A stretch of DNA of 42,176 nucleotides, taken from the NCBI RefSeq assembly GCF_025964975.1, contig NZ_JAOPXV010000116.1, positions 1 through 42,176 on the forward strand, given 5' to 3'. A program made the translations under genes and the position numbers. The notes below the pieces were generated by a model, which saw nothing but the letters and a program-made list of their open reading frames with translations, had not been told where the DNA came from and did no database searches. The stretch is from Nocardioides sp. (GTDB lineage: Bacteria; Actinomycetota; Actinomycetes; Propionibacteriales; Nocardioidaceae). This document shows, in pieces, positions 1 to 42,176 of this stretch; the first letter of the stretch is position 1, and each line of letters opens with the position of its first letter.

Positions 1-1
1 C

Positions 2-172
2 CTCGTGTTCGCGTTCGCGTACAACGTCGCAGGCATCCCCATCGCCGCCGGAGTTCTCTACCCGGTCACCGGGCTCCTGCTCTCACCGATGATTGCCGCC
101 GCCGCGATGGCCCTGTCCTCGGTCAGCGTCATCACCAACGCCCTGCGCTTGCGCACCCGACACCTCGCATGA
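2..172 (+). CDS. C-terminal end of a metal-translocating P-type ATPase (partial)
   Basis: The frame is open from the window edge and ends at TGA 170-172, giving the last 56 residues of a larger protein. The visible part has two hydrophobic helices, with the motif [16 protein letters not shown] and the ending [13 protein letters not shown]. Both are typical of the last two membrane helices of P1B-type (copper/silver) ATPases, where the helix before the C-terminus carries the conserved N...SSxSVxxNaLRLr signature. Family knowledge places it in the cytoplasmic membrane exporting Cu(I) or a similar soft metal. The following Met/His-rich peptide and DUF305 lipoprotein fit copper handling. The ATP-binding and metal-binding parts lie outside the window, so metal specificity cannot be read. 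Confidence 0.85.
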
Positions 173-199
173 CCCGAACGACCTAGGAGAGGAACCACA

Positions 200-454
200 A
201 TGAGGATGCAACTCCGTACAGCACTCGTGGGCAGCGCCACGGCCATCGCATTGCTCGCTGGCCCCGCTGCGGCGCTTGCTGCGCAAGGCGACGGCGCAAG
301 CACCGAGCCGAGCCCCACGGACACCACGGCAATGACTGAGATGCCCCCCGGAATGCACGTGATGATGCACTCGCCGAGCCACGCCAACTTCATGGCGTCA
401 CCGGGCCACGAGCACGTCATGAACTCGCCGGGTCACATGGCGATGATGGACTGA
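200..454 (+). CDS. Small secreted Met/His-rich protein, probable metal binding
   Basis: This 84-residue protein has an AGGAGAGGA ribosome site 6-10 bases before the ATG. Residues 1-28 form a Sec signal peptide (MRMQLRT, then a hydrophobic core ending ALAAQ). The mature part has an acidic/Thr-rich linker and then a 40-residue tail with about 10 Met and 6 His, including two SPGH repeats (SPGHEHVM and SPGHMAMM). Such Met/His clusters are known to bind Cu(I)/Cu(II) outside the membrane. The gene lies 27 bases behind the ATPase and ahead of other exported His-rich proteins, so a role as an extracytoplasmic copper buffer or chaperone is inferred. I do not recognise a named family. Confidence 0.7.
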   Translation: MRMQLRTALVGSATAIALLAGPAAALAAQGDGASTEPSPTDTTAMTEMPPGMHVMMHSPSHANFMASPGHEHVMNSPGHMAMMD

Positions 455-528
455 CATCACCAACGCCCGGCGCTTCTCACCCGTCATCTCAACTGACCGA
501 CGTCACCCACGAACGTAGTCTGGAGGAG

Positions 529-1014
529 ATGAACACGATGCGCCTCACGGCTGCCAGGGTGAGCAGGGCCGTGCCCGCCCTGCTCACGGCTGCCGTCGCG
601 TTCATCGTTCTCGGCATCATCGGGATGCACGCACTGAGCACTCACGGCGTCATGAGCATGGGCATCACTGGCCACTCCACCATGACCACCCCCGTTGGCA
701 GCCACATGACCGGGGAACACGGTGACGCGCACGGTGACCCGGTCACGAGTTCCGCCGCAGGGTCGCACGCTGGTATGTCCAGCACCGCACCCGATGGGGG
801 TGACGGACACAGCCTGGGCAGCATGGTGATGCTCTGCTTCGCCATGCTTGCCGCCACAGCCGGAGCACTCCTGCTCCTGCTCCTCGGCCTGCGCCACATT
901 CCGCGCGTCTGGGCGCACCGCCCCACCGCCCCTGCCACCGCCACCAGGTGGGTCACCGCACGCCTCGGGACCGGACCGCCGTACGTCTGGAACTTCTCCG
1001 TCATCAGGTGCTGA
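529..1014 (+). CDS. DUF6153-like His/Met-rich membrane protein
   Basis: This 161-residue protein is preceded by a GGAGG site at about 521-525; a second ATG at 538 is possible. Residues about 15-35 form a first hydrophobic helix (PALLTAAVAFIVLGIIGMHAL), followed by the family-typical MHALSTHG. Then comes an extracytoplasmic stretch rich in His and Met (MSMGITGHSTM, SHMTGEHGDAHGD), and a second helix at about 105-125 (MLCFAMLAATAGALLLLLLGL). This two-helix plan with a His-rich loop matches the actinobacterial DUF6153 family as I remember it. No enzymatic motif is seen. Its position between the Met-rich peptide and the DUF305 lipoprotein suggests a part in copper handling (inference). Confidence 0.65.
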   Translation: MNTMRLTAARVSRAVPALLTAAVAFIVLGIIGMHALSTHGVMSMGITGHSTMTTPVGSHMTGEHGDAHGDPVTSSAAGSHAGMSSTAPDGGDGHSLGSMVMLCFAMLAATAGALLLLLLGLRHIPRVWAHRPTAPATATRWVTARLGTGPPYVWNFSVIRC

Positions 1015-1101
1015 CAGGCAGCACGCCGCCTCCCCGCCCAGCCGGGGCGATGCGGCACGCTGCTGCCCGTTTCAGACACGCCTGACCTCAGGAGAACCCC
1101 T

Positions 1102-1734
1102 ATGCGTACCAGCCGTACTACCCGCGCCCTCGGCGCTCTCACGCTGACCGCCGCGTTGGCCCTCACTGCTGCCGCCTGCGGTAACGACGACGCCAGCACC
1201 GCCACTGCCTCGGAGCTGTCGACCACCGAGCACAATGACGCCGACGTGGAGTTCGCCTCCCACATGCTTCAGCACCACGCCCAAGCACTCTCGATGGTGG
1301 ACCTGACCATCGACCGGCCCCTCGACCCGGAGGTGCAGCAGTTGGCGGAGCAGATCCGCGAAGCCCAGGCCCCGGAGATTGAAATGTTCACCGACTGGCT
1401 CACCGATTGGGACGAAGAGGTCCCCGAGACGATGCGTGACCACGCCAACGCGGGTCACGACATGGACGAGATGGAGGAGTCGGATGACGGGATGGACTAC
1501 GCCGACATGCCGGGCATGATGACCGCCGACGACATGGCAGCCCTCGAGGACGCCTCTGACGACGAGTTCCAGACCATGTGGCTGGAGATGATGGTCGAGC
1601 ACCACGAAGGCGCAGTGGAGATGGCTGAAACCCAGCACTCGGAGGGGCAGTTCAAGCCTGCGGTCGACCTCGCAGGCGACATCGTGGAGTCGCAGACCGC
1701 CGAGGTCGAGACGATGGACGGTCTCCTGTCCTAG
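1102..1734 (+). CDS. DUF305 family lipoprotein
   Basis: This is a 210-residue protein with AGGAGAA at 1089-1095 before the ATG. A lipoprotein signal peptide ends in the lipobox TAAA-C26. The body has two copies of the DUF305 hallmark: FASHMLQHHAQALSM near residues 50-65 and MMVEHHEGAVEMAE near 155-170. These paired HH-containing helices form a ferritin-like bundle in the family. A Met/Asp-rich insert lies between them (HDMDEMEESDDGMDYADMPGMM in two parts). DUF305 proteins often sit beside copper resistance genes and are proposed to bind copper outside the membrane; that role is inferred here from the neighbours. The gene is intact and of usual length. Confidence 0.9.
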   Translation: MRTSRTTRALGALTLTAALALTAAACGNDDASTATASELSTTEHNDADVEFASHMLQHHAQALSMVDLTIDRPLDPEVQQLAEQIREAQAPEIEMFTDWLTDWDEEVPETMRDHANAGHDMDEMEESDDGMDYADMPGMMTADDMAALEDASDDEFQTMWLEMMVEHHEGAVEMAETQHSEGQFKPAVDLAGDIVESQTAEVETMDGLLS

Positions 1735-1815
1735 CCATCAGGTACACCAGTAGGGCGGGCGGCGAGCTCACTCTCGCCCGCCCCACTGACCTCCCAGCCT
1801 CACCCAAGGACCATC

Positions 1816-2031
1816 GTGAGCAGCACCCCAGACACCAACCAGCCCGCAGGCCAGTCGCCAACCGACAGCTACACCGGGATGCCGACGTGGGTGAAGTGGA
1901 CCCTGCTCGCCGTCCTTGCCCTCATCGTCGTCCTCGTCGTTGCCCGCTTCGTCGTGGGCGGCGAACACGGACCGGGCCGGCACATGTCCGCACCCGCCAA
2001 CACCGCCGCCGCCATGCTGCACGGACGCTGA
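1816..2031 (+). CDS. Small single-pass membrane protein
   Basis: The start is GTG 1816 with AAGGA just upstream; the product is 71 residues. A Ser/Thr/Gln-rich N-terminus of about 22 residues precedes one transmembrane helix at about 27-48 (WVKWTLLAVLALIVVLVVARFVV in part). A short tail with His and Met follows (GGEHGPGRHM ... MLHGR). The stop TGA 2029-2031 shares one base with the ATG of the next reading frame (2031), so the two are translationally coupled. No domain is recognised. The operon position and the His-bearing tail suggest it is an accessory of the copper set, but nothing in the sequence proves this. Confidence 0.6.
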   Translation: MSSTPDTNQPAGQSPTDSYTGMPTWVKWTLLAVLALIVVLVVARFVVGGEHGPGRHMSAPANTAAAMLHGR

Positions 2032-2566
2032 TGAGCTTGCCGCCAGCGGCACGCAGAGCGCTCCTGACCACCCACGTCCTCTCATCCGTGGGATGGGTGG
2101 GTGCGGTGCTCGTCTACCTCGCCCTCGGCGTCGCTGCCGTCAGTAGCACCGACACCACCTGGTGCGCGCCGCCTACGTGGCGATGGACTGGGCGGCGTGG
2201 ACTGTCCTGGTCCCACTCGCGGTCGCGTCGCTGGTGACCGGGAGTCGCGCAGTCTCTGGTGACGAAGTGGGGACTGTTGCGGCACTACTGGGTCATGTCC
2301 ACGTTGGGCATCACCTTGGTCGCCACCGCCGTCCTCGTCACCTACACCGGCACCCTCGACCAGTTAGCCAGCATCGCCACCGAGGACACTGGACGACACC
2401 CCGGGGCGCTGCACAGCCCGTCGGTCATCGCCACTCCATCGGGGCGCTTCTCCTGCTGTTCGCCGCCACCCTGCTCGCGGTCTACAAGCCGACCGGGTTG
2501 ACCCGCCGGGCCACCGCCTTCGTCAACGCCCCCGCACCACCTAGACCCCTACTGACTCAGGACTAG
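2031..2566 (+). pseudogene. Multi-pass membrane protein gene broken by frameshifts
   Basis: Translation starts at ATG 2031 and runs through one helix (ARRALLTTHVLSSVGWVGAVL). The homologous sequence then continues in another frame near 2155 (RAAYVAMDWAAWTVLVPLA). It moves again near 2262 (KWGLLRHYWVMSTLGITLVA) and again near 2400-2440 (LLLLFAATLLAVYKPTGLTRRA), ending at 2566. Joined, the parts form a four-helix protein of about 175 residues like the conserved actinobacterial membrane proteins with GWVGAV, WGLLRHYWV and VYKPxGLTR motifs (a DUF2269-like type). At least three frameshifts are needed, so as written it cannot give a full product. Real decay and sequencing error both remain possible. 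It is coupled to the upstream small membrane protein. Confidence 0.7.
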
Positions 2567-2569
2567 ACC

Positions 2570-3423
2570 ATGCACCGCTTCACTACTGCCGTCGTCTTCG
2601 CTCTCACCGCAGCACCCTCGTCGCATGCTCGTCGCAGGACCTGCCAAGTGGCGGCGCAGCCCAGGGGACAGACGCCGACGCGAACGCTCTCGGTCACGTC
2701 CACGGTCTCGGCGTCGACCCGGCGGACAACACCTTGTATGTCGCATCCCACTTCGGGGTCTTCCGAGTGACACGCGAACGCGAACGCGTCGCAGAGCGGT
2801 GGCAAGACACCGTGGGGTTCGCGGGTGTCGGCCGCGGACACTTCCTCGGCTCAGGCCACCCGGACCTGAACGAAGACCTCCCATCGAGTCTCGGGCTCAT
2901 CGAGTCAACCGACGGTGCAGAAACGTCAGAGGAAGTATCGCTCCTCGGTGACGCTGACCTCCACGCCATCGAACCTGTCGGCGACCGCATCTACGCCTAC
3001 GACTCGCACACCGGCTCCCTCATCACCACCACCGACCGGACCGACTGGGACACCATCACCACCCAGCCGCTCTACGATCTTGCTGCCAACCCCGCAGATC
3101 CCGCGACCGTCTACGCCACTACCGTCCGGGGAGTCCTTGTCTCCTCAACCGACCAAGGCGAACCCGTCGAGGTCGTTGGTGCGCCCACGCTGACCGGGAT
3201 GGACTGGCAGCCCGACAGGCCGCTCGTCGGCGTGGCCCCAGACGGGGCAGTGATGGTTTCTGATGACCCCACGACCGGACAGTGGCGGAAGGCTGGTGCA
3301 CTCGACGGACCCGCCGAAGCAGTCGACGCCATCGCCGACAGGTGGCATGCCGCCACCGCCACGGGTGTCCAGTCGACCGATGACGGTGCGACGTGGCGGC
3401 TGGTCGCCACCCAAGACTACTGA
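2570..3423 (+). pseudogene. F510_1955-like beta-propeller lipoprotein gene, frameshifted in the signal peptide
   Basis: ATG 2570 opens a hydrophobic signal peptide (MHRFTTAVVFALTAA), but near 2611-2617 the coding frame changes. The second frame continues with a lipobox (LVAC, then SSQDLPSGG) and a long soluble domain to TGA 3423: GHVHGLGVDPADNTLYVASH, RGHFLGSGHPD, LIESTDGA, VLVSSTDQG and GVQSTDDGATW. These are repeated blades of the BNR/sialidase-like propeller called F510_1955 family glycosylhydrolase, usually found in copper-related clusters with DUF305. The body is intact, and a one-base correction restores a lipoprotein of about 284 residues. As written, the lipobox is out of frame with the start. 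Enzymatic activity is not established for the family. Confidence 0.75.
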
Positions 3424-3550
3424 GGCAACTCCCCGCCCATCGTCGGTCACCGGTCGTCGAGTTAGGTGCTCGACAACGCACTCATCTGCCGCGACGAGTG
3501 CGCGGATCTGCCGGTGAGCGCAAACATGCTTGTGAAGGCGAGCCGGCGGG

Positions 3551-4589
<1,039 letters not shown>

Positions 4590-4642
4590 CGGGCCTCTCC
4601 TTTCGTCGTAGTCCCCGGCAGGGGCGTACCTGCCCAACGACG

Positions 4643-4658
4643 ATACCCCCCACCGTAT
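4643..4658. promoter_or_regulatory. Possible weaker CstR operator near the leftward operon
   Basis: The segment ATACCCCCCACCGTAT has the same 6-4-6 layout as the stronger site at 4735-4750 but mismatches two bases in its right half. It lies 54 bases upstream of the thioredoxin ATG, where a repressor could control the leftward operon. CsoR-family repressors are known to bind G/C tracts flanked by AT-rich ends (TACCCC/GGGGTA). Assignment is by pattern only. Confidence 0.45.
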
Positions 4659-4693
4659 TCCGGGCATCGGCACACGGGCGTACATCCGCGGCT

Positions 4694-4721
4694 TTGGAAT
4701 ACCCCCGGGGGTGTGTAGGTT
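4694..4721 (+). promoter_or_regulatory. Possible sigma-A-type promoter of the rhodanese operon
   Basis: TTGGAA at 4694-4699 and TAGGTT at 4716-4721 are spaced by 16 bases and could be -35 and -10 boxes for the rhodanese gene starting at 4782. The palindrome 4699-4714 fills the spacer exactly, an arrangement that would let a bound repressor block RNA polymerase. The boxes are weak matches, so the call rests mostly on this geometry. Confidence 0.45.
4699..4714. promoter_or_regulatory. CsoR/CstR-type operator palindrome
   Basis: ATACCCCCGGGGGTGT is a 16-base inverted repeat with one mismatch (the right half would be GGGGGTAT if perfect). This is the classic G-tract operator form of the CsoR/CstR family. 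It lies in the divergent spacer between the thioredoxin-DUF302-cstR operon and the rhodanese operon, so the CstR-like protein encoded at 3551-3814 is its likely binder. Confidence 0.7.
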
Positions 4722-4734
4722 GTGACTCATCACG

Positions 4735-4750
4735 ATACCCCACCGGGTAT
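4735..4750. promoter_or_regulatory. Second CsoR/CstR-type operator
   Basis: ATACCC-CACC-GGGTAT is a perfect 6-base inverted repeat around a 4-base centre, 31 bases before the rhodanese ATG at 4782. It shares its half-sites with the palindrome at 4699-4714. The two centres are 36 bases apart (between 4706/4707 and 4742/4743), so the sites lie on nearby helical faces. Binding by the CstR-like repressor is inferred. Confidence 0.65.
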
Positions 4751-4781
4751 TCAATGGAACTGACGAAAGGACGTGGAATCG

Positions 4782-5114
4782 ATGAGCAGCTGCACCGCCG
4801 AGATTGACATCGAGCACTTGGCAGCCGGATTGAACGGCGAAGCAGCGGTCATCGACGTGGGCAAGGCAAGGGAGTACGTCGCCGGTCATGTCCCGGGCGC
4901 CGCCCTGATGCCGATGAGCAGACTGAGCGGTCATATGGACGAGCTGGACAAGACGCGCCCGTTGTTCGTCGTGTGCGGGTCCGGCAACCGCAGCGCCGCG
5001 ATGACCGATCTGCTCGTCGCGAGCGGATACGACGCGTACTCGGTGGCCGGCGGCACGGCGGCCTGGACCCGCTCCGGGCGCCCGCTCGAAATCGGCGCAC
5101 CCACCGGCCGCTGA
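4782..5114 (+). CDS. Single-domain rhodanese
   Basis: This 110-residue sulfurtransferase has ATG 4782 with GAAAGGA at 4764-4770 upstream; a GTG at 4773 is too close to that site. The single rhodanese domain shows VIDVGKAREYVAGHVPGA and the active-site loop CGSGNRS with catalytic Cys65, which carries a persulfide. A CH2A-like GGTAAW segment follows near the C-terminus. It moves sulfane sulfur between low-molecular-weight persulfides or polysulfide and protein acceptors in the cytoplasm. It is the first gene of the rightward operon with the MBL-rhodanese fusion and the TauE exporter, behind the CstR-type operators, so induction by sulfide or persulfide is expected. Confidence 0.92.
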   Translation: MSSCTAEIDIEHLAAGLNGEAAVIDVGKAREYVAGHVPGAALMPMSRLSGHMDELDKTRPLFVVCGSGNRSAAMTDLLVASGYDAYSVAGGTAAWTRSGRPLEIGAPTGR

Positions 5115-5162
5115 CCCACGGGCAGCCCGTATCCGCAGACCACCGCCCGCAAGGAGACGAAC

Positions 5163-6551
5163 ATGTTCCAGCACACCGACCTGACCATCATCCCCATCGA
5201 GACGCCCACCCTGGGGGACCGCAGCTACGTCGTTCACGACGGCGAACTGGCCTTCGTGGTTGACCCGCAGCGCGACATCGACCGCGTCCTGACCCTGCTC
5301 GACAAGCACGGCGTGCGCCTCACCCATGTGTTCGAAACCCACATCCACAACGACTACGTCACCGGCGGCCTCGCCCTCGCGCAGCGCACCGGTGCCCAGT
5401 ACCTCGTCAATGGCGAGGAAGACGTGTCCTTCACCCGCACCCCCGTAGCGGACGGACAGGTCGTCGAGGTGGGTGGACGTATGCGTGTCACTGCGCTGGC
5501 AACGCCCGGCCACACGTTCACGCACCTCTCGTACCTCCTCAGCGACACCTCCGCAGACGGCGACCAGAACGTCGGTGTGTTTTCCGGCGGGTCGCTGCTG
5601 TACGGCGCCACCGGTCGTCCTGACCTTTTGGGGCACGAGCACACCCACGAGCTCGTGCGTCACCAGCACGCCTCGGCTCACCGGCTGGCCGACCTGCTGC
5701 CGGACGAGACCGAGGTCTTCCCGACGCACGGCTTCGGCTCTTTCTGCTCGGCCACGCAGTCCGACGCGACCGAGTCGACGATCGGGCGGGAGAAGGAGTC
5801 GAACCCGGTCCTGACCCAGGACGAGCAGACGTACGTCGAGGAGCTGCTGGCCGGTCTCGGCGCGTTTCCGGCCTACTACGCCCACATGGCTCCGGCCAAT
5901 GCCGAGGGCCCGTCCGAGCCCGACCTTTCCCTGCCGTCCGTCGCGGATGCCGACGAGCTGCATCACCGCATCGAGGCTGGTGAGTGGGTCGTCGACTTGC
6001 GCACCCGCACTGCGTTCGCGGCCGGGCACGCACCGGGGACGCTCAACTTTGGCCTCGACGGCGGCTTCGCCACCTACCTAGGCTGGCTCATCATCTGGGG
6101 CACCCCCATCACGCTCCTCGGTGAGAGTGCGGACGACGTAGCCGCGGCGCAGCGCGAGTTGGCGCGCATCGGCATCGACCCACCGGCCGCCCACGCGACC
6201 GGCAGCCCCGAGCAGTGGAGCGACCGCGAGCTCAGCTCATTCCCGACCGCTACGTTCGCCGACCTCGCCCAGGTGCGGCACCACCGCGAAGTCGTGGTGC
6301 TCGACGTCCGCCGAGCGGACGAGCACGACAAGGCTCGCATCGCCGGTGCCGTCAACGTGCCTATCCACGAGCTTCCCCAGCGTTTGGCCGACGTCCCGGC
6401 CAGAGAGGTGTGGGTCCACTGTGCCGGCGGCTACCGGGCCTCGGTCGCCGCGTCCTTCCTCTCCGCTGCCGGACGGAATCTCGTCGCCGTCGACGACACC
6501 TTCGACAACGCCGAGAAGGTCGGACTCCACCTCGTGGGACCCGAAGCGTGA
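5163..6551 (+). CDS. MBL-fold / rhodanese fusion, persulfide dioxygenase-like (CstB/Blh type)
   Basis: This is a 462-residue protein preceded by AAGGAGA. Residues 1 to about 240 are a metallo-beta-lactamase domain: metal-site motif THIHNDYVTGG (His60, His62, Asp64, with Tyr65 where hydrolases have His) and TPGHT with His117. This is the single-iron ETHE1-like arrangement. Two rhodanese domains follow: one at about 260-360 (VVDLRTRTAFAAGHAPGTLN) without a catalytic Cys, and a C-terminal one with HCAGGYRAS, Cys420. CstB and Blh fusions of this build oxidise glutathione or CoA persulfide to sulfite and thiosulfate. The next gene, a TauE/SafE exporter overlapping by four bases, would remove the product. 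It is expected to be cytoplasmic. Confidence 0.9.
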   Translation: MFQHTDLTIIPIETPTLGDRSYVVHDGELAFVVDPQRDIDRVLTLLDKHGVRLTHVFETHIHNDYVTGGLALAQRTGAQYLVNGEEDVSFTRTPVADGQVVEVGGRMRVTALATPGHTFTHLSYLLSDTSADGDQNVGVFSGGSLLYGATGRPDLLGHEHTHELVRHQHASAHRLADLLPDETEVFPTHGFGSFCSATQSDATESTIGREKESNPVLTQDEQTYVEELLAGLGAFPAYYAHMAPANAEGPSEPDLSLPSVADADELHHRIEAGEWVVDLRTRTAFAAGHAPGTLNFGLDGGFATYLGWLIIWGTPITLLGESADDVAAAQRELARIGIDPPAAHATGSPEQWSDRELSSFPTATFADLAQVRHHREVVVLDVRRADEHDKARIAGAVNVPIHELPQRLADVPAREVWVHCAGGYRASVAASFLSAAGRNLVAVDDTFDNAEKVGLHLVGPEA

Positions 6552-7378
6552 CTTACGCACTTCTGGCCGCCGTCGTAGCCGGTGCGCTCATCGGGCTCAG
6601 CCTGGGCGCGCTCGGCGGCGGCGGCTCAATCCTCGCCGTCCCGGTGCTCCTCGCACTGGGACAGACCGCGACGCAGGCCACCACCGGGTCCCTGGTCGTC
6701 GTGGGCCTCACCTCCCTGGCCGGCGCCATGACCGCCTACCGCGCCGGGAACGTCCTGCTCGCCCGCGGGCTCACGTTCGGAGCCGTCGCCATCGCCGGTG
6801 CCGTCGCCGGGGCACACACCTCCGCGGCCGTCCCCGAGGCCGTGCTGCTGACCGCCTTCGCGGGCCTCATGCTCGTCGTGGCCACCCTGATGACCGTCCG
6901 GCAGCTCCGCCATCACCGCGGCGCGCCGTCGGGGACCCACGCCGACCGGCCCCAGCTGGACGACCCCATCATCACGTTCAGCCCCACCTTCATGTGCCAG
7001 TGCCCGCAAGCCCTCAAAGTCGTCGTCGCCGCCACCGCCGTGGGCCTGCTCACCGGGTTCCTCGGCGTCGGCGGCGGGTTCCTCGTCGTCCCCGCCCTAG
7101 CCCTCGCCCTGGCGCTTCCCATGGGCTACGCCGCCGGCACCTCGCTCGTCGTTATCACCATCACCAGCACCGCTGCCCTCGCCACCCGCGCCGGGACCGG
7201 CATCGCACCCGACTGGTGGCTCGTCGCCGCCCTCACCGTCACTGCCATCGCCTGCTCCGTCGCCGGCGCCCGCCTCGCCGCACGCACCGACACCGCTCGG
7301 CTCTCGGCCGCGTTCACCGCCCTGGTCCTCCTCGTCGCTGCCTACACCGCTGCGACCGCCATCCCAGCCCTCAGCTGA
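6548..7378 (+). CDS. TauE/SafE family sulfite/sulfonate exporter
   Basis: The start GTG 6548 overlaps the stop of the MBL-rhodanese gene (GTGA), so the two are coupled; the product has 276 residues. It is a multi-pass membrane protein of about eight helices in two homologous halves, each beginning with a glycine-rich turn (GALGGGGSILAVPVLL and GFLGVGGGFLVVPALA), the TauE/SafE hallmark. A cytoplasmic loop between the halves carries FMCQCPQ, a CxC pair that could respond to redox state (speculative). Known members export sulfite, sulfoacetate or related organosulfonates. Placed after a persulfide dioxygenase, export of sulfite or thiosulfate is the natural reading. Confidence 0.9.
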   Translation: MTYALLAAVVAGALIGLSLGALGGGGSILAVPVLLALGQTATQATTGSLVVVGLTSLAGAMTAYRAGNVLLARGLTFGAVAIAGAVAGAHTSAAVPEAVLLTAFAGLMLVVATLMTVRQLRHHRGAPSGTHADRPQLDDPIITFSPTFMCQCPQALKVVVAATAVGLLTGFLGVGGGFLVVPALALALALPMGYAAGTSLVVITITSTAALATRAGTGIAPDWWLVAALTVTAIACSVAGARLAARTDTARLSAAFTALVLLVAAYTAATAIPALS

Positions 7379-7462
7379 CCAACCATTCCGCGCCGGGGCC
7401 TGCTCCCACGCCCGGGACCCCACGTCCACCGGTTCACACCCAGACAGAAACGAGTTCCGCTC

Positions 7463-9655
7463 ATGACGTCGACGGTCACCAGCCGCCACGCCCACACTCC
7501 ACCCAATGACCGTGACGCCGCATCCGGCCCGGACGGCATCGGCTACCGGCCCGGACCGCTCGGGCGGCTGGGGCTGTGGGTCACCCACCACCGCAAGGCC
7601 ACCGCCCTGGTATGGCTGCTCCTCGTGGTCGGCCTGGGCGCGTTCGCGCCCAAGGTCGAAGCCAACCTCTCCGGCGCCGGCTGGCAGGCCGACGGCTCCG
7701 AGTCCGTCGCTGTGCGTGAGCTCGCGACCGACAGCTTCGGTGGCAACGCCAGCTCGGCCATCCAGGTCGTCATCCACTCCACCGACGGGCCCGTCACCAA
7801 GGGAACCGGCGCCGGCGTCATCGACGAGGTCACCGCGCTGCTCGAGGACGAGCCGCGCATCGCCGACGTCATCGCCCCGCAGCCAGGAGTCACACTCAGT
7901 CAGGACGGCGAGACCGCCGTCATCCTCGCCGGCGCGGGCGCCGACCCCAACGAGATGGTCCTCGTCGCCGACGACATCAAGGCCGACCTCGAGGCCCTGT
8001 CCGGGGACGGCATCGAAGTGAACCCGACCGGCGCCTCGCTGCTCTGGTCGGACTTCAACGAAGCCAACCTCGACGCCATGCTCAAGTCCGAGATGATCTC
8101 GTGGCCGGTGACCATGGCCATCCTCGTGCTCGCCTTCGGCGCCCTCGTCGCCGCCGGGCTGCCGCTCATCTTGACGCTCGCCGGACTCGTCGCCTCCGCC
8201 GGCTCACTGGTCCTCATCAACGAGCTCGTGCCGGTCTCCATCTGGGCGATGAACTTCGCGATGATGTTCGCCCTCGCCCTCGGCATCGACTACGCCCTGT
8301 TCCTGGTCGTGCGGTTCCGGGCGGCCCGGATGGGCCACCACGAGACACCGCGTCAGGCGATCGCGGAGATGATGGACACCGCCGGCAAAGCCGTCCTACT
8401 CTCCGGCATCACCGTCCTCGTCTCCCTGTCGGCCGTGATGCTCGTCCCGTCCCCGGCGTTCCGGTCGATGGCCGGCGGCATCATGCTCGCCGTCACCTTC
8501 GTCCTCGCCGCCACACTCACCCTGCTCCCGCTCGTGCTGTTCAAGCTGGATCACCGCATCAACAGGCTGGCCTTGAAGTGGGTCCACAGCGGCTTTCACC
8601 GCTCCCCGAAGTTCGCCGCGTGGGGCGAACGCCTCTGGAAGCGTCCCGTCGCGTTCGGCCTGGCGTCCCTGGTCGTGCTGCTCGTCCTGGCCGCCCCGGT
8701 CCTGGGCCTACGGACTGCAATGCCGTCCATCCAGGTGCTGCCCGAAGAGGCCAGCGCCCGGGTCGGCTACGACCAAGTCCAGGACGCGTTCGGTGACGGC
8801 GTACCGGGCACCCTCCACGTCATCGCGAACCGGTCCAACGCCGAGGCCACCACCGCCGCGCTCACCGACGACCCCGGCATCGCGGGCACCATGCCCGCCC
8901 AGCCCGCGGCCGACGGCAGCGACTTGGTGCTCATCCAGGCCGTGCCGACCGTCGACCCGTCCGACCCCGAACTCGCGACGACCGTCGACAGGCTCCGCGC
9001 CGACCTACCGAAGTCCGCCCTGGTCGGCGGCGCCGCGGTGGAGAACCTCGACCTCAAGACCCAGCTCGACGAATCGACGCCCCTGGTCATCGGTGTCGTC
9101 CTGGCCCTCGGCTTCCTGCTCCTGCTCATCGCCCTCCAAGCCCCGCTCATCGCGCTTATCGGCACCTTGGCCAGCCTGCTGTCCACCGCCGCAGCGTTCG
9201 GCGTAGCCCGCCTCGTGTTCCAGGACGGCATCGGGGCCGACCTGATCGGGTTCGAGTCCCAGGGCTTCCTCGACGCCTGGGCGCCGGTGTTCTTCTTCGC
9301 AATGATCTTCGCCATCGCGATGGACTACACCGTCTTCCTTCTCGCCTCGGCCAAGGAGCACTACGAACGCTCAGGCGACCCAAAGGAAGCCATGGTGGGC
9401 TCGCTGGCGCACTCCGGTCGGGTGATCTTCGCCGCCGGCGCGGTGATGGTGGCGGTGTTCTTCACGTTCGCGCTGTCCGGTCCGCTGCCGCCCAAGGAGA
9501 TGGGCATCGTGCTGGGTGTCGCCGTGCTCCTCGACGCGTTCCTCGTCCGCCTCGTCCTGCTCCCGGTGATGCTGCGTCTCACCGGCAAAGCCGCCTGGTG
9601 GAGCCCCCGCTGGCTCACCCGCGTGCTGCCGAAGATCACCTTCTCGCACGGCTGA
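7463..9655 (+). CDS. MMPL-family RND transporter
   Basis: This is a 730-residue membrane protein with start ATG 7463. It has a hydrophobic anchor at about 45-62 after a polar N-terminus, a first extracytoplasmic domain at about 65-195, five helices, then a second anchor, a second outer domain and five helices. The twofold MMPL repeat carries the proton-relay Asp-Tyr pairs GIDYA (near residue 275) and AMDYT (near 620). MMPL proteins drive export of lipids, siderophores or toxic compounds with the proton gradient. The gene begins 84 bases after the TauE gene on the same strand, so read-through from the sulfur operon is possible. The substrate cannot be read from sequence. Confidence 0.92.
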   Translation: MTSTVTSRHAHTPPNDRDAASGPDGIGYRPGPLGRLGLWVTHHRKATALVWLLLVVGLGAFAPKVEANLSGAGWQADGSESVAVRELATDSFGGNASSAIQVVIHSTDGPVTKGTGAGVIDEVTALLEDEPRIADVIAPQPGVTLSQDGETAVILAGAGADPNEMVLVADDIKADLEALSGDGIEVNPTGASLLWSDFNEANLDAMLKSEMISWPVTMAILVLAFGALVAAGLPLILTLAGLVASAGSLVLINELVPVSIWAMNFAMMFALALGIDYALFLVVRFRAARMGHHETPRQAIAEMMDTAGKAVLLSGITVLVSLSAVMLVPSPAFRSMAGGIMLAVTFVLAATLTLLPLVLFKLDHRINRLALKWVHSGFHRSPKFAAWGERLWKRPVAFGLASLVVLLVLAAPVLGLRTAMPSIQVLPEEASARVGYDQVQDAFGDGVPGTLHVIANRSNAEATTAALTDDPGIAGTMPAQPAADGSDLVLIQAVPTVDPSDPELATTVDRLRADLPKSALVGGAAVENLDLKTQLDESTPLVIGVVLALGFLLLLIALQAPLIALIGTLASLLSTAAAFGVARLVFQDGIGADLIGFESQGFLDAWAPVFFFAMIFAIAMDYTVFLLASAKEHYERSGDPKEAMVGSLAHSGRVIFAAGAVMVAVFFTFALSGPLPPKEMGIVLGVAVLLDAFLVRLVLLPVMLRLTGKAAWWSPRWLTRVLPKITFSHG

Positions 9656-9701
9656 ACACTCACCGACCCCTTACCCACCACCACTCAGAACGGAACACCT
9701 C

Positions 9702-9884
9702 ATGTGCCGACCAACCCGATGCAAGACCTGCGGCAAGACCACCTGGGCCGGCTGCGGCCAACACATCAACCAGGTCAAAGCGGGCGTGCTCGCGAAAGAC
9801 TGGTGCAACGGCCAGCACACGCCAGCCGACAAGGCGGCCGCCGGCTCCCGCGGCGGCTTCCTCTCGAAGCTCTTCGGCCATTGA
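9702..9884 (+). CDS. Small Cys-rich protein with CxxC motifs
   Basis: This is a 60-residue protein with ATG 9702 and a GGAAC stretch upstream. The first 25 residues hold five Cys, counting one at position 2 (MCRPTRCKTCGKTTWAGCGQH), with a further Cys near residue 37 (DWCNGQH). The arrangement resembles a small zinc ribbon; similar short proteins with TCGKTTWAGCGQH are common in actinobacteria, where their function is unknown. The tail is Ala/Gly-rich and ends KLFGH. There is no signal peptide, so it is probably cytoplasmic. It follows the MMPL gene by 46 bases and may belong to the same transcript. Confidence 0.75.
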   Translation: MCRPTRCKTCGKTTWAGCGQHINQVKAGVLAKDWCNGQHTPADKAAAGSRGGFLSKLFGH

Positions 9885-10740
9885 CCCGGTGGGCCCACCC
9901 CGACAACCACACCACCCTCCACGCCGTCCACCGCTTCACCGCCCCCGACTACGCCGACCTCACCCTGAGGATGCGCACCGGCCCGAGGCCGGCGCCGTGT
10001 TCGACCAGCTCCTCGAACGCGGCGACATCCTCATCCACCCCAGCGACGTCGAACGCCAGACAGCCGTCGCCGACCTGGCCGCCGCCTCCCCCGGCAACCT
10101 CGTCATCGCCGACACCCGCGAACAGGTCCACGCCCTCAACGCCATCATCCGCGACCAACGACGCCTGACCGCAGACGACAGCCAGGAACGACCGGCGATC
10201 ACGGTCGACTCCGGTGACCAGCTCGCCGTCGGTGACCGGGTCGCGACCCGACGCAACGATCGCGACCTCGACGTGGCCAACCGCGACCAATGGACCATCA
10301 CAGGCATCAACCACGTCGGTGACCTCACCGTCGCCGGCCGTGGGAACCCGGACGCTGCCCGCCGAGTACGCCGCCCGGCATGTAGAGCTCGCCTACGCCA
10401 CCACCACCCACGGCGCGCAAGGCGAGACCGTCGACGGCGCACACTGCATATGCGGGCAGGTCACAGGGGCTGCCGCGACCTACGTCGCTATGACCCGAGC
10501 CGACACCACAACACCGCCCACCTCGTCGCCGACACCATCTCCGAGGCCGGGACCCAGTGGATCGAGACCTTTACCCGCGATCGCGCCGATCTCGGACCCA
10601 CCCACGCCCGCCGGAGTGCGCTCGAGGCCATTGATACCTACGGACCGCTCGCACCGCTCGAGCGGTCCCCCGGGCGGCGTCGCCCGCACGCTACGAGCCC
10701 CGCACCCCCGGCCGTGCCGCGACCCGGCATCAGCCGCTGA
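9885..10740 (+). pseudogene. Remnant of a MobF/TraA-type conjugative relaxase (helicase end)
   Basis: No complete frame exists, but homologous pieces run in order across three frame changes. They are HPDNHTTLHAVHRFTAPDYAD (from about 9890), then from about 9985 FDQLLERGDILIHPSDVE, LVIADTREQVHALNAIIRDQRR and DQLAVGDRVATRRNDRDLDVANRDQW. From about 10355 come LAYATTTHGAQGETVDGAH and AATYVAMTRA, and from about 10505 HNTAHLVADTISEAGTQW. These are the RecD-like C-terminal helicase motifs of MobF relaxases (motif V-like THGAQG and motif VI-like YVAMTR). The N-terminal relaxase domain is absent, the 5' part being replaced directly by the Cys-rich gene. It shows that the region once belonged to a conjugative plasmid or ICE. 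Confidence 0.75.
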
Positions 10741-10959
10741 CTACACCTGCAGCGTCCGGAACCGCCAAACGCGTACCGGCTCCTGGGCGGACGCATCAGG
10801 CATCCCGGCGCCAGACGAACTCATCGATCCTCATTGGCCGCTAGGGACCCCGTCTTCGGCTTAGGAGAAGTGACAGCACCACCCACACCAATCTGGAGGA
10901 ACCACTGTTACCGACCTCCCGCCCGCGCCCATCGACGACACGACACCGAGGACGTCACC

Positions 10960-11223
10960 ATGCACGAACAGCCCATCCACGTACCCCAGGAATGGCACGA
11001 CCACGACCTGCTCACCTTTGAGCAGTTCTGCACCCTCATCCACATCCCGCCCCGCACCGTGCGTGACTGGCGACGCCGCAGCACCGGCCCCCGCTGAACC
11101 AAGCTCGACGGCACCGGCCGGCTCTACATCACCGTCGCCGAGATCCGACGCTTCACCCTGGCCGCCACCGGCACCAGCGAACGGCGCACCGAGGCCCTCC
11201 AGTCGGAAGGAGCGTCGGCATGA
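10960..11223 (+). pseudogene. Helix-turn-helix (excisionase-like) gene with an in-frame stop
   Basis: From ATG 10960 the frame encodes a short HTH protein: LLTFEQFCTLIHIPPRTVRDWRR, then STGPR, then TGA at 11095-11097. The same frame continues after the stop with TKLDGTGRLYITVAEIRRFTLAATG and ends at TGA 11221-11223, exactly in the ATGA overlap with the next gene. The joined protein would be about 87 residues with the MerR/excisionase layout: HTH, a wing with GPR..KL, then a helix after the wing. The premature stop lies where the family normally has an aromatic or hydrophobic residue, so a nonsense mutation is the simplest explanation. A GGAGG at 10896-10900 suggests a possible further upstream start. 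Confidence 0.65.
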
Positions 11224-11432
11224 GCGAAACCGCCACCCACGACGACCTCACCCGCCGTGACCTCCTCACCCCCACCCAGCTTGCCGAGCGCTGGGGAGTC
11301 ACCACCGGCCACCTCGCCAACCTCCGCCAGTTCGGCGAAGGCATCAGCTACCTCAGGATCGGCAGGCGCATTGCCTACCGCTACAGCGACGTCGTCGCCT
11401 ACGAGAACGAGCACTACGTCGCGTTGAATTGA
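11220..11432 (+). CDS. Helix-turn-helix DNA-binding protein (AlpA/excisionase-like)
   Basis: This is a 70-residue protein whose ATG 11220 overlaps the stop of the preceding broken HTH frame. It has the winged-helix pattern of excisionases and AlpA-type regulators: LLTPTQLAERWGVTTGHLANLRQFGEG (helix-turn-helix, about residues 17-43), then ISYLRIGRRIAYRYSDVVAYENEHY (wing and recognition strand). Proteins of this type control excision or replication of integrated elements and usually lie next to the integrase, as here. It appears intact, although the integrase downstream is broken. Confidence 0.75.
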   Translation: MSETATHDDLTRRDLLTPTQLAERWGVTTGHLANLRQFGEGISYLRIGRRIAYRYSDVVAYENEHYVALN

Positions 11433-11546
11433 GTTCTTCGCAGACGCCTCTTGTTGTCGGCTGTCCACAGGCCGACGCAGCACAGGAGCAGGGACGCGAA
11501 CTGCTTCGTATCGTTGAACCATTCCGCACTTCGGAGAGTGATTCAC

Positions 11547-12776
11547 ATGCCACGCCCGACGACGGCACCATACGAACTGGGGAAAATCACGGTGCGACCA
11601 CACCCCATGACGCCTGGCCTGCTGCAGGCCCGGGGCTACTACAAGGACCGGCGCGACGTCCGTCGCGAGGTGAGCGCCTCGGGTATCTCGAATGCCGCCG
11701 CGACCCGAGCGCTCAAAGCCAAGGTCGCGGCGGCCGAGAAGGAACATGTGGGGGGCACCGCCGAGCTGAACCCGAAGACGCGACTCGACGTCGCGGCCGA
11801 CCTGTGGCTCGCCCGCAAGCGAAGCCAGCGCAAGCGGGGAGGGGGCGTGCTCTCGCCCACGACGATCTCCGACTGCGAGGGCGTCAACCGGGTGATCAAA
11901 AGGGACCCAGCTCGCCCCGATGCCTGTCGCCCAGGTGAACTCCGTCGCCGTCATCGAAGCGCGGCTCACCGACGTGGCCAACACGCGCGGCAACGTCGCA
12001 GCGCAACAGTCACGGAAGGTCCTGAGCGGCATCCTGGACCTCGCTGAACGGGTGGAAGCGATCCCCGCCAGTGTGATGCGCCGCGTCGAACTGCCTGCCG
12101 CTGCTCCCGGTAGCACAGGTGACCGGACATGCCGTGACCCCGAGGACTGCGACTTCAACTGCGGTGGTCGCCACGACACCAAGCGCGCGTTCACCTTCGA
12201 GGAGATGAAGCGGATCCAGCGGAACGCAGACGCCTCGCCCGCAGACATCGGTGACCTGGTCGCGTTCCTCTTCGGCACGGGCGTCCGCATCTCCGAGGCA
12301 CTACGGAACAGCGCGTGGTCCGACGTCGACCTCGACGCGCGACGCGTTCGCGTGCGAGGAACAAAAACGCGCCACGCTGACCGCGTGCTCGCGCTCGGCG
12401 ACGACCTGACGCAACGACTCCGCGATCGCGCCACCGAGCACGGGACGGAAGGCCAGGTGTTCGGCACGACTCGATTCTCGGTTGGGCCGAACGGAGCGAC
12501 CATCCTCGGAAGGCGCGCGACCGCCAGAACGTACTCAAGTCGCTCCACCTAGTGCTGAGCGCATCGGACACCCAGTGGGCGGGATCTCACTCGTTCCGTC
12601 GGACCGTCGCATCCTGGATGGATGGGGCCGGCGCGCCGCTGGCGGAGATTGGCGCGCAGCTCGGGCACGGCGACCTGAACGTGACGGCGCGCTACTTGAG
12701 ACGAACGACCGCCCCGACGCGCGCCGCCACCATCATGGTGCTGGACCTCCAGCAACCGCCCCACAGTGGGGAATAA
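11547..12776 (+). pseudogene. Tyrosine-type site-specific integrase, frameshifted twice
   Basis: ATG 11547 opens the N-terminal part, including an arm/core-binding region (LDVAADLWLARKRSQRKRG) up to about 11900. An extra A in the AAAA run at 11898-11901 shifts the frame; the sequence GTQLAPMPVAQVNSVAVIEARL then continues in the next frame to about 12505. There a lost base moves it again (ARDRQNVLKSLHLVLSASD ...) to the stop at 12776. The catalytic set of tyrosine recombinases is spread over the pieces: Arg in GTGVRISEAL, H-x-x-R in HSFRR, His in QLGHGDLN and Tyr in ARYLRR. The corrected protein would be about 410 residues. It ends 73 bases from the 3' end of a tRNA, its presumed attachment site. 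Confidence 0.85.
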
Positions 12777-12848
12777 GTCAGGACCAAGCCGGTAGACCGA
12801 CCATCACCGGACCATTGGTCCCGCATCTACGCAGGTCAGACGCCTGTC

Positions 12849-12925
12849 TGGTGGGGCGGGTGGGGCTCGAACCCACGACCCAAGGATTATGAGTCCTCTG
12901 CTCTGACCGACTGAGCTACCGCCCC
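12849..12925 (-). tRNA. tRNA with CAT anticodon (Met or lysidine-type Ile2), CCA encoded
   Basis: On the minus strand a full cloverleaf begins GGGGCGGTAGCTCAGTCGG at 12925. The anticodon loop is CTCATAA between stems GAGGA/TCCTT; the T arm is GTGGG-TTCGAGC-CCCAC and the acceptor CCGCCCC, with discriminator A and an encoded CCA (12849-12851). The anticodon CAT is read either as elongator Met or as Ile2 after lysidine modification, and I cannot separate them by eye. Its 3' end faces the decayed integrase, so it is the probable attachment site of the element to the left. Confidence 0.92.
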
Positions 12926-13059
12926 GCTTGATCTGTGCGACAGGTCGAAGGCATCGCCCGCGGGAACGCCCGACCGCAACCAGACCGCACGAGACTCTAG
13001 CGGTATGTCTCCGTGTCGGCCCATCGCAGGACCCCTAGGCCAGCGGGCGCGGCCAGCGA

Positions 13060-13773
13060 CTACTCCTCCTGCTCGCGCTCGGCATACGCCACGCCAGAGA
13101 TGATCCGCTCCGCAAGGGCCGCCTCGCTGACCCCGGCTCTGCGCGCTGCCTGCGCCAGCTGCTCCTCGGCGGCGTCCACGCTGATGCCCTGCGTGTCCAC
13201 CAGGACGCCCCGGGCCACCTGGATCCGGGTCTCTGCATGGAGGATCTGGGGAGCCTGTTGCGCCGTACTCCGGCTGGCGAAGCCCAGGTCTGCGTTGGCC
13301 ACCGCCCCCGGGGCCCACGCATCGAAGATGCCCGCGATCGCCTCGTGGTGGCCGGTGAACGCGTCGGGGCTCGCCGCGTAGAGGTTCACCGAACCTACGA
13401 CCTGTGCCTCCTTGAGGATGGGCAGGGTCAGGGTGCTGGCAATGCCTGCAGCGGCGGTGGACAGGGCGAACACCTGCCAGCTGGACTCCTGCATGAAATC
13501 GTCGCCGGAGTACTCGAGCACCTGCTCGGCCCTGACGCTCTCCACACACGGCCCGCTGTCGAGGTACTGCGCGCCGTCCAGCTCGGCGATCTCCTCGTCC
13601 GTGGCCACGACGGTGAAGGACACGCCGTGCTCGCGGGACGCCAGGCTGATGCCGACACACGCAGGGACGAGCTCGCGGACCTGGTGTGACTTGTCTTGGA
13701 GCCTTTCGAGCAGGTCGGTCTCGAACGGACCGAACTCGTCGACGGCTTCGGAAGTTTCAGGAATGGGTTCCAC
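13060..13773 (-). CDS. GAF-ANTAR domain regulator
   Basis: This is a 237-residue protein starting at GTG 13771-13773. Residues about 30-165 form a GAF sensor domain (ACVGISLASREHGVSFTVVATDEEIAELDGAQY in part, SGPCVESVRAEQV, STLTLPIL and VVGSVNLYA). Residues about 175-232 form an ANTAR RNA-binding domain (LHAETRIQVARGVLVDTQGIS, AEEQLAQAARRAGVSEAALAERII). ANTAR proteins are antiterminators that bind paired hexaloop hairpins in leader RNA; the GAF domain senses a small ligand or redox cue. No target hairpin pair is obvious nearby. The gene has its own TATATT promoter and may be leaderless. Confidence 0.9.
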   Translation of the reverse strand: MEPIPETSEAVDEFGPFETDLLERLQDKSHQVRELVPACVGISLASREHGVSFTVVATDEEIAELDGAQYLDSGPCVESVRAEQVLEYSGDDFMQESSWQVFALSTAAAGIASTLTLPILKEAQVVGSVNLYAASPDAFTGHHEAIAGIFDAWAPGAVANADLGFASRSTAQQAPQILHAETRIQVARGVLVDTQGISVDAAEEQLAQAARRAGVSEAALAERIISGVAYAEREQEE

Positions 13774-13780
13774 GCACGAA

Positions 13781-13786
13781 AATATA
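13781..13786 (-). promoter_or_regulatory. -10 box of a probable leaderless promoter for the GAF-ANTAR gene
   Basis: On the minus strand TATATT is followed by seven bases (TTCGTGC) and then the GTG start codon of the GAF-ANTAR gene. Transcription normally begins about seven bases after the -10 box, so the mRNA would start at or next to the initiation codon. Leaderless mRNAs are common in actinobacteria. No Shine-Dalgarno sequence is seen before the GTG. Confidence 0.5.
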
Positions 13787-13839
13787 GTGACCGGACCTCA
13801 CGGACAGAACCCTGACAAAAGGGTGAACCGCTCCGTGCT

Positions 13840-14490
13840 TTAGCGCCGCTCCTCGAGCCAGGAGGGGGACTTCTTCACCTGGAAGCCGTGCTCGAGACCC
13901 CACAGCACGGCCTGCGAACGGCTGGCCACACCCATCTTGCGGTAGGCGGTGCGGATGTAGCTCTTGACGGAGTTGATGCTGAGGAAGATCCGGTCGGCGA
14001 TCTCGAGGTTGGACATGCCGCTCACGATCAGGCTGAGCACCTCGGACTCGCGAGCCGTCAGTCCTTGGTCCTGCCCGGGCCAGGCCGCCATGGCGTTGTT
14101 GTGCCGTGCGGGGGCCGACTGGACCGGGTGGCCGGCGGCAGCGGCCTCAACGGCGGCGAGGATCGTCTCTGCATCGACCGTCTTGGACAGGAAGCCCGCC
14201 GCCCCCAACGCGACGGCAGCATCGATCTGCTCCTGGCTCTCGGCCCACGCGAACACCAGGACGGCGGCATCGGTCTGGGCCACCAGCTGGGCGAGGCGCG
14301 CGTCGGGGTCGGGTCGGCCGTAGTTGTCGAGGAGCAGGACGTCGAAGTGACCTCGGGGAGGCACCTCGCCGACGAACTCCTCGACCTTGACCCGATGCGC
14401 GTACGGCGCCAACAACGCCGCCACGCCGGCGGTGACGACTGGGAAGTCGTTGACGACCGCAAGCAAGAGTGGACCACGAGCCTCCGTCAT
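13840..14490 (-). CDS. LuxR/NarL-type response regulator
   Basis: This is a 216-residue protein with ATG at 14488-14490 and a strong AGGAGGGGG site upstream. The N-terminal receiver domain (about 1-120) has VVNDFPVVTAGVAALL, the likely phospho-acceptor Asp in DVLLLDNYGRPDP and the Lys of FLSKTV. The C-terminal LuxR domain (about 140-205) reads GLTARESEVLSLIVSGMSN, LEIADRIFLSINSVKSYIRT and AYRKMGVASRSQAV. The first acidic position of the receiver is N-D rather than D-D, so phosphorylation chemistry may be altered. No histidine kinase is adjacent. It lies 66 bases upstream of the GAF-ANTAR gene on the same strand, and both may belong to one stress or light/redox response (inference). Confidence 0.9.
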   Translation of the reverse strand: MTEARGPLLLAVVNDFPVVTAGVAALLAPYAHRVKVEEFVGEVPPRGHFDVLLLDNYGRPDPDARLAQLVAQTDAAVLVFAWAESQEQIDAAVALGAAGFLSKTVDAETILAAVEAAAAGHPVQSAPARHNNAMAAWPGQDQGLTARESEVLSLIVSGMSNLEIADRIFLSINSVKSYIRTAYRKMGVASRSQAVLWGLEHGFQVKKSPSWLEERR

Positions 14491-14629
14491 GACTGACCCC
14501 CTCCTTCGGCACCGCTACCGACCGCCGACTACCGATGCACCCCGGACTTTACGCCTGTCGAGGCGGCTTGAGCCCGCCCAATCCGGCCATTCCACGGACA
14601 TCACGCACCGGGGGGACGACGCTGGGGAG

Positions 14630-15373
14630 GTGCACCGAACGCTGTCGCCCCTCGTCCTGCTCGCCGTGCTGATGGCCGGCCTCGTCGCAACCCCCTCCTC
14701 AGCCACAGCTGCCGCGGACATGGACTGCGGCGACTTCGCCACGCAGGCCGCCGCCCAGACCTTCTTCCTCAACGCCGGTCCCGGCGATCCGCACCGCCTC
14801 GACGCGGAGGGGGACGGCCTCGCCTGCGAGTCCAACCCCTGCCCGTGCCTCACCGACCTGGGTCCGGTTCCGCTGCTGGGGCAGACGACGCCGCCGGCTC
14901 CCCCGGCCGGTCCCGAGACCAGCGGCACCGAGCCCGAAGGCTCTGGGAGCAGCGGCCCGGTGCGGCGCCACTGGGGCAACGTCGTCCGGGTCACCGACGG
15001 CGACACCCTGTCGGTGCGCATCGCCGGGGTGGGCGTGCGATCCGTCCGGATCCTGGGGATCGACACTCCGGAGGTGTACGGCGGCGCGGAGTGCGGCGGC
15101 GACACGGCGTCGGCCCACATGGCGCGGTTGGCACCTGTCGGCTCGCGCGTCCGGCTGCAGTCCGACCCCACCCAGGCCGACCGGGACCGCTACGGCCGTT
15201 GGCTGCGCTACGTCTCCCGCAACGCCCGCGACGTCGGGCGCGCGCAGATCACCGGTGGCTTCGCCCGGACGTACGTCTATCGCAACGACCCGTTCTTCCG
15301 GACTCGCTCCTACCAGCGGGCCGAGCGGGCGGCCCGCCGCCAGCAGCGCGGATCGTGGGACCTGTGCTGGTGA
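14630..15373 (+). CDS. Secreted nuclease with Excalibur and SNase domains
   Basis: The likely start is GTG 14630, which places a Sec signal peptide at the N-terminus (HRTLSPLVLLAVLMAGLVA ... SSATA); the frame is open further upstream. The mature part begins with an Excalibur calcium-binding domain (MDCGDFATQAAAQTFF ... DAEGDGLACE, then CPC). A Pro/Ser/Gly linker follows, then a staphylococcal-nuclease-like domain: VVRVTDGDTLSVRI, RILGIDTPEV, ADRDRYGRWLRYV. The SNase fold cleaves DNA and RNA with Ca2+, and the Asp/Arg/Glu set appears in these motifs. It ends WDLCW. The product has about 247 residues and is probably released or wall-associated. The start is uncertain because GGGGAGG directly abuts the GTG. 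Confidence 0.85.
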   Translation: MHRTLSPLVLLAVLMAGLVATPSSATAAADMDCGDFATQAAAQTFFLNAGPGDPHRLDAEGDGLACESNPCPCLTDLGPVPLLGQTTPPAPPAGPETSGTEPEGSGSSGPVRRHWGNVVRVTDGDTLSVRIAGVGVRSVRILGIDTPEVYGGAECGGDTASAHMARLAPVGSRVRLQSDPTQADRDRYGRWLRYVSRNARDVGRAQITGGFARTYVYRNDPFFRTRSYQRAERAARRQQRGSWDLCW

Positions 15374-15382
15374 GCGATCGGG

Positions 15383-16357
15383 TCAGTCCTTGACCTGGAC
15401 CTCGTGCATCCGCTCGACCGCGCGGTAGCCGAACGCGATGTTGGTCGCCTGCATCGCGCGGTTGTCCGGGTCGGTCCACGTGTGGAACCTCGTGCGCTCC
15501 GGGTGCTCGGTCGCGATGACTTCGTACGTCGCAAGCTTGAGTGCCAGCCCGAGTCGGTGACCACGGTGCTCGGGCATCACGAGCGTGTCGTCCTGGAGGG
15601 CGTGGTCACGGCCGTGAGGGAGATAGACCAACGAGTAGCCGCCCAGCACGCCGTCGGACCGACGAGCCGCCGCCACCAGGACGTCGTAGGACTTCGCGAG
15701 GCGCTCCTCCCCGGACCGGATCCGCTCGGGTGTCATCACGACCGCTTCGTAGTCGAGCTCGCCGGTGGGGACGTCCTGGTTCATCTGCGTGCGCATCGCC
15801 GCGTAGGCGTCGATCAGGTCGTCGGGGCAGCGACCCTGCCAGCGGACGATCTCATAGTCACTCGCCGCACGGGTCTCCAACCGGCGCAGGTGGTCCGGGT
15901 GCATCGGCAGGTCGAGGAGCAGGTGGTCCTCCTCGTGGACCGACTCCGCGCCCATGGCCTCGGCGAAGGCGAGCGGCCCGAGGTCGTCGACCACGTTGAG
16001 CTCGCCGCACGCGCTGGTGCGGCCCGCAGCACGGCGCCGAGCCGTCGCGTCGGCGTACAACGAGCGACCGATCCCGCGCCGCCGCGAGTCGGGAAGGACG
16101 GTGACCTCGAGGTCGGCGAGGTGGGTGTTGTCCATCAGTGAGTAGCCGAGCTCGGCGATGCCGACGATCCGCTCTCCTTCGACGGCTCCGAGCAGCACCG
16201 GCTGGTAGTAGTCACTCGCGACGGTGACCTGGTTGACGAGGGCGTCGAAGCTGCGCCCGACACCGTGGGGCCGGTCGTAGGACATCGCGGCCGCCTCCAC
16301 GTCGTGCCACGCCTTCAGCGCGGCCTCGTCGTGGAGGTCGATCTCACGGATGTGCAT
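15383..16357 (-). CDS. Tandem GNAT N-acetyltransferase
   Basis: This 324-residue protein has two GNAT folds. The N-terminal half carries the acetyl-CoA loop in LEVTVLPDSRRRGIGRSLYADA (about residues 85-105). The C-terminal half carries a more degenerate loop in DTLVMPEHRGHRLGLALKLATYEV (about 255-280). Such double GNATs of about 320 residues are common in actinobacteria, and usually one half is active. The substrate is unknown. There is no signal peptide, so it is cytoplasmic. It is transcribed towards the nuclease gene (convergent, 9 bases apart) and diverges from the PIG-L gene with a 58-base shared promoter space. Confidence 0.9.
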   Translation of the reverse strand: MHIREIDLHDEAALKAWHDVEAAAMSYDRPHGVGRSFDALVNQVTVASDYYQPVLLGAVEGERIVGIAELGYSLMDNTHLADLEVTVLPDSRRRGIGRSLYADATARRRAAGRTSACGELNVVDDLGPLAFAEAMGAESVHEEDHLLLDLPMHPDHLRRLETRAASDYEIVRWQGRCPDDLIDAYAAMRTQMNQDVPTGELDYEAVVMTPERIRSGEERLAKSYDVLVAAARRSDGVLGGYSLVYLPHGRDHALQDDTLVMPEHRGHRLGLALKLATYEVIATEHPERTRFHTWTDPDNRAMQATNIAFGYRAVERMHEVQVKD

Positions 16358-16415
16358 GCGGCCATCCGATCAGGTGGCACTGGTCGACGCCATCGGATTA
16401 GGCGATGCTCGGTGC

Positions 16416-17162
16416 ATGAGCGACGAGCGACCGACCTTCGAACCGCTGCCCGAGGACTGGGATCGAGCCCTGTGCGTCGTGGCGCACCCCGACGACCTCG
16501 AGTTCGGCGCGGCTGCTGCCGTGGCGCGCTGGACCGGCCAGGGCAAGGGCGTCGTCTATTGCATGGTCACGAGCGGGGAGGCCGGCATCGACGGCATGCA
16601 CCCGGACGAGTGCCGCACGGTCCGGGAGGCCGAACAGGTCGAGTCCGCACGGGTGGTCGGCGTGAGCACGGTGGAGTTCCTCGGTCAGCCGGACGGGATC
16701 GTGGAGTACGGCGTCGCGCTGCGCCGACTCCTGGCCGAGGTGATCCGACGTCATCGGCCCGAGGTCGTCATCACCGGCAACTTCCGCGACACGTGGGGCG
16801 GCTCAGGCCTCAACCAGGCCGATCACATCGCCGTCGGGCGGGCCGTCCTCGATGCCGCCAGGGACGCCGGCAACAGATGGATCTTCCCCGAACAGCTTTC
16901 CAGCAGCCTGGAGCCCTGGGGCGGGGTGCGAGCCGTCTGGGCGGCCGGGTCGCCGGAGTCGCGGCATGCCGTCGACACGACCGAGACGTTCGACCGTGGA
17001 GTGGAGTCACTCGAGGCCCACCGTGCCTATATCGACGGCCTCGGGTGGGAGAACTGGGACCCGCGGGAGTTCCTCGAGGGGATGGCACGTCAGACGGGGC
17101 AGTCCCTCGGCTCGGCCTTCGCCGCGCCGTTCGAGGTCTACTCGCTCGGCTGGGGCGGATGA
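16416..17162 (+). CDS. PIG-L family deacetylase
   Basis: This is a 248-residue protein with ATG 16416. The zinc motif AHPDDLEFGA appears near residues 27-36, and the second His-containing motif NQADHIAVGRAVLDAARDAG near 130-150; these are the metal ligands and catalytic Asp of the PIG-L/LmbE fold. Family members remove acetyl groups from GlcNAc-type substrates (MshB in mycothiol synthesis, Mca in mycothiol conjugate cleavage). The sequence is not obviously MshB or Mca, so the substrate is left open. It is cytoplasmic. The stop is 4 bases from the convergent histidine phosphatase gene. Confidence 0.88.
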   Translation: MSDERPTFEPLPEDWDRALCVVAHPDDLEFGAAAAVARWTGQGKGVVYCMVTSGEAGIDGMHPDECRTVREAEQVESARVVGVSTVEFLGQPDGIVEYGVALRRLLAEVIRRHRPEVVITGNFRDTWGGSGLNQADHIAVGRAVLDAARDAGNRWIFPEQLSSSLEPWGGVRAVWAAGSPESRHAVDTTETFDRGVESLEAHRAYIDGLGWENWDPREFLEGMARQTGQSLGSAFAAPFEVYSLGWGG

Positions 17163-17166
17163 CGGC

Positions 17167-17769
17167 TCACGCTTCGTCTGCCACGGTCTCCAGCCAGGAG
17201 AGGTTGCCGTCGAACCTGGCCACCGAGCCGTTGGGCACCGGCACCCACGGGGCGTCGGTCGCCGACTGACCCAGCAGGTGCGCGATCGCGGAGCGGATCG
17301 CGTCGCCGTGGCTGACGAACACCGTCGGCGCGCCGGGGTCGACCTCGTCTAGGACGGCTGCCACGCGTCGGCGTACTTGCCCCACCGATTCCCCTCCGGC
17401 GACCGGCAGCTCCGGATCGGACCAGTCGTGCAGCTCGGCCTGAGCCCACGAGTCCTCGTGACTCCTCCCCTCGAGCGACCCCAGGTGCTGCTCGCGGAGG
17501 CGAGGGTCCGGCTCGGGGCGGAGGCCGATCCTTGTCCCCACGATCCTGGCAGTCTCCGTGGCGCGGACCAGGTCACTCGTCAGCAGCCGCGCCGCGACCA
17601 GACCTGCACGACCGAGGTCGGCGGCGATCACCCCGGCCGCCCGGGACGCCTGCTCGCGACCCAGCTCGGTCAGGGCGGGATGCTTCGTCTGCCCCTGCGT
17701 CAGTCCCCGGACGTTCCACTCCGACTGCCCGTGCCGGACGAGGTAGACGGGCGCAGGCACGGCACGCAT
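17167..17769 (-). CDS. Histidine phosphatase superfamily (phosphoglycerate-mutase-like) protein
   Basis: This is a 200-residue protein. The catalytic RHG motif is in VYLVRHGQSEWNVRGLTQGQ (His near residue 13), the second Arg in TSDLVRATETA, the Glu region in REQHLGSLEG and the second His in VFVSHGDAIRSAI. The complete set indicates an active phosphatase acting through a phosphohistidine. Members range from phosphoglycerate mutases to alpha-ribazole phosphatase (CobC). The nearby cobU and cobS remnant make a cobalamin role imaginable, but the sequence does not decide. The gene diverges from the 2'-5' RNA ligase-like gene at 17855. Confidence 0.88.
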   Translation of the reverse strand: MRAVPAPVYLVRHGQSEWNVRGLTQGQTKHPALTELGREQASRAAGVIAADLGRAGLVAARLLTSDLVRATETARIVGTRIGLRPEPDPRLREQHLGSLEGRSHEDSWAQAELHDWSDPELPVAGGESVGQVRRRVAAVLDEVDPGAPTVFVSHGDAIRSAIAHLLGQSATDAPWVPVPNGSVARFDGNLSWLETVADEA

Positions 17770-17854
17770 TGTCCACTACGCTCGCCGTGCCCATGGCGTG
17801 CGAACCCGGAGGACCACCTGCTGTGCGACCTGCCGACCAGCCGCGGGGCCTGCA

Positions 17855-18385
17855 GTGAGGGCCGGCGGTGGACACTCGGTCATCGCGGTGCCCGTGATGG
17901 AGCTCGACGACGTCATCCGTGACCGGACGGCTCGCTACGACTCCTCGTTCGTGTCGGCCGACCCGACCTTCGCGCACGCCCACATCACTCTCCTCGGCCC
18001 GTGGCTCGACTTCCCCACCCACGACGACCTGCTCACCGTGGCGGACGTGCTTGCGTCGGAGGCGCCCTTCAGCTTCGAGCTCGACGAGGTCGGGGAATTC
18101 GGGGACGGGACGCTGCACCTGCTGCCCGAGCCCGCCGGGCCGTTCCACCGCCTCATCACCCGCCTGGCCGCGAGCTTCCCCCAGACGCCGCCGTACGCCG
18201 GCCGCTACGCCGACGTCGTCCCGCACCTCACCTTCGAGCACCGTCTGACCGGCGCGAGCGCCGCGGGCATCCGCTCGGAGCTCGGTGACCGGTTGCCGGT
18301 GCGCGCCCGGGCGGAACGGGTCGACCTGCAGTGGTGGGCCAACCACGACTGCCACGTCCAGCACAGCTGGCGGCTGGGACGATGA
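17855..18385 (+). CDS. 2'-5' RNA ligase superfamily protein
   Basis: The likely start is GTG 17855, giving 176 residues; the frame is open upstream without a better start. The two hallmark HxT/S motifs are HAHITLLGPW (about residues 36-45) and VPHLTFEHRL (about 123-132), facing each other in the 2H phosphoesterase fold. Known members act on 2',3'-cyclic or 2'-5'-linked RNA ends; this small actinobacterial type has no assigned physiological substrate. It ends 34 bases before cobU on the same strand and is probably co-transcribed with it. Confidence 0.85.
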   Translation: MRAGGGHSVIAVPVMELDDVIRDRTARYDSSFVSADPTFAHAHITLLGPWLDFPTHDDLLTVADVLASEAPFSFELDEVGEFGDGTLHLLPEPAGPFHRLITRLAASFPQTPPYAGRYADVVPHLTFEHRLTGASAAGIRSELGDRLPVRARAERVDLQWWANHDCHVQHSWRLGR

Positions 18386-18419
18386 GCGGTGTCGTCGCCG
18401 CGTGGAGGAAGGGAACCCC

Positions 18420-18944
18420 ATGAAGATCCTTGTCACCGGCGGAGTGCGGTCCGGCAAGTCGTGGCACGCCGAGAGCCTGCTGGCCGCCGCGCCCTCCGTG
18501 TCGTACGTCGCACCCGGACCCACCGCCGCCGAGGAGCCGGACCCGGACTGGGTCGCCCGGCTCGCGGCGCACCGACGGCGTCGCCCCGGCACGTGGACGA
18601 CGGTGGAGACGCGCGACCTCGCCTCGGCCCTGCGCCTCGGCGGCCCCGTGCTGGTCGACTGCCTCGGGACCTGGCTGACGTCGATGATCGACTCGCACGT
18701 CATGTGGGAGGCGACCTCCGACGACGTCACCGGGCTCGTCGACCGCCTGCTGGACGGCGTGGTCGGCGCGTTGGACGAGCGTGACGACGCCATCCTCGTG
18801 ACCAACGAGGTCGGGTGGGGCGTCGTCCCGGCCCATCGGTCCGGTCGCCTGTTCCGCGACCTCCTCGGTCTGGTCAACCGGCGCGTCGCCACCGCCTGCG
18901 ACGAGGTGCACCTGGTCGTCGCCGGACAGGTCCTCCGGCTCTAG
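18420..18944 (+). CDS. cobU: Adenosylcobinamide kinase / adenosylcobinamide-phosphate guanylyltransferase
   Basis: This is a 174-residue protein with ATG 18420 and GGAGGAAGGG upstream. It has a Walker A at residues 7-14 (GGVRSGKS), DCLGTWLTSM near 81-90 and the family motif VTNEVGWGVVPAHRSGRLFRD near 126-146 followed by LVNRRVA. This is the full CobU/CobP signature. The enzyme phosphorylates adenosylcobinamide and then attaches GMP, assembling the cobalamin lower loop in the cytoplasm. The next pathway gene, cobS, is only a fragment on the opposite strand at 18968-19264. No cobalamin riboswitch is visible ahead of the gene. Confidence 0.9.
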   Translation: MKILVTGGVRSGKSWHAESLLAAAPSVSYVAPGPTAAEEPDPDWVARLAAHRRRRPGTWTTVETRDLASALRLGGPVLVDCLGTWLTSMIDSHVMWEATSDDVTGLVDRLLDGVVGALDERDDAILVTNEVGWGVVPAHRSGRLFRDLLGLVNRRVATACDEVHLVVAGQVLRL

Positions 18945-18967
18945 CTGCACGTCATCGCGAGCCCGGG

Positions 18968-19264
18968 TCACCGACCGATCGACAGCACCACCAGGATCAC
19001 GGCGAACGCGAGCTCGATGCCCGCTCCGAAGACGTCTCCGGTGACCCCACCGAAGCGACGCGCCACCCGCACGAGGAGGCCCGCGATCGTGGCCAGCGCG
19101 GCTGCGGCCGCCAGTGCCCCCTGCCACCAGGGCAGCCCTGCCGACGCACTGGCCACCGCCAGAGCGACTGCGACCAGGACCCAGACAAGGCCAACGGCCC
19201 ACCGCGCCACCGTCTGGGTGTAGGTATGGCCGAGTCCGTCCGGCCTGGCTGCGCGGACGCCCAC
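18968..19264 (-). pseudogene. cobS: C-terminal fragment of cobS (adenosylcobinamide-GDP ribazoletransferase)
   Basis: The open frame gives 98 residues, against about 250 for CobS. It has two or three hydrophobic helices and the CobS C-terminal signature RVARRFGGVTGDVFGAGIEL, whose GGxTGD and GAxxE elements belong to the membrane-embedded transferase. The first two thirds, with the substrate-binding DxxGG region, are missing. Twenty-three bases upstream of its first codon begins the DUF2243 gene on the other strand, so the 5' part was probably lost when that gene was inserted or by a deletion. The fragment alone is unlikely to be functional. Confidence 0.8.
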
Positions 19265-19287
19265 CGCGACCGGGATAAATTGTCCGT

Positions 19288-19818
19288 ATGGCGACAGGAT
19301 CCCCCGAGACGTCCACGTCGATCGACAGGCGTCCGTCCAAGGGCGCCGGCGTGCTGCACGGGATCGGACTGGGCGGGTTCATCGACGGGATCGTGCTGCA
19401 TCAGATCCTGCAGTGGCACCACATGGTCAGTGACGTCGAGGCCTACCCGGTCACGACGGTGGCCGGTCTCGAGGTGAACACGATGGCCGACGGGTTCTTC
19501 CACATCGCCTCCTGGCTCTGTGTCGTCGGTGCGTCGATCGTGACCTTGGCCCAGTGGCGGCAGGGCCGGCTCGCTCCCAACGCGAAGTTCCACCTGGGTG
19601 GCGCGCTCGCTGGCTGGGGCCTGTTCAACGTCGTCGAAGGGGTCGTGGACCACCTCGTCCTCGGCGTGCACCACGTCCGCGATGACCTCGGCGGGCCGTT
19701 GTCCTGGGACATCGGCTTCCTGCTCTTGGGCCTCGCTCTGGTCGGCGTCGGCTGGCTGCTCCAGCGATCGGGCGAGCGCGCCCTCGGCGAACAGGCATGG
19801 ACACCGCCGTCTCCCTGA
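19288..19818 (+). CDS. DUF2243 family membrane protein
   Basis: This is a 176-residue protein of four predicted helices. It shows the DUF2243 signature: GIGLGGFIDGIVLHQILQWHHM near residues 27-48, then HIASWLCVVGASIVTL, GWGLFNVVEGVVDHLVLGVHHV near 110-131, and a last helix IGFLLLGLALVGVGWLL. The several His at helix ends (LHQILQWHH, VDHLVLGVHHV) look like a metal or haem site, but the family function is not established. It lies back to back with the truncated cobS fragment and probably arrived with or after that deletion. Confidence 0.88.
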   Translation: MATGSPETSTSIDRRPSKGAGVLHGIGLGGFIDGIVLHQILQWHHMVSDVEAYPVTTVAGLEVNTMADGFFHIASWLCVVGASIVTLAQWRQGRLAPNAKFHLGGALAGWGLFNVVEGVVDHLVLGVHHVRDDLGGPLSWDIGFLLLGLALVGVGWLLQRSGERALGEQAWTPPSP

Positions 19819-19841
19819 CCCGCATGGTCCCTGGCGACGGG

Positions 19842-20591
19842 TCAGGCGGGCGGATCTGTGCTCACGTGCTCGGTGTAGACGATGACGTTCGACTGGTAGC
19901 CGCCACGGCTCGAGTCGTAGTCCCCGCCGCAGGTGACGATGTTGAGCGTCGGACGGTCCGGGGTGCCGGCATAGACCTGCTCGGCGGGGAACTCGTCGTT
20001 CGGGATCGTCTCGAGGCGCGATACCTCGAAGGTCTCGACCGTTCCGTCACCGAGGGTGACGAGCACCCGCGAACCCGGCACGAGCTCACGCAGGCGATAG
20101 AAGACCGCTGGCCCCTCCGTCGAGTCGACGTGCCCCAGGATCACGGCCGACCCGAGCTGACCAGGACTGGTCCCGAGCTCGTACCACCCCGCCTGGTCGG
20201 CGTCCTGCGGCACCTCGACCGTGCGGTCCTCCTCGAGCCCAAGCCTGACCAGCTCCGAGGAGACGGCCACCGAGGGGATCGTGATGGACACGGGGTCGGT
20301 CGGCAGCGTGCCGTCAGGGGTCGCCGGTGAGGCAGCTGTGGTCGGCTTCGCGGTCCTTGGGACCGGCGTTCCGCTCGCGGCGGGCCCCTTCGTCCTGACC
20401 GGTGCGGAAGTGCTCAGCGATGACGAGGCCCTCGGTCCAGCGTCCTGTGAAGGAGCTTGTGTCCCGGCGTCGTTGATGAGGATCCCGGCGATGGCCAACA
20501 CCGTCGCGGCGACGGCGAGGCACCTGGCAAGCACCCACCGGCGACCAGGACCATCCCGGGTGCCGGTGGACGTGCCTGGGGAGTCGGACAC
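19842..20591 (-). CDS. Class F sortase
   Basis: This is a 249-residue protein with start GTG 20589-20591. An N-terminal membrane anchor (RWVLARCLAVAATVLAIAGILI) is followed by an extended Ser/Thr/Pro/Ala stalk, then the sortase domain at about 100-249. The catalytic residues are visible: His in VILGHVDSTEG, Cys in LNIVTCGGDYD and Arg in the following SSRGGYQSNVIVY. Short Class F/E-like sortases with this C-terminal pattern are frequent in actinobacteria. It begins 6 bases after the stop of the ice-binding-like surface protein gene on the same strand. That protein ends in a sorting-signal-like tail, so it is the obvious substrate. Confidence 0.9.
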   Translation of the reverse strand: MSDSPGTSTGTRDGPGRRWVLARCLAVAATVLAIAGILINDAGTQAPSQDAGPRASSSLSTSAPVRTKGPAASGTPVPRTAKPTTAASPATPDGTLPTDPVSITIPSVAVSSELVRLGLEEDRTVEVPQDADQAGWYELGTSPGQLGSAVILGHVDSTEGPAVFYRLRELVPGSRVLVTLGDGTVETFEVSRLETIPNDEFPAEQVYAGTPDRPTLNIVTCGGDYDSSRGGYQSNVIVYTEHVSTDPPA

Positions 20592-20597
20592 GTGCGA

Positions 20598-21617
20598 TCA
20601 GCGCTGGCGGAGGGAGCGGTTCCTCAGCGTGGATGCCAGGACGGCACCGGTAGCTGCGAGACCACCCAGGAGGAACAGGACGATCGGAGTGCTGTCACCC
20701 TGCTGGACGCCCCCGAGGCCCGTGGGCGGGTTGCCGGCCGGGATGACGGGGCCGTCGTCGTTCGGGGACCCGCTCGGGCTGGAGGTCTCCGTGGGGCTCG
20801 GCTCGGGCTTCGGGGTCCTGGTCTTCGTGGGCGTCGCCGTCGGCGTCGGCGTCGGCGACGGCGACGGAGCCGCGGCGCAGGTCGGCGTCGTGATGACGTT
20901 GGTGTCGAGCGTGACCGCCCCGTTGCGGGCCAGGATGCGCCCATTGACGTTGGCGCCGGTGGTGAGCGTCGCTGAGGTGAGTGCCAGGACCGTGCCGACG
21001 AATTGCGTGCCGGTGCCCAGCGTCGCGGAGCTGCCCACCTGCCAGAAGACGTTGCAGGCTGACGCGCCGTTCGTAAGCACGACCGAGCTGTTCGACCCGG
21101 TGGTGAGGGTCGAGCCTGCCTTGAAGATGAAGACCGCGTTCGGGTCACCCTGGGCGTCGAGCGTCAACGCGCCACTCAGCCCCAGGGAGGTCGCCGACGA
21201 GTAGACGCCCGGCGTCAACCGCTGCCCGGCCAGGTCGGCGGTGACGGTCGCCGAGGTCGAGCGGCCAGCAGCATCGTTGTAGGCGGTGGTGAGGTCGACC
21301 TGCGCCTGGTTGGCGACGGCGTCGGCAACGTGCGTGGTGCCCTGGACGGTGCCGGGCGGGAAGCCGGTGACGGCGGACCCGGGCGCGAGACCGAGATCCG
21401 CGCTGAGCACCGACGGGCCGGTGTTGGTGATCGCACTGCCGGCCAGGACGGAGAACGACTCGGCGGTGCCGAGGCCCACCCGAGCCTCGGCGGCGTGGGC
21501 AGGCGCCATGCCGAGCGAGGCGACGCCCGCAACGAGCAGACCGACGGCGGCCAGCCCGAGGCCGTTCGAGAAGTGTCGGGTGGTGCGCGGCCGGGGGGCG
21601 GCGATGGACTGGTTCAT
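20598..21617 (-). CDS. DUF3494 ice-binding-like surface protein with sorting signal
   Basis: The ATG at 21615-21617 gives 339 residues and fits a GAAGAG ribosome site and the signal peptide (helix LGLAAVGLLVAGVASLGM, then APAHAAEA). Residues about 45-235 form the DUF3494 beta-solenoid: LGTAESFSVLAGSAITNTG, SVLSADLGLAPGSAVTGFP and FIFKAGSTLTTGSNSSVVL. Also present is CNVFWQVGSSATLGTGTQFVG. Known members bind ice and act as antifreeze or ice-adhesion proteins. A Pro/Thr/Ser linker follows, then a C-terminal NPPTG motif with a hydrophobic helix (TPIVLFLLGGLAATGAVLAS) and a basic tail (RNRSLRQR), a sortase sorting signal. Wall anchoring by the adjacent sortase is inferred. Confidence 0.88.
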   Translation of the reverse strand: MNQSIAAPRPRTTRHFSNGLGLAAVGLLVAGVASLGMAPAHAAEARVGLGTAESFSVLAGSAITNTGPSVLSADLGLAPGSAVTGFPPGTVQGTTHVADAVANQAQVDLTTAYNDAAGRSTSATVTADLAGQRLTPGVYSSATSLGLSGALTLDAQGDPNAVFIFKAGSTLTTGSNSSVVLTNGASACNVFWQVGSSATLGTGTQFVGTVLALTSATLTTGANVNGRILARNGAVTLDTNVITTPTCAAAPSPSPTPTPTATPTKTRTPKPEPSPTETSSPSGSPNDDGPVIPAGNPPTGLGGVQQGDSTPIVLFLLGGLAATGAVLASTLRNRSLRQR

Positions 21618-21855
21618 GGGAGTCTCTTCACGTGCGGAGTCATCCGCGTCGGGCGACCCGGCGAGCGAGTCGGTTCTGCTCGGTTGCCGCGAAACAGTCG
21701 TTTTGGCGGCGGCGCGCAAGGTGTCGCACCGAGGGCAAGGCAGGGTCAGGGTGCTTGCCCACGTCGGAACCTACACCTCCGCGGCCCGGTAGAGGCCATC
21801 TCGGCACATTCGGAGGACGCGGCGTCCAGACCGACCATCACCGCGACGCCGAGGC

Positions 21856-22753
21856 ATGATGGCCGCCGTGACCCGTGATCCCTCGGCTCCCGGCCCGGTG
21901 GCTGCTCTCCGCGACGTCACCGTCGGGTCCTTCACCTTCCGCGTCACCGACACCGGGCGGCCGCGCGGCCGCCCGGTCCTGCTGCTGCACGGCTTTCCAC
22001 AGACGTCCTGGTGCTGGCGGCACCTGATCCCGCCGCTGGTCGCCGCCGGGCATCGGGTGCTGACACTCGACCAGCGCGGGTACTCGCCCGGAGCCTGTCC
22101 GGAAGCGATGGAAGACTATGCCGGAGAGCATCTCGTCAGTGACGTGACCGGCGTCCTCGACGCGCTCCGCATCGAGTCCGTCGACCTGGTCGGCCACGAC
22201 TGGGGAGCGGCCGTGGCCTGGCAGGTGGCCGGCCACCACCCCGAGCGGGTCACGACCCTCACGGCGATCTCGGTGCCGCACCCCGGTGCCTTCATGGAGG
22301 CGCTCGCCTCCGACCCGGACCAACACCTCGTTCCGCCTACATGACTGAGTTCGCCGCCGCGGGATACGAGAGGGTGCTGCTGGCCGACGACGCGGCCGGA
22401 CTGCGCTCGCTCTTCGCAGAGTCGACCGGCGCCGCCGTGGACCACGTCCTGAGCCGGCTCGGCACCGAAACCCAGCTGCGCCGAGCACTGAACTGGTATG
22501 CCGCGCAGTCGGCACAGTGAGCGCTGTCGACACCGCTGACGTCCGTGCCCACCTGCACGTCTGGTCCGATGCCGATGCGGCGCTCGGGGAGTACGGCGCC
22601 CGCGCCACCCAGCGCTACGTCACCGGGCCCTACCAGTTCGCCACACTGCCCGGAGTCGGCCACTGGATCCCCGAGGACGCTCCCCAGCAGATCGCCGACC
22701 TCAGGCGGACGGGGGCCTTGTCGCCGTACCACGACCCTGCGGCGGTTTGGTGA
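21856..22753 (+). pseudogene. Alpha/beta hydrolase gene with two frameshifts
   Basis: The gene starts at ATG 21856. The first frame gives the N-terminal half of a haloalkane-dehalogenase/epoxide-hydrolase-like protein: VLLLHGFPQTSWCWRHLIPPL, LTLDQRGYSPG and VDLVGHDWGAAVAWQVA with the nucleophile Asp in GHDWG. Near 22327 one base is missing; the next frame reads RSAYMTEFAAAGYERVLL to RRALNWYAAQSAQ. Near 22515 a second shift leads to a third frame with HVWSDADAALG and the catalytic His in LPGVGHWIPEDAPQQI. The C-terminal end overlaps the convergent transporter gene by about 50 bases. All catalytic motifs survive, so decay is recent or the shifts are sequencing errors. Confidence 0.78.
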
Positions 22754-23993
22754 TGAAGGTCAGCGCCACGGCGACGAGCGCGATGACGCCCATCGTGGTG
22801 TAGGCGACGGTGTAGGCCTTCTCCTCGCCGATGAGCGAAGCGGCGAGCAGGGGCCCGAGGACGCCGCCCAGGCTCCAGCCGATGAGCATCAGGCCGTAGA
22901 TCGCGCCGGCGTTCTTGAGTCCGAAGAAGTCGCCCGCGGTCGCCGGCATGGTGCCGAAGGTACCGCCGTAGCAGAGGTAGACGATCGCCGCGAGCACCGC
23001 GAACACGGCTGTGCTCGAGGCGTGCGGGAGCGCGATCAGGCAGACGCCTTGCAGGAGGAGGATCGCGGCGAAGGTGGCCATCCTCCCGATGCGATCGGAC
23101 ACGGCGGCCCAGACGATCCGGCCTGCGCCGTTGAAGATGGCCAGCGCCCCGACCAGTCCCGCGGCCCCCGTCACGCTGTAGCCGGCGATGTCGACCGCGC
23201 TGCCCTTGGCCTGGGAGATCAGGGAGATGCCCGCACTGACGCTGAGGGTGAGGATCGCGGTCAGGAAGTACCACTGCGGGGTGCGGAGCGCCTCGCCCTG
23301 GGTGTAGTCGGCAGACCCGTCCGTCACGGTCCCCGCCTTGGGCGCGTACCCAGGAACGGTGTAGCCCGCCGGAGGGTTGCGGAAGAACGATGCGCCGATC
23401 AGGGCCGCCACGAGGTACGCCAGTCCCAACGGCAGGAACGCGCCGGTCGGGTCGTCGGGGTCGCCGTTGATGAGCCGCTGGGCGACCGGAGCGGTGATCA
23501 CCGCGCCGAAACCGAAGCCGCCGACCGCGAGGCCGGTGATCAGCCCCTTCTTGTCCGGGAACCACTTCTGCAGCATCGCGATCGGCACGATGTAGGCGAA
23601 GCCGAGGCCGAAGCCGCTGATCACGCCGTACCCGAGGATCAACAGCCACAGGTCGTCGGCGCCGTTTGCCAGGGACGCGAGCAGGATGCCTCCCGCGTAG
23701 ATGACCCCGCCCGCCAGCGCGACGAGACGCGGGCCGCGCTTGTCCTGCAGCCGTCCGCCGATGTAGCTGCCGATGAAGATCATCCCGATCGTCACCTCGA
23801 AGGGCAGGGCTGCACTCACCTTGCTGAGCTTCCACGGCGCCGCCTCCTCGAGCGCCCTGCCAAAGACCGACCACGCGTAGACACCCCCGATCGCCAGCTG
23901 CAGCAGCAACGCGGCTGCGACGAGCAGCCAGCGGTTGCCGACCCTGGTGCCGGGGTCCGCCGTCCCCGTGTTCACACGGCTGGTGTGGGCCAT
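22701..23993 (-). CDS. OFA-family MFS transporter (oxalate/formate antiporter type)
   Basis: This is a 430-residue protein; ATG at 23991-23993 has AAAGGAG six bases upstream. Twelve membrane helices fit the MFS. The OFA features are the first helix ending GGVYAWSVFGRALE, and EVTIGMIFIGSYIGGRLQDKRGPR near residues 70-90 (the MFS loop motif). GFGLGFAYIVPIAMLQKWFPDKKGLITGLAVGGFGFGAV, given here in shortened form as QKWFPDKKGLITGLA, is the other. OFA proteins exchange oxalate, formate or other small organic acids. The gene follows the NrfD-like subunit by 40 bases in the formate dehydrogenase operon, so transport of formate or a precursor acid is the natural inference. Confidence 0.88.
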   Translation of the reverse strand: MAHTSRVNTGTADPGTRVGNRWLLVAAALLLQLAIGGVYAWSVFGRALEEAAPWKLSKVSAALPFEVTIGMIFIGSYIGGRLQDKRGPRLVALAGGVIYAGGILLASLANGADDLWLLILGYGVISGFGLGFAYIVPIAMLQKWFPDKKGLITGLAVGGFGFGAVITAPVAQRLINGDPDDPTGAFLPLGLAYLVAALIGASFFRNPPAGYTVPGYAPKAGTVTDGSADYTQGEALRTPQWYFLTAILTLSVSAGISLISQAKGSAVDIAGYSVTGAAGLVGALAIFNGAGRIVWAAVSDRIGRMATFAAILLLQGVCLIALPHASSTAVFAVLAAIVYLCYGGTFGTMPATAGDFFGLKNAGAIYGLMLIGWSLGGVLGPLLAASLIGEEKAYTVAYTTMGVIALVAVALTFITKPPQGRGTATRPPSA

Positions 23994-24033
23994 CACGGTC
24001 TCCTTTGCTGCTCCCCGGGCTGTCCGGGCTGGG

Positions 24034-25071
24034 TCACTGCTGGAAGCGCACCGGTTCCCCGCGGTCGAGTCGTTCTCGCTGCGGTACGACGGTGTACTTC
24101 GGGTCGTTCGCCGAGGCGATGCCCGCCTCGAAGACGCCCATGCGGGTGCTGAAGGAGCCGGCCATCAGGGCCGCCCCGGAGAGCATCGACAGCACTCGGC
24201 TGCGCCGACCGGCCAACGCCCCCACGGCACCCGCTGCCGTCATGCCGAGGCTCATCCGCATCCACCGGCCGGCCTCCCCGTGGTGAAGCGTCTCGGCCGA
24301 CAAACCCATCGACCGCTCCATGCGACGCTCGACCGCAAGCTCGACCAGGGCGCCACCGACGGCGAAGGCACGCGCCGGCCCGGACTCGTGGAGCGGCGCA
24401 CCGATGAGCCCGAGGCCGCCGGACGCTGCCGCAGCTGAGCCGCAGAAGACGAAGGGCAGCTCCTCATACGCGGAGTGCCAGGCCGGCGTCGCAGTGTCAG
24501 CCAGCAGTACGGCGGTGTAGGCCGCCACCGGCGGCGCGGTCAAGGCACCCACCAGACCAGCGGGCCGGCCCAGGGCGAGCAGCAGCCGGACGGGCCGCGT
24601 TTGCAGGCGGGTCGGCAGCATGCCGACGAGCTCCGCCATCGACGCCAACATCGCGAACGGTGCATGGAGCGACAGGATCCAGGTGCCGACCGACATCGGG
24701 GAGGTCACCTTGGCGACGCGCAGCATGTTGAGGAAGCGGCTGGGCTTGCCGAGGTCGTGCACCAGGAAGGCCGTGCTCGCCAGCAGGCTGCCCAGGGAAC
24801 CGAGCCTCGCCACCCGCCGCAGCGCGGGGCGCCCGGTGAGATCCGCCCCGGCCGCCAGCATTGAGCTGCCCGCGGCGACACCGCCGGTGAAGAGGTAGTA
24901 GGCGATGTCGTGCTCCCAAGGAGCTGCCTTGACGATCGGTCGTCCGTAGTAGGAGGTGAACTCGGCGTCCGGGACCATGACCTGCTCGGCGCCGCCCTTG
25001 CCGCCACGCCTGCTCCCCGGCCCGGCGTCGCGCTCGCGCCCTGGGCTGCCGCCGTGCTGGACCCGGGTCAT
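24034..25071 (-). CDS. NrfD/PsrC-type membrane subunit of formate dehydrogenase
   Basis: This is a 345-residue protein with AGGAGG five bases before its ATG (25069-25071), which overlaps the FeS-subunit stop (ATGA). After a polar N-terminus of about 45 residues comes the NrfD motif WEHDIAYYLFTGGVAAGSSML, followed by about eight helices (LGSLGSLLASTAFLVHDLGKP, LLALGRPAGLVGALTAPPVAA and others). NrfD proteins are the membrane anchors of molybdenum enzymes; they take electrons from the FeS subunit and pass them to quinone without haem. It is part of the fdh operon. Length and helix pattern are normal. Confidence 0.88.
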   Translation of the reverse strand: MTRVQHGGSPGRERDAGPGSRRGGKGGAEQVMVPDAEFTSYYGRPIVKAAPWEHDIAYYLFTGGVAAGSSMLAAGADLTGRPALRRVARLGSLGSLLASTAFLVHDLGKPSRFLNMLRVAKVTSPMSVGTWILSLHAPFAMLASMAELVGMLPTRLQTRPVRLLLALGRPAGLVGALTAPPVAAYTAVLLADTATPAWHSAYEELPFVFCGSAAAASGGLGLIGAPLHESGPARAFAVGGALVELAVERRMERSMGLSAETLHHGEAGRWMRMSLGMTAAGAVGALAGRRSRVLSMLSGAALMAGSFSTRMGVFEAGIASANDPKYTVVPQRERLDRGEPVRFQQ

Positions 25072-26024
25072 GGGGTCCTCCTCAGGAATGCGAGCGCTGC
25101 GCCCGCCAGCATCGCCGTCCCGGCCATCCCCGCACGACGGAACATCTGGGGCAGGTCCTTGGTCGTCACCACTGGGTCGGGCGGCAGGCCGTAGACCTCC
25201 GGCTCGTCGAGCAGCAGGAACATCGCCCCCGTGCCGCCGACGCCGTCGTCGGGGTCGTTGCCGTAGAGACGGGCGTCCATCACTCCTTGCTCATGGAGGG
25301 TCGCCACCCGGGCGCTGGCGCGTTCGCGGAGCTCCTCGACGTCGCCGTACAGAATCGACTCCGTCGGGCAGGCCTGGGCGCACGCAGGGCGCTGGTCGTC
25401 CTTCAGCCGGTCGTAGCAGAGCGTGCACTTCTGCGCGATGCCGACCTTGGGATCGCCCTCGGGGCCTCGTCGGCGATCGATGACGCCGTACGGGCACGCG
25501 GCGACGCAGTAGCCGCAGCCGTTGCAGATGTCGTCCTGCACGACGACCGTGCCGAACTCGGAACGGAACAGCGAGCCCGTGGGGCACACGTCGAGGCAGG
25601 CAGCGTGGGTGCAGTGCTTGCAGACGTCGGAGGACATCAGCCACCGGAAGTCCGGCTTCTCGTCCTCTGGCACCTCCGTCGGCGCGGCGCCCAGGGTCGG
25701 CATGCCGAGGTCGACGCTGTCGCGACCCGGGGCGTCACTGATCGTCGGCGGCAGCCCCACCGACGAACGGCCCGCGGGTTGCTCGATGAACGCGACGTGC
25801 CGCCACTGGTTGGCGTTGAGCGAGTGGCTGTTGTCGTAGCTCGTGCCGAGCATCTCGTAGAGGTTCTCCGGGACGTCGTTCCACTCCTTGCACGCCACCT
25901 CGCAGGCCTTGCAGCCGATGCAGACACTGGTGTCGGTGAAGAAGCCCTTGCGTTTCGGGGCGTCGACGTAGCCCGCGTCCGGTGCGGGGTCGAGCGGTCC
26001 GAACAGACTGTTGGCGCTGGTCAC
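25068..26024 (-). CDS. Formate dehydrogenase iron-sulfur subunit
   Basis: This is a 318-residue protein with start GTG 26022-26024; GGAGG lies five bases upstream and the start overlaps the catalytic-subunit stop (GTGA). Four Cys clusters bind four [4Fe-4S] centres: CIGCKACEVACKEW near residues 35-48, CKHCTHAACLDVCPTGSL near 135-152, CNGCGYCVAACPYG near 167-180, and CTLCYDRL with CAQACPTESI. A C-terminal hydrophobic segment (MAGTAMLAGAALAFL) may anchor it. It carries electrons from the catalytic subunit to the NrfD-like membrane subunit. The order catalytic-FeS-membrane is that of the known actinobacterial Fdh operon. Confidence 0.93.
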   Translation of the reverse strand: MTSANSLFGPLDPAPDAGYVDAPKRKGFFTDTSVCIGCKACEVACKEWNDVPENLYEMLGTSYDNSHSLNANQWRHVAFIEQPAGRSSVGLPPTISDAPGRDSVDLGMPTLGAAPTEVPEDEKPDFRWLMSSDVCKHCTHAACLDVCPTGSLFRSEFGTVVVQDDICNGCGYCVAACPYGVIDRRRGPEGDPKVGIAQKCTLCYDRLKDDQRPACAQACPTESILYGDVEELRERASARVATLHEQGVMDARLYGNDPDDGVGGTGAMFLLLDEPEVYGLPPDPVVTTKDLPQMFRRAGMAGTAMLAGAALAFLRRTP

Positions 26025-29000
26025 TGGTCCTCCCGTTGCTGCGGTGAGTGCTGGTCTGCGCCGTCCTGCGCGGCCGCGGAGCGTTGCTGGGCATCGGCCG
26101 AGGCGGTCACCACGGGACCCTCTTCGTGGTCGAGTACCCCAGCGCGCCGGGCGTACCCCTCGACGTACTCCCGAAGAGCAGGTCCGGTCGGGCGGCGACC
26201 AGGCCGGACGTCGCAGGTCCCGACCTTGCTCTCCTGGATCAGCACGTTGGGGTCGAGCGAGATGCCGAAGAGGTCGTTGGTCGAGTCACCGCTGACCAGG
26301 CCGCCCTGACCCCAGTGGTAGGGCATCCAGACCTGATGGACCGTCCGCCCCTCGACGCGCAGCGGACGCAACCGCTCAGTGACGAGCACCTTGCCCTCCA
26401 CCGCCGACCTTGCGGTGATGACATGGCACCAGCCCATGTGCTCGAGACCGCGTTCGGCGGCCAGCGCTGGCGAGACCTCGACGAACATCTCCGGCTGCAG
26501 CTCCGCGAGGTGCTCGACGTAGCGGCTCATCGCGCCGGCGGTGTGGTGCTCGGTCAGGCGGCTGGTGGTGAACACGAAGGGGAAGACCTCCGCTGCCCCG
26601 GGCTCGCGCGGGTCCGGGTTCAGGGGGTTGTCGGAGCGGCGGTACTCCTTGCGCGTCGGGTTGCCCTGCTGGCCGTGGAGGAGGTTGCGGAACGGCGACT
26701 CCACGGGCTCGTAGTGGGTCGGCATCGGACCGTCGATCAGTCCCTGCGGTGCGTACAGCGCGCCCTTGCCGTCGCCCTGCATGATGAACGGGTCGATGCC
26801 CTCGATGGCCGCGACGCCGTCCGACCCCTCGGGTGCGCGGTAGGACGGCGGCTTCTTCTTCTCGAAGTCGGGGACGTCGTGCCCTGTCCACTCCTGTGCG
26901 TCCTCGTCCCACCAGACATAGGCCTTGCGCTCGCTCCACGGCCGGCCCTGTGGGTCGGCGGAGGCGCGGTTGTAGAGCAGCCGGCGGTTCATAGGCCAGG
27001 CCCAGCCCCATTCCGGGGCGACCTCGGACTGCTCGTGGCGCGACTTCCTTCGCGCCGCCTGGTTCACGCCATCGGCGTAGACGCCGGAGTAGATCCAGCA
27101 CCCGCCGAGTGTGGAGCCGTCGTCCTTCATCTCCCCGAAGCCCGACAGCAGGCGGCCGGTGGCGACCTCGTAGCCGTTGATCTCCTTGAGGACGGCCTCC
27201 GCGCTGGGCTCGCCCCATCCCGACGACGCCGCCTCACCGTGGAGCGGGTAGTCCCACGCCAGGTCGAGCAACGGCCGGTCGCGCTCGTCGCTCGAGCCGG
27301 CCAGACTCTCACGCATCATCCGGCCGAGGTGGTAGAAGAACCACAGCTCGGAGCGGGCGTCGCCCGGCGGCTCGACGGCCTTCTCGCGCCACTGCAGCAT
27401 GCGTTGCGTCTGGGTGAAGGTACCTTCCTTCTCGACGTGCGAGGCGGCCGGGAAGAGGAAGACCTCGGTCCGGCACTCCTCAGGCACGATCTCGCCGGTC
27501 TGCACCTCTGGGGAGTCCTTCCAGAACGTCGCGCTCTCGATCTCGAAGAGGTCGCGCACCACGAGCCAGTCGAGGTTCGCCATGCCGAGGCGCTGGGCGC
27601 GGCCGTGGGCGGAGCCGACGGCGGGGTTCTGGCCGACGAGGAAGTAGCCCTGCACCTTGCCGTCGATCATGTCGAGCACGGTCCGGTAGGTGCCGTGATC
27701 GCCGGTGATCTTCGGCAGGTAGTCGAAGCAGTAGTCGTTCTCGGCCGTCGCCGCATCGCCCCAGTAGGCCTTCAGCAGGTTGATGCCGTACGCCCCTGCG
27801 TTGGCCCAGAAGCCTTTGCTGCCGGGGTTCCGGACGCCGTCGATCCAGTCGCTCAGGGTCTGGTGGCTGGCCGCGTTGGGCATCGGGAGGTAGCCGGGAA
27901 GGAGGTTGAAGAGCGTCGGGATGTCGGTGGAGCCCTGGATGCTGGCGTGGCCGCGCAACGCCATGATTCCGCCGCCGGGGCGCCCCATGTTGCCGAGCAG
28001 CAGCTGGAGGATCGCCCCGGCGCGGATGTACTGCACGCCGACGCTGTGCTGGGTCCAGCCGACGCTGTAGACGAGCGCGGTGGTGCGCTCGCGGCCGGAG
28101 TTCTCCGTCCACGCGCGGCAGACCTCGAGGAAGTCCTCCTGCGAGACGCCGCAGATCTGCTCGACGACCTCGGGGGTGTAGCGGGCGTAATGCCGCTTGA
28201 GCACCTGGAAGACGCACATCGGATGCTGCAGCGTCTCGTCGCGGGGCGGGTGGCTGCCGACCTGCATGCCGTGCGCCTCGTTCTGCATGCCGGCGGCGGT
28301 GTCGCGCTGCTCCGCGGTGTCGCCGGCGTCGTCAGCCTGGGCCTGACCGAGCTCGCCGTCCTGGTCCTCCTGGGCGAACTGCCAGCTCGTGGGGTCGTAC
28401 GTCCTCGTCTCGGGGTCGAACCCGGAGAACAGGCCGTCGAGCCCGTCGACGTCCTCGAACTTGTCGCTGACGATGTTGGCCGCGTTGGTGTAGTTGACGA
28501 CGTACTCGCGGAAGTCGAGCTCGTTCTGCAGGACGTGGTTGATGATCCCGCCGAGGAACGCGATGTCGCTGCCGACGCGGATGGGCACGTGCTGGTGCGC
28601 GAGCGCGCTCGTTCGCGTGAACCGCGGGTCGACGTGGATGATCCGTGCGCCCCGCTTCTTCGCCTCCATCACCCACTGGAAGCCCACCGGGTGGGCCTCA
28701 GCCATGTTGGAGCCCTGGATGACGATGCAGTCAGCGTTGGCCAGGTCCTGCTGGAACCCGGTGGCGCCGCCGCGTCCGAAGCTGGTCCCCAGACCGGGGA
28801 CGGTGGCGGAGTGTCAAATACGCGCCTGGTTCTCGATCTGGATGGCGCCCATCGCGGTGAAGAGCTTCTTGATGAGGTAGTTCTCCTCGTTGTCCAGCGT
28901 GGCGCCGCCCAGGCTCGCGATCCCCATCGTCCGCCGCACCTTGCGGCCGTGCTCGTCGATGTCCTGCCAGCTGTCCTTGCGCGACTTCAGCACCCGGTCG

Positions 29001-29383
29001 GCGACCATCTCCATCGCGGTGTGGAGCTCGAGGTCCTGCCACTCGGTGGCGTACGGCGCCCGGTAGCGGACCTTCGTCTGGCGCAGGTCGCTCGTCACGA
29101 GGTTCTTGCTCGCCGAGCCCTTGGGGCACAACCGGCCGCGGTTGACCGGGCTCTCGGGGTTGCCCTCGATCTGGACGACCTTCTCGTCCTTGACGAACAC
29201 CTTTTGCGCACATCCCACGGCGCAGTAGGGGCACACGCTGTGCGCGACCCGGTCGGCACCCGTCGTGCGAGGCACGATGTCGTCCGTACGCCGCGAGCGG
29301 ACCGCTGCACCTCGGCCGAGGACGTCACCGGCGGTGAACTGGCGCAGGAGCGGCCACGGGAGGAAAGATCGCGATCCTGTCAT
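26021..29383 (-). CDS. fdhA: Selenocysteine-containing formate dehydrogenase catalytic subunit
   Basis: This is one gene read through an in-frame TGA: ATG 29381-29383 (AGGAG upstream), Sec at codon 190 (TGA at 28814-28816), stop at 26021; total 1120 residues. The N-terminal [4Fe-4S] site has C51xxC54xxxC58 and RGRLCPKGSAS. The active-site context is NQARI-Sec-HSATVPGLG, the classical formate dehydrogenase xRxUH motif, in which Sec coordinates Mo/W. Molybdopterin-binding motifs follow: NADCIVIQGSNMAEAHPVGF, VDPRFTRTSA, NMGRPGGGIMALRGHASIQG and, near the C-terminus, VWMPYHWGQGG. A hydrophilic Asp/Gln/Gly-rich insert lies about 310 residues in. It oxidises formate to CO2. No Tat signal is seen. 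The insertion machinery (selD, tRNA-Sec, selA, selB) lies directly upstream. An annotation splitting it at 28705 or 28814 would be wrong. Confidence 0.93.
28785..28816 (-). promoter_or_regulatory. Bacterial SECIS element with its UGA codon
   Basis: On the minus strand TGA (28816-28814) is followed after 12 bases by the hairpin GTCCCC-GGTCT-GGGGAC (28801-28785): a perfect 6-bp stem and five-base loop. Bacterial SECIS elements sit immediately 3' of the UGA inside the coding frame, and the E. coli fdhF element has a GGUCU-containing apical loop recognised by SelB; the loop here is the same. The spacing also agrees. It codes in frame for the residues after Sec. Confidence 0.85.
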
Positions 29384-29453
29384 GCCGGACTCCTGGGGGT
29401 GCGCTGCAGACGACGCTCACGACCCTAGGGACGTCCGAGCCGCCTCATCCACC

Positions 29454-29463
29454 CCCCATGGGG
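29454..29463. promoter_or_regulatory. Palindrome between selD and the formate dehydrogenase gene
   Basis: CCCCATGGGG is a perfect 10-base palindrome, extended to CACCCCCCATGGGGTG with a 2-base asymmetry. It lies in the 90-base spacer between selD and the fdh catalytic gene. It could be a regulator site for the fdh operon or a weak stem after selD; there is no T-run to support a terminator. The function is unknown. Confidence 0.3.
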
Positions 29464-29473
29464 TGAAGGCGCG

Positions 29474-30475
29474 TCAGCGGACCAGGACGGTGTGCTCCCC
29501 CTGCGCGACCACCTCACCGATGACGGGGTGGCCCGGAAGCTCGCCGACGACCAGGAGTCCGCCAGACGTCTGGGCATCGGCCAGCAGCAACAGCTCGTCG
29601 TCACTGACTCCGGCTTCGACGTGTGGGCGGACCCAGTCCAGGTTGCGCCGACTGCCGCCCGGCACGAACCCGTCGGCGAAGGATGACCGTGCGCCCTCGA
29701 TGTAGTGAACGGCAGAGGCGTCGATGACCGCGCTCGTCCCACTGGCGCGCATCATCTTCATCAGATGTCCGAGGAGCCCGAACCCGGTGACGTCCGTGGC
29801 CGCGCGCACCCCCGCCTCCAGGGCCGCGCGACTGGCGCGGTCGTTGAGGGTCGTCATCACGGCAACGGCTTCCTCGAACCACTCCCCCGTGGCCTTGTGC
29901 CGGTTGTTCAGGACGCCGAGCCCGAGGGGCTTGGTCAGGGTGAGCGGGGTGCCGGGCGCGGCCGCGTCGTTGCGGAGGAGCCGCTCGGGATCGGCGAGCC
30001 CGGTGACCGCGAGGCCGTACTTGGGCTCCGGGTCGTCGATGCTGTGGCCGCCCGCGAGGAACGCCCCCGCCTCGGCGCAGGCATCGTCCCCGCCACGAAG
30101 CACCTCAGCCGCCACGTCGAAGGGGATCCGGTCGCGGGGCCATCCGAGCAGGTTGACGGCGACGACCGGCGTGCCACCCATGGCATAGACGTCCGACATC
30201 GCGTTGGCTGCAGCGATCCGGCCGAAGGTGTAGGCGTCGTCGACGACGGGCGTGAAGAAGTCGGCTGTCGCGATCACCGCGCGTCCCGTGCCGTCCTCGG
30301 CTGGGTGGATTCGCACGACGGCTGCGTCGTCGCCGTGGTCGAGACCCACCAGCAGGTCACCGCCGGCTCGGCCACGGCCGAGCGAGCCCAACACCCGTTC
30401 GAGCTCACCGGGCGGCACCTTGCAGGCGCACCCGCCGCCAGCGGCGTACTGGGTCAGCCTTAGGGGGGAGTTCAT
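29474..30475 (-). CDS. selD: Selenide, water dikinase
   Basis: This is a 333-residue protein with ATG 30473-30475. The N-terminal loop GGGCACKVPP supplies the reactive Cys (Cys, not Sec, in this copy) and the invariant Lys. The ATP/Mg sites follow: GLDHGDDAAVVRI, IATADFFTPVVDDAYTFGRI, AAANAMSDVYAMGG and GGHSIDDPEPKYGLAVTG. The C-terminal domain has DVTGFGLLGHLMKM and LLADAQTSGGLLV. The enzyme makes selenophosphate from selenide and ATP, the selenium donor for SelA. It ends 90 bases before the formate dehydrogenase gene on the same strand and diverges from tRNA-Sec, with only 29 bases between. The Shine-Dalgarno sequence is weak, so short-leader or leaderless translation is possible. Confidence 0.93.
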   Translation of the reverse strand: MNSPLRLTQYAAGGGCACKVPPGELERVLGSLGRGRAGGDLLVGLDHGDDAAVVRIHPAEDGTGRAVIATADFFTPVVDDAYTFGRIAAANAMSDVYAMGGTPVVAVNLLGWPRDRIPFDVAAEVLRGGDDACAEAGAFLAGGHSIDDPEPKYGLAVTGLADPERLLRNDAAAPGTPLTLTKPLGLGVLNNRHKATGEWFEEAVAVMTTLNDRASRAALEAGVRAATDVTGFGLLGHLMKMMRASGTSAVIDASAVHYIEGARSSFADGFVPGGSRRNLDWVRPHVEAGVSDDELLLLADAQTSGGLLVVGELPGHPVIGEVVAQGEHTVLVR

Positions 30476-30504
30476 GCCGCCAATCTATGACTAGAGTCCA
30501 GCGC

Positions 30505-30599
30505 GGAGGCGGTTCTCGTCTGGTGACGGACGCGGTCCTCAAAACCGTCGTGGCCCAGCACCTGGGCCAGGCGGGTTCGATTCCCGTCCGCCTCCGCCA
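30505..30599 (+). tRNA. selC: Selenocysteine tRNA (anticodon TCA)
   Basis: A 95-base tRNA with an 8-bp acceptor (GGAGGCGG at 30505-30512, CCGCCTCC at 30588-30595), discriminator G and encoded CCA (30597-30599). The anticodon loop is CCTCAAA with anticodon TCA, which reads UGA. A long variable arm forms the stem TGGCCCAG/CTGGGCCA, and the T arm is GCGGG-TTCGATT-CCCGT. The long acceptor, long variable arm and TCA anticodon together are specific for tRNA-Sec. selA begins 21 bases later, so the tRNA is probably processed from a selC-selA-selB transcript. A TAGAGT at 30492-30497 may be its -10 box. Confidence 0.95.
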
Positions 30600-30620
30600 G
30601 ACGTCTCGCAGGAGGATGGG

Positions 30621-31955
30621 GTGCCGGATCCGAGGCGGAGCACTCCGCGCACTGACACCGTGCTGGCGGACCCGAGGTTGCGGCAGGCCTCCGACAGACT
30701 CGGGTCCGCACTCGTCAAGGCGGTCGTGGCCGACGCGCTCGACCGGTGCCGGGCCGGGCTGGTCCCTCCCGGCTCGGTGGCCGATGCGGCCGTGGCAGCG
30801 CTACCGGCAACGGCCACCACCCTGCGGCGGGTCATCAACGCCACCGGCGTGCTGGTGCACACCAACCTGGGCAGGGCCCCGTTGTCCGCGGCGGCGACAG
30901 ATGCTGTGCGTATGGCGGCAGGTGCCTCCGACGTCGAGCTGGACCTTGTCACCGGGCGGCGGGGACGACGGGGCGAGGGCGCCCTGACCGCGTTGCAGGC
31001 ACGGGTGCCGAAAGCAGGGGGCGTGCACGTCGTGAACAACGGGGCGGCGGCGCTGTCCTTGGTGACCATGGTGCTCACGCGTCGGCCGACCGGTGCAGGC
31101 GGCACCGTCGTCATCGCCCGCGGCGAGCTGGTGGAGATCGGCGACGGCTTCCGGATCCCCGAGCTGCTGGAGTCGGTCGGCGCACGGCTGCGTGAGGTCG
31201 GGACCACCAACCGCGTCCGGCTGGAGGACTACGCCAGCGCCCTCGACGAGGACACAGCCTTCGTCCTCAAGGTGCATCCGTCCAACTTCACCGTCACCGG
31301 GTTCACCTCCTCCGTGCCTGTCTCCGAGCTGGCCCGCCTAGGCGTGCCTGTGGTCGTCGACATCGGGTCCGGTCTGCTGGCACCACACCCGCGGCTGCCC
31401 GCCGAGCCCGATGCAGCGACTGCGCTGAGGGACGGCGCTTCGCTGGTGACGGCCTCGGGCGACAAGCTGCTCGGCGGACCGCAGTGCGGCCTGCTGCTGG
31501 GCAACGCCGAGCTGGTCGAGCGCCTTCGCCGCGATCCATTCGCTCGTGCGCTGCGCGTCGACAAGCTCACCCTGGCCGCGCTCGAGGCGACCCTCATCGG
31601 GCCCGAGTCACCCGTGGCCGTCGCCCTGGGACGCCGCGTCGAAGCGCTGCGTGTCCGCGCCCATGACCTCACCGATGCGCTCCCGCCCGAGCTGCGAGCG
31701 GAGGTGGTCGACTCGGACGGAGCCGTCGGTGGCGGCGGCGCCCCGGGCGTCACGCTGCCCAGCTGTGCAGTGGCGCTGCCCGCACGCCTCGCAACCGCGT
31801 TGCGCGCCGGCGATCCGCCGGTGGTGGGTCGGATCATGGAGGGCCGGTTGCTGCTCGACCTGTTCGCAGTGGCTCCGGAGGAGGACGCCGACCTGGTCGC
31901 TGCCCTGACCGCGGCCACCATTGCAGGTCGCGCCAACGGCTCCGGTCCGACCTGA
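30621..31955 (+). CDS. selA: L-seryl-tRNA(Sec) selenium transferase
   Basis: This is a 444-residue protein with start GTG 30621 and AGGAGG five bases upstream. The family motifs are VINATGVLVHTNLGRAPLS near residues 70-88, AVHVVNN-type cofactor region (GGVHVVNNGAAAL), REVGTTNRVRLEDY, VHPSNFTVTGF and VVDIGSGLL. The PLP-binding Lys282 is in ASGDKLLGGPQCGLLLG. SelA forms a decamer that converts Ser-tRNA(Sec) to Sec-tRNA(Sec) with selenophosphate. The stop TGA shares one base with the ATG of selB (31955), showing tight coupling. It lies directly after tRNA-Sec. Confidence 0.95.
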   Translation: MPDPRRSTPRTDTVLADPRLRQASDRLGSALVKAVVADALDRCRAGLVPPGSVADAAVAALPATATTLRRVINATGVLVHTNLGRAPLSAAATDAVRMAAGASDVELDLVTGRRGRRGEGALTALQARVPKAGGVHVVNNGAAALSLVTMVLTRRPTGAGGTVVIARGELVEIGDGFRIPELLESVGARLREVGTTNRVRLEDYASALDEDTAFVLKVHPSNFTVTGFTSSVPVSELARLGVPVVVDIGSGLLAPHPRLPAEPDAATALRDGASLVTASGDKLLGGPQCGLLLGNAELVERLRRDPFARALRVDKLTLAALEATLIGPESPVAVALGRRVEALRVRAHDLTDALPPELRAEVVDSDGAVGGGGAPGVTLPSCAVALPARLATALRAGDPPVVGRIMEGRLLLDLFAVAPEEDADLVAALTAATIAGRANGSGPT

Positions 31956-33721
31956 TGCACGTCGTCGCGACGGCCGGTCACGTCGACCACGGCAAGTCGA
32001 CCCTGGTCCGGGCGCTCACGGGCACTGACCCCGACCGGCTCGCCGAGGAACGTCGGCGGGGACTCACCATCGAGCTCGGCTACTGCTGGACGTCCCTGCC
32101 CGGGGCGACGGACGGTCCCTGCGTGGACCTGGCCGTGGACCTGGCCTTCGTGGACGTCCCGGGACACGAGCGATTCGTCACGACGATGCTGGCAGGGGTG
32201 GGCCCGGTGCCGGCGGCCCTGCTGGTGGTCGCAGCAGACGACCCCTGGATGCCGCAGACCTCGGAGCACCTGGCGGCGCTGGACGCGCTCGGTGTCTCCC
32301 ACGGCGTGGTGGCAGTGACCCGCAGCGACCTCGCCGACCCCGGGCCGGCGACCGTCCGGGTGCGCGCCGAGATCGCCGGGACCTCACTTGCCGGCGCCCG
32401 GGTGGTGCCCGTCAGTGGCCGTACGGGCGCAGGGCTCGACGACCTCCGCGCGGCCCTGGTGACCATGGTGGAGGGTCTTCCCACTCCAAACCCGGCGGCG
32501 GACGTCCGGCTCTGGGTCGACCGTCGCTTCTCCGTCCGCGGGGTCGGCACCGTCGTCACCGGCACCCTGCCCGCAGGGACGGTGCGCGTCGGCGACGTGC
32601 TTGCCACCGACGACGGGTTGGTGCGGGTGCGCGGCCTGCAGGCGCTCGAGCGCGACGAGTCCGCAGTCCGCGGGGTGGCCAGGGTGGCGCTCAACCTCAC
32701 CGGCGACGTCGATGCCATCACCCGTGGCAGCGCACTGACCACGCCGCAGGCCTGGCACCACACCTCGGCCGTCGACGTGCGCGTGACCGGGGCGGGCGAT
32801 CCTCCACTGAACCCTCGACTCCACATCGGGGCTGCCGACCTGACAGTGCGGCACCGCCCCCTCGGACCCGGCCTGGCTCGGCTCAGCCTGGAGCGCCCGC
32901 TGCCGTTGCGGATCGGGGACCGCTGTCTGCTTCGCGATCCCGGCCGGCGCGTCGTGTGGCGCGTCGACGTCCTCGACCCGGACCCGCCCCGGCTGCGAAG
33001 GAGGGGGGCTGCGGCGCGGCGGGCGAACGCGCTCGCCGAAGCGGACGGTGGTGCCCGGTTGGCCGACGAGCTCACCCGCCGCGGGATCGCCCACCGCGAC
33101 CGGATGCGTCAGCTCGGCGTACCCCTCACCGATGGCGACCACCTTGTTGCCGGCCCGTGGCTGATCGGGCCCACAGCGGCCGAGGCCCTGGCACGCCGAG
33201 TGCCGAGCCTCGTCGAGAGCCACGCCTGTCAGCACCCTCTCGACCCGGCGGTCCCCGTCTCGGTGCTGGCCGCGCGGCTCGGCCTGCCCTCCCCCGACCT
33301 GGTCGCGCACCTGGTTCGGCCTCCGCTGCGCGTCGCCGACGGCCGGGTGCGGGCGCCGGAGGCGGACAGCCTGCCGCCTGCGGTCGCGGCCGCGGTGGAG
33401 TCCGTACGCCGCGAGCTGATCTCCGCACCTTTCCGTGCGCCGACCGCAGACCGGCTGCGGGACCTCGGGCTCGACGAGCGTGCGCTGGCCGCGGCCGAAC
33501 GGGCGGGGCTGCTCTGGCGGGCCGCGCCGGGGATCGTGCTGTTGCCCGACGCGCCCGACGTGGCCGTCGCCCGGATGCGGGGACTCGAGCAGCCCTTCAG
33601 CACCAGCGCGGCGCGACAGGTGCTCAACAGCACCCGCCGGGTCGTCCTCCCCCTGCTCGAACGGCTCGACCGGCTCGGGCGGACCTCGCGGCTGCCGGAC
33701 GACCGCCGCCACGTGCGCTGA
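31955..33721 (+). CDS. selB: Selenocysteine-specific translation elongation factor
   Basis: This is a 588-residue protein whose ATG 31955 overlaps the selA stop. The G domain has GHVDHGKSTLV (P-loop, residues 8-18), LTIELGY, VDVPGHERFV and TRSD in place of the usual NKxD. EF-Tu-like domains 2 and 3 follow (VRGVGTVVTGTLPAGTVRVGD near 190-210, LTGDVDAITRGS). The C-terminal part, from about 390, is a series of winged-helix domains that bind the SECIS hairpin (LARRVPSLVESHACQHPLDP, DRLRDLGLDERALAAAERAG). SelB brings Sec-tRNA to a ribosome stalled at UGA. Its only visible client in the window is the formate dehydrogenase. It ends 33 bases before a convergent gene. Confidence 0.94.
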   Translation: MHVVATAGHVDHGKSTLVRALTGTDPDRLAEERRRGLTIELGYCWTSLPGATDGPCVDLAVDLAFVDVPGHERFVTTMLAGVGPVPAALLVVAADDPWMPQTSEHLAALDALGVSHGVVAVTRSDLADPGPATVRVRAEIAGTSLAGARVVPVSGRTGAGLDDLRAALVTMVEGLPTPNPAADVRLWVDRRFSVRGVGTVVTGTLPAGTVRVGDVLATDDGLVRVRGLQALERDESAVRGVARVALNLTGDVDAITRGSALTTPQAWHHTSAVDVRVTGAGDPPLNPRLHIGAADLTVRHRPLGPGLARLSLERPLPLRIGDRCLLRDPGRRVVWRVDVLDPDPPRLRRRGAAARRANALAEADGGARLADELTRRGIAHRDRMRQLGVPLTDGDHLVAGPWLIGPTAAEALARRVPSLVESHACQHPLDPAVPVSVLAARLGLPSPDLVAHLVRPPLRVADGRVRAPEADSLPPAVAAAVESVRRELISAPFRAPTADRLRDLGLDERALAAAERAGLLWRAAPGIVLLPDAPDVAVARMRGLEQPFSTSAARQVLNSTRRVVLPLLERLDRLGRTSRLPDDRRHVR

Positions 33722-33754
33722 ACAGTCGCGAGCGCGGACCACGCATCCCGCCGG

Positions 33755-35308
33755 CTACTCGCGGCTGCGCATGATCAGGACGTCGCCGTGCCCTCCGTAC
33801 CCCATCACCCTCTCCGCGTACTGGGTGCCGTCGAAGGTGACGACCAGGTGGCCGCCGTCGTCGAGCGGGACGAGCTGGGGATGGGGGATGTTGGTGTGGT
33901 ACGGCGCGTCGAGGCGACCCACCCGGTGCATCCCCAGGTCGAACACCGGGTAGTGGCGATCATCTCCGTCACTGGCGAGCAACCACCACTCCCCCTGGAC
34001 CTGCGCCAGGATCGGGCCCTCGCACTGGTGGAGGTCCGTCGCCGCACCGACGAGCTCCAGCTTGTCGTCGAACGCGTCGATCCCGGCGCCACCCGCTGGC
34101 CCCGCCGCCAGTGCCGGACGGAAGTCGAAGGGCTCCTGCGACGGGCTCTCGACGAAGCTGACGTGCCAGCGCCCGTCGATGGAGGTGATGCCGGGGTCCC
34201 AGGCGCTGTGCTCGGTGGGGAGTTCGGTCCGCACGGTGTCCAGCACATGCACACCCGTAAGCACGTCAGCCTCGGTCACCACATGCCGCACGTGGACACC
34301 GTCGAAGGAGAAGTCGCCCCAAGAGCTCGTGGCGACGAGCCAGCGGTCGTTCTCGTCGTCGCGCACCACCTGGCCGGCATGGTCCCCGAGCACCAATCCG
34401 TCGCGCGAGGAGAAGAGCTGCGACACCTGCTCGAGCCGACGCGGGTTGTCCAGGTCGAGGCGGAACACGCCCCAGTGCGCCTGCGCGAAGAACCCGAGGC
34501 CGGCGCAGGTACCGGTGAAGTAGGCGTATCCGTCACGGACGTACGGCGTCCCGTCGACGTGCTGCACCAGGTGCTGGTCGCGGACCCCCGTCATCCCGAA
34601 GAGTCCGGCCGAGACGCTGGTCAGCCCCGGCTCCTCGCCACGGCGACCCCAGGCGTAGCGGAGCCCGGAGAGGACCTCGCGCTGCCGCAGGTCGATCGCG
34701 GCGCCCACCTTGTCGCGCTCGGTGAGCACCGGCTGCCATCCCTCGTCGGTGTCGGTGAGCACCGTCACCTGGTTCTCGCAGACCACAAAAGCGAGTCCGA
34801 ACGACGGCGGCAGCTGGACCTTCCGCCGTCGGAGGACGCGAGTGCGACCATCGACACGGACTTCGATGCCGACCCGCTGGGTGGGCGGATCGTAGAAGCC
34901 GAACAGGTGGACATCGCCGTCCGGGGAGGCGAGCCCGAGCACGACGCGGCCCTCACCAGGGTCGACCTGTGCTTGCACGGCGCAGAACGGCGCAGCCGGC
35001 CCTTCGTCGTGCATCGACACGTCCGACTGTCCGGCGAGCTGATCCCCCGACCGCTCGACTGCGACGAAGGCGGGTGCGACTAGCTCGAACGGACGGTAGC
35101 GGTGCTTCAGGGTGAAGGACAGGTCAAAGATGGCGGCCTCCTGATGGGTGGGGTTGGTCGGGTCGGAGCTGGTCGGGTCGGGGCCTTGCGGTCCGCTTCC
35201 GGTCGGCACCGGGTCGGGGGCGTCCGAGCATCCGGGGAGTGCTGAGGTCGCTGCGACGCTCAGGCTCCCGAGCAGCAGGGCGCGGCGATGCAGATGCACG
35301 TCGGTCAT
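33755..35308 (-). CDS. Secreted lipoprotein, probable glycoside-related beta-propeller
   Basis: This is a 517-residue protein with ATG 35306-35308, 7 bases after the permease stop. The N-terminus has a twin-arginine-like HRRALLLGSLSV stretch and a lipobox LPG-C27, followed by a Pro/Ser/Thr/Asp linker. Two regions follow. Residues about 60-230 are beta-rich (VVLGLASPDGDVHLFGFYD, VRVDGRTRVLRRRKVQLP), like a laminin-G or xylosidase-type sandwich. Residues about 240-517 show repeated aromatic blades (VRDGYAYFTGTCAGLGFF, NDRWLVATSSWGDF, AWDPGITSIDGRWHVSFVESP, CEGPILAQVQGEWWLLASDG) reminiscent of GH43/GH62-like propellers. I cannot name a family with certainty. As the last gene of the arabinoside operon it may bind or cleave arabinan side chains outside the cell. 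Confidence 0.6.
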   Translation of the reverse strand: MTDVHLHRRALLLGSLSVAATSALPGCSDAPDPVPTGSGPQGPDPTSSDPTNPTHQEAAIFDLSFTLKHRYRPFELVAPAFVAVERSGDQLAGQSDVSMHDEGPAAPFCAVQAQVDPGEGRVVLGLASPDGDVHLFGFYDPPTQRVGIEVRVDGRTRVLRRRKVQLPPSFGLAFVVCENQVTVLTDTDEGWQPVLTERDKVGAAIDLRQREVLSGLRYAWGRRGEEPGLTSVSAGLFGMTGVRDQHLVQHVDGTPYVRDGYAYFTGTCAGLGFFAQAHWGVFRLDLDNPRRLEQVSQLFSSRDGLVLGDHAGQVVRDDENDRWLVATSSWGDFSFDGVHVRHVVTEADVLTGVHVLDTVRTELPTEHSAWDPGITSIDGRWHVSFVESPSQEPFDFRPALAAGPAGGAGIDAFDDKLELVGAATDLHQCEGPILAQVQGEWWLLASDGDDRHYPVFDLGMHRVGRLDAPYHTNIPHPQLVPLDDGGHLVVTFDGTQYAERVMGYGGHGDVLIMRSRE

Positions 35309-35315
35309 ACCGCGC

Positions 35316-36128
35316 TCAGCCCTTGATGCCGGAACGCGAGACCCCTTCGATGATGAACCGTTGGACGAACACGTAGAGGATGAGAACCGGCACGCTGGCG
35401 ACCACCGCCCCCGTCATCAGCAGGTCGTAGCGCACGGCGTTGGCGGACTGCAGGGTGCTGAGGCCCGCCTGGAGGGTCTGGTTCTCAGGACTGAAGAGCA
35501 CGTAGAGCGGCCACAGGAAGTCGTTCCAGTTCGTCAGGAACGCGAGCAGCGCGAGCGTCGCCAGCGCCGGGCGGGATAGGGGCAGCACGATCTTCCAGAA
35601 CACCTGCCACTGGTTGGCGCCGTCCAGTGCGGCCGACTCCTCCAGCTCCTTGGGCAACCCGATGAAGAACTGCCGGAGGAAGAAGACGCCGAACGCGTTC
35701 GCCGCAGTCGGCACGACGATCGCGGTCAACGTATCGAGCCAGAAGAGCCGTCCGACGATCTCGAAGTTGGGGATGATCAGGATCACCGGTGGGACGAACA
35801 GCGTCGCCACGATCAGCCCGAACACGAGCTTGCGGCCTCGGAACTCCATCCTGGCCAACGCGTAGGCGGCGAGAGCGGCAGTGGTCACCACCAGCAGCGA
35901 GTTGAGGGTCGCGGCCAGCATGGAGTTCAGGAACCACCGGAACACGGGTGTGTCCGCCGCGCTCAGTACTTGCTCGTACGCCGCCAGCGTGGGGTTGTCG
36001 GGCACGAGACGCGGTGGAGTCCTCCCGGACTCCGCGCGCGTCTTGAACGAGGTGCTCAGCATGAACAGCAGCGGGCTGACGAAGATCAGTGCGAGGAACG
36101 CCAGCACGCTGTACCGAACCGCCTTCAT
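35316..36128 (-). CDS. Carbohydrate ABC transporter permease (MalG type)
   Basis: This is a 270-residue inner-membrane permease whose ATG (36126-36128) overlaps the stop of the upstream permease (ATGA). It has six helices; the ATPase-contacting EAA loop is LEESAALDGANQWQVFWKIV with LPLSRPALAT just after, near residues 175-205. The C-terminus ends in FIIEGVSRSGIKG, typical of the CUT1 MalG group. With the MalF-type partner and the binding lipoprotein it imports an oligosaccharide, here probably arabino-oligosaccharides judging from the GH51 neighbour. No ATPase gene is present; actinobacterial CUT1 systems commonly share an MsiK ATPase encoded elsewhere. Confidence 0.93.
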   Translation of the reverse strand: MKAVRYSVLAFLALIFVSPLLFMLSTSFKTRAESGRTPPRLVPDNPTLAAYEQVLSAADTPVFRWFLNSMLAATLNSLLVVTTAALAAYALARMEFRGRKLVFGLIVATLFVPPVILIIPNFEIVGRLFWLDTLTAIVVPTAANAFGVFFLRQFFIGLPKELEESAALDGANQWQVFWKIVLPLSRPALATLALLAFLTNWNDFLWPLYVLFSPENQTLQAGLSTLQSANAVRYDLLMTGAVVASVPVLILYVFVQRFIIEGVSRSGIKG

Positions 36129-37096
36129 CTGTCGGCTCCCTTCTCGGGACCGCGTTCCCTCGCGAAAGCGAAGAGCAGCGCCGACGTCAGCATCAGCACC
36201 AGGGTCAGCAGCCAGCTGGCGGCGGCGGCCTCACCCATGGCTCGCTGGTTCAGTCCCGTGTCGACGATGTAGTAGATGGCCGTGCGGGTCTCCTGCCCAG
36301 GCCCCCCGCGGGTCATGATCCAGGACTGCCCGAACATGTTGGCGGACGCGATGACCGTGATCATCACGACGAACAGGACGACGGGCCGCAGACCGGGCAG
36401 TGTGACGTGGCGGAAGCGCACCCAGGCGCCGGCACCGTCCATTTTCGCGGCCTCGTAGAGGTCATTCGATATGTCCTGCAGTCCGGCGAGGAAGATGACC
36501 GCGTTGAAGCCGAGCGTCCACCACACCGTCACCCCGATCAGCGCGATCCACGTCTCGGGGATGCTGGTCAGCCAGGGCGTGCTGTCGGGCAGCCCCACCA
36601 AGCCCGCCAGGTAGTTGACTACCCCGATGTTGGCGTCGAGCAGGAAGCGCCATACGACGCCCACAACCGCGACGCCCAGGACGTACGGCGCGAAGAACAG
36701 TGCGCGGAACAGGTTGCGTCCTCGGAAGCGTTGGTTCATGACCAGGGCCACTGCCAGCGGGATGACGATCAGGAGCGGCACGCTGATGGCGGTGAAGATG
36801 CCGGTCGCCTGCATGGCGTTCCAGAACCGCTCGAACTCCCCTGTCCCCGGGGTGAGCAGCTCGCTGTAGTTGCGCAGGCCGACGAAGGGCTTGCCGGGGA
36901 GAGTGAAGTCCCATGAGTGCAGGCTGATCCACAAGCCCAGGGCGATGGGGAGCAGCACGAAGCTGCCGAACAAGAGCAAATAGGGCGCCAGGAACAACCA
37001 CGGCAGCCAGTTGACGCGGCGCCGGGTCTCGCGCGGTCCGGGGGCCCCGGGCGGAGCCTCCGGACGCTTCGCGGTGGATGTGGAAGTCGCAGCCAT
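36125..37096 (-). CDS. Carbohydrate ABC transporter permease (MalF type)
   Basis: This is a 323-residue permease starting at ATG 37094-37096, two bases after the stop of the binding-protein gene. A cytoplasmic N-terminus of about 30 residues (Pro/Arg-rich) precedes six or seven helices (WLPWLFLAPYLLLFGSFVLLP is the first). The EAA loop is LYEAAKMDGAGAWVRFRHVTLPGLRPV near residues 235-260, here with the canonical EAA---G core. It forms the channel dimer with the MalG-type permease that follows with a 4-base overlap. The substrate is inferred from the operon. Confidence 0.93.
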   Translation of the reverse strand: MAATSTSTAKRPEAPPGAPGPRETRRRVNWLPWLFLAPYLLLFGSFVLLPIALGLWISLHSWDFTLPGKPFVGLRNYSELLTPGTGEFERFWNAMQATGIFTAISVPLLIVIPLAVALVMNQRFRGRNLFRALFFAPYVLGVAVVGVVWRFLLDANIGVVNYLAGLVGLPDSTPWLTSIPETWIALIGVTVWWTLGFNAVIFLAGLQDISNDLYEAAKMDGAGAWVRFRHVTLPGLRPVVLFVVMITVIASANMFGQSWIMTRGGPGQETRTAIYYIVDTGLNQRAMGEAAAASWLLTLVLMLTSALLFAFARERGPEKGADR

Positions 37097-37098
37097 CG

Positions 37099-38445
37099 TC
37101 AGCCCCCGAACTTCTCCAGGTTCTCCTGCATGAGCTCAGTCGCCTCGGCCTGGTACTTCTCGAGCGCTTCCTGGGGCGATGCCTTACCCAAGATCGCCTC
37201 GTTGACCGCGACCTCGAGGGTTGGCGCGATGGTGTCCGCGACGCCGGGCACCGACGGCAGGAAGCGGAAGTTCTCGAGCTGGTCGTCGAGAGCCGCCTGG
37301 GGCGAGTCAGTGTAGGAGGCGTCCTCGCGGGCCGAGTTGCGAGCCGGGATCATCGCGGCCTCGGCCCAGCGGCCCGAGTTCTGGCTCAGCTCGCTGATGA
37401 AGAGCTTGGATGCGTCGGACATGTCCTTGTCCTCGGCTGCCTGGGAGGTCATGAAGAAGTGGTGGGAGTTCGCCCAGACCGCCGGCTGCTCACCGATCGT
37501 GGGGATGGGCGCCATGCCGTAGTCCATGTCGGCCTCCTTGAGGTCGTTGATCTGCCAGATCCCGTCCCAGGTGATGGAGTTTTCCCCGTTCTTGAAGGCG
37601 AGGTACTGCGCGTCGATGTCCACGTTCTCGGGGCTGTATCCCTTGTCGACCTGCTCGCGCATCCAGGTGAGCGCCGCAACTCCGGCCTCAGAACCGAACG
37701 TCGCCTCCGACCCGTCGTCGGCGAACGGCTCGCCGCCGTGCTGCCAGATCAGGCTGAAGAACATCAGGTGGGAGGGCCAGCGGTTGGGCATCCAGAAGGG
37801 CGTCTTGTAGCCCGCCGCCTGGAGCTTCTTGCAGGCCTCGTCGAAGCTCGCAGCATCAGTCGGAGGCTCGTCGATTCCGGCCTTGTCGAAGTGCTCCTTG
37901 TTCCAGTACATCGCCAGGGAGTGGACGTCGAGCGGGATGCCGTAGCGCTTCTCGTTGTAGATCCCCGGAGACCAGACCGGCGCCAGGAAGTCCTCCTCAG
38001 CGAGGCCGATCTCGTCCGCAATGTCGTCGAGGGGCACGAGGATGCCGCGGGCGGCATTGCTGGCGACCTGGTCGAGGTGCATCACGCCGACAGCTGGACC
38101 CTTGCCGGCCTGCGCGGCCGCGGGAAGCTTCTGGTAGAAGTCCGCCCACTGGATCGTGGTGTTCTTGATGTCGATGTTCTTCTGGGCGTCGGCGAACTCC
38201 TTGGTCATCGCCAGCATGGTCGGGCCGTCGCCGCCAGTGAAGCCGTTCCAGTAGTCGAGGGTGATCGGGGGCCCGTCGTACGTGCCAGTGAACTCCCCGC
38301 CTGCGTCCTCCTGGGGCCCGCCAACGCCGGATCCGCCCCCGCATCCCGTGACGAGCGCAGCGGTCGAGCCGAGGAGCAGGAAGTTACGCCGGTTCAGAGG
38401 GATCGTCAGGCCTGCACTCGCGGGGCGGTGGAAGGGGGTGCTCAT
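37099..38445 (-). CDS. ABC transporter sugar-binding lipoprotein
   Basis: The start ATG 38443-38445 has GGAGA seven bases upstream and places the signal correctly; the longer open frame to 38511 lacks this site. The product has 448 residues. The N-terminus has NRRNFLLLGSTAALVTGCGG, a twin-arginine-like motif with lipobox Cys35. The body is a bacterial extracellular solute-binding protein family 1 fold: ITLDYWNGFTGGDGPTM, KNIDIKNTTIQW, GIPLDVHSLAMYWNKEHFDKAG and FKNGENSITWDGIWQIND. It captures the sugar outside the membrane and delivers it to the two permeases. It begins 40 bases after the GH51 stop in the same operon. Confidence 0.93.
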   Translation of the reverse strand: MSTPFHRPASAGLTIPLNRRNFLLLGSTAALVTGCGGGSGVGGPQEDAGGEFTGTYDGPPITLDYWNGFTGGDGPTMLAMTKEFADAQKNIDIKNTTIQWADFYQKLPAAAQAGKGPAVGVMHLDQVASNAARGILVPLDDIADEIGLAEEDFLAPVWSPGIYNEKRYGIPLDVHSLAMYWNKEHFDKAGIDEPPTDAASFDEACKKLQAAGYKTPFWMPNRWPSHLMFFSLIWQHGGEPFADDGSEATFGSEAGVAALTWMREQVDKGYSPENVDIDAQYLAFKNGENSITWDGIWQINDLKEADMDYGMAPIPTIGEQPAVWANSHHFFMTSQAAEDKDMSDASKLFISELSQNSGRWAEAAMIPARNSAREDASYTDSPQAALDDQLENFRFLPSVPGVADTIAPTLEVAVNEAILGKASPQEALEKYQAEATELMQENLEKFGG

Positions 38446-38485
38446 GTCGTTCTCCGTTCGGTTGAGGGTGGGGTCCGTGCTGAGC

Positions 38486-40030
38486 TCAGCCCTCCAGGGA
38501 GGCTGAGACATGTGGCGTGGGTGTAGGCCGTGTGGTCTGCAGGCGGATGACGGCCCACGAGACCGGGGGCAGGTGCGCGTGCGCGATGCCGTCCTCGACC
38601 GTCACGTCCATTGGTCGCGGCGCGACGCGGTCCGGGCGCATTTCAGTGTTGTGAGCACTCGGGTCGTCGTCCCAGAGCGCGGTGGCCTCCAGGACGGAGG
38701 CGTCGGGGAAGGCGCGCACCCCCGCCTCGAGCCGAACCGTCTCGGCGAGTGATCGGTTCACGCACATGATCGTCAGCGTCCCGCTCTCGTCATCGAGCGT
38801 CGCGACGGCCTCCACCAGCGGTACGTCGCCGTACAGGCCGTCCTCGTAGGTGGCGACCTGCGGCTCGACGCGCAGCACTTCGCCCCGTGCGTGCGCAGCG
38901 GCTTGGGCGAAGGGATGGAAGATCGTCTGTGCCCACGCCCCTCCCCCTGGCCGGGTGAGGATCGGAGCGATGACGTTGACCAGCTGCGCCTGGCAACCGA
39001 TCGCGACCCGGTCGGCGTGCCGGAGCAGCGTGATCAGCAGGGAGCCGACCACGACGGCGTCGTAGACGTCGTACACGTCCTCGATGAGCTCGTGGGACCG
39101 GTCGTAGGAGAGGCGATCCTGCCCGGCGAACCGGGACTGGTACCAGACGTTCCACTCATCGACCGCGAGGGTGAGACGCCGACGCGACCGAAGTCGTGCG
39201 CCGACGTGGTCGGCGGTCGCCGCGATCGTGGTGATCATCCGGTCCAGGTCGCGGGAGCTCGCCAGGTGCGTGGTCTTCTCCACCGGGGCGGGGTCGTAGT
39301 AGGTGTGCAGCGACACGTGGTCCACGAGGTCGTAGCAGTGCTCCAGGACCTCGCGCTCCCAGGCGGCGAACGTCGGCATCGCACTGTTGGAGCTCCCGCA
39401 CGCCACCAGCTCAACCCGCGGGTCGACCATCCGCATCGCCCGCGCGGTTTCGGCAGCGAGACGGCCGTACTCCTGCGCGGTCTTGTGGCCGACCTGCCAC
39501 GGTCCGTCCAGCTCGTTGCCCAGGCACCACATGCGTATGTCGTGCGGTTCCTTGCTGCCGTTGACCCGCCGCAGGTCTGAAAGCCGTGTCCCACCGGGAT
39601 GGTTGCAGTACTCCAGCAGGTCTGCCGCCTCCTGGACCCCGCGAGTCCCCAGGTTGACAGCCATGATCGGCTCCATCCCCGCTCGACGGGACCACCCGAC
39701 GAACTCGTCGACGCCGACCTCATTGCTTTCGACGGTCCGCCACGCAAGGTCGAGGCGCTGCGGACGCTCGGCGCGCGGGCCGACGCCGTCCTCCCAGCGG
39801 TACGACGACACGAAGTTGCCGCCTGGGTACCGCACCACCGTGGGGCCGAGGGTGCGCACCAGATCAGCGACGTCACGACGAAATCCGAGGTCGTCGGCCG
39901 TGTCGTGCTCGGGCTCGTAGATGCCGGTGTAGACGCAACGACCCATGTGCTCGACGAACGTGCCGAAGAGTCTTCGGTCCACCGGTGCGACCCGGAACGC
40001 CGGGTCAAGGGTGATCGTCGCCACATGCAC
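38486..40030 (-). CDS. abfA: GH51 alpha-L-arabinofuranosidase
   Basis: This is a 514-residue protein with start GTG 40028-40030; a GTG two codons later is also possible. The (beta/alpha)8 catalytic domain has FGTFVEHMGRCVYTGIYEP, VVRYPGGNFVSSYRWEDG, MWCLGNELDGPW with acid/base Glu173 and LAVDEWNVWYQ with nucleophile Glu292. A C-terminal beta-sandwich follows. No signal peptide is seen, so it is intracellular and cleaves arabinofuranosyl residues from imported arabino-oligosaccharides. It is the first gene of the operon with the ABC transporter; a LacI-type operator lies 23 bases upstream of its start. Confidence 0.95.
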   Translation of the reverse strand: MHVATITLDPAFRVAPVDRRLFGTFVEHMGRCVYTGIYEPEHDTADDLGFRRDVADLVRTLGPTVVRYPGGNFVSSYRWEDGVGPRAERPQRLDLAWRTVESNEVGVDEFVGWSRRAGMEPIMAVNLGTRGVQEAADLLEYCNHPGGTRLSDLRRVNGSKEPHDIRMWCLGNELDGPWQVGHKTAQEYGRLAAETARAMRMVDPRVELVACGSSNSAMPTFAAWEREVLEHCYDLVDHVSLHTYYDPAPVEKTTHLASSRDLDRMITTIAATADHVGARLRSRRRLTLAVDEWNVWYQSRFAGQDRLSYDRSHELIEDVYDVYDAVVVGSLLITLLRHADRVAIGCQAQLVNVIAPILTRPGGGAWAQTIFHPFAQAAAHARGEVLRVEPQVATYEDGLYGDVPLVEAVATLDDESGTLTIMCVNRSLAETVRLEAGVRAFPDASVLEATALWDDDPSAHNTEMRPDRVAPRPMDVTVEDGIAHAHLPPVSWAVIRLQTTRPTPTPHVSASLEG

Positions 40031-40052
40031 AGATCGGATTCAACCCGGTTCT

Positions 40053-40064
40053 TGCAACGTTGTA
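40053..40064. promoter_or_regulatory. LacI-family operator upstream of the GH51 operon
   Basis: TGCAACGTTGTA matches the perfect palindrome TGCAACGTTGCA at 40979-40990 with one mismatch. The central CAACGTTG core with CpG at the centre is the common form of LacI/GalR-family operators. It lies 23-34 bases upstream of the GH51 start, where binding would block transcription of the arabinofuranosidase-transporter operon. The regulator encoded at 41025-42089 is the expected binder. Confidence 0.75.
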
Positions 40065-40118
40065 AATAGCAACGCGTGAGCACGCCAGACAGGCAGTCGA
40101 CCGGGCGATGTGGCCGGG

Positions 40119-40949
40119 TCAGGCCTCGCCCATCACCAAACCCTCGATCGTGTGCTTCTGCGTGATCGGGGTGAGCTCGTCCACCACCGGGCATCGCAGG
40201 TGGGCTCGAACCCGTTCCGGGAGCGACTCCCAGAAACGGCGCGTGACAGCAAGGTCGTGCTTGTCGTCGTTCCCGGCACCGGGTGCGTCAACGCCCAGCA
40301 CGAGCACGGGTCGAGCGAGCTGGGACTCGTTCCTCGTCCCGCGGTGCACCGTCAGTGCCGAACGGGCCGAGATGTCCCCCATCTGTGGGTACTTCCGCAC
40401 CGCGCGCTCCTCGAAATGTGGATACTGCGACTTGTCCGGGAACATCCCGTGATCGAAGCCGGTCCCGGGGTCCCAGTGGGTGCCGAGGGCGACCTCGAAC
40501 GGCCCCATGTCCTCGGCCGTGTCCACGCAGGTGACGTTGAAGGCGAGCGAGGTCAGTCGGCGCTCCTCGACGGTCTCGCGGGGGCTGGGGAAGTCGCGGT
40601 GCCACGGCTGGTTGACGGCGCCGGCGAAGGGTACGTCGAAGCCCACCTCCACGATCGTGTAGTCGGGTCCCAGCACCGTCTCGCACACCGCTCGGACCCA
40701 TGGATGGTCGACCAGGTCGACGAAGCCGCGCAGCGCCTCCGGGTGCAGCTCGACGTAGTAGCGATGTGGCCCGCGCCCGACCGCGCCGCCCTCTCGAGAA
40801 CGCGCCTCCTCGAAGGCTGCGTCGACGTCCTCGCGGAGCGCGGCGACCCATTCCCTCGAGAAGGCGCCCGTGCAGCCGATGATCCCGTCGCGCTCGATAA
40901 TGGTGCGAATCAGCTCTCGCTCGATCGGTATGTCGAGTGACGCGGCCAT
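40119..40949 (-). CDS. Phytanoyl-CoA dioxygenase (PhyH) family protein
   Basis: This is a 276-residue protein with ATG 40947-40949 and AGGAG six bases upstream. The Fe(II)/2-oxoglutarate site has the HxD pair in NQPWHRDFPSPRE near residues 113-125 and the distal His in SALTVHRGTRNES near 195-207, whose Arg probably binds 2-oxoglutarate. Family members hydroxylate a wide range of small molecules. It lacks a signal peptide and is cytoplasmic. It is divergent from the lacI-type gene and shares an operator with it, so it is likely part of the arabinoside regulon. Its substrate and purpose there are unclear. Confidence 0.88.
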   Translation of the reverse strand: MAASLDIPIERELIRTIIERDGIIGCTGAFSREWVAALREDVDAAFEEARSREGGAVGRGPHRYYVELHPEALRGFVDLVDHPWVRAVCETVLGPDYTIVEVGFDVPFAGAVNQPWHRDFPSPRETVEERRLTSLAFNVTCVDTAEDMGPFEVALGTHWDPGTGFDHGMFPDKSQYPHFEERAVRKYPQMGDISARSALTVHRGTRNESQLARPVLVLGVDAPGAGNDDKHDLAVTRRFWESLPERVRAHLRCPVVDELTPITQKHTIEGLVMGEA

Positions 40950-40978
40950 GATGATCTCCTTCGGCCAAGAGGCCAGTC

Positions 40979-40990
40979 TGCAACGTTGCA
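40979..40990. promoter_or_regulatory. Perfect palindromic LacI-family operator between PhyH and lacI-type genes
   Basis: TGCAACGTTGCA is a perfect 12-base palindrome 30 bases upstream of the PhyH start and 34 bases upstream of the regulator start. The position allows autoregulation of the regulator together with control of PhyH. It is repeated, with one mismatch, ahead of the GH51 gene. Confidence 0.8.
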
Positions 40991-41024
40991 ATTCCAGGTG
41001 CAATAGGGTACATGTGGAGGTGTC

Positions 41025-42089
41025 ATGCGACGAGCGAATCTCAAGGACGTGGCAGACCGCGCCGGTGTGAGCATCCGCACCGTGTCCAACGTCGTGAACA
41101 CCCCGGAGGTCGTAGCCAGGCCGACTCGACAGCGGGTGCTGGAGGCCATCGAGGAACTCGGGTATCGACCCAACCTCGCCGCAAGGCAGTTGCGTCAGGG
41201 GCACCGCGAGGTGATCGGTCTGGTGGTGCCGGAGATCGACTCGCCCTACTTCGCCGAGCTGGCTGCCTTGGTTGTCCGGCACGCCGAGCGCATGGGATGG
41301 ACGGTCATCGTCGAGCAGACGGACGGGGACGCGACGCGAGAGCAGCAGTTGCTCGATGGGGCACGCGGACAAGGGGTCGACGGAATCATCTTCTGCCCGT
41401 GGGCCATGACTGCCGAAGAAGTGTCGCGACGTGCGACGGCGCCCCCGGTCGTCATGCTCGGGGAGCAGCCAGGCATGGGATCCGTCGACCGTGTGGCCAT
41501 CGACAACCGTGGTGCGGCCCTCGAGGCCGTCCACCACCTGGTGGCACTCGGACGGACAAGGATCGCTGCTGTGGGGCTCCAGCCGCACCTGAGCAACGAA
41601 ACCGCTCGCCAGCGGCTGGCCGGGTACCGGGCCGCACTGGTGGACGTCGGGCTCGTCGCGCACCCCGAGCTGGAGGTGCCGGTCGAACGCCTGCACCACG
41701 CAGACGGGATGGGTGCCATGGCAGGCCTGTTGGCGAAGTCGAAGCCGGACGCTGTCTTCTGCTTCACTGACCAGCTGGCCCTCGGCGCCATCCGCACCTG
41801 CGCTGATCAGGGGGTGCGCGTGCCCGAGGACATCGCCGTCGTGGGCTTCGACGACATCGAGGTGGGTCGCTACTCGGTCCCCGCGCTGACGACGGTGGCC
41901 CCCGACAAGCAACGACTTGCAGAGCTCGCACTCACGACGCTGCAGGAGCGGATGGCAGACAGCTCCCTGCCCGGCAGGGACGTGGTGGTGCCCCACCTGC
42001 TCGTCGTGCGCGAGAGCGCACCTGCCGCCGGCTCGGCCACCCGTCCGGCGCGGTCCGAGCTGCCGTCATCAACGCCCTCCGGCAAATAA
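41025..42089 (+). CDS. LacI-family transcriptional regulator
   Basis: This is a 354-residue protein with ATG 41025 and GGAGG at 41016-41020. The N-terminal LacI HTH reads NLKDVADRAGVSIRTVSNVVN (residues about 5-25), followed by the hinge region YRPNLAARQLRQG. The C-terminal ligand-binding domain has the periplasmic-binding-protein fold (VIGLVVPEIDSPYFAELAA, VDGIIFCPWAMT, RVAIDNRGAALEAVHHLVALG, DIAVVGFDDIEVGRYSVP). It probably represses the GH51/transporter operon and PhyH through the two TGCAACGTTGCA-type sites and is relieved by an arabinose-type ligand (inference). Followed by a strong terminator. Confidence 0.93.
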   Translation: MRRANLKDVADRAGVSIRTVSNVVNTPEVVARPTRQRVLEAIEELGYRPNLAARQLRQGHREVIGLVVPEIDSPYFAELAALVVRHAERMGWTVIVEQTDGDATREQQLLDGARGQGVDGIIFCPWAMTAEEVSRRATAPPVVMLGEQPGMGSVDRVAIDNRGAALEAVHHLVALGRTRIAAVGLQPHLSNETARQRLAGYRAALVDVGLVAHPELEVPVERLHHADGMGAMAGLLAKSKPDAVFCFTDQLALGAIRTCADQGVRVPEDIAVVGFDDIEVGRYSVPALTTVAPDKQRLAELALTTLQERMADSSLPGRDVVVPHLLVVRESAPAAGSATRPARSELPSSTPSGK

Positions 42090-42092
42090 GAA

Positions 42093-42126
42093 ACCCCCTC
42101 CGACCTGTTCGCAGGTCAGAGGGGGT
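42093..42126. terminator. Bidirectional hairpin terminator after the LacI-type gene
   Basis: The stem CCCCCTC/GAGGGGG continues, after a one-base mismatch on each side, into GACCTG/CAGGTC closed by the tetraloop TTCG. It begins 3 bases after the stop of the regulator gene and lies between it and the tRNA-Asn transcribed from the other side, so it can serve both. No T-run is seen, as is usual in high-GC actinobacteria. Confidence 0.85.
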
Positions 42127-42133
42127 CCCACTG

Positions 42134-42176
42134 CTCCCCCGATTGGACTCGAACCAATAACCCTCCGGTTAACAGC
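42134..42176 (-). tRNA. tRNA-Asn (anticodon GTT), 3' part only
   Basis: The minus strand gives the 3' half of a tRNA cut by the window edge: the anticodon loop CTGTTAA with anticodon GTT, a T arm TTGG-TTCGAGT-CCAA and the acceptor strand CGGGGGA with discriminator G. This matches tRNA-Asn. CCA is not encoded. The D arm, the 5' acceptor strand and the first half lie outside. Confidence 0.88.

Follow-up and report, generated by a model that had tools for sequence, protein, structure and literature searches.

A class F sortase gene adjoining the gene for a DUF3494 ice-binding-like protein in Nocardioides sp.: a probable dedicated sortase-substrate cassette for surface display

The window, i.e., the whole stretch of 42,176 nucleotides that was analysed, constitutes contig C50 of a genome of 3.66 Mb, assembled in 238 contigs and 91% complete. 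Its minus strand carries a DUF3494 gene (20598-21617) followed by a sortase gene (19842-20591), which starts with GTG at 20591; 6 bases separate this GTG from the last base of the DUF3494 stop codon, at 20598. The features of the pair are as follows.

20598..21617, minus strand: gene for a putatively secreted DUF3494 (ice-binding-like) protein, 339 aa (PF11999; AlphaFold model compared with 6eio)
21489..21617, minus strand: signal peptide, about residues 1-43 (by eye: basic start, then a hydrophobic stretch and AHAA ahead of the mature part)
20889..21449, minus strand: DUF3494 domain, residues 57-243 (PF11999)
20745..20876, minus strand: Pro/Thr/Ser-rich linker (translated sequence)
20718..20744, minus strand: candidate sorting signal IPAGNPPTG, which contains P-x-G-x-P-x-T-G (sequence pattern)
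20625..20690, minus strand: C-terminal membrane helix, about residues 310-331 (hydropathy 2.35)
20601..20624, minus strand: basic tail RNRSLRQR (translated sequence)
20592..20597, minus strand: intergenic gap of 6 bases between the DUF3494 and sortase genes
19842..20591, minus strand: class F sortase gene, 249 aa (PF04203, NF033748; AlphaFold model compared with 7f87)
20475..20540, minus strand: N-terminal membrane anchor of the sortase, about residues 18-39 (by eye)
19866..20285, minus strand: sortase domain (profile match, alignment)
20130-20132, minus strand: sortase His154 (alignment)
19929-19931, minus strand: sortase Cys221 (alignment)

The neighbouring genes are a convergent one for a DUF2243 membrane protein and a divergent one for an alpha/beta-hydrolase, so that the DUF3494 and sortase genes form an isolated pair, which is probably transcribed as one unit. 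No promoters or terminators were found in a scan of positions 19500-22000 with a consensus that is ill-suited to a GC-rich genome. Elsewhere in the window lies a selenocysteine island (26021-33721) with tRNA-Sec (30505-30599), SelA, SelB, an AIR-synthase-like (SelD-like) gene and a molybdopterin oxidoreductase, and an NrfD-type gene is located near it (24034-25071).

The DUF3494 protein matches PF11999 over the full length of the profile (E 1.3e-64, positions 1-208 of 208). The AlphaFold model of its DUF3494 part agrees with 6eio (E 1.9e-17, 52% identity over 201 columns, rmsd 1.8), and its nearest relatives of solved structure are ice-binding or antifreeze proteins. The protein may therefore bind ice, as judged from its fold and sequence match. 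PF11999 figures as an ice-binding adhesive domain in a survey of fibrillar adhesins, according to its accessible text (PMC8286594). The protein's tail has the sequence ...GPVIPAGNPPTG-LGGVQQGDS-TPIVLFLLGGLAATGAVLASTL-RNRSLRQR-stop, i.e., a motif, a hydrophobic stretch (highest Kyte-Doolittle mean over 17 residues, 2.35) and a basic end, which together with the signal peptide recognised by eye gives the architecture of a cell-wall-sorted protein. All parts named by the sequence-only reading (signal peptide, solenoid, Pro/Thr linker, NPPTG, membrane helix and basic tail) are thus present, the signal peptide by eye. The motif is not LPXTG; it is NPPTG, set within PAGNPPTG.

The product of the second gene matches PF04203 (E 3e-21) and scores 170 bits with the NCBIfam class_F_sortase model (NF033748), above its cut-off of 166; profile matches and coordinates thus bear out the class F sortase gene that had been read from the letters 6 bases after the DUF3494 gene. 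The AlphaFold model of its catalytic part superimposes on sortase A 7f87 (Z 17.8, rmsd 1.9, 132 residues). A phmmer search of the window sortase against PDB sequences gave no match at E 0.001, and a profile search of the PDB reached 4d70 (E 2e-8, best of 32). The active-site His and Cys are kept in 86/86 aligned sortases. The usual position of the catalytic Arg is occupied by Asn235 in the window sortase, and across the aligned actinobacterial class F or class-F-like sortases by Asn in 85/86 and Asp in 1/86; the departure from Arg is common to the class and is therefore no bar to class F membership. The enzyme of the first class F study, by Di Girolamo in 2019, reportedly accepts LPXTG.

The pair recurs widely. 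An order-level sample of 195 related genomes, the window's own included, contained DUF3494 in 36 genomes and an above-cutoff class F sortase in 52, the latter being present in 34/36 genomes with DUF3494 versus 18/159 others (hand count). A DUF3494 gene directly adjoins 33 of the 68 above-cutoff class F sortases, and these 33 adjacent pairs among 195 genomes confirm that the pairing is more than chance; the arrangement is thus not uncommon, contrary to the sequence-only reading. One genome (G038) has two cassettes, L034 and L007, 60 kb apart on its contig C1. Literature searches on sortases and on ice-binding or DUF3494 proteins, judged by titles and the beginnings of abstracts, brought up no report of the pairing. 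It is possible, if somewhat doubtful, that the same cassette serves general adhesin display and that the solenoid binds a target other than ice, such as a mineral, a polysaccharide or another surface. Among the carriers are many named soil bacteria that are not known as cold specialists, and a domain resembling the ice-binding fold occurs in a Bacillus protein described as collagen-binding, according to the accessible text of that report (PMC9210967). Against a non-ice target stand the closest solved relatives, which are ice-binding or antifreeze proteins with 6eio at 52% identity, and the titles of MAGs that carry the pair, two with 'palsa' and one with 'Chersky', which we read as permafrost-type sites. 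Ice binding, together with wall fixation of the DUF3494 protein, would be the natural reading.

Whether a DUF3494 gene has a class F neighbour is predicted by the tail of its product. Sampling was widened to 394 genomes class-wide, 65 of them with DUF3494, and to 396 genomes phylum-wide, 35 with DUF3494; 4 weak or partial matches in the class-wide and 7 in the phylum-wide sample were left out, as were matches of less than 150 profile positions (fragments, e.g., L112, L113 and L151). The resulting first set comprised 145 DUF3494 frames with a near-complete domain from across the phylum, 7 of which were set aside as cut, meaning that the contig ends within 700 bases downstream without a sortase. 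Among the uncut tails, a class F sortase adjoined 19/21 with a non-Leu xPxTG motif, 26/26 with PxGxVx[TA]G and 0/21 with LPxT[GS], which had another sortase adjoining in 3 cases. Of the remaining tails, 6/70 had a class F neighbour: L036 and L063 are damaged or masked, L133, L147 and L153 carry close signal variants, and L111 is a fusion. A pairing of another kind is seen in the three LPxTS-tailed DUF3494 proteins beside a non-class-F sortase (L090, L105 and L114); two of the three sortases were scanned, and both (L090 and L105) match the class D model specific for LPxTATN.

Alignment of the tail types showed that P-x-G-x-V-x-[T/A]-G and P-x-G-x-P-x-T-G, the latter with PAGNPPTG of the window, are one pattern. 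P-x-G-x-[V/P]-x-[T/A]-G was sought in the last 90 residues and, in the L111 fusion, after residue 250. A class F sortase accompanied 46/46 uncut first-set frames with this pattern (45 directly downstream, 1 fused) and 5/92 without it (Fisher p 2e-31), a p value that is inflated by the relatedness of the genes and belongs to a pattern written after both data sets had been seen. As background, the pattern occurred near the end of 29/3640 other frames of at least 150 residues at the same loci. Random association, sought in the co-occurrence survey that the sequence-only reading had proposed, was not seen; the pairing was near-complete and dependent on the signal. NPPTG does differ from LPxTG as that reading had pointed out, but the recognisable unit is the eight-residue pattern and not NPPTG alone.

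Named loci, the best 80 of 561 candidates listed, were fetched separately from the first set and gave 82 frames; after removal of 9 with a domain already in the first set, 73 remained, 10 of them cut and 63 uncut. A sortase was found in 11/13 with the pattern versus 8/50 without it (Fisher p 7e-6), a weaker link than in the first set. The two exceptions with the pattern and no same-strand sortase are L213, which has a sortase on the other strand, and L232. Among the 8 without the pattern are five LPxTG or LPNAG proteins (L201, L222, L236, L255 and L260) with class-F-like sortases that score 106-138 bits, below 166, and keep Arg. Two of these five titles name Doudnabacteria and Magasanikbacteria and three just 'bacterium', and the loci look like those of candidate-phyla bacteria. 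The other three are L230 and L243, whose sortases reach 32-33 bits with the class F model, and L196, a signal variant.

Two simpler rules were discarded. The rule that a class F neighbour is always absent from LPxT[GS] DUF3494 proteins agreed with the first set (0/21 uncut) but not with the named loci (4/15 among the best 80 of 561). The rule combining non-Leu xPxTG or PxGxVx[TA]G gave 45/47 versus 6/91 in the first set and 12/17 versus 7/46 in the same named loci, and the single longer pattern did better (46/46 and 11/13). Beyond DUF3494 proteins, 13/34 non-DUF3494 class F or class-F-like sortases have, within 2.2 kb, a same-strand frame with a Val-type signal and a hydrophobic stretch near its end, and 21/34 are without such a frame at that distance; the signal is thus not confined to DUF3494 proteins.

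The tails differ in what follows the signal. In the first set, each of the 19 paired Pro-type proteins keeps the full signal, helix and basic tail, and 19/27 Val-type DUF3494 tails fail the test for a membrane helix plus basic tail. The latter (L015-L021, L023-L028, L030, L032, L033, L059, L068 and L075) stop soon after xVxTG[DQ] or end weakly hydrophobic, and a sortase adjoins all of these genes except L075, which lies at a contig end. L015-L021, L023-L028, L030, L032 and L033 come from group g3, the genomes of which have 8 Mb and are presumably Kribbella-like. We consider it unlikely that the sortase hydrolyses and releases the DUF3494 protein, or that the protein stays held in the membrane, with no link to the wall in either case; the Asn in place of the usual Arg in 85/86 sortases and the helix-plus-basic end missing from 19/27 Val-type tails would fit such an outcome, but the window protein, like all 19 paired first-set Pro-type proteins, retains signal, helix and basic tail.

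The sortases of the Pro type are also set apart. In a tree of 89 sortase domains, the 19 Pro-type partners together with L063 and L151 formed one group (SH-aLRT 90), which recurred in a tree of 69 rows including 14 controls (SH-aLRT 99). The group contained 0/34 of the non-DUF3494 class F or class-F-like controls, which comprised 18 of 35 above-cutoff class F sortases and 16 below-cutoff ones. Val-type partners occupied two other places in the tree, and the partner of L133, the signal variant, a third. The sharpest differences between the 21 Pro-type sequences and the 65 others concern residues 217 (Asn/Gln/Thr, with Arg in 0/21, versus Arg in 64/65), 125 (Val versus Leu/Met), 219 (Val versus Ile), 152 (Leu versus Ala/Val) and 203 (Ala versus Thr/Ser). 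In the AlphaFold model, residues 217 and 219 lie four and two positions before Cys221 on the Cys221 strand, residue 152 lies two before His154, and residue 203 lies between strands 185-197 and 214-226. Among the new named partners (best 80 of 561), Arg217 was present in 0/9 Pro-type versus 2/2 Val-type sequences, with the L196 sortase falling outside the alignment. The catalytic Arg is present in five candidate-phyla-like relatives (alignment A4). In the class E sortase SrtE1, as described in the accessible text, a bound tripeptide from the enzyme's own N-terminus is touched by the beta6/beta7 loop and by the residue two positions ahead of the catalytic His (PMC5148588); residue 152 is equivalent to Ala249 of SrtE1, with His251 as the His (PMC5148588). 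As the Pro type is a single clade, the groove change counts as one evolutionary event and not as repeated proof. Residues 152, 203, 217 and 219 of the groove changed together with the signal, in which Pro replaces Val at the fifth position, and this would make the pair private.

The claim that the sortase has one substrate gained support from the window's genome. A DNA-level scan of this 91%-complete assembly found (I/V)PxGxPxTG 3 times and PxGxVxTG 18 times (reversed controls, 2 and 20 times); it covered Pro-type motifs with Ile or Val ahead of the first Pro and, in both types, those with Thr at the Thr/Ala position. Of these 21 matches, 19 lie in a frame of at least 40 codons, and 1 has the signal near the C-terminus followed by a membrane helix, namely the DUF3494 gene; no second C-terminal signal with a helix was found by this non-exhaustive pattern scan. 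Contigs C7 and C182 (L163:6018-7910 and L164:5868-7998) encode related secreted proteins whose C-termini consist of LPETG and four further residues and lack a membrane helix; close behind each lies the gene for a sortase that keeps Arg (66 and 64 bits against the cut-off of 166). These sortases are also next to candidate substrates, and hence all three sortases found in the genome have a candidate substrate as neighbour. Incidental adjacency of a general sortase with other substrates is highly improbable, given a class F sortase in 46/46 frames with the signal, the purity of the clade and the single C-terminal signal with helix found, even though some class F sortases lack a DUF3494 neighbour and other substrates could be missing from a 91%-complete genome.

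In the DUF3494 tree (143 labelled rows), no fewer than 11 changes are required to account for which genes have a class F sortase beside them. Tree-aware pairs, with 6 on starred branches, were too few to be decisive (2.5 in the same direction, 0.0 opposite, 3.5 without difference; median p 0.25). Distances among DUF3494 proteins correlated with those among their sortases (r 0.75 for 51 pairs, 0.60 for the 19 Pro-type pairs and 0.53 for one pair per genus; 0/5000 permutations each), which is compatible with inheritance as a unit and equally with shared species history. At L111:2590-4323 (minus strand), one 577-residue protein consists of DUF3494, a linker, DPQVPIKPIGFVATGGGS and a class F sortase (174 bits, above the cut-off), so that the two domains have a signal-like stretch between them. 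It is a single case, as no further fusion spanning both domains was found in 81 genomes of its genus.

Taken together, the pair in the window is very probably a dedicated sortase-substrate cassette for surface display. We hypothesize that the DUF3494 protein is exported, that its C-terminal helix and basic tail keep it in the membrane, and that the class F sortase, anchored beside it, recognises its PAGNPPTG. The sortase would then cut between Thr and Gly by means of Cys221 with His154 and transfer the protein to the cell wall, where the ice-binding-type solenoid would be shown at the surface on its Pro/Thr stalk. More generally, we see an even chance that class F sortases of Actinomycetota use a code of their own, P-x-G-x-[V/P]-x-[T/A]-G, which is read without the catalytic Arg, each sortase serving the one protein of the adjacent gene, and that display of DUF3494 proteins is a leading task in the order; one sub-clade would have switched to the Pro type by the groove change, some substrates would have lost the helix, and one would have become fused to its sortase with the signal in between.

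The physiological roles of class F sortases were stated to be unknown in the accessible text of a 2026 paper, in which a quadruple srtF deletion in Actinoplanes missouriensis had no phenotype (PMC13251363). The window cassette therefore supplies these enzymes with a likely substrate and with a signal open to testing, and its recurrence in many related bacteria points to a job for them. Searches for pentapeptides may miss such substrates because the signal is longer and P-x-T-G is not obligatory. The signal and the groove residues are each testable by a peptide assay (VIPAGNPPTGLGG, VIPAGNPPAGLGG, TMPTGGVETGNGS and LPETG) and the removal of one gene. If the solenoid binds ice, the cassette would provide soil bacteria with a wall-fixed ice-binder, and an enzyme that reads a private sorting signal could be of use for orthogonal ligation.

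The cassette is a variant of sortase-substrate pairs as a kind; what is new is the greater length of the signal, how tightly it is linked to class F sortases, the private groove and how frequent the cassette is. The window protein has fold and sequence in common with DUF3494 or type 1 ice-binding proteins such as 6eio, to which it adds a tail for wall sorting and a sortase gene as partner. Like other class F sortases of Actinomycetota (NF033748), the window sortase scores above the family cut-off, but it belongs to the DUF3494-partnered sub-clade without the Arg217 found in 64/65 others. In A. missouriensis, AMIS_11010 and AMIS_36440 adjoin srtF1 and srtF4; their function is unknown, and the authors consider that they may be substrates (PMC13251363). 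By description in the accessible text, these proteins share the signal peptide, transmembrane region and basic tail with the window DUF3494 protein, but unlike in the latter no sorting pentapeptide was found in them (PMC13251363). The class E sortase and its LAXTG signal, as the accessible text presents them, are likewise actinobacterial, with a signal that departs from LPXTG at one key position and groove residues that match it (PMC5148588). Unlike the window sortase, that enzyme belongs to another class, has chaplins as substrates and keeps the catalytic Arg (PMC5148588).
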